Shown here: piece by piece, positions 1 to 64,000 of the stretch | Numbering within the stretch: position 1 is the first letter of the stretch | Layout: each line of letters opens with the position of its first letter | From: Planktotalea arctica | GTDB lineage: Bacteria > Pseudomonadota > Alphaproteobacteria > Rhodobacterales > Rhodobacteraceae | Assembly (NCBI RefSeq): GCF_002105285.1 | Contig: NZ_MUHR01000003.1 | Coordinates: forward strand, 1-64,000 | DNA length: 64,000 nucleotides | Direction: 5' to 3' | The notes under the pieces: model-generated | The model's database searches: none | Told to the model about the DNA's origin: nothing | Seen by the model: the letters and a program-made list of their open reading frames with translations, nothing else | Translations under genes and position numbers: made by a program

Positions 1-1057
1 CTGGGCAACGACAGCGATCCGGACGGCGACCCCCTGACGGTGATCTCGGCAAGCTCGCCCAATGGCACGGTCACGATCAATCCCGATGGCACGCTGGATT
101 ACCAGTCCGATCCCGGTTTTGAGGGCACGGACAACATCACATATGTGATCGAGGACGGGCGCGGCGGTTCGGACACCGGCGTTGTGCGCGTTTCGGTGCG
201 TGACACTGGCGGCGGCAACACTGCCCCGACTCCGGTCGCGGATGTTGCGGCGACGCCCGTCGATACGCTGCTGGACGATCTTGATGTTCTGGGCAATGAC
301 AGCGATCCGGACGGTGATCCGCTGACGGTTGTTGCGGCCACGGCTGGCAATGGCACGGTCACGATCAATCCTGACGGCACGTTGGATTACCAGCCTGATC
401 CGGGCTTTGAGGGTATCGATACGATCACCTATGTGGTCGATGACGGCAATGGCAGCACGGTTTCTGCGCCGGTCACGGTCACGGTGGGTACGCCGCCGCT
501 GAATTCTCCGCCCGTCGCAGTGAATGATGCGCCAGCAAGCACACCGCTGGATACGCTGCTCGAAGATATTGATGTTCTGGGCAATGACAGTGATCCGGAC
601 GGCGATCCTCTGACTGTTACGGCGGCCACAGCGCCCAACGGCACGGTTACGATCAACCCTGACGGCACGCTGGATTATCAGCCTGACCTCGGGTTCACTG
701 GTGATGATACTATCACCTATGCGATCACCGACAGCATCAGTGGTACCGATACGGCGACACTCGTCGTGACGGTCGGCACGGCGAACCTGGATCCAAATGC
801 GGATCCTGATACGTCGAGCACGACTGCGGGCACGCCTGTCACCATCTTCCCGCTTGGCAATGACAGTGATCCGGATGGCGATCCTTTGACGATCACCTCC
901 GCGAGCGCGCCCGATGGCACGGTTACGATCTCTGCTGACGGGACCTCCGTAACCTATACGCCGGACCTCGGTTTCGATGATGACGTGGATTCGATCACCT
1001 ACACTATTTCCGATGGCAATGGCGGCTCGGACACCTCTTCGATTCAGGTGATCGTGG
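1..1057 (+). repeat. In-gene tandem cadherin-like repeats (about 288 bp units)
   Basis: Four copies of the block encoding LGNDSDPDGDPLTV begin at bases 1, 289, 577 and 853, giving unit lengths of 288, 288 and 276 bp. Each is followed by a shared segment reading NGTVTINPDGTLDYQ or a close variant. The array probably continues to the left. Near-identical units like these are prone to copy-number change by recombination and to assembly collapse. Confidence 0.85.
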
Positions 1058-3219
1058 GAACGCCGGGCCTTGACGGTATTGTCGAGGGCACAGGCGGTGA
1101 TGATCTTATTGATCTTGGCTATCTGGGTGATCCGGATGGCGATCAAATCGACAACTCTGATGCGATTGCACCGGGCGCTGGCGCTCAGGATGATGTGGTC
1201 GAAGCAGGCGCGGGCGATGACACCATCGACTCCGGGCTTGGTGATGACTTTGTAACGGCTGGCCCTGGCGATGATGATATCACGACAGGCGAGGGCGATG
1301 ACACAGTCTTCGGCGGCCTTGGCCTCGATACGATCGATACGGGCGCTGGCGAGGATTCGGTCTTTTCCGGTGATGGGGACGATTCCATTACGACCGGCGA
1401 CGGCTCTGATACCGTGCTCGCAGGTATTGGCGATGACGTGATCGACACAAGCGGTGCAATTCCGCTTCTGGACGATGCGCCATTCCCCTCCATCCCGACT
1501 GACAGCGATCCGGAAGACGATCGCGACTTTGTCGATGCAGATGAGGGCAATGATCTGATCACCACCGGTGATGACGCAGATACGATCTTCGGCGGCGAGG
1601 GTGACGATACGATCAACTCGGGTATCGACGATGACGAAGTCTACGGGGATGGTGGCGATGACCTCATCAACGATGAGCAAGGCTCTGACTTTATCAATGC
1701 TGGCGCTGGCGATGATACGATCAATGCGGGTATCGACACCTTCTCCGATTACATCGGCGATGATCCCAACCTGCCCCTTACGGACAGCGGCATCACCTTT
1801 GTCACTGATCCTGATCGGGATGATGGCCGGGATACGGTCTTCGGCGGCGCGGGCAATGACATTATCAACACGGGCGATGATGCGGATAGCATCGACGGCG
1901 GTGCGGATAACGACACGATCAATGCGGGTATTGACGACGATACGGTGCGCGGCGGTCTTGGCGATGATAGCATCTTTGGCGGCCATGGCTCGGACACGAT
2001 TTCCGGTGGCGACGGTGATGACTTCATCGATGCGGGCCACACGGGAACACCGGGTTATATCGGCGATGTCGAAGATGCGCTGGAGCTTCCGGGCCTCGAG
2101 CTGAATGACCGCGATGTGGTTACAGGCGGGGCTGGCAACGATACGATCTTCGGCGGCGACGACGACGACTCGATCATTGGTGGTCAGGGCAACGACTTCA
2201 TCGATGGTGGCATCGACGATGACACGCTTATTGCGAGTTCCGGAAATGACACTGTCCTAGGCGGTTCTGGTGATGATCTTATCACTGGCGAGGGTGGTCT
2301 GGACTCACTTGTTGGCGGTGATGGTAGCGATACAATCGACGGCGGCGGCGACAGCGATACGATTATCGGTGGCGCAGGTGCAGACAGCATCTTTGGCGGT
2401 AGCGGCGAAGACAGCATTGTCGGCGCGACAGCAGGCGACACGATTGACGGCGGCGAAGGTCCAACGGACTTTGACACGCTCGATCTTCGCGGCGCAGGCG
2501 CGGCGGCAAACGTCGGGGGTCGTACGACCATCGATTATGATGCCCCGGGCTCTGAAGGCGGTATCGTCAACTTCCTTGATGCGGCAGATGTGCTCACGGG
2601 TACGGCGCGTTTCGACAATATCGAGAACGTCATTCCCTGCTTTACGCCCGGAACGCTGATCGCAACGCCAACCGGCGAGCGCAAAGTGGAAGATTTGAAG
2701 GCCGGGGACCGCGTCATCACGCGCGACAATGGCATTCAGGAAATCCGCTGGAGTGGTTCAAAGGATCTGAGCGGCGCACAGCTTGCTGCGAATGATCACC
2801 TGCAACCGATCCTGATCCGTGCAGGCGCTCTTGGGGCCAATCTGCCCGAGCATGATATTCTGGTTTCGCCGCAGCACCGTATGTTGCTGACAACAGATCA
2901 GGCGGCCATGTATTTTGAAGAACGTGAAGTTCTTGTGGCAGCCAAGCATCTGACGATCTTGGACGGTGTGGACCGTGTGACCAGTTCGGGCACGACCTAT
3001 ATCCACATCATGTTCGAACAACATGAGGTAGTTTTGTCCAACGGCACCTGGTCCGAGAGCTTCCAGCCAGGCGATTACACGCTTGATGGGATCGGCAAGG
3101 AACAGCGCGACGAAATTCTGGAACTTTTCCCGGAACTCGCCACGCAAGTTGGCTCCGAAGCCTATCAGGCTGCGCGCCGGACCTTGAAGAAATACGAAGC
3201 AGCACTTCTGCTTGGGTAA
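1..3219 (+). CDS. Cadherin-like/RTX repeat protein with C-terminal Hint domain (5' partial)
   Basis: The frame is open from base 1, so the gene begins left of the window; only the C-terminal 1,072 codons are present. In order it shows cadherin-like Ig repeats (unit signature LGNDSDPDGDPLTV, recurring every 92-96 residues), a long aspartate/glycine-rich RTX-type calcium-binding region of GDDTI/GGxGND nonapeptides (about 1080-2500), and a Hint (hedgehog/intein-like) domain starting at Cys codon 2638 (CFTPGTLI), with a later SPQHRMLL block. Family knowledge: such proteins are exported, fold in external calcium and act in adhesion or biofilm matrix; the Hint domain may cut the protein autocatalytically. 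A type I secretion partner is not in view. The next gene carries the same Hint domain. The overall class is secure; the substrate or surface target is unknown. Confidence 0.9.
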   Translation: MGNDSDPDGDPLTVISASSPNGTVTINPDGTLDYQSDPGFEGTDNITYVIEDGRGGSDTGVVRVSVRDTGGGNTAPTPVADVAATPVDTLLDDLDVLGNDSDPDGDPLTVVAATAGNGTVTINPDGTLDYQPDPGFEGIDTITYVVDDGNGSTVSAPVTVTVGTPPLNSPPVAVNDAPASTPLDTLLEDIDVLGNDSDPDGDPLTVTAATAPNGTVTINPDGTLDYQPDLGFTGDDTITYAITDSISGTDTATLVVTVGTANLDPNADPDTSSTTAGTPVTIFPLGNDSDPDGDPLTITSASAPDGTVTISADGTSVTYTPDLGFDDDVDSITYTISDGNGGSDTSSIQVIVGTPGLDGIVEGTGGDDLIDLGYLGDPDGDQIDNSDAIAPGAGAQDDVVEAGAGDDTIDSGLGDDFVTAGPGDDDITTGEGDDTVFGGLGLDTIDTGAGEDSVFSGDGDDSITTGDGSDTVLAGIGDDVIDTSGAIPLLDDAPFPSIPTDSDPEDDRDFVDADEGNDLITTGDDADTIFGGEGDDTINSGIDDDEVYGDGGDDLINDEQGSDFINAGAGDDTINAGIDTFSDYIGDDPNLPLTDSGITFVTDPDRDDGRDTVFGGAGNDIINTGDDADSIDGGADNDTINAGIDDDTVRGGLGDDSIFGGHGSDTISGGDGDDFIDAGHTGTPGYIGDVEDALELPGLELNDRDVVTGGAGNDTIFGGDDDDSIIGGQGNDFIDGGIDDDTLIASSGNDTVLGGSGDDLITGEGGLDSLVGGDGSDTIDGGGDSDTIIGGAGADSIFGGSGEDSIVGATAGDTIDGGEGPTDFDTLDLRGAGAAANVGGRTTIDYDAPGSEGGIVNFLDAADVLTGTARFDNIENVIPCFTPGTLIATPTGERKVEDLKAGDRVITRDNGIQEIRWSGSKDLSGAQLAANDHLQPILIRAGALGANLPEHDILVSPQHRMLLTTDQAAMYFEEREVLVAAKHLTILDGVDRVTSSGTTYIHIMFEQHEVVLSNGTWSESFQPGDYTLDGIGKEQRDEILELFPELATQVGSEAYQAARRTLKKYEAALLLG
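1522..2290 (+). repeat. Higher-order repeat inside the RTX region
   Basis: Above the nonapeptide level, three long modules start with RD(F/T/V)V at 1522, 1828 and 2110. The first two complete modules are 102 and 94 residues. Each has the same succession of nonapeptides (including TGDDADxI and GIDDDxV), and the first two end in a non-RTX spacer containing YIGD. The third module lacks the spacer and runs into ordinary RTX repeats. Confidence 0.75.
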
Positions 3220-3292
3220 GGCACCCCTGTAGAGGTTCATGCCTCACCGAGATATGCAGCTCTGGTGAACAGGGGGCTGATCACCAGTATAG

Positions 3293-3318
3293 AAAAGAGG
3301 CGGGAAACCGCCTCTTTT
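3293..3318 (+). terminator. Rho-independent terminator after the RTX/Hint gene
   Basis: A perfect 11-bp stem (AAAAGAGGCGG / CCGCCTCTTTT) closes on a GAAA tetraloop and ends in a T tract, 74 bp after the stop codon. The A-rich left arm means it could also work on the opposite strand. Confidence 0.9.
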
Positions 3319-3874
3319 CGCCATTGAAATGCGAGGCTTTTTACCATGGGATCGCTTTTTTACGGTTTATTATCAGATGTTTAAGAGAATTTTTTGTGAA
3401 GCGCTGCGTTTGTTCGCCCTTGGGGGCGCTGTGACAAGGGAACATGCGGCACCGGTTTTTTGAAGGAAGCCCCACGTCGCGGAATGCTTCATGACAAAGC
3501 GGCAGATGACACAACTCTGGGGCACGCGTGCAAGACATCTTACCGAGCCGTTTCACTGAGCCATCGCACCTTGCCGCCTGCGTGCGAATCGATTCAGCGA
3601 ATGAGCAGTTTTTGTACGCTCCAAAGCCAAAATTCGGGAATGGTTTACGCGATTTTTTCCATCTGCGCGGGGCTTTTCGAAGGCTTTGAAACAGAACCTC
3701 TGTGCGCTGAGTTGTAACCCTCCCCTATAACACTTTTAGGTTGCACTCTTGCGCGGGTTTTCCCAAATGCCGTGAGTGAACCACATGTTTGCCGCATTTG
3801 CGCCCTGATTGAAGGGCATCTCTGTTTACGTAGAGTGAGACCACGGTAAGTTGGCCTGCGAAGAAGCGAGAGTG
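3319..3874. other. Intergenic region without a convincing gene
   Basis: About 550 bp lie between the terminator and the stand-alone Hint gene. Reading frames here (for example 3460-3717 on the plus strand) have no ribosome-binding site and no recognisable protein features. A weak promoter-like pair, TTGAAG followed 16 bp later by TAGAGT, sits shortly before the Hint gene. I see no repeat, RNA gene or mobile element. Confidence 0.5.
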
Positions 3875-4573
3875 ATGAGTGTTTTTGGTTCAGGTTTAAG
3901 TCTTCGTAACGCCGTTGGTTCTGTTGTGTGCGACTATCACGGTGCGGGTGGCCAACTCTCGCATCGAGCTACTTCCTACTGCCCCTGTTTTACCCCCGGA
4001 ACGCTGATCAAGACTGACTTTGGCGAAGTTCCGGTCGAAGAACTGACTGTGGGCACGCGTGTTTTGACGCGTGACAACGGGTATCGTGCGATCGTTTGGA
4101 CGGGTCATCGCCTTCTGGAACAAGACGTTCTAAGCGCGCATCCGTCGCTGTACCCGATCCGTATCTCCAAAGGCGCGCTTGGCCCGAACTTGCCCGAGCG
4201 CGACACGCGGGTGTCACCGCAGCATCGCATGCTATTGAACAATGACCAGATACGCGCATGGTTCGATGCGGACGAAGTCCTCGTGGCAGCGCATCTGTTG
4301 ACCTGTTTCAAGGGTGTCGCACGCGAGGCTGTGCAGAATGTTACCTATATTCATTTCATGTTCGATCAGCACGAAATTGTTCTGGCGGATGGCGCATGGT
4401 CGGAAAGCTACCAACCAAGCGATATGCGCCTCGGGGCGATCGACGAGCAACACCGCGTCGAGCTTTTGAGCATCTTTCCAGAACTGGCAGACGATGCCGG
4501 ATTGGTCTTTCCAGCCGCACGTGCGTCGATCGATGCTGCGCAGTTTTCCAAAGCGGTTCTGCCGTCAGAGTGA
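3875..4573 (+). CDS. Stand-alone Hint-domain protein
   Basis: This 232-residue protein is essentially one Hint_2-type domain. Its CFTPGTLI start, the TRDNGYRAIVWTG block and the SPQHRMLLNNDQ block align with the C-terminal domain of the RTX protein just upstream. The ATG at 3875 is chosen because upstream in-frame codons offer only a TTG at 3851; its ribosome site (GCGAGAG) is mediocre. No RTX or Ig repeats and no clear signal peptide precede the domain. In the family, Hint_2 domains usually end large surface proteins and are thought to self-process. A short free-standing copy could be a decayed paralog, a donor domain for recombination, or a protein with a separate role. The last 9 bases overlap the convergent nucleotidyltransferase gene. 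Confidence 0.8.
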   Translation: MSVFGSGLSLRNAVGSVVCDYHGAGGQLSHRATSYCPCFTPGTLIKTDFGEVPVEELTVGTRVLTRDNGYRAIVWTGHRLLEQDVLSAHPSLYPIRISKGALGPNLPERDTRVSPQHRMLLNNDQIRAWFDADEVLVAAHLLTCFKGVAREAVQNVTYIHFMFDQHEIVLADGAWSESYQPSDMRLGAIDEQHRVELLSIFPELADDAGLVFPAARASIDAAQFSKAVLPSE

Positions 4574-5155
4574 CGCGCGCCATGCGCTCCACTCTTCGGG
4601 TGTATCAAGATCGAGGCGCGCCTTTTGTCCGTCCAGTGCGTGAAATCTGAGCTGCGCCTTGTGGCTTTTCAGGATCGGCGCTGCGCCTTGATCGCCTGAT
4701 AGATCACTGAAACCACTTAGACATGCACGCGGAAAGATAACCGGATGTCCGGGTGTTCCATCTCGGCATGTGGCTTGTAAAATACCCTCGGGATCGCCTG
4801 CATAGGCCGCTACCAACTGCTTCAAATCACTGGTTTCAAGGCTTGGCATATCGGGTGGCAAGACCATCATTGCCTCGACGCCCTCGGGCATCGCAGCCGC
4901 CCCCGCGCGCAAGGAGGCGGACATGCCGTGCGCTGCATTTGGGACGGGGATTAGTGCCACGTCCAAAGCCGTGAGCGCTCTGGCCCTTGGGTGATCTAGG
5001 CTTGGCAAGGTGGCAAAAACCTCCATGCCAGCTGCCAAAGCGCGCGAGGCCATGAGGGCCAAACAAGGCTGGCCACCCACATCTTCGAGCAATTTGTCCG
5101 CCCCGCGCATACGCGACGACGCCCCCGCCGCAGGCAAGAGGCAGGCCATACGCAT
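4565..5155 (-). CDS. MobA/MocA-like nucleotidyltransferase
   Basis: The 196-residue protein has the N-terminal nucleotide-binding signature LPAAGASSRMRGADKLL of NTP_transf_3 enzymes, followed by LPPDMPSL, which carries the metal-binding aspartate, and a GTPGHPVIFPR segment. Family members transfer CMP or GMP to molybdenum cofactor for xanthine-oxidase-type or DMSO-reductase-type enzymes (MocA, MobA); other nucleotide donors are possible. The start ATG overlaps the TGA of the upstream oxidoreductase gene by one base (TGATG), so translation is probably coupled. No molybdoenzyme gene is visible nearby, so the MocA assignment rests on sequence type only. A second in-frame ATG lies two codons downstream. 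Confidence 0.8.
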   Translation of the reverse strand: MRMACLLPAAGASSRMRGADKLLEDVGGQPCLALMASRALAAGMEVFATLPSLDHPRARALTALDVALIPVPNAAHGMSASLRAGAAAMPEGVEAMMVLPPDMPSLETSDLKQLVAAYAGDPEGILQATCRDGTPGHPVIFPRACLSGFSDLSGDQGAAPILKSHKAQLRFHALDGQKARLDLDTPEEWSAWRASL

Positions 5156-7560
5156 CAGCCGCGCATCCGTGCGCCGTCCGCATCGAACAGGGCTTCTGTG
5201 ATCAATGTCGCCTTGCGCATTTGTCCAAGAATTTCGATCTCCACGACCAGTCCCTCTTGCGCCAAGGCGCGTGGGATCAACGCCTGTGCGATCGACTTGC
5301 GCGCATGATGCGAGTAGCCGCCGGAGGTGCAAAAACCCTGTACTTCGCCGTCGATCCACACAGGTTCATAAGCGACCACATCGGCCGTCTGCGCATCCAC
5401 TTCGAAGGCGCAAAGCTGGCGGGTAGGGGGGCTGGCGCGCTCGTGTTCTGCCGCGGCGCGGCCGATGAAATCGGTGTTTTTCTTGAAGCTGATGAAACGA
5501 TCCATTCCGGTTTCTGCGGCTGTATAGTCGGGGGAGAATTCCGACAGCCACGAGCCAAAGAATTTATCAAGCCGCAGGCTCATCATCGCGCGCATCCCGA
5601 AAGGTGTCATGCCGTGCTGTTTTCCCTCGCTCCAGAGCGTGGTCCAAAGGCGGCGCTGATCCATAGGATCGCAGTAGATTTCATAGCCAAGATCGCCCGT
5701 GTAGCTCAGGCGCTGCACGATGCAATCGACGCTGCCCAGTGTGATCATCTTGACGTCCATAAACCGCATTTCAGCAAGTTCTGGCGCAAGCGCATTGACG
5801 ATTTGAGCAGATTTGGGGCCTGCGATCTGAAAGCCCGTCATGCGGTCCGACACATTGCGAACACTGACACCTTCTTGGTTATGCTGCTCGAACCAGCGGT
5901 GATGTATCGTTTGATATCCGTAGCTTGCAGTCAGTTGGAACCAATCCTCGCTTATGCAGGACACTGTGAAATCACCCATCAAACGCCCCTTTGGCGATAG
6001 CATGGGCGTCAGCGAGACACGGCCCGGCAAAGGGATACGCCCCGCCATGATCCGGTCCAGCCACGCGCGCGCGCCGCTCCCGGTGACTTCGAATTTACCA
6101 AAGTTTTGTAGCTCATTTATACCGACATGGGCGCGCACCGCTTCGACCTCGCGGCGGGTTGCGTCAAAGGCATTGGAGCGGCGGAAACTGGGGGTTTCGA
6201 ATGCCGGCTCATCACCTACGGCAAAGTAATTTGCCACCTCCAATCCGAATTGCTGCCCCCAAACCGCACCCATTTTGGTGAACGTGTCATACATCGGCGT
6301 GGTGCGATGCGGGCGCGCAGCGGGCAGTTCTTCGTTGGGGTAGCTGACCGAAAAGCGCTTTTGATAGTTCTCAATGACCTTTGGCAATGTGTAGCCCTTG
6401 GTGATCCAAGGGCCAAAACGAGCAACATCCATCGCCGTGACATCGCGCTCCGTCTCGCCCTCGATCATCCATTGAGCCAGCATCAACCCAACGCCGCCAC
6501 CTTGGCTAAAGCCTGCCATGACGCCGCAAGCGGACCAGTAATTGCGCAGGCCCGGCACAGGGCCGACCAGCGGATTGCCATCGGGCGCAAAGGTGAACGG
6601 ACCGTGGATCACCGATTTGATGCCAGCGGTTTCGAGGACGGGAAAGCGTTTGTAAGCAAAAGCGATACTGTCTTCGATCTTGTCGTAATCGTCGGGCAAA
6701 AGTTCATGGCCAAAGTCCCACGGCGTGCCGTCAACGGCCCAAGGGCGGCAGGGTTGCTCGTAAAAACCAATGCACAGCCCGCGACCTTCTTGGCGCAGAT
6801 AACTCTCGCCCGCGGGGTCCATCACATGCGGATGCTCGCCGTCCATCTCCATGATCTGGGGGATGTCATCAGTGACGATATATTGATGTTCCATCGGGTG
6901 CAGTGGCAGATAGGCACCCGCCATCGCGCCCACTTCGCGCGCCCAAAGACCACCCGCGTTAACGATATGCTCGGCGTGGATCGTGCCCTTGTTGGTAACC
7001 ACATCCCACGTGCCATCGGGGCGTTGATTGGTCTCTTCCACCTTGCAGTGGGTTTCAATGCTCGCCCCGCCCATGCGCGCCGCTTTGGCATAGGCATGCG
7101 TCGTGCCGGACGGATCAAGGTGGCCATCAAGCGGATCATAAAGCGCGCCAAGGATGCCGTCTATGTTGGTCACCGGGGCAATTTTTCTGATCTCTTCGGG
7201 GCCGACGATTTCGGTTTCCAGCCCCATGTAGCGATGCTTGGCGCGCTCTGCGAGCAGCATATCGAACCGTTCCTGATTGTCCGCCAGCGTGACGCCGCCC
7301 ACATGGTGAAGGCCGCAGGACATGCCGGTGATCTCTTCCAACTCTTTGTAAAGATTGATCGTATAGCCCTGAAGCGCTGCCATATTGGTGTCGCCGTTCA
7401 GCGTATGAAATCCACCCGCCGCGTGCCACGTCGAGCCAGAGGTCAACTCTGAGCGCTCGATCAGCATGACATCGGACCAGCCCAGCTTGGTCAGGTGATA
7501 CAATACCGAACATCCGACGACGCCGCCGCCGATCACGGCTACTCTGGTGGTGGTTTTCAT
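5155..7560 (-). CDS. FAD-dependent oxidoreductase with GcvT domains, dimethylglycine/sarcosine dehydrogenase family
   Basis: The 801-residue protein begins with a dinucleotide fold (VIGGGVVGCSVLYHL) and the SGSTWHAAGG segment, whose histidine carries covalent FAD in mitochondrial dimethylglycine dehydrogenase. An FAO_M-type middle region and C-terminal GCV_T/GCV_T_C domains follow, the usual DMGDH/SarDH layout and length. Family enzymes oxidatively demethylate N-methylglycines and pass the one-carbon unit to tetrahydrofolate. The start at 7560 is chosen over an upstream in-frame codon at 7611 because AAGGA precedes it at normal spacing and homologs begin close to the dinucleotide fold. The gene is divergent from a paralog and coupled to the nucleotidyltransferase. 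The exact substrate cannot be read from the sequence. Confidence 0.88.
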   Translation of the reverse strand: MKTTTRVAVIGGGVVGCSVLYHLTKLGWSDVMLIERSELTSGSTWHAAGGFHTLNGDTNMAALQGYTINLYKELEEITGMSCGLHHVGGVTLADNQERFDMLLAERAKHRYMGLETEIVGPEEIRKIAPVTNIDGILGALYDPLDGHLDPSGTTHAYAKAARMGGASIETHCKVEETNQRPDGTWDVVTNKGTIHAEHIVNAGGLWAREVGAMAGAYLPLHPMEHQYIVTDDIPQIMEMDGEHPHVMDPAGESYLRQEGRGLCIGFYEQPCRPWAVDGTPWDFGHELLPDDYDKIEDSIAFAYKRFPVLETAGIKSVIHGPFTFAPDGNPLVGPVPGLRNYWSACGVMAGFSQGGGVGLMLAQWMIEGETERDVTAMDVARFGPWITKGYTLPKVIENYQKRFSVSYPNEELPAARPHRTTPMYDTFTKMGAVWGQQFGLEVANYFAVGDEPAFETPSFRRSNAFDATRREVEAVRAHVGINELQNFGKFEVTGSGARAWLDRIMAGRIPLPGRVSLTPMLSPKGRLMGDFTVSCISEDWFQLTASYGYQTIHHRWFEQHNQEGVSVRNVSDRMTGFQIAGPKSAQIVNALAPELAEMRFMDVKMITLGSVDCIVQRLSYTGDLGYEIYCDPMDQRRLWTTLWSEGKQHGMTPFGMRAMMSLRLDKFFGSWLSEFSPDYTAAETGMDRFISFKKNTDFIGRAAAEHERASPPTRQLCAFEVDAQTADVVAYEPVWIDGEVQGFCTSGGYSHHARKSIAQALIPRALAQEGLVVEIEILGQMRKATLITEALFDADGARMRG

Positions 7561-7629
7561 GGGGCTTTTCCTTGGTTTTGTCTGATGGTCCGGTTTTTCT
7601 AGAAAAATCACTACGCTCGTTGCCGCGTT

Positions 7630-7646
7630 GCGACATGTTATGTCGC
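7630..7646. promoter_or_regulatory. Candidate operator: 17-bp inverted repeat between divergent DMGDH-type genes
   Basis: GCGACAT-GTT-ATGTCGC is a perfect palindrome with 7-bp arms. It lies in the 155-bp divergent region, 70 bp from each start codon, where one dimeric regulator could control both genes. No regulator gene is adjacent, so the protein that binds is unknown. Confidence 0.55.
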
Positions 7647-7715
7647 CTTCATTGTATTAGTGCCACTTCAGATGGCTAGGCTGAAATAAATATCGCAGCT
7701 TTCGGGAGTTAAGCA

Positions 7716-10136
7716 ATGCGCACTACTGCACAGGCAGTCGTTATCGGGGGCGGCGTGATCGGCTGCTCGATCCTTTATCATCTCACCAAACTCGGCTGGT
7801 CCGACGTGGTCTTGCTCGAGCGCGACGAGTTAACGTCGGGTTCGACCTGGCACGCGGCAGCGAATATTCACGGGCTGCACGACAGCACCAATATCTCGCG
7901 TATCCAACACTATACGATGAACCTCTATAATGCGCTGGAGGAGGAAACGGGCCAGTCTTGCGGCGTGTTCCAGCCTGGGTCTTTGTATCTCGCGCAGACG
8001 ACCGAGCGCGTGCATCAACTGCGCTTGCAAGCGGCCAAGGCCAAGCTCTACGGGATGAATTTTTACGAGATTTCCATCGATGAAGCGCGCGAGCTGAACC
8101 CGATGGTCAACTACGATGGCATCAAATGTGTTATGTACGAACCCGAGGGCGGCAATGTGGACCCCTCGGGCGTTACAAATGCCTATGCGATTGGAGCCCG
8201 CAAACGGGGTGCGGAAATTAACCGCTTTACGCCCGTGACGGCGACAGAGCCGCAGTTGGATGGATCATGGATCGTCAAGACGCCGAAGGGCGACATTCAC
8301 ACGCAGTGGGTGGTGAATGCGGCCGGTCTGTGGGGGCGCGAAGTGGCGGCGATGGCGGGGTTTGAATTACCGCTTCAGCCGACCGAGCATCAGTATTTCG
8401 TCACCGAGAGCATTCCCGAGATCGAAGCGTCTGATCGTCGCCTTCCGTCAGTGTCGGACCGCGATGGTGAGTATTATTTGCGCCAAGAGGGGCAGGGCCT
8501 TTTGGTCGGTGCTTATGAGAAAGACATGAAATTCTGGGCCGAAGACGGCACGCCGCTCGATTTCGCCCATGATCTGTTTCCCGACGATCTAGAACGGATC
8601 GAAGAAAACATGATGAACGCGATCGAGCGTGTTCCTGCGGTTGCGAGCGCAGGGATCAAGCGGGTCATCAACGGACCTATGATCTGGTCGCCCGATGCCA
8701 ATGTGTTGTTCGGGCCATTGCCGGAACTTGATAACTACTTCTGCTGTAACGGAATTATTCCAGGGTTTTCGCAATCTGGCGGCATGGGCCTGATGGCGGC
8801 GCAGTGGATGATCGAGGGTGAAACACAGTACGATATGTTCGGCTGGGATGTTGCGCGCTTTGATACTTGGGCCGACAAAGCCTTCACGCGCGCACGCGTC
8901 GAGGACAGCTATGGCCACCGTTTCGCGATCCATTTCCCCAATGAGGAACGCGCTGCGGGCCGCCCCGCGCGCATGCGCCCGGCCTATGTCAAGCAGGCGG
9001 AACTGGGCGCTGTGTTTGGGTTGAATTCCGGCTGGGAGCATCCGCTTTGGTTTTCTGGCGAAGCCGGGACCAAGGACACAAACGGCTTCACACGTCAGAA
9101 TTGGTGGGGGCCTGTGGGTGAAGAGTGCCGCATGTTGCGCGAGAATGCAGGCATCATAGATATCTCGAATTTTGCGAAATATATCTGCAAGGGCGCGGGC
9201 GCTGCTGATTGGCTCAACGCAGTTTTTGCCAACAATATGCCCAAAGGGATCGGGCGTTCTTGCCTGACGCCGCTGATTGGTAAACGCGGCGGGATCGCGG
9301 GGGATTTTACCGTCACCAAACTGGCCGAGGACGAGTTCTGGATCATTGGCTCGGGCATGGCCGAGCGCTATCACAAACGCTTTTTCAAACAGGTTCCGCT
9401 GCCGGACGGCACGGTTTTCGAGAGCCGCACAAATGACATCTGCGGCTTCAACGTGGCGGGCCCGAAATCGCGCGAGATGTTGCAGCGCACGACAAATGCG
9501 TCGCTTGCGACAGAAGACTTCCCTTTCATGCGTTCGAAATCGATCGAACTTGCAGGCGTGCAGGTCCTCGCTTTGCGGGTCAGTTTCACGGGGGATCTTG
9601 GCTGGGAACTGCACTGCGCCGCGGCCGATCAAGCGCGCCTGTATGAGGCGCTGCTCGAGGCTGGCAAAACCATGGGCGCAGGCCCTGTTGGCGGGCGCGC
9701 GCTGATGAGCCTTCGGGTGGAAAAAGGCTATGGGTCGTGGAGCCGCGAATACAGCCCTGAATACTTTCCGCAAGAAGTCGGGCTGGAGCGGCTGTGCAAG
9801 ATGGACAAAGAGTTCCTGAATAAATCTTCCGCCGCTGACACGATGGCGCAAGATGCGCGCGAACATATGGTTCTGCTGCACCTGAATGAGGCCGATGTCA
9901 CCGCCTCCAACGCGGATGCGAGCGGGGGCGAGCCGATTTTCAAAAACGGTAAAGGCATCGGTCGCGTAACCTCCGGCACCTATGGCTACACGGTTGGCAT
10001 GAGCCTTGCGCTTGGATTCGTTAAAGATGCGCAAGCGGGCGATTCCGTCGAGGTCATGGTGCTTGGCCAACCGCACCGCGCCACCATTCTGGCCGAGCCG
10101 CCCTTTGATCCGGCAGGCACACGCCTGCGCGCTTAG
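7716..10136 (+). CDS. FAD-dependent oxidoreductase with GcvT domains, dimethylglycine/sarcosine dehydrogenase family (paralog)
   Basis: The 806-residue protein has the same domain order as its divergent neighbour: dinucleotide fold VIGGGVIGCSILYHL, the SGSTWHAA segment with the presumed FAD-linking histidine, a central FAO_M-like part and C-terminal GcvT domains (SFTGDLGWELHC, LRVEKGYGSW). The start ATG has GGGAG seven bases upstream. The two proteins agree strongly in the N-terminal 60 residues and then diverge (GGFHTLNGD against NIHGLHDS), which suggests related but different methylated-amine substrates. Shared promoter space with the paralog suggests co-regulation. A sarcosine oxidase operon lies 41 kb away, so the organism invests in methylglycine breakdown. 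Substrate assignment is inference. Confidence 0.88.
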   Translation: MRTTAQAVVIGGGVIGCSILYHLTKLGWSDVVLLERDELTSGSTWHAAANIHGLHDSTNISRIQHYTMNLYNALEEETGQSCGVFQPGSLYLAQTTERVHQLRLQAAKAKLYGMNFYEISIDEARELNPMVNYDGIKCVMYEPEGGNVDPSGVTNAYAIGARKRGAEINRFTPVTATEPQLDGSWIVKTPKGDIHTQWVVNAAGLWGREVAAMAGFELPLQPTEHQYFVTESIPEIEASDRRLPSVSDRDGEYYLRQEGQGLLVGAYEKDMKFWAEDGTPLDFAHDLFPDDLERIEENMMNAIERVPAVASAGIKRVINGPMIWSPDANVLFGPLPELDNYFCCNGIIPGFSQSGGMGLMAAQWMIEGETQYDMFGWDVARFDTWADKAFTRARVEDSYGHRFAIHFPNEERAAGRPARMRPAYVKQAELGAVFGLNSGWEHPLWFSGEAGTKDTNGFTRQNWWGPVGEECRMLRENAGIIDISNFAKYICKGAGAADWLNAVFANNMPKGIGRSCLTPLIGKRGGIAGDFTVTKLAEDEFWIIGSGMAERYHKRFFKQVPLPDGTVFESRTNDICGFNVAGPKSREMLQRTTNASLATEDFPFMRSKSIELAGVQVLALRVSFTGDLGWELHCAAADQARLYEALLEAGKTMGAGPVGGRALMSLRVEKGYGSWSREYSPEYFPQEVGLERLCKMDKEFLNKSSAADTMAQDAREHMVLLHLNEADVTASNADASGGEPIFKNGKGIGRVTSGTYGYTVGMSLALGFVKDAQAGDSVEVMVLGQPHRATILAEPPFDPAGTRLRA

Positions 10137-10154
10137 AACTTCGCCAAGCCCTTC

Positions 10155-10243
10155 CTCTTTCTTTAAATATCGCGGGGGAGTCTGATCTTTGATCAGACGG
10201 GGGCTGGCCCCCAAACAGCGGGGCGCGTGCAATCACGCGCCCC
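10155..10243. repeat. Dispersed post-gene repeat, copy A
   Basis: The element starts with the core TTAAATATCGCGGGGG (10163-10178). It then has a perfect hairpin GTCTGATC-TTT-GATCAGAC (10180-10198), a GGGGGCTGGCCCCC palindrome (10199-10212) and a final strong stem-loop. Three related copies follow other genes at about 39.0, 49.2 and 62.2 kb. Here it lies between two convergent genes. Confidence 0.75.
10220..10243. terminator. Strong hairpin between convergent genes
   Basis: A perfect 10-bp stem, GGGGCGCGTG / CACGCGCCCC, closes on a CAAT loop. It lies 84 bp after the plus-strand stop and 8 bp past the minus-strand stop. There is no long T tract, so it may act as a transcript-end stabiliser rather than a classical terminator. 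Confidence 0.6.
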
Positions 10244-10251
10244 GCCATGTT

Positions 10252-10449
10252 TCAAGACCTCTTGCAGGTATTGATCCCGACCAGTCGATACAGCAGGCAG
10301 TTGCTCATCAACCCTGTCGCCAAAGGCACGATGCCGATTAGATAGGCCCAGCGATAGCTGCTCTCGGGGTTCAGGAAAAACCCGGCGATCAGCGCAAGAC
10401 CGATCACGATGCGCAAGATGCGGTCGATGCCGCCAACATTCTTTTTCAT
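10252..10449 (-). CDS. Small inner-membrane protein, DUF2892/YgaP-like
   Basis: The 65-residue protein starts MKKNVGGIDRILRIVIG and contains two hydrophobic segments (about residues 10-25 and 32-50), matching the DUF2892 membrane family found alone or fused to rhodanese domains as in YgaP. The start at 10449 is supported by GGAG seven bases upstream and by family length; a longer frame reaching 10524 would add residues unlike the family. It follows the fused valine-catabolism gene on the same strand after an 81-bp gap that holds a hairpin. Its role is unknown; in related proteins it anchors or partners sulfur-transfer domains, but no rhodanese gene is seen here. Confidence 0.8.
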   Translation of the reverse strand: MKKNVGGIDRILRIVIGLALIAGFFLNPESSYRWAYLIGIVPLATGLMSNCLLYRLVGINTCKRS

Positions 10450-10469
10450 AGCATGCTCCGATTCTAGAT

Positions 10470-10496
10470 GCTGCACGCAGGATAACCGCGTGCAGC
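10470..10496 (-). terminator. Possible terminator after the fused valine-catabolism gene
   Basis: A perfect 9-bp stem (GCTGCACGC / GCGTGCAGC) with a 9-base loop lies 35 bp past the minus-strand stop codon. It is not followed by a T run, so termination is uncertain. Confidence 0.4.
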
Positions 10497-10530
10497 ACAA
10501 AGGCTCGGTGACCTTGTCACACAAGGCGCG

Positions 10531-12447
10531 TCAGGGACGTCCGCTTTTCTCGAAGCGTGGCAGCATCGCGCTGAAATCCTGACCTGCGCCATCCTCGTCC
10601 TCGACAAATTGCGCATAGAGCGCCTGCGCCATCGCGCCCATCGGGGTATCCGCATCTGCGCCGATCGCCGCTTGCTGCGCGAGGCGCAGGTCTTTCAGCA
10701 TCAAATCGGCGGCAAATCCGGGCTTGTAGCCGTTGTCCGCAGGCGATGTCGGCCCAACGCCGGGCGCAGGGCAATAGGCGTTCATCGACCAGCTATAGCC
10801 CGAGGATGTGCTGACCACATTGAACATTTTCTGGCGGTCCAGACCGAGCTTGTCGGCCAGCGCGAAAGCCTCGCAAGTGGCGATCATCGTCACGCCAAGG
10901 ATCATGTTGTTGCAGATTTTTGCGGCTTGACCATTGCCGGACGCGCCGCAGTGAACCGCTTTTTGTCCCATGATTTCAAAGAGGGGCAGGGCTTTGTTAA
11001 AGCCCTCTTCCGCGCCGCCAACCATAAATGTCAATGTGCCGCCAGAGGCACCGCCAGTGCCGCCCGATACGGGCGCGTCAAGGGGCAGCACGCCCGCGGT
11101 CTCGCATAGCGCAGCCACCGCGCGCGCACTTTCAACGTCCACGGTCGAGCAATCCAGCAGCACCGCGCCCTTGTTCATCGCTGGGATCACCTCATCCGCG
11201 ACAGAGCGCAGGATCACGCCGTTGGGCAACATGGTAATCACCACATCTGCGTTCATGGCGGCGTCTAGAGCGCTGGCAACCGCCACTGCGCCTGCGGCGC
11301 TGGTGCCAGCCACATCAAAGCTACGTACGTTATGACCCGCAGCCGCAAGATTGGCCGCCATTGGCCCGCCCATGTTTCCGAGCCCGATAAATCCGATTTG
11401 CATGGCTGTGCTCTCCTCTTCGAATGTCAGCTTGTCCTTGCCCAATGGGCGCAGCATGAAAGAGACATCAACGGCAGGTACTTTGTCCAGTGCGTGTTTC
11501 CATTTGGGCGCGCGGTCCTTGTCGATGATCAAGGCGCGAATACCTTCGAGAAAGTCGCCATGCTCCATCGCGCGGTGGGTGAAGCGATATTCAAGTTCAA
11601 GCGCGCGCGGTAGATCACGCGCGCTGCGAAGGCGGTGGATCATCTCGACGGCGCAGGCCATGGCAAGGGGCGAATTTCGCTCGATGGCGGCAAGAGATTT
11701 TTGTGCGAATTCAGAGGTATCCATGCGCAAGTTCGTGCAAATATCGCCAAGGGTCTCGCCGCAGAAACTGGCATTGATCGCCGCCATATGTTGCGCCAGC
11801 TCGGCGCTTGGCGGCTCGGTGACGGCGGCCTTGAGCGCGCCAAGATCGCCGCTTTGCAAAAGTGCGGCTTTGACCGCCTCCCAAGCCTCTTCAGGCAGGT
11901 AGTGGTCGGCAAATCCCGCCAGAATCGCATCGCCCGGACCCATGCGCGCCGTGCACAGGCCGAGGTATTCGCCAAGCCGCCCCGGCGCATGCGCAAGCAG
12001 CATCGAGCCGCCCACATCAGGCACCAGTCCAATGCCACATTCAGGCATGGCGATGCGGCTGCTTTGCCCCACAATGCGGTGCGCAGCATGGCAGCCCACG
12101 CCGACACCGCCGCCCATGGTGAAGCCTTGCAAGAATGACACGACCGGCTTTTGATACGCGGCGAGCCGCGCGTTCATACGGTATTCATCGCGCCAAAACC
12201 CTTGGCCGAAAGCGAAATCACCGGCTTTGCCGCTCTCATAAAGATCGGCGATATCGCCGCCCGCGCAAAAGGCTTTTTCGCCCACCGCATCAATCACGAT
12301 CAGCGCGACGTCCGGGTCATTGGCCCAGCCCAGCAAGGCGGCATCGATCGCGCGGACCATGTCATAGGTTAGCGCGTTCAACGCTTCGGGGCGGTTCAGG
12401 GTGATATGGCCGCTGCGGCCGGATTTGCGGATGTCGATTTCGCTCAT
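10531..12447 (-). CDS. 3-hydroxyisobutyryl-CoA hydrolase fused in frame to 3-hydroxyisobutyrate dehydrogenase
   Basis: One open frame of 638 codons encodes two valine-catabolism enzymes. Residues 1 to about 340 form an enoyl-CoA hydratase-fold hydrolase (FCAGGDIADLYESG, FTMGGGVGVGC, PECGIGLVPDVGGS). Residues 349-638 form a complete 3-hydroxyisobutyrate dehydrogenase starting MQIGFIGLGNMGGPMAANL, with the substrate motif DAPVSGGTGGA and a GQAAKICNN block holding the catalytic lysine. They catalyse consecutive steps (3-hydroxyisobutyryl-CoA to 3-hydroxyisobutyrate to methylmalonate semialdehyde), and the next enzyme, mmsA, is close by. In most relatives these are two genes. The linker, encoding FEEESTA, contains a good Shine-Dalgarno (GAGGAG) before the internal ATG at 11403, so a free dehydrogenase could also be made. 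The start at 12447 has GGGAG upstream. Confidence 0.88.
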   Translation of the reverse strand: MSEIDIRKSGRSGHITLNRPEALNALTYDMVRAIDAALLGWANDPDVALIVIDAVGEKAFCAGGDIADLYESGKAGDFAFGQGFWRDEYRMNARLAAYQKPVVSFLQGFTMGGGVGVGCHAAHRIVGQSSRIAMPECGIGLVPDVGGSMLLAHAPGRLGEYLGLCTARMGPGDAILAGFADHYLPEEAWEAVKAALLQSGDLGALKAAVTEPPSAELAQHMAAINASFCGETLGDICTNLRMDTSEFAQKSLAAIERNSPLAMACAVEMIHRLRSARDLPRALELEYRFTHRAMEHGDFLEGIRALIIDKDRAPKWKHALDKVPAVDVSFMLRPLGKDKLTFEEESTAMQIGFIGLGNMGGPMAANLAAAGHNVRSFDVAGTSAAGAVAVASALDAAMNADVVITMLPNGVILRSVADEVIPAMNKGAVLLDCSTVDVESARAVAALCETAGVLPLDAPVSGGTGGASGGTLTFMVGGAEEGFNKALPLFEIMGQKAVHCGASGNGQAAKICNNMILGVTMIATCEAFALADKLGLDRQKMFNVVSTSSGYSWSMNAYCPAPGVGPTSPADNGYKPGFAADLMLKDLRLAQQAAIGADADTPMGAMAQALYAQFVEDEDGAGQDFSAMLPRFEKSGRP

Positions 12448-12613
12448 GGGGGATGCTCCCTCGCTCTTGTGGCTCACGTTCGCGCTTTTGTGAGGCTTTG
12501 GCGTCCTAAGGGCAACACCTTGCAGGCAATAGCTGGTGCGCGCGCGTGGATGCGTTGCGCCGTGTGGCTGGCTCGGTCAAATTGGTGACGTTATATTCCT
12601 GGGGCGGATTTAT

Positions 12614-13582
12614 ATGCAGCGCAGCGCAACGCGTATTGCCATCGCGGCCGCGACCCGTCGCCGTCCGCGTATGTTGGCCGATCTTTTACAATCTTTGCAG
12701 GCCTTGGATGTGCCGCAAGGGGCAGAGCTTTGCTTTTTCTTTGTGGAAAATGATGCAGAGCTGACAATATCCGAATTGGTCGATGAATTCTCGCGCCGCA
12801 GCGGTTGGAGCGCACGCGCGCTGCACGAGCCACGCCGCGGCATTTCGCATGCGCGTAACGCGGCGATGGAGGCGGCGACAGAGGCTGGCGTAGATTGGCT
12901 GGCCTTCGTGGATGACGATGAACAGGTGCGCCACGACTGGCTTCGCCTTTTATGGTCCGGTGCACGCGAATCGGGTGCACAACTTGCGGGCGGCCCCGTG
13001 TTGCCTGTTGCTCCTGCGCGCGGCAGCTCGGATGAGCAGAACGAGGTGTTGGCCTATTTCGAGCGCGCAGCCGCCGTGAGCGATGCACGCAAAGACGCGG
13101 CTATGGCGACGGGGCAACGCTTTGATCTGGCAACGAATAACTGGATTTGCGATTTGCACGCCTTCAATCTTGCAGGGCTGCGTTTTGATCTCAGGTTCGG
13201 GCTGAGCGGCGGTGAGGACACCGACCTGTCGCGCCGTGCCTATGGTGCGGGATTGAAACTGGCCTGGATCGCGCAGGCGATCGTGACCGAGGAGGTCCCC
13301 GCCGAGCGGTTGAGTGCGCGTTACATTTTCGAGCGCGCCCGCGCGCAGAGCATCACCAAGTTCCAACTTCTTAAAGCTGCGCGGCCCCAGCGTGCGCCGC
13401 TCGATGCTTCGGTGCAAGTCCTGTTCAAAGGTTTGTCCGGCAGTGTTCTGATCGCGCTTTCGCCCATTTCAGGGCGCTATAGCTATTTTCGTGGCATGCG
13501 TTCGCTTGGCATTGCCACAGGCTTTTGGGCCGGGCTGCGCGGAGTTGATCAGGCGAGTTATACGCGCGTCACGGGCGAATAA
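12614..13582 (+). CDS. Family 2 glycosyltransferase
   Basis: The 322-residue protein has a GT-A fold layout: an N-terminal IAIAAATRRRP strand and loop, the metal-binding acidic motif FVDDDE around residue 100, and a later acceptor-side block GLSGGEDTDLSRRAY. C-terminal basic and hydrophobic stretches may bind membrane. Family enzymes transfer sugars from nucleotide donors to polysaccharide, lipid or protein acceptors; the donor and acceptor cannot be told here. The ATG at 12614 is preferred over the upstream frame opening at 12536 because GGCGGA precedes it and the fold begins immediately after. It stands alone, divergent from the fused valine gene and separated from mmsA by a terminator, so there is no operon context. 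Confidence 0.82.
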   Translation: MQRSATRIAIAAATRRRPRMLADLLQSLQALDVPQGAELCFFFVENDAELTISELVDEFSRRSGWSARALHEPRRGISHARNAAMEAATEAGVDWLAFVDDDEQVRHDWLRLLWSGARESGAQLAGGPVLPVAPARGSSDEQNEVLAYFERAAAVSDARKDAAMATGQRFDLATNNWICDLHAFNLAGLRFDLRFGLSGGEDTDLSRRAYGAGLKLAWIAQAIVTEEVPAERLSARYIFERARAQSITKFQLLKAARPQRAPLDASVQVLFKGLSGSVLIALSPISGRYSYFRGMRSLGIATGFWAGLRGVDQASYTRVTGE

Positions 13583-13624
13583 GCCAGCGGCCCTGCGGGG
13601 CGAGTTTATTGGCAAGATTAAGAA

Positions 13625-13653
13625 CGGGCGCGCCTATGATTTGAGCGCGCCCG
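13625..13653. terminator. Bidirectional terminator between convergent glycosyltransferase and mmsA
   Basis: A 9-bp perfect stem (CGGGCGCGC / GCGCGCCCG) with an 11-base loop lies between the two stop codons. It is followed by a T-rich CTTTGGTTT on the plus side. Confidence 0.7.
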
Positions 13654-13660
13654 CTTTGGT

Positions 13661-15160
13661 TTAGTCCATCGGTTTGAAGTTGAACTCGCCGCCTTGTTTG
13701 ATGCCCGAGGGCCAGCGCGCCGTGACTGTCTTGGTGCGTGTGTAGAATTTGAACGCATCGGGGCCATGCTGGTTAAGATCACCGAAGACGGATTTCTTCC
13801 AGCCGCCAAAGGTGTGGTAGGCCAATGGTACCGGGATGGGCACGTTGATGCCGATCATGCCGACGTTAACGCGGGATGCGAAATCGCGCGCGGCGTCACC
13901 GTCACGGGTGAAGATCGCGGTGCCGTTACCGTATTCATGATCCATCGCAAGTTTCAGCGCTTCTTCATAAGAACCGGCGCGTACGGTGGACAGAACCGGG
14001 CCGAAGATCTCGTATTTGTAGATGTCCATGTCAGGTGTGACGCGGTCGAACAGATGCGGGCCGACGAAAAAGCCGTCCTCGTAGCCTTGCAGGCTGAAGC
14101 CGCGCCCGTCCACGACAAGCTCTGCACCTTGATCGATACCGGTTTGCACGAGGCGTTCGATGTTGGTTTTAGCAGCGGATGTGACCACGGGGCCGTAATC
14201 CACGTCATTACCAGAGGTATAGGGGCCGACTTTCAGCTTTTCGATGCGCGGCACCAGTGCGGCAATCAAGCGATCAGCAGTTTCTTCGCCAACGGGAACA
14301 GCGACGGAAATCGCCATGCAGCGCTCGCCAGCAGCGCCGTAGCCAGCGCCGATGAGGGCATCCGCAGCTTGTTCGATATCGGCGTCGGGCATGATGATCA
14401 TGTGGTTCTTCGCGCCGCCGAAGCACTGCACGCGTTTGCCGTTGGCGCAGCCCGTCGCGTAGATGTACTCCGCAATCGGCGTCGAGCCGACGAAGCCAAC
14501 GGATTGAATGATGTCGTCGTGCAGAATCGCATCGACCGCTTCCTTGTCGCCGTTCACCACTTGGATGATGCCTTTGGGCAGGCCCGCTTCTTCGAGCAGT
14601 TCGGCAAGCATCAAGGGCACGGAGGGATCACGCTCGGAGGGTTTCAGAATGAAGGCGTTGCCGCAAGCAATCGCGGGTGCGAACATCCACATGGGGATCA
14701 TTGCGGGGAAGTTGAACGGGGTGATTCCTGCGGTAACGCCAAGGGCTTGGCGCATGGAGTACATGTCGATGCCGGGGCCTGCCGCATCGGTGTAATCCCC
14801 CTTAAGCAATTCAGGTGCGCCGATGCAATATTCCACAACCTCGAGGCCGCGCTGCACATCGCCCTTGGCATCTGGAATGGTCTTGCCGTGCTCGCGCGAG
14901 AGCGCCTCGGCGAGCTTGTCCATGTCGCGGTTGAGCAGACCGACGAACGCCATCATCACGCGGGCGCGGCGCTGCGGGTTGGTCGCGGCCCAAGCGGGCT
15001 GGGCGGCGGCGGCGATAGCAACGGCCATGGCCATTTCCGCGCCATTGGCGAGCGGCACCTTGGCCTGCACTTCGCCTGTTGCGGGGTTGTAGACGTCTGC
15101 GAACCGCCCGGACGTGCCTTTGACGTGCGCGCCGTCAATATAATGTGTGAGTTCTTGCAT
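13661..15160 (-). CDS. mmsA: Methylmalonate-semialdehyde dehydrogenase (CoA-acylating)
   Basis: The 499-residue protein is a full-length aldehyde dehydrogenase of the MmsA type, with the NAD-binding GSTPIAEYIY segment, the catalytic cysteine in AAGERCMAISVAV, and the C-terminal FGGWKKSVFGD block. MmsA converts methylmalonate semialdehyde, CoA and NAD to propionyl-CoA (or malonate semialdehyde to acetyl-CoA), closing the valine pathway started by the fused enzyme nearby on the same strand. The start has AAGGA nine bases upstream. It is transcribed divergently from a LysR gene across a 102-bp region containing paired direct repeats, which suggests control by that regulator. Identity is secure. 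Confidence 0.95.
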   Translation of the reverse strand: MQELTHYIDGAHVKGTSGRFADVYNPATGEVQAKVPLANGAEMAMAVAIAAAAQPAWAATNPQRRARVMMAFVGLLNRDMDKLAEALSREHGKTIPDAKGDVQRGLEVVEYCIGAPELLKGDYTDAAGPGIDMYSMRQALGVTAGITPFNFPAMIPMWMFAPAIACGNAFILKPSERDPSVPLMLAELLEEAGLPKGIIQVVNGDKEAVDAILHDDIIQSVGFVGSTPIAEYIYATGCANGKRVQCFGGAKNHMIIMPDADIEQAADALIGAGYGAAGERCMAISVAVPVGEETADRLIAALVPRIEKLKVGPYTSGNDVDYGPVVTSAAKTNIERLVQTGIDQGAELVVDGRGFSLQGYEDGFFVGPHLFDRVTPDMDIYKYEIFGPVLSTVRAGSYEEALKLAMDHEYGNGTAIFTRDGDAARDFASRVNVGMIGINVPIPVPLAYHTFGGWKKSVFGDLNQHGPDAFKFYTRTKTVTARWPSGIKQGGEFNFKPMD

Positions 15161-15196
15161 GGATCGATCCTTTGGTTGATTAGGGCCAGTTTAATC

Positions 15197-15250
15197 TTGC
15201 AAAAATGCCTTGAATAGGGGCAAGTTCGCTGAAGGGTTTTGCAAAAACGC
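15197..15250. promoter_or_regulatory. Paired direct repeats in the mmsA-LysR divergent promoter
   Basis: TTGCAAAAATGC (15197-15208) and TTGCAAAAACGC (15239-15250) match at 11 of 12 bases and are exactly 42 bp apart, four helical turns. Between them is an imperfect inverted repeat TGCC-N9-GGCA. This layout fits LysR-type binding on one DNA face, but the second copy lies only 13 bp before the LysR start, which fits autorepression. Confidence 0.5.
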
Positions 15251-15262
15251 AAGGGGTGGGCC

Positions 15263-16177
15263 GTGGCACAGAATTGGGATGATCTGCGCGTGTTTCTCAG
15301 TGTAGCGCGCGGGCAGAGCCTTTCGGCGGCAGGCAAGCAGTTGCGCATCGATCCGGCAACGGTTGGTCGGCGCATCGCGCGCCTCGAGCAGCGCATGGGA
15401 ACGGCCTTGTTCGCCAAATCCCCCCTTGGATATGAGTTGAGCGTTGCGGGTGCGCGGCTTTTGCCGCTGGCGGAGCAGGCCGAACAGGCGATGGGCGCGG
15501 CGGGAGATTTGATGGTGCAGGGCGGTGCGCGCGCAGGGGAAATCAGCGGCTCGATCCGCATCGGCGCGCCGGATGGCTGTGCCAATTTCCTTTTACCTCA
15601 GGTCTGCGCGCGCATCGTTGCGGCGCACCCTGATCTGGACGTGCAAATTGTGGCGCTGCCGCGTGTTGTGAACCTGTCCAAACGCGAAGCTGACATGGCG
15701 ATCACGGTCAGCGCACCCAGCGCAGGGCGCTTAACGGTTCAGAAACTTTGCGATTATAAACTGCACCTTGCGGCAAGTCCGGAATATCTGGCCAAAGCCG
15801 CGAAATTGCGAACCAAACAGGATCTGAAGGGGCATCGGATGATCGGGTATATTCCCGATATGATCTTTGACAAGGAACTCGACTATCTCGGTGCGCTGGG
15901 GGTGGAACGTGTGCCGCTGGCCTCCAATTCGGTGGCGGTGCAGTTCCACGCTATACGCCAGGGCGCAGGCCTTGGGGTGGTGCATGATTTTGCCCTGCCA
16001 AGCGCGCCTGTTCTGCAACGTGTTCTGATGCAGGAGGTGAGCCTGCTGCGCAGTTTCTATCTTGTGCGACATAGCTCTGATCGCCGGCTTCAGCGCCTGA
16101 ACCGCTTTGCCGAGGCGCTGGTGAGCGGTGTTCGCGCGGAAATCAGCCATCTGGAGGGCCTTTGCGCTGCGCGGTGA
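15263..16177 (+). CDS. LysR-family transcriptional regulator, probable regulator of mmsA
   Basis: The 304-residue protein has an N-terminal winged helix-turn-helix (WDDLRVFLSVARGQSLSAAG, then DPATVGRRIARLEQRMG) and a C-terminal LysR substrate domain from about residue 90. A GTG start at 15263 is chosen because AAGGGG lies just upstream and the protein then begins MAQNWDDLRVF, typical for the family; a TTG at 15239 would add eight unlikely residues. LysR genes usually control the divergent neighbour, so the likely target is mmsA, perhaps responding to a valine-pathway intermediate. That link is inference from position. Confidence 0.87.
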   Translation: MAQNWDDLRVFLSVARGQSLSAAGKQLRIDPATVGRRIARLEQRMGTALFAKSPLGYELSVAGARLLPLAEQAEQAMGAAGDLMVQGGARAGEISGSIRIGAPDGCANFLLPQVCARIVAAHPDLDVQIVALPRVVNLSKREADMAITVSAPSAGRLTVQKLCDYKLHLAASPEYLAKAAKLRTKQDLKGHRMIGYIPDMIFDKELDYLGALGVERVPLASNSVAVQFHAIRQGAGLGVVHDFALPSAPVLQRVLMQEVSLLRSFYLVRHSSDRRLQRLNRFAEALVSGVRAEISHLEGLCAAR

Positions 16178-16254
16178 TGCGACGCTTGCTTGACAGACCT
16201 GCAAATTGCGTAAACTCTATCAAAAGCGCAATAAAATTACCGGAGGACCGCCCA

Positions 16255-16689
16255 ATGTTGGTGCAACATATTCTGAAATCGAAAGCCAGTGATGCGGTCG
16301 TCTCGGTCAAACCGGGCACGCTCGTGCGGGATGCTGCGCAAATTCTGGCCGAAAAGCGGATCGGCACTGTGGTGATCTCCAAGAACGGTGACACAGCCGA
16401 TGGGATTTTGTCAGAGCGCGATATCGTGCGTGAACTGGCGGCGCGCGGCGCGAGTTGCCTTGGCGATAAGGTCGATGATTACATGACAACCAAGCTGGTG
16501 ACCTGCACGCGTGCTGATAGTGCCGATGGTGTGCTCAAGATGATGACGGAGGGGCGGTTTCGCCACATGCCTGTGGTCGAGGATGGCAAGATGATCGGTC
16601 TCGTTACTATTGGCGATGCGGTAAAGGCGCGCCTGAGCCAGCTCTCCATGGAAAAAGAGGCGCTTCAAGGGATGATTATGGGGCATTAG
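16255..16689 (+). CDS. Two-CBS-domain protein
   Basis: The 144-residue protein consists of a tandem CBS pair: the first half contains LVRDAAQILAEKRIGTVVI and DGILSERDIVREL, the second VLKMMTEGRFRHMPVVEDG and LVTIGDAVK. Free-standing CBS pairs bind adenine nucleotides and modulate partner proteins; the partner here is unknown. The ATG at 16255 follows a strong ribosome site CGGAGGA, and the frame upstream overlaps the LysR gene end, so the shorter form is chosen. The gene stands between the LysR gene and coaD with 77-bp gaps on both sides. Confidence 0.85.
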   Translation: MLVQHILKSKASDAVVSVKPGTLVRDAAQILAEKRIGTVVISKNGDTADGILSERDIVRELAARGASCLGDKVDDYMTTKLVTCTRADSADGVLKMMTEGRFRHMPVVEDGKMIGLVTIGDAVKARLSQLSMEKEALQGMIMGH

Positions 16690-16767
16690 GCCGCGCCGCG
16701 TGGCTTCGCCGCTTGCGTTTCGCGGCGCAATATTGTTGCGTGCGATCATGTAATAAGGAGCGCGGCG

Positions 16768-17259
16768 ATGCGAACAGGTCTGTATCCGGGTACGTTTGAC
16801 CCAGTCACTTTGGGTCATATAGATATTATTCGCCGTGCATGTGCGCTGGTGGATAGATTGGTGATCGGCGTTGCGATCAATCGCGACAAAGGCCCGATGT
16901 TTTCTCTCGAAGAGCGGGTAGAGATGATCGAGCGCGTGTGCGCCAAGCTCAGCGCGCAGACTGGCACCGAAATTGTCGCGCATCCGTTCGAGAATCTGCT
17001 CATTGATTGCGCGCGCGACGTGGGCGCGCAGCTAATCGTGCGCGGATTGCGCGCTGTCGCGGATTTTGAGTATGAATATCAAATGGTTGGCATGAACCGC
17101 GTGCTTGATGATAGTATTGAAACGGTGTTCTTGATGGCAGAAGCGCAGCATCAGGCTATTGCGTCGAAACTGGTCAAGGAAATCGCGCGTCTTGGCGGCG
17201 ATGTATCGCACTTTGTGACGCCCGATGTGAATGCTGCGCTCAAGGACCGGCTGGGATAA
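16768..17259 (+). CDS. coaD: Phosphopantetheine adenylyltransferase
   Basis: The 163-residue protein shows the nucleotidyltransferase signature YPGTFDPVTLGHIDI (T/HxGH motif at residues 14-17), LIVRGLRAVADFEYE for pantetheine binding, and a C-terminal SKLVKEIARLGGDVSHFV block. It makes dephospho-CoA from 4'-phosphopantetheine and ATP, the fourth step of CoA synthesis. Length and motifs are standard. The start has TAAGGAG nine bases upstream. It is convergent with tpiA, only 20 bp between stops. Confidence 0.96.
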   Translation: MRTGLYPGTFDPVTLGHIDIIRRACALVDRLVIGVAINRDKGPMFSLEERVEMIERVCAKLSAQTGTEIVAHPFENLLIDCARDVGAQLIVRGLRAVADFEYEYQMVGMNRVLDDSIETVFLMAEAQHQAIASKLVKEIARLGGDVSHFVTPDVNAALKDRLG

Positions 17260-17279
17260 AGCCGCTTCCTTTTATTGCG

Positions 17280-18029
17280 CTATATGGCGTCTAAGGCATT
17301 GATAATGGGCGTGAAATCATCCGCTGTCAGGCTCGCGCCGCCGACCAGTGCACCATCGACATTGGGTATCGCAAATATTTGCTCTGCGTTGGCAGCCTTG
17401 ACCGAACCGCCATAGAGCAAGCGCACCGCGCGCGCGGTTTGTGCGCCAAAGCGTTGCTCGAGCCGGGCACGAAGGAAGTCGTGCACTTCGCCTATTTGTG
17501 CAAGACTTGGCACTTTTCCGGTACCGATCGCCCAGATTGGCTCATAGGCAATGACCAGATTTTCGCCGCTGACGTCGTCTGGGACGGACCCTGCAAGCTG
17601 GCTTGCGATAATGTCGAGCGTGTTTCCAGCCTCGCGCTCTTGCAAGGCCTCGCCCATGCAAATGATCACGCGCAGACCGGCACCAAGGGCTGCGCTTGCT
17701 TTGGCGCTTACGTCGCTGTCTTGCTCTGCGTGATCGCCGCGCCGCTCGGAGTGGCCCAGAATCACATAGCTCGCCCCGGCGTCAAGCAGCATCGCGGCCG
17801 AAATGTCGCCCGTATGCGCGCCGCTGCCACTTGCGTGACAATCTTGCGCGCCCAACGTGACGGGGCCGGTTCTAGTGATCTCACTGGCGCGGTGTAGAAG
17901 CGTCGCGGGCGGTGCTATCAGAATTTCAGAGATCGCCCCGACGTGTGTGCGCGCAAGCGTTTCGATCTGTGCCAGATCAGCGCTGGTGCCATTCATCTTC
18001 CAATTGCCTGCTGCCAGTTTGCGCCGCAT
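17280..18029 (-). CDS. tpiA: Triosephosphate isomerase
   Basis: The 249-residue protein has all triosephosphate isomerase signatures: AGNWKMNG with catalytic Lys11, LGHSERR with His93, AYEPIWAIGTG with Glu163, and the phosphate loop LLYGGSVKAANA. It interconverts dihydroxyacetone phosphate and glyceraldehyde 3-phosphate. An in-frame GTG sits one codon upstream, but AAGGAGG is spaced correctly (six bases) for the ATG at 18029. It is the third gene on the minus strand behind two Fe-S assembly genes, with a 53-bp gap, so co-transcription is possible. Confidence 0.96.
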   Translation of the reverse strand: MRRKLAAGNWKMNGTSADLAQIETLARTHVGAISEILIAPPATLLHRASEITRTGPVTLGAQDCHASGSGAHTGDISAAMLLDAGASYVILGHSERRGDHAEQDSDVSAKASAALGAGLRVIICMGEALQEREAGNTLDIIASQLAGSVPDDVSGENLVIAYEPIWAIGTGKVPSLAQIGEVHDFLRARLEQRFGAQTARAVRLLYGGSVKAANAEQIFAIPNVDGALVGGASLTADDFTPIINALDAI

Positions 18030-18082
18030 CACCGACCTCCTTAAAAATTGTTGGACTTAGCTCACCTGAACGGCGCGCAAGG

Positions 18083-18463
18083 TCAAGACTTGGCGGCCTC
18101 TGCCTGCAATTCTTCCACGTCCTTGAATTTAATGGATTCGCCGCAACCACAGGCGTCGGTGACATTGGGATTGCGGAATTTAAAGCCCGATTCCAGCAAG
18201 GAGGTCTCATAATCGATCTCTGTTCCAAACAGGAACATTTGCGCCATGGGTGCAATCATCACGCGGGCGGCGTTCTGCTCGACCAATTCATCGTGTGGAT
18301 CAACTTCGTTCACGTAATCCATGGTATATTCCATGCCCGCGCAGCCGCCTTTTTTTACGCCGATGCGCAGCCCCATATGCCCGTCCTTGGCCATGAGTTT
18401 GGCGATTTGCGCTTCTGCCTTGGCGGTTATGGTCACAGCTTGCTTGCCGGGAATCGCGAACAT
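18083..18463 (-). CDS. A-type iron-sulfur cluster carrier (HesB/IscA/SufA family)
   Basis: The 126-residue protein has the three conserved cysteines of A-type carriers: one in KKGGCAGMEYTMDY and two in DACGCGES. Such proteins bind Fe-S clusters at a dimer interface and hand them to apoproteins. AAAGGAGT lies eight bases before the ATG at 18463; a GTG three codons earlier is too close to it. The C-terminus has an extra acidic-alanine tail (KFKDVEELQAEAAKS). It follows a SufT-like gene by 83 bp, which places it in SUF-type assembly. Another A-type protein, ErpA-like, is encoded at 42 kb. Confidence 0.9.
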   Translation of the reverse strand: MFAIPGKQAVTITAKAEAQIAKLMAKDGHMGLRIGVKKGGCAGMEYTMDYVNEVDPHDELVEQNAARVMIAPMAQMFLFGTEIDYETSLLESGFKFRNPNVTDACGCGESIKFKDVEELQAEAAKS

Positions 18464-18546
18464 GATGAGCACTCCTTTGCCGTAAATTTAGGGTGTGTGA
18501 CCTGCGCCTACAATTAGCACAGGGCCACATATTTTATGGTTTCGGT

Positions 18547-18909
18547 TTACATAAATCCAAGCTCGAGGCGCGCTTCGTCGCTCATCATCTCCATGCCCCA
18601 AGGCGGCTCCCAGACCAGCTCGACCTCGACATGCTTGACGCCTGCCATGGGTTCGATCGCTTCGGCGACCCAGCCGGGCATTTCACCGGCGACTGGACAG
18701 CCCGGCGCAGTGAGCGACATGAGCACGCGTACATCGTTTTCGGGGCTGATGTCGATCGTGTAAATCAGGCCAAGATCATAGATATTCACTGGAATTTCAG
18801 GGTCATACACAGTGCGGCACGCTTCTACGATTGGCTCGTAAAGCGCGTGATCCGTACTGGACGGGGCGATAAGCGGTGTGCCTTCTAGCGGTGCGGTCGC
18901 GTCGGTCAT
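18547..18909 (-). CDS. sufT: SufT/MIP18-family Fe-S assembly protein
   Basis: The 120-residue protein has the DUF59/MIP18 pattern: IVEACRTVYDPEIPVNIYDLGLIY followed by LTAPGCPVAGEMPGW (with the conserved cysteine) and VELVWEPPWGMEMMSDEARLELG near the C-terminus. SufT-type proteins help mature Fe-S proteins. The start at 18909 has GAGG at good spacing; the longer frame to 18981 adds no family sequence. It is first of a minus-strand trio (sufT, A-type carrier, tpiA). The rest of the suf operon is not next to it; the divergent neighbour is a transporter. Confidence 0.88.
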   Translation of the reverse strand: MTDATAPLEGTPLIAPSSTDHALYEPIVEACRTVYDPEIPVNIYDLGLIYTIDISPENDVRVLMSLTAPGCPVAGEMPGWVAEAIEPMAGVKHVEVELVWEPPWGMEMMSDEARLELGFM

Positions 18910-19030
18910 GATCAGCCTCATTCGTGTTCCTGACTGAATATATAGGGATTGGCGCGCGCAGCGTAAAGGGCAGGGCGACACTTGCGCTCAATACATCGCC
19001 GCGTCACAGATGGGCGGAAGGATCAGACCT

Positions 19031-20248
19031 ATGCGCTTGCCCAGTTTCAGCCCTGCCAATTTGGGCCCAGCCACAACCGCGCCCCGGCGCGCGACGCTTA
19101 TTTTGATGACGGCGGTTTCTGTGCTGACATTGAACCTGTTTCTGCCCTCGCTGCCCTCGATGGCGGCAGAATTCGGCGTTAGCTATGGCGCGATTTCAAT
19201 GGCGATCGCAGGCTATCTTTTCCTCTCGGCGGTGCTGACGCTCCTGCTTGGTCCTTTGGCCGACCGCTTTGGGCGCAGGCCTGTCCTGCTTGGCACGTTT
19301 ACCATCTTTGCACTGGCCTCCGCAGGGGCGGCGATCACGCAGGATTACGCGCTTTTTCTGGTGTTTCGCATGTGCCAAGCGGTCTGCGCGACTGGCTCGA
19401 CCCTTAGTCGCGCGATTGTGCGCGACATGTATCCGCCGGGCAAAGGCACATCGGTGCTGGGCTATATCGCGATGGCGATGGCGGTCGCGCCGATGATCGG
19501 GCCGCTGATCGGCGGCGTGATGGAAGAGACCCTTGGGTGGCGCTCTGTCTTCTGGCTGTTTGCCGCATTGGGCGCGCTCTGCGTCACGGTAATTTATTTG
19601 GATCTGGGCGAAACTGCTTCGGGTACGGCGAAAACCAACGCAGAACAGGTGCAAGGTTACAAGGACGTCACGCGCGCGGCGGCCTTTTGGACGAACACGC
19701 TGGTGCTTGGTTTCTCGATTTCCGCGTTTTTTGTTTTTCTCGCAGGTGCGCCTTTGGTGGCGGGTGAGATCTACGGTCTTTCCCCTAGTTTTGTGGGCTT
19801 TGTGATGGGGGCCACGGCGCTGGGTTATTTTCTTGGCAGCTTCGTAACGGGCCGTATCGCAGAGCGTGTACCGCTTGGCGCGATGATGATCTGGGGGCGC
19901 TGGGTCGGGATGATCGGGCCGGTGGGCGCGCTTTTATTGGTGCTGAGCGGATTTGATACGCCCTATCTGGTGTTTGGATTGATGGTTACTTTGGGCGCGG
20001 CAAACGGCATCAGCCTTGCGGCGGCGAACACCGGCGCGATGAGCGTGCGCCCCGATCTGGCGGGCAGCGCCGCTGGTCTTTCGGGGGCGATCGCGACCGC
20101 TATGGGCGCGGTGTTCAGCGCTTTGACGGGTGCGCTTTTGACGCCCCAGAACGGTGATTGGCTGTTTTGTCTACTACTGGTTTTGATGTGCGCAGGGGCT
20201 TTGGCGGCGTCTTATCCCGCCTCCAAAACTTTCGAGCGCTTTGACTAA
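19031..20248 (+). CDS. MFS drug-resistance transporter, Bcr/CflA type
   Basis: The 405-residue protein has about twelve membrane segments and MFS motifs: [12 protein letters not shown] in the loop between helices 2 and 3, [13 protein letters not shown] in the loop between helices 4 and 5, and [22 protein letters not shown], the antiporter-type segment of helix 5 typical of Bcr/CflA exporters. It probably exports drugs or metabolites by proton antiport. GGAAGGA lies eight bases before the ATG at 19031, favouring it over the ATG at 19010. Its last four bases overlap the convergent rimK gene. Confidence 0.88.
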
Positions 20249-21633
20249 AGCGTAGTTTTACGTTTGCGAACAGGCTCGGGGCGCACGCGCGCTTCGATAT
20301 GCTCGTAAATTAGCTCGGCCACGTTCTTTTGTGACGTCTTTTCAACACCTTCCAGTCCGGGTGAGGAATTGACTTCCAGCACTTTAGGACCGGTTTCCGA
20401 GCGCAGCAAATCGACCCCTGCCATGCCAAGGCCAAAGGCTTTGGCGGCTTTGATCGCCGTTTCGCGCTCTTCCTTGGTGATCTTTACCTTTGAGGCCGAG
20501 CCACCCTGATGCAGGTTGGAGCGAAACTCACCGGCGGCCGCCGTGCGCTTGATCGAGGCGACGACCTTGCCGCCGATCACAAGGCATCGCACGTCCTCGC
20601 CAGCCGCTTCCTTGACGAAATCCTGTACCAGAAAATTGGCCTTGAGGCCGCGAAACGCCGAAATCACCGATTCCGCCGCTTTTTTGGTTTCGGCCATGAC
20701 CACGCCTTTGCCCTGTGTGCTTTCGAGTAGCTTCACAATCAAGGGCGCGGTGCCGACGAGCGAAATCAGGCTGCCGGTGTCCTTGGGACTGGCGGCGAAA
20801 GCGGTGTTGGGCATGCCGATCTTGTGACGCGCCATGAGTTGATGCGCGTGCAGCTTGTCGCGGCTGGCGGTGATGCCTTGGCTACCGTTAACACAGAACG
20901 TGCCGACCGTTTCAAACTGGCGGATAACGGCGGTACCATAGGGCGTCACCGATGCACCGATGCGCGGGATCACGGCGTCAAAGCGTGGCAGGCGTGCACC
21001 GTCATAATGCACTTCCGGTGATAGGGCGTTTATCGCCATATAACAACGTGTTGTGTCAATAACTTCAACTGTGTGACCCCGCTTTTCACCCTCTTCTACA
21101 AGGCGGCGGGTCGAGTAATTGTCCTCGCGCGAAAGGACCGCGATACGCAGCGCGCGGTTGGGCATTTCGCGCCGCATGGTGGCGCTATGGTAAATTTCGT
21201 AGCTTAGCTGCGGCTGGCAAAACCGCTCTGATGGGTTGACCGATACGCTTTCGTTCAGCGCTTGACGGCCCAGCAACATATGCGAAGCCATTCCGCGCCG
21301 ATCGGTCAGGGTCACTTCGATCGGCCAGGAGGTTTCGCCGACGATGATGCTTGTCTCGATCACGTAGCGCAGCTCCGTTTCGCCGTTGGATGAGGTCACG
21401 TCGCGCCGATCGATCACGGTGGCGGAGCAGGGGATGATCAAATCTTCGCGCCCGGGAATCGGATGCACGGTAAAGCGCACTTTGGGTTGCTTGGCAGAGC
21501 CGAAAGGCTCGATCTCAGTCGCGTGCAATGCGGATGTGCGCGCGCCCGTGTCGATTTTCGCGCGCATCGCGGGCAGGCCAAGCGTTGGAAGTGATACCCA
21601 TTCTTCCCAGCCAAGTGTGATCGGATCGTTCAT
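20245..21633 (-). CDS. rimK: RimK-family ATP-grasp ligase with N-terminal retropepsin-like (RimB/PF05618-type) domain
   Basis: The 462-residue protein has two parts. Residues 1-150 match the so-called ATP-dependent zinc protease family, a retropepsin-like fold with an aspartic-protease DTGA signature ([14 protein letters not shown], Asp28) and a [15 protein letters not shown] block. Residues 160-455 are a RimK ATP-grasp ligase ([40 protein letters not shown]). RimK adds glutamate residues to ribosomal protein S6 in gammaproteobacteria, and RimB there is a separate protein. Here writer and protease-like partner are one chain. The start at 21633 has AGGA upstream and begins the domain directly. 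Whether S6 is the target in this organism is not known. Confidence 0.87.
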
Positions 21634-21762
21634 TTTTCCTGCCTCGTTCAGCAAAGTGAAACCCATCCTAACGCAGGCCAATTGCTTTGCCCACAGCACA
21701 TAAGGTGGCGATTTTGCTCAGCCCTCTTTTCAATCGGCGCGCGCACGATTACGACGCCTGCC

Positions 21763-22929
21763 ATGACACATTCCCAGAACCAGCCTCAGAATCAGCCGAG
21801 CCCGCAACGGTTTTCCTATACTTTGAATGCCACCGACGGGCGCGCGCGCACCGGCGTCATTTCAACGCCGCGCGGAGAGATTCGCACGCCGGCCTTCATG
21901 CCCGTAGGCACCGCCGCCACCGTAAAGGCGATGATGCCCGAAAGCGTGCGTGCGACGGGTGCGGATATCTTGCTGGGCAACACTTATCACCTGATGCTTC
22001 GACCCACGGCAGAGCGGATTGACCGCCTTGGCGGGCTGCACAAGTTCATGAACTGGGATCGCCCGATTCTGACCGACAGCGGCGGCTTTCAAGTGATGAG
22101 CCTGTCCGAATTGCGCAAGCTGACCGAAGAAGGCGTGACCTTTAAAAGCCATATCGACGGCTCAAAACACCATCTTACGCCTGAACGCTCGATCGAGATT
22201 CAAAAGCTGCTCGGCTCGGACATTGTGATGTGCTTTGACGAATGCCCTGCGCTGCCCGCAACGGAGGCGGATGTACGCAAATCGATGGAATTGTCGATGC
22301 GATGGGCACAGCGTTCGCGCGACGCCTTTGGTGATCGCCCGGGGCATGCGCTTTTTGGTATTCAGCAAGGTGGGGTGACAGAGGAGCTCCGTGGAATAAG
22401 TGCGCAAAAACTGCGCGAGATTGAATTTGACGGCTATGCGGTCGGTGGTTTGGCCGTAGGCGAGGGGCAAGAGGCGATGTTCGGTGTTCTCGACTATGCA
22501 CCGGAAATGTTACCAAAAGATAAACCGCGCTATTTGATGGGCGTCGGAAAGCCTGATGATATCGTCGGGGCCGTCGCGCGCGGCATTGATATGATGGATT
22601 GTGTGCTGCCCTCGCGCTCGGGCCGCACAGGGCAGGCCTGGACACGTCGTGGGCAGGTCAACATCAAGAACGCGCGTCATGCGGATGATCCACGCCCACT
22701 CGATAGCGAATGTGGTTGCCCCGCCTGCACAAAATATTCCCGTGCATATTTGCATCATGTTTTCCGGTCTCAGGAAATGATTTCCGGCATGTTGCTAACG
22801 TGGCATAATTTGCATTATTATCAGGATCTTATGCAAGGAATGCGCGATGCGATCGCGGCGGGAACCTTCGCGGCATGGCAGGTTGAATTTCACGCAACAC
22901 GCGCCCTTGGCGACATCGAGCCGCTCTAG
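21763..22929 (+). CDS. tgt: Queuine tRNA-ribosyltransferase
   Basis: The 388-residue protein exchanges guanine for preQ1 at the wobble base of GUN-anticodon tRNAs. Visible features are Asp105 in [11 protein letters not shown], the nucleophile Asp279 in [17 protein letters not shown], and the zinc ligands in [18 protein letters not shown]. The ATG at 21763 is chosen from the homolog start region; its ribosome site is weak, and the glutamine/asparagine-rich first 15 residues are unusual. Tgt can act on tRNA-Asp(GUC), two copies of which lie 5 kb downstream. It is divergent from rimK. Confidence 0.94.
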
Positions 22930-22970
22930 CGTTTACGATATTGCAAGGTATCGCCGTTAAGCGTGGTGGC

Positions 22971-23051
22971 ATGACACTTTTGCAACTTTGCTCCGCTGCC
23001 TTTGCCTTGACGCTGATCGCGAGCCTCGTCGATGCTTCGTATTTGTTTTAA
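22971..23051 (+). CDS. Possible 26-residue hydrophobic peptide
   Basis: In the 329-bp space between tgt and lon, an ATG at 22971 opens a 26-codon frame reading MTLLQLCSAAFALTLIAS then LVDASYLF, long enough for one membrane helix. The ribosome-binding context (GTGGTGGC) is poor, and nothing else supports expression. The rest of the interval holds the lon heat-shock promoter and nothing else that I can identify. Confidence 0.2.
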   Translation: MTLLQLCSAAFALTLIASLVDASYLF

Positions 23052-23154
23052 AGGCGGGATAAATCCTTGCTAGATTTTTGGCGAAGTTACCTGCCAGAGG
23101 CTAGCGCCCCTGCGCGCGCTTTGTTAACAAGGACGGCATCGGGCGCGTCGGCGG

Positions 23155-23183
23155 CTTGAAAAGCTGCTTTGCGTGCCCCATTT
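23155..23183 (+). promoter_or_regulatory. Heat-shock (RpoH) promoter of lon
   Basis: CTTGAA (23155-23160), a 15-bp spacer, then CCCCATTT (23176-23183) matches the sigma-32 consensus at both elements. It sits 76 bp upstream of the lon start codon, and lon is a classic member of the heat-shock regulon. Confidence 0.85.
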
Positions 23184-23258
23184 AAAGTGGCCAAACAGGA
23201 GATGATTAGTGCTGCCGCCAAGCGGGGCCGGATCGTCTTGCCAATATAAGGACAGAGC

Positions 23259-25664
23259 ATGCAAGAGCCTCTTAATTCTTCCTACCCGGTGCTGCCGCTG
23301 CGCGACATCGTGGTCTTCCCACATATGATCGTGCCGCTTTTCGTGGGCCGGGAAAAGTCGGTCCGCGCCCTCGAAGAGGTAATGTCGGACGACAAGCAAA
23401 TTTTGCTTGCCGCGCAGCAAGACCCGTCAGAGGACGATCCGCAAAGCGATGGGATTTTCCGCGCTGGCGTGATCGCCAATGTACTGCAATTGCTGAAACT
23501 GCCCGACGGCACTGTCAAAGTGCTGGTCGAGGGTCAATCGCGTGTGCGCGTGACCGAATATCTTGAAAACGATAGCTTTTTCGAGGCGCGGGCCGAATAT
23601 CTGACGGAAATGCCAGGGGACGCGACGACGATCGAGGCGCTTATTCGCACCGTCGGCACCGAATTCGAGCGCTACGCGAAGGTCAAGAAAAACGTCCCCG
23701 AGGAGGCGTTGGCCTCCGTCTTGGAAACTGAAGATCCGGCTAAACTGGCGGATCTTGTCTCAGGCCATTTGGGCATCGAAGTACACCAAAAGCAGGATCT
23801 GCTTGAAACGCTTTCTGTCAGTGAGCGTCTTGAGAAGGTCTATGGCCTGATGCAGGGCGAGATGAGCGTTTTGCAGGTTGAGAAAAAGATCAAGACCCGC
23901 GTCAAAACCCAGATGGAACGCACCCAGCGTGAATACTATCTGAACGAGCAAATGAAGGCGATCCAGAAGGAACTTGGTGATGGCGAAGATGGCCAGAACG
24001 AAGTGGCCGAGCTGGAGGGCCGCGTTCTTGCGACCAAGCTAAGCAAGGAAGCGCGCGAAAAGGCCGATGCGGAGATCAAAAAGCTCAAGAACATGAGCCC
24101 TATGAGCGCCGAAGCGACGGTCGTGCGCAACTATCTTGACTGGATGCTGGCGATTCCGTGGGGTACGAAATCCCGCGTGAAGAAGAACCTAATCGCGGCG
24201 CAGCAAGTGCTCGATGCGGATCACTATGGCCTTGATAAGGTGAAAGAACGTATCGTCGAATACCTCGCGGTGCAGCAGCGCAGCAAAAAACTTAAAGGCC
24301 CGATTATGTGCCTTGTTGGTCCTCCCGGCGTGGGTAAAACGTCGCTTGGCAAATCCGTTGCGCGGGCGACGGGGCGTGAGTTTATTCGCATCTCTCTTGG
24401 CGGTGTACGCGACGAGAGCGAAATTCGTGGTCATCGCCGCACATACATCGGCTCGATGCCCGGTAAGATCATTCAGGCACTGAAAAAGGCGAAAACCACG
24501 AACCCGCTGATCTTGCTTGATGAAATCGACAAGATGGGCCAGGATTTTCGCGGTGATCCCGCTTCTGCGATGCTCGAAGTTCTCGATCCGGAACAGAACG
24601 GCACTTTTGTCGATCACTATCTCGAGGTCGAATATGACCTGAGCAACGTGATGTTCCTGACGACAGCGAATTCTTACAACATGCCCGGACCTTTGCTTGA
24701 CCGCATGGAGATTATTCCACTCGCAGGCTACACCGAGGATGAAAAATGCGAGATCGCAAAGCAACATTTGATCGACAAGCAGGTGAAGAACCACGGCTTG
24801 AAAGCGTCTGAATTCGCGCTCACGGATGACGCGCTGCTTGAAATGGTGCGCGTCTATACGCGCGAAGCGGGCGTGCGTAATCTTGAGCGTGAAATCGCGA
24901 AACTGGCCCGTAAAGCGGTGACCAAGATTGTGAAAGGCGAAGAAACGTCGATCACGATAACACCTGAGAACCTTGATGATTATCTGGGCGTCAAGAAATA
25001 TCGCTATGGCCTTGCGGAGCAAGAAGATCAGGTGGGTGTGGTCACCGGCCTTGCCTATACGTCGGTCGGCGGTGAGCTTTTGAACATCGAGGCGCTGCGA
25101 CTGCCCGGTAAAGGGCGCATGAAAACCACGGGCAAGCTGGGCGATGTGATGAAGGAAAGCATCGACGCGGCGAGTTCTTATGTGCGCTCGATCGCGCCTG
25201 AAATCGGGGTGAAGCCGCCCAAGTTCGAGAAGTGGGATATCCACGTACACGTGCCCGAGGGCGCAACGCCCAAGGATGGTCCTTCTGCAGGATTGGCGAT
25301 GGTGACATCTATTGTGTCGGTTCTCACGGGTATTCCGGTGCGCCGTGATATCGCGATGACGGGCGAGGTCACGCTACGCGGCAATGCTTTGGCGATCGGT
25401 GGTTTGAAGGAGAAACTGCTGGCGGCGCTTCGCGGCGGCATCACCACCGTGCTGATCCCGCAGGAGAACGAAAAAGATCTGCGCGATATCCCTGACAATG
25501 TGAAAGCGGGGATCAATATCATTCCCGTCTCGCATGTGAGCGAAGTCTTGCGTCATGCGCTTGTCGCGGTGCCGGAGCCGGTGGAGTGGGATGAGATCGC
25601 CGAAGAGGCGGCAGCGGCTGCTGCTTTGAAATCCGGGGACAGCGCGAGCAAAGTCGCGCATTGA
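23259..25664 (+). CDS. lon: ATP-dependent protease Lon
   Basis: The 801-residue protein is a full-length Lon: N-terminal substrate domain ([20 protein letters not shown]), a coiled middle, Walker A GPPGVGKT at 354-361, Walker B ILLDEID, and a C-terminal serine protease domain with Ser676 in [10 protein letters not shown] and Lys719. Lon degrades misfolded and regulatory proteins in the cytoplasm. AAGGA lies seven bases before the ATG. A sigma-32 type promoter is upstream and a strong terminator downstream, so it is probably a single-gene unit, followed by an HU-like gene as in many bacteria. Confidence 0.97.
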
Positions 25665-25682
25665 TCTGGAATGCTTGAAGTG

Positions 25683-25715
25683 AAAAACGGTGCTCTTGAT
25701 CGGGCACCGTTTTTT
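25683..25715 (+). terminator. Rho-independent terminator of lon
   Basis: An 11-bp perfect stem (AAAAACGGTGC / GCACCGTTTTT) with a 10-base loop ends in a run of six T. It starts 19 bp after the lon stop codon. Confidence 0.92.
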
Positions 25716-25939
25716 ACTGAAATGCGTTAAGATTTTTCTGCCCCATGGCAAAATATTGATCGGTATCGATAGGTTAAGATCGCTTGGATTTTTTAATACC
25801 TGCAGAAAACCATTGCAATACCCGGGCGGTATTGTGCGGCAAAACTGCCGACGCATGCCTTGACGGAGACAGGACGGCTAGATGCAGACCTGTTTTCTTG
25901 ATAGTTTGTTTCCAATTGAGGGACAAAAGGTAAAAAGAC

Positions 25940-26401
25940 ATGGTAAAATCTAGCACATTGCAAACAGCTTCAGAAAAAAAGACAACAAAATCAGCGACAA
26001 AGCCTGCTGCGAAAAAAACTGCCGCACGCGTGCAATCGAGCACGTTGACTAAGGCTGCGGCCGCAAAATCAGCGATCGACGCAACGCCTAAACCCGTCGT
26101 TGTCACGTCGAGTTCGGTGTTGGTCACGGACCCGGCGCTGAAAAAGAAGGAATTGATTGATACGGTGACGGAGCGTTCGGGCATCAAGAAGAAAGATGCG
26201 AAACCTGTAATCGAAGCGATGCTGGAAGTGCTGGGCGAAACGCTTTCTGAGGGGCGCGAGATGAACTTGCAACCGCTTGGCAAGATAAAGATCAACCGCA
26301 CCAAAGAGGTTCAGGGCGGTAATGTTCTGATTGTTAAAGTGCGCCAGAGCAGCCGTGTTCCGGGTAGCGGCAGAGCCCCCGACGTCGATGCGGCAGGATA
26401 A
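25940..26401 (+). CDS. HU-family DNA-binding protein with histone-like N-terminal tail
   Basis: The 153-residue protein has two parts. Residues 1-65 are rich in Lys, Ala, Ser and Thr (KKTTKSATKPAAKKTAAR), resembling histone H1 tails. Residues 66-145 form an HU/IHF-type fold (KKKELIDTVTERSGIKKKDAKPVIEAMLEVLGETL, then LQPLGKIKINRTKEV). Normal HU is about 90 residues, so the tail is an addition. It should coat or bend DNA in the nucleoid. AAAAGG precedes the ATG. Its position after lon is common for hup genes. The tail may strengthen or lengthen DNA contact; that is inference. Confidence 0.87.
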   Translation: MVKSSTLQTASEKKTTKSATKPAAKKTAARVQSSTLTKAAAAKSAIDATPKPVVVTSSSVLVTDPALKKKELIDTVTERSGIKKKDAKPVIEAMLEVLGETLSEGREMNLQPLGKIKINRTKEVQGGNVLIVKVRQSSRVPGSGRAPDVDAAG

Positions 26402-26441
26402 GTTCTAGACGCCTCAAGAGAATTTCGGATATGCGCAACGG

Positions 26442-27023
26442 ATGACTTATCCTACAGTTTATTTGCTTCGCCACGGGCAAACGCAGTGGAACGTCGCCGC
26501 GCGTTTGCAGGGGCGTCTGGATTCCGATTTGACCGAGCAGGGCAGGGCGCAGGCCTTGCGTCAAGGCGCGCTTTTGTCGGAGCATTGGGGTGATTTGCGC
26601 GCGGCAGACATTTTGTGCAGCCCGTTGGGGCGCGCGCAGGCCACAGCGCATCTGGCGCTTGACGGGCTTGGGGCGGAGTTTCAAGCCGATGCACGCCTGC
26701 GCGAAATCACGGCAGGGTCTTGGGATGGGGCCCATCTGGACGAGATCGCGCGCAGTGATGCGCCGCTTTTTGAGCAGGCGCGCAATTCTTTCGAGCTGAT
26801 GTTTCTTGCCCCCGACGGAGAGGGCGCTCAGGCGGTGATCGCGCGCTGCACGGATTTGCTGGACGCACTAAGCAAGACCAGCATTTTATTTACCCATGGC
26901 GCGACTCTTTGTGTGCTGCGAGGGCTGCTGCGCGGTCTGACCTTCGAGGAGATGTTGGATTTGAGCCATGAACAGGGCTGTATTTACAAGATCGAAAACG
27001 GTGTCGAAACGATCCTGCGATAA
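26442..27023 (+). CDS. Histidine phosphatase family protein
   Basis: The 193-residue protein carries the phosphoglycerate-mutase superfamily signature LLRHGQTQWN at residues 8-17, with the catalytic histidine, a later CSPLGRAQATA segment, and the second histidine in ILFTHGATLCVLRG. Such enzymes hydrolyse phosphate esters; GpmB/CobC-like substrates are all possible. The start has no good ribosome-binding site, but the signature begins at residue 8, so the ATG at 26442 is likely. It follows the HU gene by 40 bp and precedes a tRNA cluster. Confidence 0.85.
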   Translation: MTYPTVYLLRHGQTQWNVAARLQGRLDSDLTEQGRAQALRQGALLSEHWGDLRAADILCSPLGRAQATAHLALDGLGAEFQADARLREITAGSWDGAHLDEIARSDAPLFEQARNSFELMFLAPDGEGAQAVIARCTDLLDALSKTSILFTHGATLCVLRGLLRGLTFEEMLDLSHEQGCIYKIENGVETILR

Positions 27024-27089
27024 AGTCGCTAAAGGAGCGAATTTTTGAGTTGCACGGGCGCGCGGAACTGTCTAAACGAGCGTCAGATC

Positions 27090-27165
<76 letters not shown>

Positions 27166-27229
27166 TTCCCCCTTTTTGTTAGTCTCTTAAATCGGCTGAA
27201 AAATTCTGCGCTCTTGCATGAAACCATGC

Positions 27230-27258
27230 TTGACGGGTCGGGATTAGCCGCATATTAC
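27230..27258 (+). promoter_or_regulatory. Sigma-70 promoter of the first tRNA-Asp
   Basis: TTGACG (27230-27235), a 17-bp spacer and TATTAC (27253-27258) lie 33 bp before the tRNA. The second tRNA-Asp copy has a similarly placed TTGACG promoter. Confidence 0.7.
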
Positions 27259-27291
27259 GGCCAAACATTCAGGAGACTGGATGAGCAGTGA

Positions 27292-27368
27292 GCGGTTGTA
27301 GCTCAGTTGGTTAGAGTACCGGCCTGTCACGCCGGGGGTCGCGGGTTCGAGTCCCGTCAACCGCGCCA
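27292..27368 (+). tRNA. tRNA-Asp (anticodon GTC), copy 1
   Basis: Acceptor GCGGTTG pairs with CAACCGC, the anticodon loop CTGTCAC between CCGGC and GCCGG gives GTC, the T-arm reads GCGGGTTCGAGTCCCGT, and GCCA is encoded at the 3' end. The 77 bases are identical to copy 2. It is a possible substrate of the queuine transferase encoded upstream. Confidence 0.96.
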
Positions 27369-27378
27369 CTTGCTGCTT

Positions 27379-27404
27379 AAAAGGCTCCCTTCGGGGGGCC
27401 TTTT
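27379..27404 (+). terminator. Terminator after tRNA-Asp copy 1
   Basis: An 11-bp stem (AAAAGGCTCCC / GGGGGCCTTTT, one G-T pair) closes on a TTCG tetraloop and ends in TTTT, ten bases after the tRNA. Confidence 0.9.
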
Positions 27405-27476
27405 GCATTTCCGGCTCGGGCCTTACACCCGATTGCAATAATTTGATATCTCTGCAAAATTCGCACCGAATGGCGC

Positions 27477-27505
27477 TTGACGGCTCTGCGAGCTTGGCCT
27501 ATCTC
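27477..27505 (+). promoter_or_regulatory. Sigma-70 promoter of the second tRNA-Asp
   Basis: TTGACG (27477-27482), a 17-bp spacer and TATCTC (27500-27505) lie 11 bp before the tRNA. Together with the terminator after copy 1, this shows the two tRNA-Asp genes are separate transcription units. Confidence 0.65.
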
Positions 27506-27516
27506 GCCCTCATTGC

Positions 27517-27593
27517 GCGGTTGTAGCTCAGTTGGTTAGAGTACCGGCCTGTCACGCCGGGGGTCGCGGGTTCGAGTCCCGTCAACCGCGCCA
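27517..27593 (+). tRNA. tRNA-Asp (anticodon GTC), copy 2
   Basis: The 77 bases are identical to copy 1, including the GTC anticodon and the encoded CCA end. It lies 15 bp from the stop of the convergent hydrolase gene, with only TTTTTTC after it. Confidence 0.96.
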
Positions 27594-27608
27594 TTTTTTC
27601 CTAGATGA

Positions 27609-28478
27609 CTAATTTTGTCCCCAGAATGCGTGCAAGGCTGCTAACGTTTCTTCGGGGTAATGGTCCGGAAAGAAATGACCTCCGCGCATGGGTTTGGCGG
27701 TGAAATCACTTAGCTTTTCTGCCCATACACGGCGCATGTCATAGGCTTTGTCCATGATTCCGCGCTCGGCATATAGCACAAGGGACGGGCAGGCGATGCG
27801 CTGCTCCAGATCGCTTGCGTCCACTGCAAAATCCAATGTCGCTGCGGCGCGGTAATGATCGCACATGGCGCGAATCGTATCGCGCTGGCGCCAAGCCGTC
27901 TGGTAAGCGGCAAGGGCACCGGCGTTGAACTCTGGCTCATCTCCGGTGCCCCAACCTGTCAGGCAAGACATGAAGTAGCTGTCCGGATCATGGGCGATCA
28001 TATCATCGGGGATTGGTGCTGGCAGAGCGAGGAAGAACCAATGATAGTAAGCCAAAGCCACCTCGCGGCTCAGCTCTGAAAAAAGTGTGTGGGTTGGAAT
28101 AATATCCATCAAAGTCAATGTCTTGAACCGCATTGGTTCATCCAGCGCCAAGCGGTGCGAGACCCGCGCGCCGCGATCATGCCCGATCAGATGCGCGCTC
28201 TCGATCCCGAGGTGATCCATCAGCGCAAGGATGTCGCGCCCCATCTCGCGAAAGCTGTAATGCGCGACGCCGAGCGGTTTGGCAGAAGCACCGTAGCCGC
28301 GCAGATCAGGGCAGATCACACGGTAATTCTGGGCCAGATCAGGGGCAATGCCATGCCACATTGCCCGCGTTTGCGGGAAACCATGCAGCAGGATCACAGC
28401 GGGGCCTGAACCGGCCTGCGAGTAGGCGATCGGGCCGCAAGGACCGCCGTGAACAGCGGCGCGAAAGCCCTTTATCAT
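27609..28478 (-). CDS. Alpha/beta hydrolase of the haloacetate dehalogenase/epoxide hydrolase type
   Basis: The 289-residue protein has the oxyanion segment LLHGFPQTRAMW, DLRGYGAS, and the nucleophile elbow GHDRGARV, where the nucleophile is aspartate, as in haloacetate dehalogenases and epoxide hydrolases, not the serine of esterases. The catalytic histidine is in GGHFFPDHYPEE. This predicts hydrolysis through an alkyl-enzyme ester; fluoroacetate/haloacetate or epoxides are the family substrates, but the true one is unknown. It starts inside the end of the M20 peptidase gene (ATGA overlap of four bases), so the two are translationally coupled. Confidence 0.85.
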   Translation of the reverse strand: MIKGFRAAVHGGPCGPIAYSQAGSGPAVILLHGFPQTRAMWHGIAPDLAQNYRVICPDLRGYGASAKPLGVAHYSFREMGRDILALMDHLGIESAHLIGHDRGARVSHRLALDEPMRFKTLTLMDIIPTHTLFSELSREVALAYYHWFFLALPAPIPDDMIAHDPDSYFMSCLTGWGTGDEPEFNAGALAAYQTAWRQRDTIRAMCDHYRAAATLDFAVDASDLEQRIACPSLVLYAERGIMDKAYDMRRVWAEKLSDFTAKPMRGGHFFPDHYPEETLAALHAFWGQN

Positions 28479-29848
28479 GCAGAGAGCGCCGCAAGAATGC
28501 GCGCCCAGGAACGCGTGCCTTTGTGAAAGCTCTGCATGTCGTATTTCTCATTTGGCGAGTGGATTTGATCGTCATCCTTGCTGAACCCGATCAGCATCGC
28601 ATCCACGCCCAGAATGTCCTTGAAGTGCCCCGCGATAGGAATAGATCCGCCGCATCCGATATATGAGGCAGGGCGTGGCCACTCGTCGCTGAGTGCTTTG
28701 CGCGCTTTTTCGAACATGGGATCGGTGATTGCCATTTGCGCCGCTTTGGAGCCTTTGCCGAGCGGGAATTCGGCGGTGTAATCTTCGGGCAGGCACGACA
28801 GGACATAGGCTTCGAAAGCGTCGTGAATCTTGTCAGGATCCTGCGTTCCAACTAGGCGAAAGCTGATTTTTGCGCCAGCCTCTGCGGGAAGAACCGTTTT
28901 GAATCCGTCCCCCGCATAGCCGCCCCAAATACCGTTCACATCGCAGGTCGGGCGCGACCAGATCATTTCGAGGGGCGTGCGATCTTGCTCGCCCGCGGGC
29001 ACGCTAAGCCCCACATCGCCAAGATAGGCACTGTGATCAAAGGCGAGGTTTTGCCACTGCGCGCGGATTTCATCGCTGAGTTCGGGCACGCCGTCGTAAA
29101 AACCGGGCAATGTGATGCGCCCCGTCGTGTCGTGTAGCCCTGTGATAATCTTGGACAAAACCCGAATCGGATTCATCGCGATGCCGCCGTACATCCCCGA
29201 ATGCAGATCGCGGTCTGGGCCTTTGATGATGACTTCCTCGGCAACAAGGCCGCGCAGCATCGTGGTGATCGCAGGCACTGCGCTCTCGAACAGGCCCGTG
29301 TCGCAGATCAGTGCGATATCGGTTGTGAGCTCCTTGGCGTTTTCCATCATGAACGGCACCAGCGAGGGTGATCCGCTTTCTTCTTCGCCCTCAAAGAAAA
29401 AGGTGATCTTGCAAGGCAATGATCCATGTACCGCTTTCCACGCGCGGCAAGCCTCGATGAAGGTCATCAACTGGCCTTTGTCATCTGAGGCACCGCGCCC
29501 GCGGATCACCTGGCCTTTGTCGGTGTCCTCAACCTGTGGCTCGAACGGCGGGCGATCCCAAAGTTCGAGCGGATCGACAGGCTGCACATCGTAGTGGCCG
29601 TAAAACAGCAAATGCGGGCCATCGCCGTCCACATGCCCAACCACCATAGGATGACCTGTGGTCATCCGCTTGGAGGCATCCACGCCAAGGGTCTTGAGAT
29701 CGGCGACCAGCCAGTCGGCCGCATCATCGCAATCGCGCTTGAAGGCGGGGTCAGTGGAAATTGACGGGATTCGCAGCAGTTTGAGCAAACGCTCCGTCGC
29801 TTCTGGTAGGTTTTCGTCGATTTTGGCGAGGACATCGTCGAGTGACAT
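28475..29848 (-). CDS. M20-family metallopeptidase (dipeptidase/deacylase)
   Basis: The 457-residue protein has the zinc-site pattern of M20 enzymes: FYGHYDVQP, GRGASDDKGQ, FEGEEESGSPSL with the general base, ICDTGLF, and a late histidine in DDQIHSPNEKYD. It resembles the ArgE/DapE/CNDP-type dipeptidases that cleave dipeptides or N-acyl amino acids in the cytoplasm. The ATG at 29848 is chosen; an in-frame GTG two codons upstream is an alternative with closer GGAG. It heads a two-gene operon with the hydrolase and is divergent from hemA. Confidence 0.9.
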   Translation of the reverse strand: MSLDDVLAKIDENLPEATERLLKLLRIPSISTDPAFKRDCDDAADWLVADLKTLGVDASKRMTTGHPMVVGHVDGDGPHLLFYGHYDVQPVDPLELWDRPPFEPQVEDTDKGQVIRGRGASDDKGQLMTFIEACRAWKAVHGSLPCKITFFFEGEEESGSPSLVPFMMENAKELTTDIALICDTGLFESAVPAITTMLRGLVAEEVIIKGPDRDLHSGMYGGIAMNPIRVLSKIITGLHDTTGRITLPGFYDGVPELSDEIRAQWQNLAFDHSAYLGDVGLSVPAGEQDRTPLEMIWSRPTCDVNGIWGGYAGDGFKTVLPAEAGAKISFRLVGTQDPDKIHDAFEAYVLSCLPEDYTAEFPLGKGSKAAQMAITDPMFEKARKALSDEWPRPASYIGCGGSIPIAGHFKDILGVDAMLIGFSKDDDQIHSPNEKYDMQSFHKGTRSWARILAALSA

Positions 29849-29982
29849 AAGCACAAGGCTCCGTGTGTGTGAGAGAGAGTCGCGCAGACGCTAACAGGCT
29901 GTGCGCGCGTGTCCAGAACACGGTCTGTTTCCAAATTGAAAAGAGCCATCAGAAAACACGCGTAAAGATGCACCTGATTTAC

Positions 29983-29996
29983 TTGATTTAGATCAA
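29983..29996. promoter_or_regulatory. FNR/FnrL-type binding site upstream of hemA
   Basis: TTGATTTAGATCAA is a perfect match to the FNR consensus TTGAT-N4-ATCAA. It lies 146 bp before the hemA start, in the divergent region with the M20 gene. In Rhodobacter sphaeroides hemA is known to respond to oxygen through FnrL, which makes this a likely functional site. Confidence 0.8.
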
Positions 29997-30141
29997 GGCT
30001 GCGACATGTGGACCACTGCTAAAGGATTGCCACAGGAAAACTCAGGGGTTATTCATTCACAAATTTGAATGCTGTGACTAAAACGCTCTTGGATATCGCA
30101 TCGTCTACGCGATTGACGACACAAAGATGGGGAGAGGCCGC

Positions 30142-31365
30142 TTGGACTATACGGCTCAGCTTGATGCACGTTTGCAGAACCTTCACTCTGAAGGACGCTA
30201 TCGCACGTTCATCGATATCGAACGCAAGAACGGTAATTTTCCACATGCGATGTGGCGTAAACCTGACGGGTCCGAGCAAGCTATAACGGTTTGGTGTGGC
30301 AACGACTATCTTGGCATGGGGCAAAACCCTGTCGTGCTCGATGCGATGCACGAGGCGATTGACGCAACGGGCGCTGGCTCTGGCGGCACGCGCAACATCT
30401 CTGGCACCACGGTCTATCACAAGCGCCTCGAAGCGGAACTGGCCGATCTGCACGGCAAGGAAGCGGCGCTGCTGTTCACCTCTGCCTATATCGCCAATGA
30501 CGCGACGCTCTCGACGTTGCCCAAGCTGTTCCCCGGTTTGATCATCTATTCGGACGCGCTTAACCATGCCTCGATGATCGAGGGCGTGCGCCGCAATGGC
30601 GGGGCGAAACGTATTTTCCGCCACAACGACGTGGCGCATCTTCGCGAGCTTCTGGAGGCGGACGATTCGAACGCGCCCAAGCTTATTGCTTTCGAATCGA
30701 TCTATTCGATGGACGGTGATTTCGGGCCGATCAAGGAAATCTGCGATCTTGCGGATGAATTCGGCGCGCTGACCTATATTGACGAAGTGCATGCCGTCGG
30801 CATGTACGGACCGCGCGGCGCAGGCGTGGCCGAGCGCGACCGGTTGATGCACCGCATTGATATCATTAACGGAACGCTTGCCAAAGCCTACGGCGTCATG
30901 GGCGGCTATATCGCCGCCTCCTTCAAGATGTGCGATGCGATCCGCTCTTATGCGCCCGGATTCATCTTCACCACCTCGATCCCGCCCGCGGTTGCGGCGG
31001 GGGCGGCGGCGTCGGTTGCGTTCCTCAAACGCACGCCCGAGCTGCGCGAGCAGCACCAGACACAGGCGAAAATCCTGAAATTGCGCCTTAAGGGCATGGG
31101 TCTGCCGATCATCGATCATGGCTCGCATATCGTTCCGGTGATGGTGGGTAATCCGCTGCACACCAAAAAACTCTCCGATATGTTGCTTGAGGATTTCGGA
31201 ATTTACGTCCAGCCGATCAACTTTCCTACTGTGCCACGCGGCACCGAGCGGCTGCGCTTTACCCCGTCCCCCGTGCATGGTCCGGACGAGATGAACAAAC
31301 TGGTTCAGGCGATGGATGCGCTGTGGTCTCATTGTGCGCTGAATCGTGCCGAATTAACGGCTTAG
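30142..31365 (+). CDS. hemA: 5-aminolevulinate synthase
   Basis: The 407-residue PLP enzyme condenses glycine and succinyl-CoA to 5-aminolevulinate, the alphaproteobacterial entry to heme and other tetrapyrroles. Visible features are the glycine-rich [12 protein letters not shown] segment, [12 protein letters not shown] with the PLP-contacting aspartate, and the PLP lysine in [15 protein letters not shown] choose a TTG start at 30142: it follows GGAGAGG, gives the family beginning [11 protein letters not shown], and puts the lysine at residue 248, the number known for Rhodobacter capsulatus. The ATG at 30127 has no ribosome site. Upstream is an FNR-type box. Confidence 0.95.
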
Positions 31366-31374
31366 CGTTAAGAC

Positions 31375-31396
31375 TGGTGCAAAATCTGTTGCACCA
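31375..31396 (+). terminator. Weak hairpin after hemA
   Basis: An 8-bp perfect stem (TGGTGCAA / TTGCACCA) with a 6-base loop starts nine bases after the hemA stop. No T run follows, so termination is doubtful. Confidence 0.4.
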
Positions 31397-31422
31397 TGCT
31401 AGCGTTGGCTCAATAACACCTG

Positions 31423-31446
31423 AGTTCGAATCGAACTTGTGGATAA
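31423..31446. promoter_or_regulatory. Palindrome and DnaA-like box upstream of the RodZ-like gene
   Basis: AGTTCGA-A-TCGAACT (31423-31437) is a perfect palindrome with 7-bp arms. It abuts TGTGGATAA (31438-31446), the complement of the DnaA box TTATCCACA. Together they lie 43-66 bp before the RodZ-like start. The binding proteins are not known. Confidence 0.4.
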
Positions 31447-31488
31447 GTTTGTGGGCAAGGCAGTAAATTTCGGCATGGGGCAGGGCGA

Positions 31489-32742
31489 ATGATCGGGCGC
31501 AAAAAAACGCGCAAAGCGGAAGAGTTGGACGTCGCTCCCAAGGGATTCGACGACTACGATCTGCGGCTTGGCGACATGATGCGCGGCGAGCGTGCGACGC
31601 TTGGCAAATCCTTGCTCGACGTTCAGCGCGAGCTTAAGATCAAAGCTTCCTATATTTCCGCCATCGAAAACGCGGACCCCAGCATCTTTGAGACCCCCGG
31701 ATTTATCGCCGGCTATGTGCGTTCATACGCGCGTTACTTGGGCATGGACCCCGAGCGCGCCTTTGACGCATTCTGCACCGAGAGCGGCTTTTCGACGGCG
31801 CATGGCATGTCCGTCGAGGCATCGACGATCAAAAAATCGCGCGCCGCCGAGATTATCGCCGCATCGCAAGTTGGCCGCGATCCGTTTGCGCAGCCCAGCA
31901 CACCCTTCGTTCCGACAAACGACGCGTTCTTTTCGCGTGTTGAGCCGGGCGCAATTGGATCGACACTGGTTCTGGTGATGCTTTTGGGGGCGATCGGTTT
32001 CGGCGGCTGGACCGTCCTGAACGAAGTGCAGCAAGTGCGCCTTGCGCCTGTGGACGAAACCCCTGTGGTTCTGACCGATCTTGATCCGGTCACACGCGCC
32101 ACGTCGCTGGCAGGCAATGCGTCTGAAACCGGGGCGGCTCGTATGGCGGGCGCGTTAAGCACGTCCGAGCAAGAAGGCCTTGATCGCCTTTATCGCCCCA
32201 AAGCGCTTGATATGCCGGTTCTCGTTGCACGCGATGCACCGATTTCCATGATCAATCCGCGCAGCATGGGTGCCTTTGCCTCTGCACAGACGAACACTCC
32301 CGATGTGCAGGCCCAGCCCGTTCTGCTGGCTGATGGCACGGTTCAGCTCGCACCAAGCGCTGCGCCTATTGGTGCGGTGCCGCAGGTCGTTGGACAAATT
32401 CCGGGTCAAGTGCAACTTGTTGCAGTGCGTCCCGCTTGGGTGCGTGTGCGCGCCGCTGATGGCTCTTCGGTATTCGAGGGGATTTTGAACGCGGGCGATA
32501 CCTATGCGATTCCTGTGACCGAAGATCCCGCGACACTGCGCGTCGGCGAATCCGGCGCGATCTATTTCGCGGTGAACGGTCAACATTTCGGCCCTGTCGG
32601 TCCACGCGGGCAGGTGACGTCGAACGTCGCGCTCTCGGCTGAGGCGGTTTCGCAGAATTACGCCGTTGCGAATATTTCCGGCGATCAGGATTTGGCGCGC
32701 GTCGTGGCCGAGCTTCAGAGCATGTCGCTTCCTACCGAATAA
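31489..32742 (+). CDS. RodZ-like helix-turn-helix membrane protein
   Basis: The 417-residue protein has an N-terminal cytoplasmic helix-turn-helix (about residues 27-95, [19 protein letters not shown] to [17 protein letters not shown]), one membrane helix at 157-177 ([20 protein letters not shown]) and a long external part ending in a DUF4115-type domain ([19 protein letters not shown]). This is the RodZ plan; RodZ links MreB to the cell-wall elongation machinery. The neighbour ispG follows 103 bp later, the same order as rodZ-ispG in enterobacteria. Alphaproteobacterial members are less studied, so the cell-shape role is inferred. Confidence 0.82.
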
Positions 32743-32845
32743 GCCGCATCAAATAAGCCTTGCTAAATCACACCGCCACATTGCCCCGACTTTGCGCGCG
32801 CCCTATGTAGAGGTGAGTGAGACGTCCGTGCAAAAGGGAAACCCC

Positions 32846-33991
32846 ATGTCGCTGAACCACATCCGCCCTTGGAAGAACATCTACCGCCGCACATCGCGTC
32901 AGATCATGGTTGGCAACGTGCCCGTGGGGGGCGATGCACCTATTGCAGTGCAAACCATGACCAATACCGACACTTCCAATGTGGCTGCAACTGTGGCGCA
33001 GGTACAGGCGGCCGCAGAGGCGGGCGCAGATATTGTGCGCGTCTCGACGCCTGATGAATCTTCGACCAAAGCGCTGCGCGATATCGTGCGCGAAAGCAGC
33101 GTTCCCATCGTTGCAGACATTCATTTCCACTACAAACGCGCGATCGAGGCGGCAGAAGCGGGCGCAGCCTGCCTGCGTATCAACCCCGGCAACATCGGCG
33201 ACGAGCGCCGTGTGCGCGAGGTGATCGCAGCAGCCAAGGATCACGGATGTTCCATTCGCATTGGCGTGAACGCGGGCTCACTGGAAAAGCATCTGCTTGA
33301 GAAATACGGCGAGCCGTGCCCCGATGCGATGGTGGAAAGCGGGCTGGAGCATATTCGCATCCTGCAAGACAATGATTTCCACGAATTCAAGATCAGCTGC
33401 AAAGCCTCCGATGTATTCATGTCCGCCGCTGCGTACCAAAAGCTGGCTGAGGCGACGGATGCACCGATTCACCTTGGCATCACCGAAGCGGGTGGGCTGG
33501 TTAGCGGCACGATCAAATCGGCGATCGGCCTTGGCAATCTTTTGTGGATGGGCATTGGCGACACGATCCGTGTGTCCCTGTCTGCCGATCCCATAGAAGA
33601 AGTCAAAGTTGGCTTTGAAATCCTCAAATCGCTGGGCCTGCGCCATCGCGGCGTCAACATTATCTCATGTCCGTCCTGTGCACGCCAAGGCTTTGATGTG
33701 ATCAAGACGGTGGAAGCGCTGGAAAAACGCCTCGAGCATATCAAGACCCCGATGAGCCTGAGCATCATCGGCTGCGTCGTGAACGGCCCCGGCGAAGCGC
33801 TGATGACTGACGTCGGGTTTACTGGGGGCGGCGCTGGTTCTGGCATGGTTTACCTCGCTGGCAAGCAAAGCCACAAGCTCAGCAACGAGCAGATGGTCGA
33901 GCATATCGTCGAGCAGGTCGAAAAACGCGCGGCGGTGATCGATGCGGAAATGGCGGCAGAGGCAGAGACCGAAGCAGCAGCGGCCGAGTAG
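32846..33991 (+). CDS. ispG: 4-hydroxy-3-methylbut-2-enyl diphosphate synthase
   Basis: The 381-residue protein is the Fe-S enzyme of the MEP isoprenoid pathway that converts the cyclic diphosphate to HMBPP. The cluster cysteines are visible in [11 protein letters not shown] and [11 protein letters not shown]; the N-terminal barrel carries [16 protein letters not shown]. The ATG at 32846 has AAAAGGG upstream; the longer frame from 32666 reads through the preceding gene and is not used. The last 15 residues are an alanine/glutamate tail. It follows the RodZ-like gene and precedes the methyltransferase. Confidence 0.95.
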
Positions 33992-34034
33992 ACTTCGCGC
34001 TCGACTTGGCCACGGTGCCAGAGTATTTCAAGTT

Positions 34035-35168
34035 ATGGTAAATGCCCCTCTACAGCGCCCCAAATTTGCGGAATTTTTCGCAGGCGGGGGCATGGTGCAC
34101 GCCGCCCTTGGCGCGTCCTGGGACTGCGCGCTTGCCAATGATATCGACCCGATGAAATGTGCGGTGTACCGCGACAATTGGGGCGGTAATCGTCTGATCG
34201 AGGGGGATGTCGCCGGGCTCGATCCAAGCGCGCTGCATCAACCGCTCGATCTGGTCTGGGCCTCCAGCCCCTGTCAGGATTTCAGCCTTGCAGGTAATGG
34301 CAAGGGTCTCAAGGGGATGCGCAGCGGCGTGTTCTATCACTGGATGAAGCTGATCTCGCAAAGCGTCAAAGCGGGCTTTGCGCCGCGCGTGATTGCGTTT
34401 GAGAATGTCACGGGGCTGATGAGCCGCGCGCAGGGGCGCGATTTTACCTATGTTCTCAATTCCTTGGCGTCGCTTGGGTATCGCGTCGGAGCGCTTGAAA
34501 TTGATGCGCGCCATTTCGTGCCGCAAAGCCGTCCGCGTCTTTTTGTGATCGCATTGCGCAAGGATATTGATGCAAATGCCCTTCGTCTGAGTGCGCCAAC
34601 AGGTGTGTTCCACACCGAGAAACTGCGCCGTTATGTTAACGCCGCTTCGGTCGATCTGAAATCCGATTTCGTCTGGTGGGCGCATAGTGCCCCTGCGCCC
34701 AGCGATATCGCGCTCGAGCAGATCATTGACAAAAAACCTGATACCGCATGGTTCGAGGACAGCCAGGTCGATGCGCTTCTGGCGATGATGTCGGGGCCAA
34801 GCAGCGCGCGCATCGCGCAGGCGCGCCGCGCTGGCAAGCGCGAGATTGGCCTGCTCTATAAACGTGGACGCCCCGATGAAAACGGCAAGATCCGCCAACG
34901 CGCCGAGGTGCGTTTCGACGGCATCGCAGGCTGCCTGCGCACGCCCGCTGGCGGCTCGTCGCGCCAGACGATTGTCTTCGTGAAAGGCAATTCGATCAAG
35001 GCGCGCTTGCTCTCGAGCAAAGAAGCCGCGCGCTTGATGGGCCTGCCGGAGAGCTACAAAATGCCCGCGCGCTACAACAGTGCCTATAAGGTGGCAGGGG
35101 ACGGCGTAGTCGTGCCGATCGTGTCCTACCTTGAGGCGCAACTGTTCCAACCGATGCTGGCCGCATGA
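34035..35168 (+). CDS. C5-cytosine DNA methyltransferase
   Basis: The 377-residue enzyme has the ordered C5-methyltransferase motifs: I FAEFFAGGGMVHAALG (SAM binding), IV SSPCQDFSLAG with catalytic Cys80, VI ENV at 123-125, VIII QSRPR at 164-168, and a C-terminal NSAYKVAGDGVVVPIV block. The variable region between VIII and IX, about 200-300, should set the target sequence, which I cannot predict. The ATG at 34035 is chosen because motif I begins at residue 11; its ribosome-binding site is weak. The last four bases overlap the next gene, a GIY-YIG nuclease, the arrangement expected of a type II restriction-modification pair. Confidence 0.92.
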   Translation: MVNAPLQRPKFAEFFAGGGMVHAALGASWDCALANDIDPMKCAVYRDNWGGNRLIEGDVAGLDPSALHQPLDLVWASSPCQDFSLAGNGKGLKGMRSGVFYHWMKLISQSVKAGFAPRVIAFENVTGLMSRAQGRDFTYVLNSLASLGYRVGALEIDARHFVPQSRPRLFVIALRKDIDANALRLSAPTGVFHTEKLRRYVNAASVDLKSDFVWWAHSAPAPSDIALEQIIDKKPDTAWFEDSQVDALLAMMSGPSSARIAQARRAGKREIGLLYKRGRPDENGKIRQRAEVRFDGIAGCLRTPAGGSSRQTIVFVKGNSIKARLLSSKEAARLMGLPESYKMPARYNSAYKVAGDGVVVPIVSYLEAQLFQPMLAA

Positions 35169-35704
35169 GCCGCGCGCAGGAATTTCGCAAATCTGCTCTC
35201 AGCGCGCTAAGCGATGAAATTGGCGTCTACGCGCTTTGTGATCTGGACCAAGTACCTCTATACGTTGGACAATCCGTCGACGGTATCCGCTCGCGCGTGC
35301 GCCGTCATCTGACGTCTGCGCGCTCTGACGTGATCGCCAACCGGCAAGTGGATGTCTGGGAAATTGCGTATGTCTGGGCCTGGCCTGTGGCCGATCGGGC
35401 TGACATCGAACCGCTTGAAGCGGCGCTGTTCCAGCGGTTTGATGCGCAAAAGCCGCTAATGAACGGTAAGGTTTTGCCACTCCCACAGGGCGAAATCACC
35501 GAACCTGCCAAGCAAACCCTGCAAGTGATCGATGAGGATGAACGCCTGCGCCGCCTGCGTCCAGATCAACGCCTCGAGCGGCAGATCAGGCAATACGGCA
35601 TCCTCGTGGATTACATCCAGACAGTAAAAAGCGCGCCTCACTTGAAGCGCGCTTTGGATGCTCATTTCGAGCGTCTCGTGACCTATCACAAGACCTTTCT
35701 TTAG
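35165..35704 (+). CDS. GIY-YIG nuclease-domain protein, possible restriction endonuclease
   Basis: The 179-residue protein has a GIY-YIG domain in its first 100 residues: GVYALC (Tyr22), PLYVGQS (Tyr33), Arg44 and His48 in RSRVRRHL, Glu85 in EPLEAALF and Asn100 in KPLMNGK. The spacing 22-33, 44-48 and 85-100 parallels the catalytic set of I-TevI, so activity is plausible. Residues 100-179 are helical and charged and could bind DNA. The ATG overlaps the methyltransferase stop (ATGA), so the two are made together. Type II enzymes such as Eco29kI use this fold. A repair or homing-type role cannot be ruled out. Confidence 0.8.
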   Translation: MSRAQEFRKSALSALSDEIGVYALCDLDQVPLYVGQSVDGIRSRVRRHLTSARSDVIANRQVDVWEIAYVWAWPVADRADIEPLEAALFQRFDAQKPLMNGKVLPLPQGEITEPAKQTLQVIDEDERLRRLRPDQRLERQIRQYGILVDYIQTVKSAPHLKRALDAHFERLVTYHKTFL

Positions 35705-35713
35705 AGGTGGCTT

Positions 35714-36460
35714 CTAGCCGCGCTCGTCGTCGATGATCTGCTGCATCGCATCGAGCGGCACGTAGCCGCGCACCAGTTGATCGCCCATCACGAAGGTCGG
35801 CGTGCCGCGAATTTGCAAACGCTGCGCCAGTGCGCGTGTCTCTGCGATTTCGCGGGTCACGTCGTCGCTGCCCATGCCTGCGATGATCGCCGCACCGTCA
35901 AGGCCAAGCCCGTCGGCAAGGCGCGCCAGCGCTGCTTCGGATGGCTCACCGCCGAAGCTGATCAACGCGTCATGCACCAGCTTGTAGGCGCCATCGCCTG
36001 CGACCAGTTTGGTGGCGATGGCAAAGCGCGACGAGATGGTCGAGGCTTCACCAAGGATCGGGAATTCCTTCACGATCAGCCTGATATTGCCGTCGCTTTG
36101 CAACAATTGCTCGACCTCGCCATGCGCTTTGCGGCAATAGCCACAGCGATAGTCCATGAATTCGACCACGGTGACATCTCCCTCGGGATTGCCGCCGACC
36201 CATGAAAACCCGTCGTTGAAAATCGCTTCTGCATTGGTGGCCACCAAAGACAGATCATCTTGCGCCTGTTGATCGGCCTGGCGCGCTTCCATCTGGTTGA
36301 CCGCTTCGATGATCACCTGTGGGTTTTCCATCAGGTAAGCGCGCACTTCGGCACGGAAGGCTTCGCGCTCAGCGTCGCTCATGGCGCTCAGATCTAGGGC
36401 GGCGACAGGGGCGGCGAGGGCCGCAATACAAAGGCTTGTCATGGCCAAAAGGCGTTTCAT
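35714..36460 (-). CDS. DsbA-family thiol-disulfide oxidoreductase
   Basis: The 248-residue protein has an N-terminal signal peptide (about residues 1-22), a helical lead, and a thioredoxin-fold domain with active site CGYC at 106-109 and cis-proline loop RGTPTFVMG. It belongs to the Com1/BdbD-like DsbA branch and should work in the periplasm on disulfide formation or isomerisation. The start at 36460 has GGGAG upstream; an in-frame TTG one codon earlier is less likely. It lies 18 bp after the M48 protease gene on the same strand, so both are likely one operon for envelope protein quality. Confidence 0.9.
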   Translation of the reverse strand: MKRLLAMTSLCIAALAAPVAALDLSAMSDAEREAFRAEVRAYLMENPQVIIEAVNQMEARQADQQAQDDLSLVATNAEAIFNDGFSWVGGNPEGDVTVVEFMDYRCGYCRKAHGEVEQLLQSDGNIRLIVKEFPILGEASTISSRFAIATKLVAGDGAYKLVHDALISFGGEPSEAALARLADGLGLDGAAIIAGMGSDDVTREIAETRALAQRLQIRGTPTFVMGDQLVRGYVPLDAMQQIIDDERG

Positions 36461-36478
36461 CAAAGGCTCTCCCGTTTG

Positions 36479-37786
36479 TTATTCTTGTCGTTTTGCAGCA
36501 CTGAGCACATCTTGCGCCCTTTGCCAAGGACCCGAGCCCGTTGGCAAGCGATCGGCCGCGCGTTTCGCATGCAGCGCCGCGTCCTTGAAGCGCCCGATCA
36601 GTGCGTGGCGCTCCGCGAGCGCGAGCGAGGCCATGGCTGGTTGGCCGCTTTGCGCATAGGCGCTGCCCAGATCACGTAGCACTGAAGGGTCGCGAAAATC
36701 GCGCGAACGCGCGCTCTCCAGCACTTTGAGTGCGCCGCTTGGATTGCCGTTAGCCAAAAGTGCGCGCCCATAGCCGCCAAGGATCAACGCGTTGTCCGGC
36801 TGTAGCTTGGCCGCGCGTGCATAGGCATTGGCAGCGGCTGAAAATTGACGTCCCTCAAGCAGGATCTGCCCCAGTAATTCATGATAATAAGCATCCTTCG
36901 GGCGCTCGTTCAAAAGGCGCTGCATGACGCCAGCGGCCTTGGCCGTTTGCGCGCGCCGATGATGGGCGATTGCTTGCATCATCATGGTGATATCCGCGCT
37001 TGGCATTTGTTCAGCGCGGCGCAGGGTGCTTTTGGGGGCTTGCTGAAAGGCCCAGATTTTAGCTTTTGCGCGTTCGAACCAATAGCCGGCATCGGCGCTA
37101 TAGGGGCGGTCTCCGCCATAGGCGGCAACATAGGCCTGCATTGCGCGTACGCGATCACGGGTGAAGGGGTGCGAGCGCGCATAGGGGTCTTGGCGCGCGT
37201 CCGAGAGCATATCCTGACCTGCGAAAATATCGTGGACTTCAATTGCACCGCGCGTGGAAATGCCCGCAGCCGCAAGGTAGCGCACCGCCGATTGATCGGC
37301 CGAGCTTTCTTCGGCGCGGCTATGACTGAGAAAACTGCGCTGCGCGGATGAGGCGACCCCGATCGCCAGCGCGCCCGCCGCGCCACTGCCTGTGCCGCTC
37401 GCCGCTGCTGCCGCCGCCAGCGCGATTCCAAGGCCGGACACTGATTTGCGCGTGCCTGCCTGCACCATGCGCCGCGCGACATGTCCGTTCGCGATATGCG
37501 CTGCTTCATGGGCCAGCACCGCTTGCAAGGCTTCGGCGCTCTTCAGGCGTGTGATCATGCCTGTGTGAATAAAAATGGCGCGATTATCCACGACAAAGGC
37601 GTTGGGGACGCGATCATCGATCAACAGGATTTTAACCTGCGACGGACTTAGCCCCGCCGCTTGCAAGATAGGCCGCGCCAATTGCCCCAGCGCATGTTCG
37701 ATGTCCGCGTCGCGAATAAGGCTACCTGCGCGGGCGGGCAGGGCCAAAAGGCTCAGCATTATCAGCAAACTGCCCAGCAGGCGCAT
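36479..37786 (-). CDS. Periplasmic M48 metalloprotease with TPR repeats (BepA-like)
   Basis: The 435-residue protein has a signal peptide (about residues 1-20), a zinc protease domain with HEAAH at 93-97 and a downstream glutamate in SRAEESSADQSA, and C-terminal TPR-type helices (YYHELLGQILLEGRQFSAAANAYARAAKLQPDN). This is the layout of BepA, which checks outer-membrane protein assembly. GAGGA precedes the ATG at 37786; the longer frame to 37819 adds residues before the signal peptide. It is divergent from an aminotransferase and leads the dsbA-type gene. Confidence 0.9.
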   Translation of the reverse strand: MRLLGSLLIMLSLLALPARAGSLIRDADIEHALGQLARPILQAAGLSPSQVKILLIDDRVPNAFVVDNRAIFIHTGMITRLKSAEALQAVLAHEAAHIANGHVARRMVQAGTRKSVSGLGIALAAAAAASGTGSGAAGALAIGVASSAQRSFLSHSRAEESSADQSAVRYLAAAGISTRGAIEVHDIFAGQDMLSDARQDPYARSHPFTRDRVRAMQAYVAAYGGDRPYSADAGYWFERAKAKIWAFQQAPKSTLRRAEQMPSADITMMMQAIAHHRRAQTAKAAGVMQRLLNERPKDAYYHELLGQILLEGRQFSAAANAYARAAKLQPDNALILGGYGRALLANGNPSGALKVLESARSRDFRDPSVLRDLGSAYAQSGQPAMASLALAERHALIGRFKDAALHAKRAADRLPTGSGPWQRAQDVLSAAKRQE

Positions 37787-37841
37787 TGACTGTCCTCTCG
37801 TTTCGCGGTGAAAGCGCATAGAACAAGAATGGGAGAGAAAG

Positions 37842-38987
37842 ATGCGAAACTCAAGCCGTGGAGCGGTCGATCCCTTTATTGTGATGGACGTGATGGAAGC
37901 CGCGCGCGCCGCCGAAGCGTCTGGTCGTCACATCATCCATATGGAAGTCGGTCAACCGGGCACGGCTGCCCCCGCGGGCGCGCGGCGCGCGGCTGCGCTG
38001 GCGATGGAGCAGGATGCGCTTGGCTATACGGTCGCCCTTGGCCTGCCAGCGCTACGGGCGCGCATCGCGCAGCTCTACGGCGAATGGTACGGCGTTGATC
38101 TTGACCCCAATCGCGTGATCGTCACCTCGGGATCTTCCGCCGCCTTTCTGCTCGCGTTCACCGCACTCTTCGAGGCCGGGGATCGCGTTGCTATTGGCGC
38201 GCCGGGCTATCCGAGCTATCGCCAAATTCTCAAAGCGCTGAGCCTTGAGCCGGTCTTGATCGAAGCGCGCGATGAAAATCGCCTGCAACCCGTCGCGGAT
38301 GATCTAAAAGGCCTCGACGCTCAAGGCCTGCTGGTCGCATCCCCGGCCAACCCCACCGGCACGATGCTGAACAAGGCTGCGATGACCTCGCTAATCCAAG
38401 CATCTGATGATGCGGGTGCCGCCTTCATTTCGGATGAAATCTACCATGGGATCGAGTATGAGGCGAAGGCGGTCAGCGCGCTGGAAATTACCGATGATGC
38501 CTATGTGATCAACTCGTTTTCCAAGTATTTTTCCATGACGGGCTGGCGCGTTGGCTGGATGGTGGTGCCAGAGAACCACGTGCGCGTGATCGAACGCCTT
38601 GCGCAGAATATGTTCATCTGCCCGCCCCATATCAGCCAGATCACTGCGCTTGCCGCGATGGATTGCACCGATGAGCTAGAGGCAAACATGCGCGTCTACA
38701 CAGCCAATCGCGCGCTCATGCTCGACGAACTTCCCAAAGCCGGTCTCGGCGCGTTTGCGCCGCCAGACGGCGCCTTCTATGTCTACGTTGATGTCAGCGA
38801 ATATACGAATGACAGCCGCGCCTTCGCTGCTGAAATTCTTGAAAAAGCAGGCGTCGCAGTTACACCCGGTCTTGATTTTGATGCGCAGCGCGGTCATCAA
38901 ACCCTGCGCTTGTCCTATGCGCGCAGCACCGATGATATCCAAGAGGGCCTCTCGCGCCTCAAAACCTTCATGTCTGCGCGCACTTAA
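37842..38987 (+). CDS. Class I/II aminotransferase (PLP)
   Basis: The 381-residue protein has the aspartate-aminotransferase family I signatures: GYTVALGLPALRARIA, SPANPTGTML, SDEIYHGIEYE with the PLP-contacting Asp/Tyr, and the PLP lysine in SFSKYFSMTGWRVGW. It transfers amino groups between an amino acid and a 2-oxo acid; the substrate is not clear from the sequence. GGGAG precedes the ATG. It is a single gene, divergent from the protease and followed by a dispersed repeat. Confidence 0.88.
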   Translation: MRNSSRGAVDPFIVMDVMEAARAAEASGRHIIHMEVGQPGTAAPAGARRAAALAMEQDALGYTVALGLPALRARIAQLYGEWYGVDLDPNRVIVTSGSSAAFLLAFTALFEAGDRVAIGAPGYPSYRQILKALSLEPVLIEARDENRLQPVADDLKGLDAQGLLVASPANPTGTMLNKAAMTSLIQASDDAGAAFISDEIYHGIEYEAKAVSALEITDDAYVINSFSKYFSMTGWRVGWMVVPENHVRVIERLAQNMFICPPHISQITALAAMDCTDELEANMRVYTANRALMLDELPKAGLGAFAPPDGAFYVYVDVSEYTNDSRAFAAEILEKAGVAVTPGLDFDAQRGHQTLRLSYARSTDDIQEGLSRLKTFMSART

Positions 38988-38988
38988 T

Positions 38989-39059
38989 CGCTTCTTCGGT
39001 CTTGAAATACCTCGGGGGTCTGGGGGCTGGCCCCCAGCCTCAGCCCGCCGAAAGGGCGG
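38989..39059. repeat. Dispersed post-gene repeat, copy B
   Basis: The segment CGCTTCTTCGGTC runs straight into the core TTGAAATACCTCGGGGG (39002-39018). A hairpin CTGGGGG-CTGG-CCCCCAG (39020-39037) and a short CCGCC/GGCGG stem follow. It fills the whole gap between the convergent aminotransferase and xth genes and matches copy D almost base for base over its first 29 positions. Confidence 0.75.
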
Positions 39060-39839
39060 CTAATTATCCAGCTCGACCCAAACCGGCACATGATCTGACG
39101 GCTTCTCACCCGCGCGGACATGCTTGTCGATCTGGCAATCCACCAGTATGTCCGCGACCGCTGGACTAAGCAGGAAATGATCGATGCGAATACCGTCGTC
39201 CTTGTTCCACGCACCTGCCTGATAATCCCAGAAACTGTAGTGCTCGGGGCCTTGCACACGCGCACGAAAGGCTTCGGTTAGGCCGAGATTCACCAAACGG
39301 CGATATGCGGCGCGGCTCTCGGGACGCGCGAGCGCATCTTCTTGCCAGACCTCGGGGCGGCGCGCGTCCTCGTCTTGCGGGATGATATTGTAATCGCCAG
39401 CCATCAAAAACGGTATCTCTTCGGCCAGCAAGGTCTCTGCACGTTTTTGCAAACGCGCCATCCAGGCCAGCTTATAGTCGTATTTCGGCCCCGGCACCGG
39501 ATTGCCGTTGGGCAGGTAGAGCCCGCAAATGCGGATCGCCTGTTTGCCTACCACCGTGGCTTCGATCCAGCGGGCCTGCTCGTCCGTATCATCGCCGGGC
39601 AGACCGCAGCTCACGTCCTCAAGTGGTAATTTGGACAGGATCGCAACGCCGTTGAAAGATTTTTGCCCATGGGTGTGCACGTTATAGCCCATGTCCTCGA
39701 ATATCTCGCGCGGGAAATTCTCGTCGACGGATTTGATTTCCTGCAAGAGCGCCACATCGGGCTGCGCCTCTTTCAGCCATTCGGGCAGGGCGGCAATACG
39801 CGCTTTTATACCGTTGATGTTGAATGTTGCGATTTTCAT
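39060..39839 (-). CDS. xth: Exodeoxyribonuclease III
   Basis: The 259-residue protein shows the AP-endonuclease/exonuclease fold: TFNINGIKAR, LLQEIKS with the metal-binding glutamate, GLYLPNGNP, AGDYNIIPQDEDA, RIDHFLLS and the final histidine in PSDHVPVW. It cuts DNA at abasic sites and degrades 3' ends. AGGAG lies nine bases before the ATG. It is convergent with the aminotransferase and shares the repeat between them. Confidence 0.95.
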   Translation of the reverse strand: MKIATFNINGIKARIAALPEWLKEAQPDVALLQEIKSVDENFPREIFEDMGYNVHTHGQKSFNGVAILSKLPLEDVSCGLPGDDTDEQARWIEATVVGKQAIRICGLYLPNGNPVPGPKYDYKLAWMARLQKRAETLLAEEIPFLMAGDYNIIPQDEDARRPEVWQEDALARPESRAAYRRLVNLGLTEAFRARVQGPEHYSFWDYQAGAWNKDDGIRIDHFLLSPAVADILVDCQIDKHVRAGEKPSDHVPVWVELDN

Positions 39840-40406
39840 GGGCGCGCGCTCCTGTGCTGCTCGTTAGCTATCCTCAAGCGGGGCAGGCGTGCAACCAAGT
39901 GCCAGTCAAAAACGTAAAATCGGAGTGGTTTTTCCCCTGCGCCGCAATTGCGATTTGCTATCGCTGAGCAAAGATCCCTGATCAAGGACCATATGTGTAG
40001 GATAGTAAATTTCTTAAAATTCAAGTCTGGCGCGCTCCAAATCATGTGCCTGCGTTCGCGCTTAGGGCATGCGCAAAGTAAGATGAACGCTGCTTTGGCG
40101 GTCTGATGCCTCCGCATCAAAGGGATGAATTGTCGTAAATTGATTCGCCATTAGGGGGAATTTTGGGGTGCAATTCCCTATATGCGTGTTGCCTGCATTC
40201 GCTTCCAGACATTCGTTTTCCAGACGGTTTGAAGTTTTTTTCAGCCTGTGGATCAATCTTGAAAGTGCTTTTTCGACAGAGTGTTGGCCATAGCTGTGCC
40301 TGTGGATAAGAGGGTTGATAAACACGCATTAAGATAAAAATACTTACAAACACACGTTATGCGTGCAAGCATTTCTCCTACCGAAACACCCAATAGGAGA
40401 ACGACA
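39840..40406. other. AT-rich intergenic region with two DnaA-like boxes
   Basis: This 567-bp stretch has no convincing gene. It contains TGTGGATCA at 40247-40255 and TGTGGATAA at 40301-40309, the second an exact complement of TTATCCACA, spaced 54 bp. An AT-rich run (about 40305-40370) lies just before the small repeat-protein gene. A hairpin GGGAATT / AATTCCC spans 40156-40178. It may hold promoters for both divergent genes; a replication-related role is possible but weakly supported. Confidence 0.5.
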
Positions 40407-40739
40407 ATGTCTGCACTTCGTAAAACCACGACACATTTCACATCCCTCAAGGCGGGCCTTCACAGCGGCACCGACACCCAGCTTTTCACCGCAGGCTATA
40501 CGCCAAGCGCTGACACCGGGCTTCACGGTGGCGCATGTACAGAAATGTTCACCGCCGGTTACTCGCCAAGTGTTCAGGCTGATCTGCATGAAGGCGACGC
40601 GGTCCAGCTTTTCACCGCAGGTTATGCTGCGACGCTTGGCGGAGCGAGCACGCATTTGTTTTCCTCCGGCTCTGCGCCGCGCAGTGAAAGCACCCAAATG
40701 AGCGGCACCCTGAGCGAGATGTTCTCCTCCGGTTCTTAA
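40407..40739 (+). CDS. Small tandem-repeat protein (LFTAGY repeats), function unknown
   Basis: The 110-residue protein begins MSALRKTTTHFTSLKA and then has three 21-residue units at 17-37, 38-58 and 59-79, with consensus LHxGxxxxLFTAGYxPS. Two shorter degenerate units follow (ASTHLFSSGSAPRSE and a last one ending EMFSSGS). It has no signal peptide or membrane helix that I recognise, one cysteine, and many Thr, Ser and Gly. AGGAG lies seven bases before the ATG, so translation should be strong; the frame upstream of it (from 40359) is not used. The partner gene starts 64 bp later. Repeated cores behind a leader-like start recall multi-core peptide precursors, but structural or binding roles are equally open. 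I do not recognise the family. Confidence 0.8.
   Translation: MSALRKTTTHFTSLKAGLHSGTDTQLFTAGYTPSADTGLHGGACTEMFTAGYSPSVQADLHEGDAVQLFTAGYAATLGGASTHLFSSGSAPRSESTQMSGTLSEMFSSGS
40455..40643 (+). repeat. Three 63-bp in-gene tandem repeats
   Basis: Units at 40455-40517, 40518-40580 and 40581-40643 each encode 21 residues. The best-conserved part encodes LFTAGY or MFTAGY, with synonymous differences among copies. That suggests selection on the peptide, not a recent DNA duplication. Confidence 0.85.
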
Positions 40740-40803
40740 CCTGCGCCAGAAGCCAGATAAATTGCCCGCCGGGGCCGTACATCAAGCGACAAGGAAACCT
40801 GAA

Positions 40804-41895
40804 ATGTCCAGCAACGTGATCGCACTGCCCCGGCACACTCTCTCCAAACCCCGGCCTTTCGCGGCTTTAGCGCAGAGCTTTGCGCGTCATCGCAGGGACC
40901 AGAGTGATGTCTATTGGCTTAAGGAGAACGCCGAACTTCTTAGCATTCTCGAGTGCACCGGTGCGAAAGTTCAGGCGCAGGATCTTGAGTGCTATCTGCC
41001 GTTCTATCAATCCCTACCCGAGCGGATCACCTTTTTCCCGCAGTATTATCGCTTCTTGACCTCCATCGCACTGGATCTTGAAGCTTTGGGCATAGAGGGC
41101 GGGCATGCCGCAACCCTATGCGCATTTGTGTACGAAAATAATTTGATCGAGGCTGAGCTGTCGGATCTACAGCGTGCAGAAACTGCGCGCCTGCTGATGC
41201 GGCGCAGCCTCGAGGTGCAAGGTGATCAAGCGCTGCGCCGCCGTCTGCACCGGTTTATCGACAATTGTGCGACCTTCGCATTGCCCAATCGCAAGGTCGC
41301 CTACGAGCTGACGCATATCGTGTTTTATCTCTCTGAGTATGGCCGGCGTGATCCCGAACTCAGCGCGCAGGCCTGCTCCAGTTTGATGTTCACGGGTATT
41401 CTTGCCCATTTGGAACAAAATGCCGATCTGCTTGCGGAAGTCTGCGTGGCTCTGCGCTACGCTGGGCGGGTGCCGCCCGCTCGCTGGGAGCAGTGGATTG
41501 AAACGGTGGTGAACGGTTTTGATCGCGTTGCCGATCTCGACGGCGCAGGGGACCATTATCATGAATATCTGGTCACCAACTGGGCCTGCGCGCAAAAAGA
41601 GAGTGAGGCGTTTGGCGCGCGTTATTGCGCTACAGGGCAGGGGTTTTTCAGTCCCGTTGTGCCGCTTGGCGCGTTATCTTTTTTGTCCGAGGTGCTGTTT
41701 GACTGGCAAGGACCGCGCATTGCGTCTTGGGCTGCAATGGAGGATCGTGTGTATGATGCGCTGCCGCATGACATTGCACAGCATTTGAGTGACGTCGTCG
41801 AGGCCAGCGCAGATTTCGACGCGCTGTTCTCGCATTTCGTGCGTGCACCGCGCGCGCGTAAAGCAACGCGCGCGCCGCTTATGCGCAATGTGTAG
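40804..41895 (+). CDS. Uncharacterised 363-residue protein, partner of the LFTAGY repeat protein
   Basis: I do not recognise this protein. It looks soluble and mainly helical, with a basic N-terminus (LSKPRPFAALAQSFARHRRDQ), a central HIVFYLSEYGRRDPEL block at 171-186, a histidine-rich acidic segment GDHYHEYLVTNWACAQ at 249-264 that could bind metal or act catalytically, and a basic C-terminus. Five or more cysteines are scattered. AAGGA lies eight bases before the ATG at 40804. It follows the repeat-protein gene by 64 bp on the same strand, so the two likely form one operon and a functional pair. It may belong to an existing domain of unknown function restricted to Rhodobacterales; a profile search would tell. 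Confidence 0.8.
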   Translation: MSSNVIALPRHTLSKPRPFAALAQSFARHRRDQSDVYWLKENAELLSILECTGAKVQAQDLECYLPFYQSLPERITFFPQYYRFLTSIALDLEALGIEGGHAATLCAFVYENNLIEAELSDLQRAETARLLMRRSLEVQGDQALRRRLHRFIDNCATFALPNRKVAYELTHIVFYLSEYGRRDPELSAQACSSLMFTGILAHLEQNADLLAEVCVALRYAGRVPPARWEQWIETVVNGFDRVADLDGAGDHYHEYLVTNWACAQKESEAFGARYCATGQGFFSPVVPLGALSFLSEVLFDWQGPRIASWAAMEDRVYDALPHDIAQHLSDVVEASADFDALFSHFVRAPRARKATRAPLMRNV

Positions 41896-41963
41896 CAATT
41901 TGAACCGGGCGCTGCGCTAACGCCTGTAGGGCACAGACGCGCAAGGCCACGCGCGGGCTTGGC

Positions 41964-42287
41964 TTACATCGAAAAGCTGGTGCCGCAGCCGCATGAGCTG
42001 CTTGCGTTCGGGTTTTCGATGGTGAACCGCGCGCCGATCAACTCTTCGGAAAAATCGATCACAGCGTTTTCGAGAAAGGGCAGGGATGTGGCATCTACCA
42101 CCACCTTTTCGCCCGCGCCTTCAAGCACGAGATCATCGGCTTCGGGTGCGTCCAGCTTGATTTCATATTGAAATCCGGAACATCCCCCGCCTTCGACGGC
42201 GACGCGCAGCGCCTGTCCTTGACCGGCTGCGCCGATTTCCGAGAGGCGCTCGAAGGCGCGCGGGGTAACTTTGGGGGGAAGGTTCAT
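41964..42287 (-). CDS. erpA: Iron-sulfur cluster insertion protein, ErpA-like
   Basis: The 107-residue A-type carrier has the three cluster cysteines in EGGGCSGFQYEIKLD and SSSCGCGTSFS and ends close after them, as ErpA does. It passes Fe-S clusters to apoenzymes such as the isoprenoid-pathway enzymes. GGAG lies eight bases before the ATG. It is divergent from dgt, an order common in alphaproteobacteria. It differs clearly from the SufA-like protein at 18 kb. Confidence 0.9.
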   Translation of the reverse strand: MNLPPKVTPRAFERLSEIGAAGQGQALRVAVEGGGCSGFQYEIKLDAPEADDLVLEGAGEKVVVDATSLPFLENAVIDFSEELIGARFTIENPNASSSCGCGTSFSM

Positions 42288-42368
42288 TGCTTGCGCTCCG
42301 CCTGTTGGCTCTTTGACTTGCGTTCAATATAAGGACACATAGGGCAAGCGGCAAGGACGGGGACAGTC

Positions 42369-43505
42369 ATGCACGCATCATATTCTTGCGATCCGGCGCA
42401 AACGCGGGGTCGATTGGTGGCGGAAGAGGAAAGCGCGCATCGCACGTGCTTTCAGCGCGACCGCGATCGTATCATCCATTCCAGCGCGTTTCGGCGTTTA
42501 AAGCATAAAACCCAAGTGTTCGTAGAGCATGAGGGCGATTATTTTCGCACGCGCCTGACCCATTCGATAGAGGTTGCGCAAGTCGCGCGCACCATTGCGG
42601 GGGCTTTGGGCTTGGACAGTGGGCTGACAGAAGCGATCGCGCTGGCCCATGACCTTGGCCACACACCTTTCGGGCACACGGGCGAGGATGCGCTTGACGC
42701 GCTGATGCAGCCCTACGGCGGCTTTGATCACAACGCGCAAGCGGTGAAGATCGTTACCTCGCTGGAGCGGCATTATGCGGATTTCGATGGTCTCAATCTT
42801 ACATGGGAAACGCTTGAAGGGCTGGCCAAGCATAACGGCCCCGTGACGGGCGCGTTGCCGCATGCGCTGTCTGATTATAACCGGCGTCATGATCTGGAGC
42901 TGCACACCCACGCAAGTGCCGAGGCGCAGGTCGCAGCGCTTTCCGATGATGTTGCTTATAATAATCATGACCTGCACGATGGTTTGCGCGCAGGGCTGTT
43001 TTCCGAGCAAGACATCTGTGCGCTGCCCATCATCGGCGCGGCTTTCGCCGAGGTGGATGGACTTTATCCGGGCCTTGATCCGTCGCGGCGCATGCACGAG
43101 GCGCTGCGCCGTGTGTTCGGGATTATGGTATCCGATGTGATCGCCGCAAGCCGTACGGCCTTGTCCGATAGCGGCGTGCAATCGGCGCAGGATATTCGCG
43201 ATCTTGGTCGCCCTGTTGTGATGTTTTCCAAAGACTTGTGGCGTGACCTTAAGGTGATACGTGAATTTCTATTCACCCGCATGTATCGCGCCCCGACTGT
43301 TGTGGAGATGCGCACGCGGGTCACTAAAGTGGTGGAAGACCTTTTCCCGCTGTTCATGCAGCGCACAGATTTGTTGCCCGCAGAATGGCGCGCCGACGTT
43401 GAGCGCGCAAAAGATGAAGTTGCGCTTGCACGTATCGTGGCCGATTACATCTCCGGCATGACCGACCGTTTCGCTCTGCAAGAACATGAGCGGCTTTTGG
43501 GCTGA
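42369..43505 (+). CDS. dgt: Deoxyguanosinetriphosphate triphosphohydrolase-like protein
   Basis: The 378-residue protein has the HD-domain metal site (TRLTHSIEVAQ, LAHDLGHTPFGHTGE, and a later SDDVAYNNHD) and an N-terminal FQRDRDRIIHSSAFRRLKHKTQVF block typical of type 2 Dgt-like proteins. These hydrolyse dNTPs to nucleoside and triphosphate. It leads the conserved series dgt-argS-SPOR-nagZ-scpA-scpB, all on the plus strand with short gaps or overlaps. Confidence 0.93.
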   Translation: MHASYSCDPAQTRGRLVAEEESAHRTCFQRDRDRIIHSSAFRRLKHKTQVFVEHEGDYFRTRLTHSIEVAQVARTIAGALGLDSGLTEAIALAHDLGHTPFGHTGEDALDALMQPYGGFDHNAQAVKIVTSLERHYADFDGLNLTWETLEGLAKHNGPVTGALPHALSDYNRRHDLELHTHASAEAQVAALSDDVAYNNHDLHDGLRAGLFSEQDICALPIIGAAFAEVDGLYPGLDPSRRMHEALRRVFGIMVSDVIAASRTALSDSGVQSAQDIRDLGRPVVMFSKDLWRDLKVIREFLFTRMYRAPTVVEMRTRVTKVVEDLFPLFMQRTDLLPAEWRADVERAKDEVALARIVADYISGMTDRFALQEHERLLG

Positions 43506-43565
43506 GCCATTGAAAGTTGCGCCGCGCATGATAAGACGCGGCCAAACCTATAGGAACGCGTTTGC

Positions 43566-45299
43566 ATGAACCTCTTCTCCGATATCCGCACAACTGTCTT
43601 GAGCGCGCTTGAAGCGATGCAATCCGAGGGCGCATTGCCGGCGGGCCTCGACTTCGCCAATGTCACCGTGGAGCCGCCACGCGACGCCTCGCACGGCGAT
43701 ATGGCGAGCAATGCTGCGATGGTGCTTGCAAAGCCTGCAGCGATGAATCCCCGCGTGATTGCTGAAGCCTTGGCCGCCCATTTAACTGCCGATCCGCGCA
43801 TCGAGAGCGTCGAGGTTGCTGGACCGGGGTTCTTGAACATGCGGCTTTCGGTGACGCTCTGGCAGGGCGTGCTTGCGAAGATCCTCGATCAAGGCGCAGA
43901 CTTTGGCCGCGCGGACACAGGGCAGGGCAAGAAGGTTAACGTCGAATATGTCTCCGCCAATCCCACTGGCCCTTTGCATGTGGGCCACACGCGCGGCGCG
44001 GTCTTTGGCGATGCGCTTGCCAGCCTGCTGGATTACGCGGGTTACGCCGTCACGCGCGAATACTACATCAACGATGGCGGCGCACAGGTCGATGTGCTCG
44101 CGCGCTCGGTCTACCTTCGCTACCAGGAAGCGCACGGGCAGGAGGTCGCGTTCGAGGATGGGACTTATCCCGGCGATTATCTCATCCCAGTCGGCAAAGC
44201 GCTAAAGGAAAAGGTGGGTGACGCCTATCTCGGCAAGCCCGAGAGCGAATGGCTGCTGGAAATCCGCGAGTATGCCACAGAGGCGATGATGGATCTGATC
44301 CGTGCCGATCTGGCGTCGCTTGGCATCAAGATGGATGTCTTCTACTCGGAAAAATCGCTTTATGGCACGGGCCGGATTGAAGCGGCGATTGCGGCGCTCA
44401 AAGATAAGGGTCTGATCTATGAGGGCGTGCTTGAGCCGCCAAAAGGCAAAAAGCCCGAGGATTGGGAGCCGCGCGAGCAGACGCTGTTCAAATCGACAGC
44501 GCACGGCGATGATGTGGACCGCCCCGTGATGAAATCGGATGGCGCATGGACCTATTTCGCGCCCGATATCGCATATCACTACGACAAGGTCATGCGCGGG
44601 TTCGACATGTTGATCGACGTCTTCGGCGCGGATCATGGCGGCTATGTCAAGCGGATGAAGGCGGCGGTTTCCGCGCTCTCTGATGGCAAGGTGCCGCTTG
44701 ATGTGAAGCTGACGCAGCTGGTTAAGCTCTATAAAAACGGTGAGCCTTTCAAGATGTCCAAACGCGCAGGCACCTTCGTGACCCTGCGCGATGTGGTCGA
44801 TCAGGTGGGCCCCGGCGCAACGCGCTTTCACATGCTCACGCGCAAGAACGATGCGCCGCTGGATTTCGATTTCGACAAGGTGTTGGAGCAATCCAAAGAC
44901 AATCCGGTTTTCTACGTGCAATACGCCAATGCGCGGGTGAATTCCGTGCTGCGCAAAGCCGAAGCGGCCGGCCTCGATCTGAGCGCCGCGCCTGATCTGA
45001 GCCAGATCAACCACGAGGCAGAGATTAACGTCGCCAAGAAGTTGGCGGAATGGCCGCGTCTGGTCGAATTGGCGGCGCGCACCAACGAGCCCCATAGGAT
45101 CGCCTTCTATCTGTTTGATTTAGCTAGTGAATTCCATGCGCTTTGGAATCGTGGCAATGATCTGCCTGAACTCAGGTTCCTGCAAGACGGCGAAGATGCC
45201 ACATCTGTTGCAAAAATCGCCCTCGCGCGCTCTGTGCAGGTTGTGATCTGCGCAGGCCTCGGTATCTTGGGCGTCGAACCGGTTGAAGAAATGCGCTAA
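43566..45299 (+). CDS. argS: Arginyl-tRNA synthetase
   Basis: The 577-residue class I synthetase has the N-terminal Arg-tRNA additional domain, HVGH at 138-141 (the HIGH motif, in [15 protein letters not shown]), KMSK at 396-399 ([10 protein letters not shown]), and a C-terminal anticodon-binding DALR domain. It charges tRNA-Arg. The start lies 60 bp after dgt with AGGAA upstream. Length and motifs are standard. Confidence 0.97.
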
Positions 45300-45380
45300 A
45301 AGACATTTCACAAACTGGACTTTGAGCAGTTCTTAAAAGATGCTGGCGGCACCGTATCGCCCGCACAGATGTGAGGCAAA

Positions 45381-46460
45381 ATGGCAGATTTCCCGATGAA
45401 CGGGCGCGATTACGCGCCTCAGGCTGGATCATATCAGGCGTACAGTGGCTATCAGCAGCCCCACAATCATCCTGCGCCCACCCCGCCTGCGACGAATGGC
45501 AATTCGGTCAAGGCTTTCGCAGCGCTGAGCGGTGCGGGTCTGTCTTTGGCATTATTGGTTGGTGTCGGCGTTTGGGGCTATCAGTTGATCGCGCGCGATG
45601 TCGCGGGCGTGCCTGTTGTGCGTGCGGTGCAAGGCGAAATGCGCATTCGCCCCGCTGAACCGGGCGGTGCACAAGCGTTGAACCAAGGGCTTTCGGTGAA
45701 TGATGTGGCCGCCGCTGGCGGCACGGCCGGCCCGTCGGATCGCATCGTGCTTGCGCCCGAACCCATTGATTTGGCAAGCGAAGATACCCCGCTGATTGAT
45801 CAGCTTGCGGCCGCGCAGCCCCGTTTTGCGCCTCAGAGCGAAGCCGCCAATAACTCGGCCAGCCTCAGCCTGAGCGGTACCGAAGATGACGCGCAGGGCA
45901 ATCAGGATTTGAGAATGGCCTCGATTGAGGCTCTCGCAGCGCAAATAGCGGCAGGCGCGACCCCGCTCAGCACGCAAGGGCAGGTGGTGGTCTCTGCCCC
46001 TGTGATAACCTCGCTTTCGGGCGTGCCAAGCGTCGGCAACGGGCAGGGTCAAGCGCTCACGGTTAGCCCAAGCGCGATCGCGCCCAGCACGCCAGGCCTT
46101 GCGATTTCGCTGCGCCCGAAAATTCGCCCCGAGGGCGTGCGCACCGCCTCGCTTGACGCAGTGAGCGCTGCCAGCGGCACGCGCGAAATCGACCCGGAGA
46201 CGATCCCTGCAGGAACCCGCCTCGTTCAGCTTGGTGCCTACGAAAGCCCCGAAGTCGCGCGCACTGAATGGGAGCGGTTCTCGACCCGTTTTGCAGACTA
46301 TATGGAGGGCAAGGACCGCGTGGTTCAGCGCGCGCAAAGCGGCGGACGCACGTTCTATCGCCTTCGCGCCATGGGCTTTTCCGATCTTGCCGATGCGCGC
46401 CGCTTCTGCTCGGCCCTGACAGCGCAGAACACCGATTGCATTCCCGTGGTCACACGTTAA
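45381..46460 (+). CDS. SPOR-domain membrane protein
   Basis: The 359-residue protein has a short cytoplasmic N-terminus, one membrane helix (about residues 39-58, AALSGAGLSLALLVGVGVWGY), a long low-complexity periplasmic linker, and a C-terminal SPOR domain (about 280-359, RLVQLGAYESPEVARTEWER). SPOR domains bind glycan strands lacking stem peptides at the division site, so it likely works in septal peptidoglycan. GAGG precedes the ATG closely. Its stop overlaps the nagZ start (TAATG), fitting joint cell-wall function. Confidence 0.88.
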   Translation: MADFPMNGRDYAPQAGSYQAYSGYQQPHNHPAPTPPATNGNSVKAFAALSGAGLSLALLVGVGVWGYQLIARDVAGVPVVRAVQGEMRIRPAEPGGAQALNQGLSVNDVAAAGGTAGPSDRIVLAPEPIDLASEDTPLIDQLAAAQPRFAPQSEAANNSASLSLSGTEDDAQGNQDLRMASIEALAAQIAAGATPLSTQGQVVVSAPVITSLSGVPSVGNGQGQALTVSPSAIAPSTPGLAISLRPKIRPEGVRTASLDAVSAASGTREIDPETIPAGTRLVQLGAYESPEVARTEWERFSTRFADYMEGKDRVVQRAQSGGRTFYRLRAMGFSDLADARRFCSALTAQNTDCIPVVTR

Positions 46461-47467
46461 TGCACTACGGCGCAACGATATTTGGCTGTGAGGGCCAAAC
46501 ACTTAGCGCAGCCGAAGCCAGCTTTTTTCGCGCCTCCGACCCCTTCGGCTTTATCCTCTTTGATCGCAACCTCGCCGGGGCTGATCAAATTCGCGCGCTC
46601 TGCGATGCACTGCGCGATACGGTCGGGCGCGATGCGCCGATCCTGATCGATCAGGAAGGCGGGCGCGTGCAGCGATTGCGCCCGCCATTGGCAAGCGAAT
46701 GGGTGCCGCCCCTCGAGGATGTGCAGCGCTTTGGCGCCAACGCGCCGCGCGCCATGTATTTGCGTTACCGCATCATCGCGGCTGAATTGATGGCCCTTGG
46801 AATAGATGCCAATTGTGCGCCCATGGTGGATATTGCGACTGAGGAGACCCATCCTTTTCTGAAAAACAGATGCTATGGCAATGACTTGGAGACAGTCGTC
46901 AAGATCGGTCAAGCCGTCGCGGGCGGTCTGCTCGATGGCGGCGTGCTTCCGGTCCTCAAACATGTGCCCGGCCATGGCCGCGCGGTGGCGGACAGTCATC
47001 TCGATTTACCTGTCGTCGAGACCAATGGCGAAGTGCTGCGCAAAAGCGATTTCGCCGCATTTTGCGCGCTCAATGATCTGCCTATGGGCATGACCGCGCA
47101 TATCACCTACAGCGCTTTTGATGATCGCCCCGCAACGCTTTCGCCCAAGATGATGGGGCTGATCCGCGAGGATATCGGCTTTGACGGGCTGATCATGACC
47201 GATGATATCTCGATGAAAGCGCTCACCGGCTCGCTTGGCGAACTTTCGCGCCTCTCGCTTGATGCGGGCTGCGATGTGATCTTGCATTGTAACGGTAAAA
47301 TGGGCGAAATGGAGGACGTCGCTGGCGCTTCGGGCGCTATGACGACGCAGGCGCTCGCGCGGGCGAAGGCGGCACTCGCCTGCCGCCGTACACCGGATCC
47401 GGTTGACATTTCCCATCTGCAAGCGCAGCTTGAAGCGCTTCTGGATGGATCGGTGAATGAGCTCTGA
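46460..47467 (+). CDS. nagZ: Beta-N-acetylhexosaminidase
   Basis: The 335-residue glycoside hydrolase family 3 protein has ILIDQEGGRVQRLRPP, the acid/base segment KHVPGHGRAVADSHLDLP, and the nucleophile in IMTDDISMKAL. NagZ removes GlcNAc from muropeptides during cell-wall recycling in the cytoplasm. The ATG shares one base with the SPOR stop; the longer frame from 46268 lies inside the SPOR gene and is not used. The 3' end overlaps scpA by 11 bp. Confidence 0.94.
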   Translation: MHYGATIFGCEGQTLSAAEASFFRASDPFGFILFDRNLAGADQIRALCDALRDTVGRDAPILIDQEGGRVQRLRPPLASEWVPPLEDVQRFGANAPRAMYLRYRIIAAELMALGIDANCAPMVDIATEETHPFLKNRCYGNDLETVVKIGQAVAGGLLDGGVLPVLKHVPGHGRAVADSHLDLPVVETNGEVLRKSDFAAFCALNDLPMGMTAHITYSAFDDRPATLSPKMMGLIREDIGFDGLIMTDDISMKALTGSLGELSRLSLDAGCDVILHCNGKMGEMEDVAGASGAMTTQALARAKAALACRRTPDPVDISHLQAQLEALLDGSVNEL

Positions 47468-48275
47468 ATTACCTGCCACCTCCGGCGATTGGAACGCCGA
47501 AAGCGCCGCGCGCCTGAGCGTTCAGGACCGCTTGGCCGCCGAGGCGCTTATTGTCGATGTGGATGGCTACGAGGGTCCGCTCGACGTTCTTCTGACGCTA
47601 TCGCGCACGCAAAAGGTTGATCTGCGGAAGATTTCGATCTTGCAACTGGCGCGTCAATATTTGCTGTTTGTTGAAAAGGCCAAGGCGCTACGCCTCGAAC
47701 TGGCGGCGGATTATCTGGTGATGGCCGCCTGGCTCGCCTTTTTGAAATCACGCCTGCTTTTGCCGCCCGATCCGAACGAAGAGGGGCCTTCGGGCGAAGA
47801 ACTCGCGGCGCATCTCGCCTTCCAACTCGAACGCTTGCAAGCGATGCGCGATGCTGCGGCCCGCCTTATGGCGCGCGATCGTCTCGGGCGCGATTTCTTT
47901 GCACGCGGAAGTCCCGAAGTCGTGGAGCGGGTGAGAAAAGTCAGCTATAGCGCAACGCTTCTGGACCTGATGCAGGGCTATGCACGCATCCGCACGCGCG
48001 ATGAATTCCGCCCCTTCGCGTTGGACCGCGATGCGGTCTACACCATGGAGCAAGCGCTGGTGCGCATGCGCTCCATGCTTGGTTTTGCAGGCGATTGGGG
48101 CGATATTTCAACCTATCTACCCGAGGGCTGGCACGATGATCCGGCCAAACGGCGCTCTGCGACTGCGTCCATCTTTGCTGCCTCGCTCGAATTGGTGAAA
48201 GAGGGCAAGGCAGAGCTACGCCAATCCGGGCTATTCGAGCCGATACAACTGCGACGGAGAGAGCCGCGTGAGTGA
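47457..48275 (+). CDS. scpA: Segregation and condensation protein A
   Basis: The 272-residue kleisin has the conserved N-terminal VDGYEGPLDVLLTLSRTQKVDL segment followed by LAADYLVMAAWLAFLKSRLLLP. ScpA bridges the SMC dimer and ScpB in chromosome condensation. The start overlaps nagZ and the end overlaps scpB by 8 bp, so the three are translationally linked. Confidence 0.94.
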   Translation: MSSELPATSGDWNAESAARLSVQDRLAAEALIVDVDGYEGPLDVLLTLSRTQKVDLRKISILQLARQYLLFVEKAKALRLELAADYLVMAAWLAFLKSRLLLPPDPNEEGPSGEELAAHLAFQLERLQAMRDAAARLMARDRLGRDFFARGSPEVVERVRKVSYSATLLDLMQGYARIRTRDEFRPFALDRDAVYTMEQALVRMRSMLGFAGDWGDISTYLPEGWHDDPAKRRSATASIFAASLELVKEGKAELRQSGLFEPIQLRRREPRE

Positions 48276-48933
48276 CGATCAAGCAACGCAAATAGAGCAA
48301 AGCCTCTTTGAGGCCCCGCCCATGGGCGAGCAGGAACGTATGGTCGAAGCCGTGCTTTTCGCCAGCGCCGAACCGGTAAGCGTGGCCGAACTCAATGCGC
48401 GCATGCCCCATGGCTGCGACGCCGCCGAGGCCTTGGTGCACCTGCGCAAACGCTATGAGGGGCGCGGCGTCGGGCTGGTTAAAACCGGCAATGCCTATGC
48501 AATGCGCACCGCGGCCGATCTCAGTTTTCTGATGCAAAAGGAAACAGTTGAAACGCGCAAACTCAGCCGTGCGGCCATCGAAACCCTTGCGATCATTGCC
48601 TACCATCAACCCGTCACGCGCGCCGAAATCGAAGAAATCCGCGGCGTCTCTGTGTCGCGTGGCACTGTGGATCAATTGCTGGAAATGGAATGGATCCGCT
48701 TTGGCCGGCGCAAGATGACCCCGGGGCGGCCCGTGACATTCGTGGTTACTCAGGGTTTCCTCGATCATTTCGGGCTTGAAAGCGCCCGCGATCTTCCCGG
48801 CCTCAAAGAATTGCGCTCTGCGGGTCTTCTGGAAAACCGCCCGCCGCCAACCCTTGGCATTGCGCTCGGGCTTGGCGATGAAGACCAGGACGGTGCCGTC
48901 GATGAAAACCAAAGCGAGCTTTTCGAGGAATAA
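48268..48933 (+). CDS. scpB: Segregation and condensation protein B
   Basis: The 221-residue protein has two winged-helix units (MVEAVLFASAEPVSVAELNARMP and ETLAIIAYHQPVTRAEIEEIRGV) with the typical GRPVTFVVTQGFLDHFGL ending. It is the SMC complex partner of ScpA. The GTG start at 48268 has GGAGAG upstream. In many alphaproteobacteria tatABC follow scpB; here a tiny gene follows instead. Confidence 0.93.
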   Translation: MSDDQATQIEQSLFEAPPMGEQERMVEAVLFASAEPVSVAELNARMPHGCDAAEALVHLRKRYEGRGVGLVKTGNAYAMRTAADLSFLMQKETVETRKLSRAAIETLAIIAYHQPVTRAEIEEIRGVSVSRGTVDQLLEMEWIRFGRRKMTPGRPVTFVVTQGFLDHFGLESARDLPGLKELRSAGLLENRPPPTLGIALGLGDEDQDGAVDENQSELFEE

Positions 48934-49010
48934 ACCCGCGTGCCTGCCCTGAAATCTACACATTCACCCACTATGCAGCCATTAGAGGCACAAATATCAG
49001 GAGCAAATCC

Positions 49011-49157
49011 ATGAATATGAACCAAATCATCAATATGGTGATCCGCCGCTTTATGAGCATTGCGATCAACAAAGGCATCAGCGCGGGCGTCGACCAGGTG
49101 GCCAAACGCAAGAACCGCCCGGCGCAGGATACGGATATTTCGGCTGATACCAAGTAA
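49011..49157 (+). CDS. Small 48-residue hypothetical protein
   Basis: An ATG at 49011 with AGGAG eight bases upstream opens a 48-codon frame. It reads MNMNQIINMVIRRFMSIAIN, then a basic region (QVAKRKNRPAQD). The first half could form an amphipathic or membrane-associated helix. The strong ribosome site and the methionine- and arginine-rich composition argue that it is real. The function is unknown. It is followed by dispersed repeat copy C. Confidence 0.7.
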   Translation: MNMNQIINMVIRRFMSIAINKGISAGVDQVAKRKNRPAQDTDISADTK

Positions 49158-49183
49158 ACGGGCCACGCGCCTTTATGTCTTCT

Positions 49184-49258
49184 CTGGTCTTGAAATACCT
49201 CGGGGAGGCGATCTTTGATCGTCGGGGCAGCGCCCCATCTGGCCGCGTTAGCGGCTAA
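49184..49258. repeat. Dispersed post-gene repeat, copy C
   Basis: It has the core TTGAAATACCTCGGGG (49190-49205), then the GATC-TTT-GATC hairpin shared with copy A, a GGGGC-AGC-GCCCC stem and a GCCGC-GTTA-GCGGC stem. It sits between the 48-residue gene and the convergent DUF1289 gene. Confidence 0.72.
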
Positions 49259-49287
49259 CCCTGTCTGCGCGTTGCGCAGGCATTGCG

Positions 49288-49518
49288 CTACCGTTTGAGC
49301 CGCGCGGCGCGCCCGCCGCGACGCCCCTTGGGGGCCGCCTCGCGCTTAGGCAATTCAGCCATGATCAAACGGCGCACCTCGGGCGTCATTTTCGACCAAG
49401 CGGAAATCTCATCGATCGATCGATTGCACCCTGTGCAAAGCCGGGTTTCGGGATGCACCACACAAATCTGGATACACGGGCTATCCACCTCGTCGCGCTG
49501 CCAAACATTCTCGTTCAT
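49288..49518 (-). CDS. DUF1289 small cysteine protein
   Basis: The 76-residue protein carries the DUF1289 cysteine pattern in DSPCIQICVVHPETRLCTGC (CxxxC and CxxC), then WSKMTPEVRRLIM, and ends in a basic tail (PKGRRGGRAARLKR). It probably binds zinc or a metal cluster; the role is not established. The start at 49518 is preferred to the ATG at 49524 because AGGGG is then correctly spaced. It lies 9 bp after ruvX, third in the ccmI-ruvX operon. Confidence 0.85.
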   Translation of the reverse strand: MNENVWQRDEVDSPCIQICVVHPETRLCTGCNRSIDEISAWSKMTPEVRRLIMAELPKREAAPKGRRGGRAARLKR

Positions 49519-49527
49519 CGCCATCCC

Positions 49528-50001
49528 CTACGTCTTTCGCATGTTGTGCAAACGATCCAGTAACCCTTGCAAGATATATGAGGCGGCGACATGATCGATG
49601 ACCTCGGAGCGACGCTTTCGCGATGTATCCGCCTCAAGTAGCGCGCGTTCGGCGGCGACGGTCGACAGGCGCTCGTCCCAATAGGCGACCGGCAGATCGT
49701 TTTGGCGCGCAAAATTGCGCGCAAAGGCGCGCGTCGACTGGCAGCGCGGCCCCTCAGAACCATCCATGTTGAACGGCAACCCCAATATGATCCCACCGAT
49801 CTCGCGCGCTTTGAATATCTGCTCGAGGCGGGCTGCATCGGCGGTGTATTTGCTACGCCGCACCGTTTCCAGCGGCGTGGCCACAGACATCAGCCGATCG
49901 CTCACCGCGACGCCAATCGTCTTGGTGCCAAGGTCGAGCCCGGCAATCGCGCGCTGTGCGGGCAGGGCGACGGCGAAATCCTCAAGGCTCTCATAGATCA
50001 C
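49528..50001 (-). CDS. ruvX: Putative Holliday junction resolvase / pre-16S rRNA nuclease YqgF
   Basis: The 157-residue RNase H-like protein has the first catalytic aspartate in AIAGLDLGTKTIGVAVSD, then IILGLPFNMDGSEG, YWDERLSTVAAE and the last aspartate in SEVIDHVAASYIL. YqgF proteins process the 5' end of 16S rRNA and were first named resolvases. The start is GTG at 50001, overlapping the ccmI stop by four bases (GTGA), so it is translationally coupled. Confidence 0.92.
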   Translation of the reverse strand: MIYESLEDFAVALPAQRAIAGLDLGTKTIGVAVSDRLMSVATPLETVRRSKYTADAARLEQIFKAREIGGIILGLPFNMDGSEGPRCQSTRAFARNFARQNDLPVAYWDERLSTVAAERALLEADTSRKRRSEVIDHVAASYILQGLLDRLHNMRKT

Positions 50002-51230
50002 TGGGTGACGCCCAACTTGCGCGCCGCGTCGCGCACAATCCTGAGCGCGTCGGGGCGATCGGCAAAGACGTCCTTGGCGTTTTGCCAGATCAATGCGGCG
50101 CGGTCTTCATCACCAAGCACGCCTATTGCTGCAATCAACTGCGCCCATTCCTCAGGGCTGCCGCCAGTGCTCACTAGGCGATCTTCGAGACGATCGACCA
50201 TGCCGCGCACCATGTCCTGCCGGTCCTGTTCGCTCATTTCGGCGGCATTTTCCACATCCTCGGCGCTCGGCCCTGCAAGGGCGGTTTCTTTCAAGGGGGG
50301 CAATTCGTACTCGACGCCTGCGCGAAACGCCAGTTCTTCGATTTGCTCGCGGATGGGCGCGGTCCAGCCGGCATCATCTGGGCTGTCCTGCAGCAGCGTC
50401 GCCCATGCGCGAAACGCCACGTCGGGGCGCCCGATCTGCATCATCATCAAGCCGGTATAATAGCGCGCCGCACCGTTTTCAGGGTCTTTTTGCAAGGCTG
50501 ACGCCAGTGCGACCTCGGCTTGGGGCGACACATATCCTCCCGCCGCGATCACCAGCATATCGGCGTAAGTGGCATAATCCTCGGCGCTTGCAGCATCGCC
50601 TTTCAGGCGCAAGACTTCGGCCTGCGCCAAATGCGCTGCCGCTGCGTTGCCAAGGCGCATTTCGTGCATCGCCAAAAGCGTTACGCCTTGCAGATCGCCT
50701 GGGCGCTGCGCCACGGCGGCACGCAATTGCGTGACCAGTTTTATGTAGTCTTCGGAGGCGTTTGGCGACGGCACGGGCGCGGGCAGCGAGCTTTGTGCGC
50801 TTTGCTGGCTGGGGCGTTGCTTGCGGGCCATATCCGCCTGTTCGATCCGCGTCGACAAGGCCAGATCACCATAACCCGGCGCGCCCAGATCATTATAGAG
50901 ATAAAGCGAGCCGCCAATCAGTGTGGCGCTCAGCAGCGCGATCACCGCGTAGCGCATCGCGGCAGGGCTGCGCACATTGGCTTGGCCGTCTTGCAAGGAT
51001 TTGTCGGCGGCCAGAATGCGGCGCGAGATCTCGTTCAGCACGCGCTCGGCGTCCTCGCCCTCAATAATGCCGCGTTCGATGTCGCGTTCCACCTCCGCCA
51101 GTTGATCGCGGTACACTTGCAGATCGAATTCGGCCGCAGGGCGCATGCCCGTATGTCCGCGCCACAGCGCAAGCGCCAGAAGTGCAGAGGTGCCAAATGC
51201 CAAAACGGTCGTAATCAGCCAGAAGGTCAT
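49998..51230 (-). CDS. ccmI: Cytochrome c biogenesis protein CcmI
   Basis: The 410-residue protein has the two-helix N-terminal part of CcmI (residues 1-25 and about 94-112) flanking VYRDQLAEVERDIERGIIEGEDAE, and a C-terminal TPR-like periplasmic region. CcmI binds apocytochrome c and presents it to the heme ligation complex. AAGGGAT precedes the ATG. No other ccm gene is in view, so it is separate from the main cluster. It is followed by ruvX and DUF1289 and divergent from the sox operon. Confidence 0.92.
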   Translation of the reverse strand: MTFWLITTVLAFGTSALLALALWRGHTGMRPAAEFDLQVYRDQLAEVERDIERGIIEGEDAERVLNEISRRILAADKSLQDGQANVRSPAAMRYAVIALLSATLIGGSLYLYNDLGAPGYGDLALSTRIEQADMARKQRPSQQSAQSSLPAPVPSPNASEDYIKLVTQLRAAVAQRPGDLQGVTLLAMHEMRLGNAAAAHLAQAEVLRLKGDAASAEDYATYADMLVIAAGGYVSPQAEVALASALQKDPENGAARYYTGLMMMQIGRPDVAFRAWATLLQDSPDDAGWTAPIREQIEELAFRAGVEYELPPLKETALAGPSAEDVENAAEMSEQDRQDMVRGMVDRLEDRLVSTGGSPEEWAQLIAAIGVLGDEDRAALIWQNAKDVFADRPDALRIVRDAARKLGVTQ

Positions 51231-51362
51231 GGATCATCCCTTAATGTTTCTTCCCATCTAATCTGCTTGGAGCGTAAAAAAAAGGGGGGCAGGAGGGGCA
51301 TCTTGCCGCTTGGCGTGGTGCAAATCCGCGCAAGACTGCAAACAAGCGCGCCCATGTCGCGA

Positions 51363-51390
51363 TTGGACTGAAAACTGCCGCGCGTAGTAT
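51363..51390 (+). promoter_or_regulatory. Candidate sox operon promoter
   Basis: TTGGAC (51363-51368), a 16-bp spacer and TAGTAT (51385-51390) lie 85 bp before soxB. An upstream poly-A tract (51278-51285) could curve the DNA. No clear operator was seen. Confidence 0.5.
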
Positions 51391-51475
51391 CCTCTTTTCC
51401 CCCATCAGGCCCAAAACCGAAGTCAGAGGCGAATCCGATTTCGCTGTCCAGTTTCACTTATCCGAGGCCCCTGTC

Positions 51476-52720
51476 ATGAAGCGTTATTCAGCCTTTGCCA
51501 TCGCACGCGAAGCCTTGCGGTACCACACCGGATGGGAGCGCGCATGGCGGTCCCCGCAGCCAAAGTCGAAATATGATGTCATCATCGTCGGCGCGGGCGG
51601 TCATGGCCTTGCCACGGCCTACTACCTTGGCAAGAATTTCGGCATCACCAATGTCGCGGTGATCGAAAAGGGCTGGCTTGGTGGCGGCAACACGGGGCGT
51701 AATACCACGATTATTCGCTCTAACTATCTGCAAGACCCTTCTGCGGCGATTTACGAAAAGTCCCGTTCGCTTTACGAGACGCTAAGCCAAGATTTGAACT
51801 ACAATATCATGTTCTCCCCGCGCGGCGTTTTGATGCTGGCGCAGACCCAGCATGAAATTCGCGGTTACAAGCGCACGGCGCATGCGAACGCGCTACAAGG
51901 TGTGCCGACCGAGTGGATTGAACCGGGTCGCGTTAAAGAGATTTGCCCGATTATCGAGCTGAACGGTCCGCGCTATCCCGTGCTGGGCGGTTTGTTCCAA
52001 GCGCGCGGCGGCACAGCGCGCCACGATGCGGTCGCATGGGGCTATGCGCGCGCGTGCTCTGATATGGGCATGGATATCATCCAGCAGTGCGAAGTCACGA
52101 ATGTGCGCACAGAGGCTGGAAAAGTCGTCGGCGTTGACACCACCAAAGGCGCGATTGATTGCGACAAACTTGGCGGAATTGTCGCGGGCCACTCGTCTGT
52201 CTTGGCAGAAATGGCGGGCTTTCGTTTGCCGATGGAAAGCGTGGCGTTGCAAGCGCTGGTGTCAGAGCCGATCAAACCCGCGATGGATATCGTGGTCATG
52301 GCCAACACTGTTCACGGCTACCTTAGCCAGTCTGATAAGGGCGAAATGGTCATCGGCGGCGGCACGGACGGCTATAACAACTACACGCAGCGCGGATCGT
52401 TCCATCATATCGAGGAAACTGTGCGCGCGCTGATCGAGACGTTTCCGATGCTGTCACGCCTCAAGATGCTGCGCCAATGGGGCGGGATCGTGGACGTGAC
52501 GGGGGATCGTTCTCCCATGCTGACGAAAACGCCGATTGAAGGCATGTTCATGAACTGCGGTTGGGGCACGGGTGGTTTCAAGGCCATTCCGGGGTCTGGC
52601 TGGGCTATGGCGGAACTGATGGCGAAGGGGGAGTCGCCTTTGACGGATGAGTTCTCTATGTGGCGCTTCAAAGAGGGCAAGTTCATCGATGAGAGCGTTG
52701 CCGCGGGGGTGGCGCATTGA
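51476..52720 (+). CDS. soxB: Sarcosine oxidase, beta subunit
   Basis: The 414-residue flavoprotein subunit has the FAD fold VIIVGAGGHGLATAYYLGK and the GNTGRNTTIIRSNY region. It also has His183 in GGTARHDAVAWGYARA, which by analogy with heterotetrameric sarcosine oxidases should carry covalent FMN. With SoxA, SoxD and SoxG it oxidises sarcosine to glycine, delivering the methyl carbon to tetrahydrofolate. GAGG lies upstream of the ATG. Normally soxD follows directly; here an unrelated gene starts inside the soxB stop codon. Confidence 0.95.
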   Translation: MKRYSAFAIAREALRYHTGWERAWRSPQPKSKYDVIIVGAGGHGLATAYYLGKNFGITNVAVIEKGWLGGGNTGRNTTIIRSNYLQDPSAAIYEKSRSLYETLSQDLNYNIMFSPRGVLMLAQTQHEIRGYKRTAHANALQGVPTEWIEPGRVKEICPIIELNGPRYPVLGGLFQARGGTARHDAVAWGYARACSDMGMDIIQQCEVTNVRTEAGKVVGVDTTKGAIDCDKLGGIVAGHSSVLAEMAGFRLPMESVALQALVSEPIKPAMDIVVMANTVHGYLSQSDKGEMVIGGGTDGYNNYTQRGSFHHIEETVRALIETFPMLSRLKMLRQWGGIVDVTGDRSPMLTKTPIEGMFMNCGWGTGGFKAIPGSGWAMAELMAKGESPLTDEFSMWRFKEGKFIDESVAAGVAH

Positions 52721-53292
52721 CCAAACTGTCCTTTTTTGATGGCCGCATCTTTTTAGTGGACCTACTTTGGGCCATTTCGTTGTTGATTTGGCTGGCGATT
52801 TCACTTTGGTGTGTTTTTACTTCAAACGGAGATTTACTTCCAAGAATGGGTGCATTTTTAATTGCTGCTGTAGCACTTTATTACTCTCAAATGACAGATT
52901 TAGATCCACAGCCCTTTGGTGCCTCCACTAAGTTTGCGGTTATCAGCCAGCATCTGCAAATGAACTCAAGTGACATCAAACTCGCAATGAAGAAAATAAT
53001 TCTCCTAGCGATTGCTCTTGAGAAAACAATGAAATCCCAAAGTCGCAAAGTTCCAGAAGCGGTCTCAAATATTTCGGCACTCGCGAAGCATGAGAATTTT
53101 GAATCCTTCGAAGAAATTGATTTGGATGAAGTTGAAGCAATTGCTCAAGAGCAAGCGAAGAAAGAAGATGAACACCGCCAATCACTTCTGAAGTTGAGAC
53201 AAAAACTTCAGAACTTTCAGGCAGTTCTACTTGCCATAGGCACCATTCAATGGGGTTTTGGCGATTTGATTGGAGTTAAATGCCCATGCTAA
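52717..53292 (+). CDS. AT-rich membrane protein of unknown function inserted in the sox operon
   Basis: The 191-residue protein begins with a TTG overlapping the soxB stop (TTGA). It has hydrophobic segments at 11-34 and 43-60, a charged coiled-coil-like stretch (about 135-166), and a C-terminal hydrophobic segment with AIGTIQWGFGDLIG. Base composition is unlike its surroundings: three 60-bp lines within it count 35, 37 and 40% G+C against 62% in a soxB line. It occupies the place where soxB normally meets soxD, and its 3' end overlaps the soxD start. I infer acquisition by transfer. The function is unknown; the membrane/coiled-coil plan could suit a sensor, a toxin-like or an envelope protein. 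No partner gene came with it. Confidence 0.75.
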   Translation: MTKLSFFDGRIFLVDLLWAISLLIWLAISLWCVFTSNGDLLPRMGAFLIAAVALYYSQMTDLDPQPFGASTKFAVISQHLQMNSSDIKLAMKKIILLAIALEKTMKSQSRKVPEAVSNISALAKHENFESFEEIDLDEVEAIAQEQAKKEDEHRQSLLKLRQKLQNFQAVLLAIGTIQWGFGDLIGVKCPC

Positions 53293-53615
53293 TCCTAGAT
53301 TGCCCATGCTGCGGCGTAAGCGGCGAAGAAACGGAATTTCATGCGGGGGGCGAGGCGCATCTTAAGCGGCACTCGGTTGGCTCTACGGATGATCAGTTCG
53401 AAGAATATCTGTTCATGCGGGAAAATCCGCGTGGGGTTCATTTTGAGCGCTGGCGCCATAACAATGGCTGCGGCAAGTGGTTTCACGCGGCGCGCTGCAC
53501 GCAGACGCTTGAGGTGTTCGGCACTTATAGCGCCCAGACCTATGAGCCACCCAAAGAGATCAAGGATGCGATCAGCGCCAAAAGGCCCGGCTGGTCTTGG
53601 AGGAATTTCTCATGA
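53286..53615 (+). CDS. soxD: Sarcosine oxidase, delta subunit
   Basis: The 109-residue protein starts MLILDCPCCGVSGEETEFH and has ERWRHNNGCGKWFHAARC near the middle, giving the zinc-binding cysteine/histidine set of SoxD. It is a structural subunit of the heterotetramer. Two ATGs are possible, at 53280 and 53286; I prefer the second from the family N-terminus. The ribosome site (GGAG at 53272) lies within the inserted upstream gene. The stop overlaps soxA (ATGA). Confidence 0.92.
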   Translation: MLILDCPCCGVSGEETEFHAGGEAHLKRHSVGSTDDQFEEYLFMRENPRGVHFERWRHNNGCGKWFHAARCTQTLEVFGTYSAQTYEPPKEIKDAISAKRPGWSWRNFS

Positions 53616-56600
53616 GCACACGTCTTAAATCTGGCGGCCGCTTTACGAGTGGCGGCGCGCAGCTTTCATTCGATTTCAACGGTAAGAAACTAAAGGGCGT
53701 TGCGGGCGACACGCTTGCCTCTGCCTTGCTCGCCAATGATCAGATGATGGTGGGCCGCTCGTTCAAATACCACCGTCCGCGCGGCATTGTTGCCAGCGGT
53801 GGTGAAGAGCCGAACGCGCTTTTCAACATGGGCTACACGAACACGTTCGAGCCGAACCAACGCGCCACGACGACAGAGTTGTTCGAGGGCCTTATCGCGG
53901 GCTCGCAAAACCATTGGCCATCGCTGGAATTCGATATTGGCGTGCTCAACACCTATGTGAGCCGCCTGTTACCTGCGGGTTTCTACTATAAAACCTTCAT
54001 TCATCCGCGCTCTTTCTGGAAACACATTTACGAGCCGATTATTCGCCAGTCTGCCGGCCTTGGCAAAGCGCCGCGTGCAGAGGATCGTGATCCCGATACC
54101 TACGAGCATTTCTACTTTTTCGCCGACGTGATGGTGATTGGCGGCGGCGTTGCGGGTCTGCAAGCGGCCAAAGCTGCGGCGCTCACGGGCGTCAAGGTTC
54201 TGCTGGTCGAGCAGACCGCCCATTGGGGCGGGCGCGCGCCTGTGGATGGCGGCGAAGTGAATGGCACACCTGTCGAGGCATATTGCGAGGGCTTGGTGGC
54301 CGAGTTGCAGGCGATGGATAACGTCACCATGCGCACGCGCCTGATGGGCGCTGGCGTTTATGATCACGGCTACACGCTCGGGTACGAGCGTTTGAACGAT
54401 CACCAGCCAGATGCAAGCGGCCCGCGTCATCGCCTTTGGCGTATTCGCGCGGCGCAGATCATCACGGCGACAGGTGCGATTGAGCGGCCTTTGAGCTTTG
54501 CGGGCAATGATATTCCCGGTGTCATGCTTGCCTCTGCGGTGCGCGATTATGCGGTGAACTACGGTGTTTCTGTTGCGGATCGCACTGTTGTTGTGACCAA
54601 TAACGATGATGCCTACCGCACGGCGATCACGCTGAAAAACCTCGGCCTCGATGTGCCTTGCATCATTGATGCGCGCGCGGGCGGTGCCGGTGCCTTGGCG
54701 GATGAGGCCAAAGCGCTTGGCATTCGTATCGAGAACGGCAAAGCCATTGCAAAGGTCAAAGGCGGCAAGCGCGTCACGGGTGTGATCCTGTGCGCGCAGG
54801 CGGGTGAGGGCGCAGAGTTAGAAGAGATCGCCTGCGACGCGGTGGCCATGTCCGGCGGCTGGTCCCCTGTGGTTCACCTGTGGTCGCACTGCGGCGGCAA
54901 GCTGGTCTGGGACGATGCGCAATCGCACTTCCGCCCCGACAGCGAACGCCCGCCTTCGGGCGCAAATGGCGAGGGCTTTGTCTCTGTCGTGGGTAGCGCA
55001 AACGGTCATATGCAGATGGCTGAACTCGTCGGCGACGCGCATGGCGCTGGCTTGGCGGCTGGCAAGGCGGCGGGCGGCACTGCGGTGAAAACCAAAGCGC
55101 CCGAGGGGGCTTATAGTTCCGAGAACGCGGTGGAGCCTGTGTGGCTGATGCCTCAAGGCGCTGGATACAAGCTGCGCTCTAAGGCTTGGCTGGATTATCA
55201 GAACGACGTGAAAGTGTCGGACGTTCAACTTGCCGCGCAAGAGGGTTTCGAGAGTGTCGAGCATGCCAAGCGTTATACGACTTTGGGCATGGCGACGGAT
55301 CAGGGTAAATTGAGTAATATCAATGGATTGGCAATTCTTTCTGACGCGCTGGGTCAGCCTATTCCGCAGACTGGCACGACCACGTTTCGCCCGCCTTATA
55401 CGCCCATCTCCATGGGTGCGATTGGTGGAGAAGCGCGCGGTAAAGTGTTCCAACCATTGCGTAAGACCCCGCTCTATGGCTGGAGCGACAAGAACGGTGC
55501 CGATTGGGAGCCTGTCGGCGCGTGGCGGCGTCCGTTCGCCTATTTGCAGCCGGGTGAAAGCGTGCACGATGCTGTCAATCGAGAGGTGAAGAACACCCGC
55601 GAAGCCCTTGGTTTGCTTGATGCTTCCACGCTGGGAAAGCTTATCGTGAAGGGGCCGGACGCGGGTAAATTTCTCGACATGCTCTACACCAATATGATGA
55701 GCACGCTGAAACCGGGGAAATGCCGCTATGGTTTGATGTGCTCAGAAAATGGCTTTCTGATCGATGACGGTGTCGTTGCGCGGCTCGATGAGGACACGTT
55801 CTTGTGCCACACCACGACGGGCGGTGCCGAAACGATCCATGGTCACATGGAAGAGTGGCTGCAAACCGAGTGGTGGGATTGGAACGTCTATGTGGCCAAC
55901 GTCACAGAGCAGTTCGCGCAAATCGCAGTGGTTGGACCGAACGCGCGCAAGGTGCTGGAAAAGCTGGGCGGTATGGACCTCTCCAAAGACGCTTTGGCGT
56001 TCATGGAGTGGGCGGACGGTACGATTGGCGGCTTTGACGCACGCGTGTTCCGCATCTCCTTCTCGGGCGAGTTAAGCTACGAAATTGCTGTTCCAGCAAG
56101 TCAGGGACTCGCATTCTGGGAGGCACTGATGGCGGCGGGCGCAGAGTTTGGTGCGATGCCGTATGGCACGGAAACGCTGCATATTCTTCGCGCCGAAAAG
56201 GGCTTTATCATGATCGGGGACGAAACCGACGGTACGGTTATCCCGCAAGACTTGAACTTGCACTGGGCTCTGAGCAAGAAAAAAGAGGACTACCTCGGCA
56301 AACGCGCGCATCAGCGCAGCCATATGGCGGACCCGGATCGCTGGAAGCTTGTGGGGCTTAAGACGCTGGACAAATCGGTGCTGCCGGACGGTGCATATGC
56401 GGTGGAGCCGGGCGTCAATGCCAATGGTCAGCGCAATATGTTCGGGCGGGTGACCTCGACCTATTACTCCTCCAATCTTGAGCGCGGCATTGCCATGGGG
56501 CTGGTCAAGAACGGACCGGATCGCATGGGCGAAGTGATTGATTTCCCGAAAGTGGACGGCACGATCATAAAGGCGAAAATCGTTGATCCTGTGATCTATG

Positions 56601-56629
56601 ATAAAGACGGAGCAAAGCAAAATGTCTAA
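53612..56629 (+). CDS. soxA: Sarcosine oxidase, alpha subunit
   Basis: The 1,005-residue subunit has an N-terminal ferredoxin-like domain (SFDFNGKKLKGVAGDTLASA, FKYHRPRGI), an FAD/NAD-binding module starting near residue 170 (VIGGGVAGLQAAKAAALTG), and C-terminal GcvT domains from about residue 620 that bind tetrahydrofolate (FSGELSYEIAVP, LHILRAEKGFIMIGDETDG). It supplies the folate site where the methylene group ends as 5,10-methylene-THF. GGAGGA lies seven bases before the ATG. Length is normal. Confidence 0.96.
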   Translation: MSTRLKSGGRFTSGGAQLSFDFNGKKLKGVAGDTLASALLANDQMMVGRSFKYHRPRGIVASGGEEPNALFNMGYTNTFEPNQRATTTELFEGLIAGSQNHWPSLEFDIGVLNTYVSRLLPAGFYYKTFIHPRSFWKHIYEPIIRQSAGLGKAPRAEDRDPDTYEHFYFFADVMVIGGGVAGLQAAKAAALTGVKVLLVEQTAHWGGRAPVDGGEVNGTPVEAYCEGLVAELQAMDNVTMRTRLMGAGVYDHGYTLGYERLNDHQPDASGPRHRLWRIRAAQIITATGAIERPLSFAGNDIPGVMLASAVRDYAVNYGVSVADRTVVVTNNDDAYRTAITLKNLGLDVPCIIDARAGGAGALADEAKALGIRIENGKAIAKVKGGKRVTGVILCAQAGEGAELEEIACDAVAMSGGWSPVVHLWSHCGGKLVWDDAQSHFRPDSERPPSGANGEGFVSVVGSANGHMQMAELVGDAHGAGLAAGKAAGGTAVKTKAPEGAYSSENAVEPVWLMPQGAGYKLRSKAWLDYQNDVKVSDVQLAAQEGFESVEHAKRYTTLGMATDQGKLSNINGLAILSDALGQPIPQTGTTTFRPPYTPISMGAIGGEARGKVFQPLRKTPLYGWSDKNGADWEPVGAWRRPFAYLQPGESVHDAVNREVKNTREALGLLDASTLGKLIVKGPDAGKFLDMLYTNMMSTLKPGKCRYGLMCSENGFLIDDGVVARLDEDTFLCHTTTGGAETIHGHMEEWLQTEWWDWNVYVANVTEQFAQIAVVGPNARKVLEKLGGMDLSKDALAFMEWADGTIGGFDARVFRISFSGELSYEIAVPASQGLAFWEALMAAGAEFGAMPYGTETLHILRAEKGFIMIGDETDGTVIPQDLNLHWALSKKKEDYLGKRAHQRSHMADPDRWKLVGLKTLDKSVLPDGAYAVEPGVNANGQRNMFGRVTSTYYSSNLERGIAMGLVKNGPDRMGEVIDFPKVDGTIIKAKIVDPVIYDKDGAKQNV

Positions 56630-57188
56630 TGCTGTGAGTGCGTTGCAGGGTGCATCTTATGTAGGTGGCATCGCGGAAATACGCGAGCTGGGCCTGCGCG
56701 GAATGATCACGCTGCGCGGTGATCTGGCGGATAAAAAGCTGATCAAGGCGGTTAAAGGGATTGCGGGCACCATGCCCGATGCGCGCCGTATCGCGATGAA
56801 CGACAAGGCGGGCGCGGCTTGGATGAGCAGCGATGAGTTGCTTTTGATGGTGGATCACGCAGATGCGCCAAGCACGATCGAGGCATTGAACAGCGCGCTG
56901 AAAGGCACGCATTTTCTCGCCGCGAACGTGTCTGATGCGCGGGCGGTGTTTGAAGTGTCAGGGCCAAGCGCGCGCGAAGTCATGGCGAAACTCGCGCCCG
57001 TCGATTTTGCGCCGGATGCCTTCACGCAAGGGATGTTTCGCCGCTCGCGCCTTGCGCAGGTGCCCGCCGCGCTCTGGATGAGCCGCGAGGACGCGTTCAC
57101 TGTGGTCTGTTTCCGCTCTGTCGGGGAATACATGTTCGATCTGCTCAGCGTTGCAGCACAAGGTGGCTCGGAAGTCGGGGCTTACTAA
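56622..57188 (+). CDS. soxG: Sarcosine oxidase, gamma subunit
   Basis: The 188-residue protein shows the SoxG pattern (IRELGLRGMITLRGDLADKK, VFEVSGPSAREVMAKL, FRRSRLAQVPAALWM, CFRSVGEYMFDLL) and resembles a small GcvT-like domain. It completes the tetramer. Its start overlaps soxA by 8 bp; the longer frame from 56598 is within soxA and has no better site. No folate genes such as glyA or purU follow. Confidence 0.93.
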   Translation: MSNAVSALQGASYVGGIAEIRELGLRGMITLRGDLADKKLIKAVKGIAGTMPDARRIAMNDKAGAAWMSSDELLLMVDHADAPSTIEALNSALKGTHFLAANVSDARAVFEVSGPSAREVMAKLAPVDFAPDAFTQGMFRRSRLAQVPAALWMSREDAFTVVCFRSVGEYMFDLLSVAAQGGSEVGAY

Positions 57189-57258
57189 GGCGCTCCCAAG
57201 CTGCGCACCCGCGCCGTGGCCGCATCAATTTTATTGTGTGAAATTGCGGCCACTGCCC

Positions 57259-57289
57259 TTGACGTTACGGCGTCGGGGCACTCTATCTG
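57259..57289 (+). promoter_or_regulatory. Candidate superoxide dismutase promoter
   Basis: TTGACG (57259-57264) is followed 17-19 bp later by CTCTATCTG, which offers a plausible -10 element, 34 bp before the start codon. Confidence 0.5.
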
Positions 57290-57322
57290 AAGTGAGAGAG
57301 ATCAACAGAGGGGCCTGATAAA

Positions 57323-57922
57323 ATGGCATTCGAACTTCCAAAACTTCCCTACGCACACGACGCTTTGGCCGACAATGGCATGTCCAAAGAGACGCTGGAA
57401 TACCATCACGATCTGCACCACAAAGCCTATGTGGACAACGGCAACAAACTGATTGCTGGCACCGAATGGGATGGCAAATCCATGGAGGAGATCATCACAG
57501 GCACGTATGATGCCTCCTCGGTGGCGCAAAACGGGATTTTCAACAACATCTCGCAGCTTTGGAACCACAACCAGTTCTGGGAAATGATGGGCCCTGGCAA
57601 ATCCGCGATGCCCTCCGAGCTTGAAAAAGCGCTTGGCGAGAGCTTCGGCTCGGTTGCGGCCTTCAAGGAAGCCTTCGCAGCTGCAGGCGCGGGCCAGTTC
57701 GGCGCAGGTTGGTGCTGGTTGGTAAAGAACGCGGACGGCTCGCTCGCGGTGACGAAGACGGAAAATGGCGTGAACCCGCTGTGCTTTGGTCAGACGGCAC
57801 TTTTGGGCTGTGATGTCTGGGAGCATTCCTACTATATTGATTTCCGCAACAAGCGTCCTGCGTATCTTGCCAACTTCATGGACAACCTGGTGAACTGGGA
57901 AAACGTCGCATCACGTATGTGA
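57323..57922 (+). CDS. sodB: Iron/manganese superoxide dismutase
   Basis: The 199-residue enzyme carries the metal ligands: His28 in LEYHHDLHHKAY, a histidine in QLWNHNQFWEMM, and Asp/His in DVWEHSYYIDF. The NHNQFW context is like alphaproteobacterial Fe-type enzymes, though iron and manganese forms cannot be told apart with certainty by eye. It converts superoxide to peroxide and oxygen in the cytoplasm. It is a single gene with its own promoter-like site and a strong terminator. Confidence 0.94.
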   Translation: MAFELPKLPYAHDALADNGMSKETLEYHHDLHHKAYVDNGNKLIAGTEWDGKSMEEIITGTYDASSVAQNGIFNNISQLWNHNQFWEMMGPGKSAMPSELEKALGESFGSVAAFKEAFAAAGAGQFGAGWCWLVKNADGSLAVTKTENGVNPLCFGQTALLGCDVWEHSYYIDFRNKRPAYLANFMDNLVNWENVASRM

Positions 57923-57966
57923 TTAATTTAAGTGTGCGCTACCGCGCGCTTTTATTTTGAAATTTG

Positions 57967-58003
57967 AAACGCGCCGTCCGATGTTTTGGACGGCGCGTTT
58001 TTG
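57967..58003 (+). terminator. Rho-independent terminator of sodB
   Basis: A perfect 13-bp stem (AAACGCGCCGTCC / GGACGGCGCGTTT) with an 8-base loop runs into TTTTTG. It can also serve the convergent LOG-family gene. Confidence 0.92.
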
Positions 58004-58046
58004 TTTGCTGCACGCTGCGCGGCGAGTTTAAGGGGCAAGATGAAGT

Positions 58047-58586
58047 TTACTTTAAGAGGGGCAGGGCATCTTGCGGGGTGGCGGCGATTTTGAAGAAATC
58101 CTTGATGTTGGCTTTGGCAAAACCTTCAGCGATGATGTGATCGAGCAGCGTTAGAAGCGGGGTCCAGTAACCGTTCGTGTTGATCAGCACCAAAGGTTTT
58201 GCGTGCAGGCCAAGCTGCGCCCAAGTGAGCACCTCGAAAAACTCATCGAGCGAGCCTGCGCCGCCGGGCAAGAGCGCGACTGCATCAGCGTTCATGAACA
58301 TCACTTTTTTGCGCTCGTGCATGGTTTCGGTGACGATATAGGTGGTGAGATCGGTTTTGCCCACTTCCCAGTCCACAAGGTGCTGCGGGATCACGCCGAA
58401 GGTGACACCTCCTGCGGATTGCGCCGCGCGTGCGGTGCGCCCCATCAGCCCCACGTCGCCAGCGCCGTAGACGAGGCGCATGTTATTTTCCGCGATAAGC
58501 GTGCCGAGGGCTTCGCCCGCAGCGCCATAGGCGGGATCGATGCCATCGGATGCACCACAAAAGACACAGATCGAGCGTTGCCGCAT
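58047..58586 (-). CDS. LOG-family protein (cytokinin riboside 5'-monophosphate phosphoribohydrolase type)
   Basis: The 179-residue protein has the LOG features: CVFCGASDG at the start, LVYGAGDVGLMG, then MHERKK and the active-site loop LPGGAGSLDEFFEVLTWAQLG, a variant of PGGxGTxxE. Family enzymes split nucleoside 5'-monophosphates to base and ribose phosphate; many bacterial members are called lysine decarboxylases in error. AAGGA seven bases before the ATG at 58586 favours this start over the longer frame to 58658. Confidence 0.9.
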   Translation of the reverse strand: MRQRSICVFCGASDGIDPAYGAAGEALGTLIAENNMRLVYGAGDVGLMGRTARAAQSAGGVTFGVIPQHLVDWEVGKTDLTTYIVTETMHERKKVMFMNADAVALLPGGAGSLDEFFEVLTWAQLGLHAKPLVLINTNGYWTPLLTLLDHIIAEGFAKANIKDFFKIAATPQDALPLLK

Positions 58587-58685
58587 CACGCATTCCTTAT
58601 TTTCAGTGTTTTGACCGCTAAGTCCGTGTTTGCTATACACGGGCAAGCCGCGCGGCAAAAGCGGGCATTACGGAGATGGGTTTTG

Positions 58686-59780
58686 ATGAGTAAACTTGCA
58701 GTCCTTTCCTCTGGACCGGGGGCTGCGCTCGGTGCGAGCGTGGCTGTGATCGCGGTTATTGGCGGCGTTGCCTACTTTGGCGGCGCGTTCAAAGCTGAGC
58801 GTGCTTCGGAGGCGCTCGCGGTGCCAGCGGCGCAGATCGTACCCGAAGTGGTCGCGGTGCCTGATGTAGCGCCATTGCTGGAGGTGAAGCCCGAGGCTCC
58901 GCGCTTTGACGTGGTGCGCGTAGAAACCAGCGGTGCGGCGATGATCGCAGGGCGAGCGCAGGCTGGCAGCACTGTCGCGATCCGTCTGAATGATGATGTT
59001 GTGGCTGAGGCGAAAGCGGACGCCACGGGAAATTTCGCGAGTTTCGTGACCTTGCCGGAAAGCGCGGATGCGCGGATTTTGACACTGGACGTTCAAGGCG
59101 GTGCAATCGGGATGGAGCAGGTGATCATTGCGCCGATCGAGACGGCGCGCGTAGAGCCCGTGGTGCCTGTGCCGGAACCGAAACCCGAAACTTCAGAGGC
59201 TATACAAGAGCAACCAGAGCCCGAGATTATCGCAGCCGTCGAGCCGCCCAAAGCGCCGCTCGTCATGTTGGCGACAAATGAGGGTATTCGGGTTCTACAA
59301 GCGCCTGATGCGCCTAAACCCGATGCGATGACTGCGCTGCTCGGCTCGATTTCCTATGACAGCGCGGGCGATGTTGCCTTGGCCGGGCGCGGAGCCGGTG
59401 AATTTGTGCGCGTCTACCTCGATAACAAGCCGGTCGTGACCTCGCAGATTGGCCAGAGCGGCGATTGGCAGGCGGATCTGCCTTCTGTGGACACGGGCAT
59501 TTACACCCTGCGCGTTGATGAGTTGAACGCAGCGGGCGCGGTGGTGACGCGCGTGGAAACACCGTTCAAACGCGAAGCTGCGGACGTGCTGGAGGCGGCC
59601 AGCCAGCCCGAGAAACCGGTGCAGGCGATTACCGTGCAGCCCGGTGCAACGCTTTGGGCGATCGCGCAGGAACGCTATGGCAGCGGCACACTATATGCGC
59701 GCGTGGTGGAGGCCAATGCAGATGTGATCCGTGACCCCGACCTGATCTACCCGGGGCAAGTCTTTTCAATTCCCGACTAA
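58686..59780 (+). CDS. LysM-domain envelope protein
   Basis: The 364-residue protein has an N-terminal membrane anchor (about residues 10-31, GPGAALGASVAVIAVIGGVAY), Ig-like or bacterial adhesion-type segments (SGAAMIAGRAQAGSTVAIRL and a second at about 230-300), a proline/glutamate linker, and a C-terminal LysM module (about 315-363, ITVQPGATLWAIAQERYGSG) that should bind peptidoglycan. This LysM plan is common in Rhodobacteraceae. The ATG at 58686 is chosen because upstream frame belongs to the divergent LOG gene. Its role is probably in the cell wall; no specific function is known. Confidence 0.85.
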   Translation: MSKLAVLSSGPGAALGASVAVIAVIGGVAYFGGAFKAERASEALAVPAAQIVPEVVAVPDVAPLLEVKPEAPRFDVVRVETSGAAMIAGRAQAGSTVAIRLNDDVVAEAKADATGNFASFVTLPESADARILTLDVQGGAIGMEQVIIAPIETARVEPVVPVPEPKPETSEAIQEQPEPEIIAAVEPPKAPLVMLATNEGIRVLQAPDAPKPDAMTALLGSISYDSAGDVALAGRGAGEFVRVYLDNKPVVTSQIGQSGDWQADLPSVDTGIYTLRVDELNAAGAVVTRVETPFKREAADVLEAASQPEKPVQAITVQPGATLWAIAQERYGSGTLYARVVEANADVIRDPDLIYPGQVFSIPD

Positions 59781-59844
59781 CCTGTCTGGTCATTCGGCGG
59801 GCACGTGATTATCAGTTGTGTCCAAGCCAAAGGACGCAGCCCCT

Positions 59845-61659
59845 ATGAGACGACTTTCCCCCACAGATGCGGCCCTGTCGCGCGATCAACGTATTTCCGG
59901 CTGGCGCACCATCCGGCGCGTTGCGCCCTACTTGTGGCCAGCGGATAAGCTATGGGTGAAGCAGCGCGTTTCGCTGGCGCTGATCATGTTGCTGATCGCC
60001 AAGGTAGTCGCTGTGGGCACGCCTCTGTTGTACAAACGTGCGGTCGATGCGCTTTCGGGCGCGGGGGTTCCTGATCTGGCGCTTGGCGCGGTTGGCTTGA
60101 CTGTCGCCTACGGCTTGGCGCGCCTGATGGCCAATGGCTTTCAGCAACTGCGCGACGCGATTTTCGCCAAGGTCGGGCAGGGTGCCTTGCGCGCGCTGGC
60201 CTTGCAAACTTTTGAGCATATTCACAAACTGTCCATGCGCTATCACATCACGCGCAAGACCGGTGGGCTGAGCCGGATCATCGAGCGCGGCGTGAAGGGC
60301 GTTGATTTCCTGCTGCGCTTCTTGTTGTTTTCGATCGGGCCGCTGGTGCTTGAATTGCTGATGATTGCGGGCATTCTGTTCTATCTGTTCGACGTTTGGT
60401 ATCTGGCAGCGGTTTTCGTCACCATCGCCTTTTACGTTTGGTTCACCTTCGCCGTGACCGAATGGCGGGTGAAGCTGCGCAAGCAGATGAACGATCAGGA
60501 CACTGATGCAAACCAGAAGGCGATCGACAGTCTTTTGAATTTTGAAACGGTGAAGTATTTCGGCGCTGAAGCGCGCGAGGCGCGGCGCTATGATAGTGCG
60601 ATGGAGCTTTATCAGGTTGCTGCGCTCAAGACTTCCTATTCGCTGGCTTTCCTGAATTTCGGCCAGTCCTTTTTGATCACCACGGGCCTTGTGGTGGTGA
60701 TGGTTCTGGCAGCGATTGGCGTGCAGGCCGGCAATTTGACGGTTGGTGATTTCGTCATGGTCAACGCCTATATGATTCAGATCACCATGCCGCTGAACTT
60801 TCTTGGAACGGTCTACCGCGAAATCCGGCAGGCCTTGGTGGATATGGGCGAGATGTTCGATTTGCTCGAGCAGCCCTCGGAAGTGGCCACCAAAGACGGC
60901 GCGCCCGATTTGAAAATCTCGGGTGGACATGTGTCCCTCAAGGGCGTGCATTTCGGCTATGATCCCGAGCGGCCCATTCTGAAAGGCGTTGATCTTGAGG
61001 TGCCTGCGGGGCAAAATATCGCCATCGTCGGGCCGTCGGGATCAGGCAAATCCACCATCGGGCGGCTATTGTTCCGCTTTTATGACGTCACAGGCGGCGC
61101 TTTGACCATCGACGGACAGGATGTGCGCGATGTGACGCAAACCAGCCTGCATGATGCGATCGGCGTGGTCCCGCAGGATACGGTGCTGTTCAACGACACG
61201 ATCCGCTACAATATCGCTTATGGCAAAGACGGGGCGAGCCACGGTGAGATAGAGGAAGCGGCGCGTGCGGCGCAAATCCATGACTTTATTATAAGCCTGC
61301 CCAATGGCTACGAGACGACGGTGGGCGAGCGCGGTTTGAAACTTTCGGGCGGCGAAAAGCAGCGCGTGGGGATTGCGCGCACCTTGTTGAAGAACCCGCC
61401 GATCCTGCTTCTGGACGAGGCGACATCGGCGCTTGATTCCGGAACAGAGCATGAAATTCAGGACGCTTTGGCACTTGCGGCTCAGGGGCGCACGGTGATT
61501 ACCATCGCGCATCGTCTCTCCACGATTGCCGATGCGGACCGGATCGTCGTTCTGGAAGATGGGCAGATCGCAGAGCAGGGCAGCCACGCAGAATTGCTTG
61601 AGATGTCCGGTCGCTACGCGGGCCTGTGGCATCGCCAGCAATCGGAAGAGGCGGCTTGA
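59845..61659 (+). CDS. Atm1-type ABC transporter (permease-ATPase half-transporter)
   Basis: The 604-residue half-transporter has six membrane segments and a C-terminal ATPase with Walker A GPSGSGKST, signature LSGGEKQRVGIART and Walker B ILLLDEATSALD. The segment LLNFETVKYFGAEAREARRYD is typical of the Atm1/HMT1 branch, whose members export glutathione-linked sulfur or metal species needed for Fe-S assembly or metal defence. Start is uncertain: ATG at 59845 (AAGGA ten bases upstream) or GTG at 59818 without a ribosome site. Its stop overlaps the next gene. Confidence 0.9.
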   Translation: MRRLSPTDAALSRDQRISGWRTIRRVAPYLWPADKLWVKQRVSLALIMLLIAKVVAVGTPLLYKRAVDALSGAGVPDLALGAVGLTVAYGLARLMANGFQQLRDAIFAKVGQGALRALALQTFEHIHKLSMRYHITRKTGGLSRIIERGVKGVDFLLRFLLFSIGPLVLELLMIAGILFYLFDVWYLAAVFVTIAFYVWFTFAVTEWRVKLRKQMNDQDTDANQKAIDSLLNFETVKYFGAEAREARRYDSAMELYQVAALKTSYSLAFLNFGQSFLITTGLVVVMVLAAIGVQAGNLTVGDFVMVNAYMIQITMPLNFLGTVYREIRQALVDMGEMFDLLEQPSEVATKDGAPDLKISGGHVSLKGVHFGYDPERPILKGVDLEVPAGQNIAIVGPSGSGKSTIGRLLFRFYDVTGGALTIDGQDVRDVTQTSLHDAIGVVPQDTVLFNDTIRYNIAYGKDGASHGEIEEAARAAQIHDFIISLPNGYETTVGERGLKLSGGEKQRVGIARTLLKNPPILLLDEATSALDSGTEHEIQDALALAAQGRTVITIAHRLSTIADADRIVVLEDGQIAEQGSHAELLEMSGRYAGLWHRQQSEEAA

Positions 61660-62201
61660 TCTGGGCGCTTTCGCTCCTGTCCTGCTTCGGCTTTATCGCC
61701 ATATCCGCACTTGCACTACTTTGCCCGCGCCTTTGCGGTTGGCGCTATTGGCCGCCTGAAAGGGCCGCCACTTGGCAACATTCCAGCTTTCGCGCGTTGT
61801 TTCGCCTTGGGCTTTATCCGCTGATCGCAGCCTCTGTGCTACTTGTGCGCGCAACCGGAGTCTGGCTGCCGGCACCGGGCATTGCATTGATGTTCGCGGG
61901 CTTTGGCGGCGCACTTTGGGTGACGGGCAAGCTGGGTTGGAAACAGGCCTTTGGCACAGCACAGGGTCTGGTGGTGACGGGGCCATACGCCTATTCGCGC
62001 AATCCGGTCTATGTTGCGACCTGGCTCGCGCTGCTTGGCTGGGGGCTTTGCCTGCCATATTTGCCTGTCGCGATCCCGCTCGTCCTATGGGGGCTGCTGT
62101 ATTACATCGCGCCGTTTCTGGAAGAACCATGGCTAGAGGAAAAATTCGGCGCGCCCTACCGTGCCTATAAAGCAAAAACGCCCCGCTTCTTCGGTCCTTA
62201 A
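61656..62201 (+). CDS. Isoprenylcysteine carboxyl methyltransferase-like membrane protein
   Basis: The 181-residue protein has four to five membrane helices and the ICMT/PEMT-type block VTGPYAYSRNPVYVATWLALLG followed by EEPWLEEKFGAPYRAYKAKTPR. Such enzymes methylate lipids or protein ends using SAM; the bacterial substrate is unknown. The start is TTG at 61656, sharing its last two bases with the ABC transporter stop (TTGA) and preceded by GAGG. The last codons, encoding RFFGP, and the stop lie inside dispersed repeat copy D. Confidence 0.85.
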   Translation: MIWALSLLSCFGFIAISALALLCPRLCGWRYWPPERAATWQHSSFRALFRLGLYPLIAASVLLVRATGVWLPAPGIALMFAGFGGALWVTGKLGWKQAFGTAQGLVVTGPYAYSRNPVYVATWLALLGWGLCLPYLPVAIPLVLWGLLYYIAPFLEEPWLEEKFGAPYRAYKAKTPRFFGP

Positions 62202-62264
62202 ATACCTCGGGGTTTGGGGCAGAGCCCCAAACGATCCCTGCGTTTGCCTGCAAACGCAGGGATC
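62184..62264. repeat. Dispersed post-gene repeat, copy D, overlapping a gene end
   Basis: CGCTTCTTCGGTCC and the core TTAAATACCTCGGGG (62198-62212) are followed by a GTTTGGGGC-AGA-GCCCCAAAC hairpin (62212-62232). A perfect 14-bp stem, GATCCCTGCGTTTG / CAAACGCAGGGATC (62233-62264), comes last. The TAA of the methyltransferase is part of the core. The hairpins probably also end transcription of the convergent genes. Confidence 0.78.
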
Positions 62265-62273
62265 AATCAATAC

Positions 62274-64000
62274 TCACTCGGCAGCTTTAAGCGGTGTGTT
62301 CATCATCGGGGAAGGCTCTGCCTCGGGCGCATAGTTTTCGATCGGGTCGCTGTCGTCGCCCCAAATGATCATCGGCGCTTTGATGCGGCCCGCTTCACGC
62401 TGCAAGGCCCAATCACGCGCAGCGGCGCTGGAGCGGCCGAGCGAGAGCTTGGCGAGTAGCCGCGCAGTCCAATGCGCGTAGGTGGTGATCCAGACGCGCA
62501 GCGCCAGCATCGAGGGCGTGAACACCAGCGTCAGAACCGTCGCAATGCCAAGGCCAAAGACCACCGCCGTCGCCAGTTGCTTCCACCAAAGTGCTGTGGG
62601 ACTGTCGATCGAATAACCGCCATTGATGAAATCAAGGCTCAGACCGAACATCATCGGCGCGAGGCCAGCCATGGTCGTAATGGTGGTGAGCAGAACCGGG
62701 CGGATACGGTCCTCTGCAGTGCGCACGATCGCCTCGATCCGCGGCATGTAGCGGCTGTAATCCTGATAGGTGTCGATCAGAACAATGTTGTTGTTCACTA
62801 CGATCCCCGCCAGTGCGACGATACCCGTGCCCGTCATGATGATCGAAAACGCCTGATCCATAACCAGCATCCCGATCAGCACGCCTGTGGTGGACAAGAT
62901 CACCGCCAGCAGAACCAGAACCGAGTTATAAAGGCTGTTGAACTGCGCCAGAAGGATGATGAACATCAGCCCCAGCGCGCCCGCAAAGGCGGTTGACAGG
63001 AACTGCTGGCTTTCGGCCTGCTCTTCCTGATCGCCGGTCCATTCATGTTCGATCCCGTCCGGGAAGGGGCTCGTTTCGAGCCATTCGCTGAGGGTCGCGA
63101 TGCGCTCGTTGGCATTGATCGGCACATCTTTGGCCGTGCCGTCTTCGGCGATGATTTCCTTGGTGAGGCCCGCCGCAACGCCGGCTTTCACGTCAAAGTA
63201 ACGCTTTTGATCGATGCGGTTGATCTCGGCCAGTTTTTGCACAGGCTTGCGGGTGGTGAAGTTCGCAAGTGGAACCAGCCCGTCGCGTGTGCGCACCTTG
63301 AGCGAATCGAGCGTGCTTAGCACGCGGTCTTCCTCGGGCAGGCGCACGCGGATTTCGATTTCCTCGTCCGAACTCTCTACGCGCATCGTATCAAGCAAGA
63401 TACCGCGCGTCACGAGCTGCACCATACCGCCCACCGTGGCAACATCCGCGCCGTAGCGGCCCGCCTTTTCCACGTCCACGTCGATTTGCCAGTCAATGCC
63501 GGGCAGGGGGCGGGTGTCCTCGATCAAGGTAAGACCCGCTGTCGCTTCGAACTTTTCGCGCGCAAGTTTGGTCGAGGCCAGCAGGTCCTCCCAATTGTCG
63601 CCCTTTAGGCGCAGGTGCACGGGTTTACCCGACGCCGGACCGCGCGCCTGCGGGAGGATTTCGATCTCGATACCTGGGATCAGGCTCAATTCTTCGGTCA
63701 ATTCCGCAATCACCGTATCGCCGTCAAGTTCAGGGCGATCGCGGCGGTTTTCCCATGGGATTGTCTCAAGCTGGACCTGACCGATCGTGTCCTTCGGGAT
63801 GGCTGCGCCCGAGGCATCGGTGTTCAGCCCGCCCTCGCCAGCGAAGGCAAAGGCGCTTTGCACGCCGGGATGGCGCAGCACGACAGCTTCGGCCTTGGCG
63901 ACCAGCGCGTCCTTTTCCTGCAAGGACAGGTTGCCGCGCGCCAGCACGTAAACGATCGCCTGTTCTGGTTCGCTTTCCACAAAGAACTCAACGCCTTTGT
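62274..64000 (-). CDS. RND efflux pump permease, C-terminal part (5' partial)
   Basis: The frame is open to the right edge, so only the C-terminal 575 codons are seen. It shows the porter domain (ARGPASGKPVHLRLKGDN) and the membrane block LAGIVVNNNIVLIDTYQDYSR with TTMAGLAPMMFGL and ATVLTLVFTPSMLALR, typical of the second half of AcrB/HAE-type pumps. It exports drugs or other hydrophobic compounds by proton flow, together with an adaptor and an outer-membrane channel that are not in view. The stop lies 10 bp from repeat copy D. Confidence 0.92.
   Translation of the reverse strand, partial: KGVEFFVESEPEQAIVYVLARGNLSLQEKDALVAKAEAVVLRHPGVQSAFAFAGEGGLNTDASGAAIPKDTIGQVQLETIPWENRRDRPELDGDTVIAELTEELSLIPGIEIEILPQARGPASGKPVHLRLKGDNWEDLLASTKLAREKFEATAGLTLIEDTRPLPGIDWQIDVDVEKAGRYGADVATVGGMVQLVTRGILLDTMRVESSDEEIEIRVRLPEEDRVLSTLDSLKVRTRDGLVPLANFTTRKPVQKLAEINRIDQKRYFDVKAGVAAGLTKEIIAEDGTAKDVPINANERIATLSEWLETSPFPDGIEHEWTGDQEEQAESQQFLSTAFAGALGLMFIILLAQFNSLYNSVLVLLAVILSTTGVLIGMLVMDQAFSIIMTGTGIVALAGIVVNNNIVLIDTYQDYSRYMPRIEAIVRTAEDRIRPVLLTTITTMAGLAPMMFGLSLDFINGGYSIDSPTALWWKQLATAVVFGLGIATVLTLVFTPSMLALRVWITTYAHWTARLLAKLSLGRSSAAARDWALQREAGRIKAPMIIWGDDSDPIENYAPEAEPSPMMNTPLKAAE

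Follow-up and report, generated by a model that had tools for sequence, protein, structure and literature searches.

Results and discussion

Here we describe a two-gene locus in which a small tandem-repeat protein probably serves as a multi-core precursor of the RiPP type, whose cores would be modified by the adjoining DUF6902 protein, perhaps as an epimerase. The locus lies in the window (the whole 64,000-nucleotide stretch of Planktotalea arctica DNA that was analysed), and the pair is widespread, being found in many marine Roseobacter-group bacteria. The evidence comes from the tight co-occurrence of the two genes, the homology of DUF6902 to DUF6895, residues that are conserved across phyla and lost together with the precursor, and cores that are uniform within an array and differ between species.

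Structure of the putative precursor gene

The precursor gene (40407 to 40739, plus strand) was identified from the ORF list and family scans. It encodes a 110-aa tandem-repeat protein with an MSALRK-type leader and five units (MSALRKTTTHFTSLKAGLHSGTDTQLFTAGYTPSADTGLHGGACTEMFTAGYSPSVQADLHEGDAVQLFTAGYAATLGGASTHLFSSGSAPRSESTQMSGTLSEMFSSGS). AGGAGAA precedes its ATG, and AAGGA precedes the ATG of the 363-aa ORF that follows; both ORFs and both ribosome sites had been proposed in the initial annotation and are present. An in-frame ATG is also found at 40359, 5' of the ATG at 40407. Among 99 relatives, leaders of the form M-[TSN]-A-[LQ]-x-K are frequent.

The first three cores read FTAGY at a spacing of 21 residues (40485 to 40499, TTCACCGCAGGCTAT; 40548 to 40562, TTCACCGCCGGTTAC; 40611 to 40625, TTCACCGCAGGTTAT; all plus strand), and comparison of their nucleotide coding gives three distinct versions. 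When the protein was shuffled 20,000 times, no shuffle contained a 5-mer more than twice, which bears out the earlier claim of a three-fold repeat. Run on the DNA, Tandem Repeats Finder missed the array even with its threshold set low; the repeats have thus diverged in DNA and been kept as peptide, in agreement with the synonymous differences first noted. Units 4 and 5 had been described as degenerate. They carry FSSGS (40659 to 40673 and 40722 to 40736, plus strand), which is the most frequent core family-wide, and are therefore not products of decay. The fifth core forms the exact C-terminus, likewise in many relatives.

The precursor matches no Pfam or PHROGs family and falls under all NCBIfam cut-offs, and the family libraries searched recognised no RiPP features in it. 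Identity with an Ohr/OsmC peroxiredoxin was rejected (15.7 bits over 34 residues against an NCBIfam cut-off of 88.85). Since other species have different cores, we take the likeness between LFTAGY and Ohr to be fortuitous.

The partner protein belongs to DUF6902

The putative core-modifying enzyme is the 363-aa protein encoded at 40804 to 41895 (plus strand). It could not be assigned initially, and Pfam now places it in DUF6902 (PF21843; 430.7 bits, E 4.9e-129, residues 3-348; curated cut-off 27 bits). It also exceeds the curated cut-off of 23.8 bits for DUF6895 (PF21836) with 64.5 bits and E 1.4e-17. We file it under DUF6902, judging by the far stronger PF21843 match. A DUF6895 match at E 0.01 or better is present in 75 of 76 aligned DUF6902 proteins, and the homology between the two families is distant. 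A profile search against PDB chains found no sequence relative of DUF6902, and a plasmid search with the window protein as query matched nothing. No literature was found on DUF6902, nor did the core strings match any text in papers.

The AlphaFold2 model is confident and all-helical, with a mean pLDDT of 94.7. Foldseek returned no PDB match at E < 0.1, a negative result of no evidential weight; its weak resemblances were to helical-repeat peptide binders (armadillo, importin). The top ranks of VIA-align were alpha/alpha toroids, with Z up to 11.7, a value that helical proteins often reach. These toroids include GGTase beta, transcobalamin, complement TED, terpene cyclases and a lanthipeptide synthetase (8cav, Z 9.6). 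The modelled likeness to the alpha/alpha toroid fold is suggestive only.

Co-occurrence of the array and DUF6902

Among 395 genomes of the window's own family (Rhodobacteraceae), 109 have DUF6902. A profile of two repeat units, run on the same 395 genomes, matched in 100, and 99 of these also have DUF6902 (Fisher p about 2e-80). The sole array-only genome is represented by a single match at E 7e-4. Ten genomes have DUF6902 without a profile match. Seven of them contain a precursor with a divergent core, recognised by eye (MMCCS in L095, MMSCS in L098, MPTSN in L107, SPSC in L109, YIAGL in L111, STSSF in L112 and QSFSAP in L113), one has its locus at a contig end, and two (L094 and L114) are without a precursor. 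We also examined 80 named genomes, a set partly overlapping the 395; in 79 of them the array lies directly 5' of DUF6902, and the remaining locus is at a contig end. By its named relatives, P. frisia and strain HTCC2083, the window falls within or close to Planktotalea. The two genes are adjoining and co-directional in the loci examined.

The initial annotation had inferred a functional pairing and proposed looking for co-occurrence in related genomes. The genes do occur together, and two observations strongly support the pairing: DUF6902 is present in 99 of 100 array genomes, and where conserved residues are lost the precursor is lost with them (below). In two species of the window's genus DUF6902 is broken or partial (G004, at L005, L007, L009 and L010; G003, at L006). 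The system is thus dispensable, and the pair decays in some lineages.

Conserved residues and a natural knock-out

Alignment of DUF6902 with three DUF6895 proteins gives the common residues Y167, H171, F174, G180, D208, E212, D250, Y252 and H253 (numbering of the window protein). Seven of these form the invariant set: Y167, H171, D208, E212, D250, Y252 and H253. The same motifs recur in DUF6895 proteins of Streptomyces, Kitasatospora and Pseudalkalibacillus. In the window the H171 codon is at 41314 to 41316, the D208 to E212 motif at 41425 to 41439, and D250-H-Y252-H253 at 41551 to 41562 (all plus strand). The last lies inside GDHYHEYLVTNW, and its D250 and YH are common to the aligned DUF6895 proteins. 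This segment had been read as catalytic or metal-binding; it holds three residues of the invariant set, whose members are of a catalytic type.

Both H171 and D208 are kept in 183 of 185 distinct DUF6902 proteins. The exceptions are L094 (R and S) and L114 (Q and L), exactly the two precursor-less loci. Apparent changes of H253 in L004 and L112 were left out, these being at contig ends. The L094 protein is otherwise intact and may have acquired another role.

Cores are coherent within arrays and switch between species

Units were located from the left flank alone, which gave 664 units in 93 arrays. The majority core of its own array is present in 643 of them (96.8%). Inside arrays the mean identity at the four core positions is 0.96-0.98; for the linker it is about 0.3. 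Between species the core changes often: 48 distinct cores occur across 170 genomes, and at least 62 changes are required on the enzyme tree (97 tips). The 'DPVA' core that the script gave for L089 probably reflects an error of register. In sister species of the window the cores are FTSGS or FISGS.

Repeat cores that are not conserved between species had been named as grounds for abandoning the interpretation. The FTAGY core is indeed not conserved in that sense; the cores are instead array-coherent and species-specific, a pattern more informative than simple conservation. It says that all copies in an array would serve one product or one partner, re-coded between species. Mixed arrays, namely that of the window (three FTAGY, two FSSGS) and those of L067, L082, L085 and L092, look like arrays in transition. 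The arrays of L026, L032 and L045 have short extra core copies (EMFTSGLVQMFTSGL), which place two cores a few residues apart inside a single unit.

Neighbouring genes and promoter boxes

xthA lies 5' of the pair in 138 of 140 loci and erpA/dgt lie 3' in 125; the pair is syntenic between them and thus mostly vertically inherited. An EamA-family permease gene (PF00892) is directly 3' of DUF6902 in 90 of the 140, usually within 40 bp or overlapping (for example L095:4109-5077), and is absent from the window's locus. There the pair has xthA, erpA-like, dgt-like and argS-like ORFs around it. The locus of most relatives is accounted for by xthA, the pair, EamA and erpA/dgt. Protease or cyclase genes were not found beside the pair, nor were lasso B (RRE/protease) and C (lactam synthetase) genes found at the locus. 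A phage or defence origin of the pair was rejected (no PHROGs or PADLOC match), as was an RNA element at the locus (Rfam matches tRNAs only).

Upstream of the window's precursor is an exact DnaA-box-like site, TTATCCACA, on the minus strand at 40301 to 40309, 106 bp 5' of the ATG at 40407 (-106) in a place conserved in relatives. On the plus strand it reads TGTGGATAA, which we take to be a DnaA box. A second box with one mismatch (TGTGGATCA on the plus strand) lies on the minus strand at 40247 to 40255, 54 bp 5' of the first (-160), a spacing shared with relatives. Exact TGTGGATAA is present in 57 of 99 upstream regions, compared with 4.3% of random windows from the same loci, and in 48 of 76 named loci. 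Its places are fixed, near -110 and -164 or -186. Direct box pairs 52-77 bp apart number 38 in the 395 whole genomes, and 27 of the 38, counted over the listed places, are 5' of this operon. The box is absent at both precursor-less loci (L094 and L114). These candidate sites may bind DnaA and place the operon under its control. The spacings are fixed, at about 53 bp or at 75-76 bp, close to whole numbers of helical turns, as in the upstream regions of L003, L016 and L038. A replication origin or terminus was rejected as the cause of the boxes, there being no sustained GC-skew flip around 40.3 kb.

Relationship to DUF6895 and to known peptide systems

Multi-core precursors are known among RiPPs from the cyanobactins, the multi-core graspetides and the fungal Kex2-processed repeat proteins such as the ustiloxin precursor. 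In these, as in the window array, a leader is followed by repeated cores in constant flanks, giving many product copies per precursor (the comparison draws also on PMC7329392 and PMC8939145). DUF6902 is a different enzyme family, however, and no dedicated protease was found for the window array. Its core also differs in being only about five residues long and array-coherent, yet switching between species.

The only functional statement that we found for the DUF6895/DUF6902 superfamily is one entry in the reference list of PMC13352647 (ref 371; Shi et al., ACS Catal. 2026). Its title names a DUF6895 family epimerase in lasso peptide modification and calls that enzyme distinct. DUF6902 has in common with it a homologous domain (PF21836, as above), the seven invariant residues, and a small precursor-like ORF, which is present beside most DUF6895 genes examined. 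It differs in constituting a separate Pfam family, in having a tandem multi-core array as partner instead of a lasso precursor, and in that neither lasso B nor lasso C genes were seen at the locus. The MslH-type lasso peptide epimerase likewise acts on a ribosomal peptide, as is proposed here for DUF6902, but is metal-dependent according to the titles of refs 357-358 in PMC13352647, and DUF6902 has no sequence match to any PDB chain.

DUF6895 genes in Pseudomonadota, Actinomycetota and Bacillota are mostly 3' of small ORFs (L133:7254-7850, L134:7907-8338, L135:6849-7085, L255:6708-6905, L256:6329-6685 and L257:5398-5658). The layout of enzyme next to precursor therefore looks like a trait of the whole superfamily, and the tandem multi-core array like a trait of the DUF6902 branch. 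Several of these ORFs have a leader of the type SGLIDxxxTLExLV followed by an aromatic C-terminal core. In L133 there are two such ORFs of 65 aa, with the C-terminal ends GRWYVYVGTEE and GPWFVLAGDQT, L134 has one ORF with GPWYIYKE and GPWFVLKEG, and those of Kitasatospora and Streptomyces have YVLAWDKYVLVV-like ends. On scanning, the small ORFs of L133 to L135 matched no Pfam or NCBIfam family. The region L133:3314-9723 contains the DUF6895 gene, both precursor-like ORFs, a C39/C70-like peptidase and a methyltransferase-like ORF, with an MFS-like transporter nearby; it is a candidate for a fuller peptide cluster.

Two features of RiPPs are found in the roseobacter pair. A small precursor gene adjoins, in the loci examined, the DUF6902 gene, for which we infer a modifying role and which is present in 99 of 100 array genomes; and the precursor has a leader/core organisation, with a recurrent leader and semi-constant flanks round variable cores. 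We classify the system as RiPP-like on these features, modification and release of the core being presumed. It is not classified as a lasso peptide system, as no B or C genes are at the locus.

Proposed mechanism and alternatives

In the proposed mechanism a short leader (M-S-A-L-R-K...) is followed by repeated units of about 20-21 residues, in which semi-conserved flanks (G-D-A-V-E-M-F ... A-P) would display a short F-x-x-x-x core (FTAGY or FSSGS in the window). Binding of DUF6902 is probably to these flanks, and the enzyme would then modify one core after another. That the array is its multi-core substrate we consider likely. The best candidate chemistry, by analogy with the DUF6895 enzyme, is a cofactor-independent epimerisation of one core residue to the D form; this part is put forward tentatively, and on balance may well be wrong. 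H171, D208, E212, D250 and H253 would act in the pocket of the helical toroid-like fold. Host proteases may then release short peptides, and the EamA/DMT permease, the next gene in most relatives, may export the product. Many identical cores would give many copies of one species-specific product.

A multi-core precursor might instead meet an enzyme of other chemistry, such as dehydration, cyclisation or another cofactor-free change of a Ser/Thr-rich core. The cores are rich in Ser, Thr, Cys and Gly, the toroids that the predicted fold resembles include LanC-like and terpene cyclase domains, and DUF6902 is only distantly related to DUF6895. Against this, none of the resemblances reached E < 0.1 in Foldseek, and a side-chain-specific reaction needs a common residue, where no residue type except Ser/Thr is common to nearly all cores. 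Epimerisation is moreover the sole chemistry named for the superfamily, in the one title available. We regard such other chemistry as unlikely, if a serious candidate.

The initial annotation had also offered a scaffold with its binder: the repeat protein would remain uncleaved as a scaffold or adhesive, and DUF6902 would be a non-enzymatic binder or chaperone. An all-helical protein with a weak Foldseek likeness to armadillo and importin would suit a binder, several equal units would provide avidity, and co-conservation fits this reading too. Yet the best matches of the structural aligner are toroids, many of them enzymatic, the H/D/E/H set is invariant across phyla despite unrelated cores in the partner small ORFs, and the species-specific part is the core and not the flank. 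Precursor and enzyme, the other option first offered, is favoured because the superfamily has a reported peptide epimerase and because the invariant residues are of a catalytic type and common across phyla. We consider the scaffold improbable.

Uniform cores could also arise by concerted evolution alone, through unequal crossing-over or gene conversion of a neutral repeat. The long arrays of L012, L014 and L020 are near-identical by unit, codons included. However, core codons mismatch between copies at 0.534, about 80% of the 0.669 expected for independent draws, and it is the core residues that agree and not the linkers. The DUF6902 proteins of L195 and L205 share 96% identity, and every unit of one array reads FSSGS and every unit of the other FTSGS; their last units differ solely by TCT against ACT in otherwise identical coding, and the arrays differ there in every unit. 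Concerted evolution would also leave the link of the precursor with H171 and D208 unexplained, and we give it very little weight. Least plausible of all is a polymorphic bacteriocin-like peptide with DUF6902 as its cognate immunity protein: the core does diversify fast between close relatives with a similar partner (TSGS against SSGS in the pair just named), but an immunity protein is expected to covary with the core and DUF6902 is nearly constant, PADLOC found no match, the synteny between xthA and erpA/dgt indicates mostly vertical inheritance, and a modifying enzyme is reported among its relatives, at least by title.

Significance

The precursor with its modifying enzyme, our preferred reading, appears to be a so far undescribed machinery by which roseobacters make small modified peptides. 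The pair is carried by at least a quarter of the genomes sampled from this abundant marine family, yet no function has been described for either protein and none of the family libraries searched contains the precursor. Being compact, with two genes and dozens of naturally occurring core variants, the system may show how a peptide-modifying enzyme reads its substrate. The array-coherent switching of cores calls for an explanation, whether the cores act as a signal, as a toxin or as a code for binding. One speculative and rather improbable version is a species-specific short peptide signal with a D-amino acid, a pheromone code of roseobacters, in which DUF6902 would epimerise each core, selection on one product would keep the copies identical, the core would be re-coded as species diverge, and production would be tied to DnaA through the two phased promoter boxes. 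With this conserved pair of DnaA-box-like sites, a link between peptide production and replication would become directly testable.
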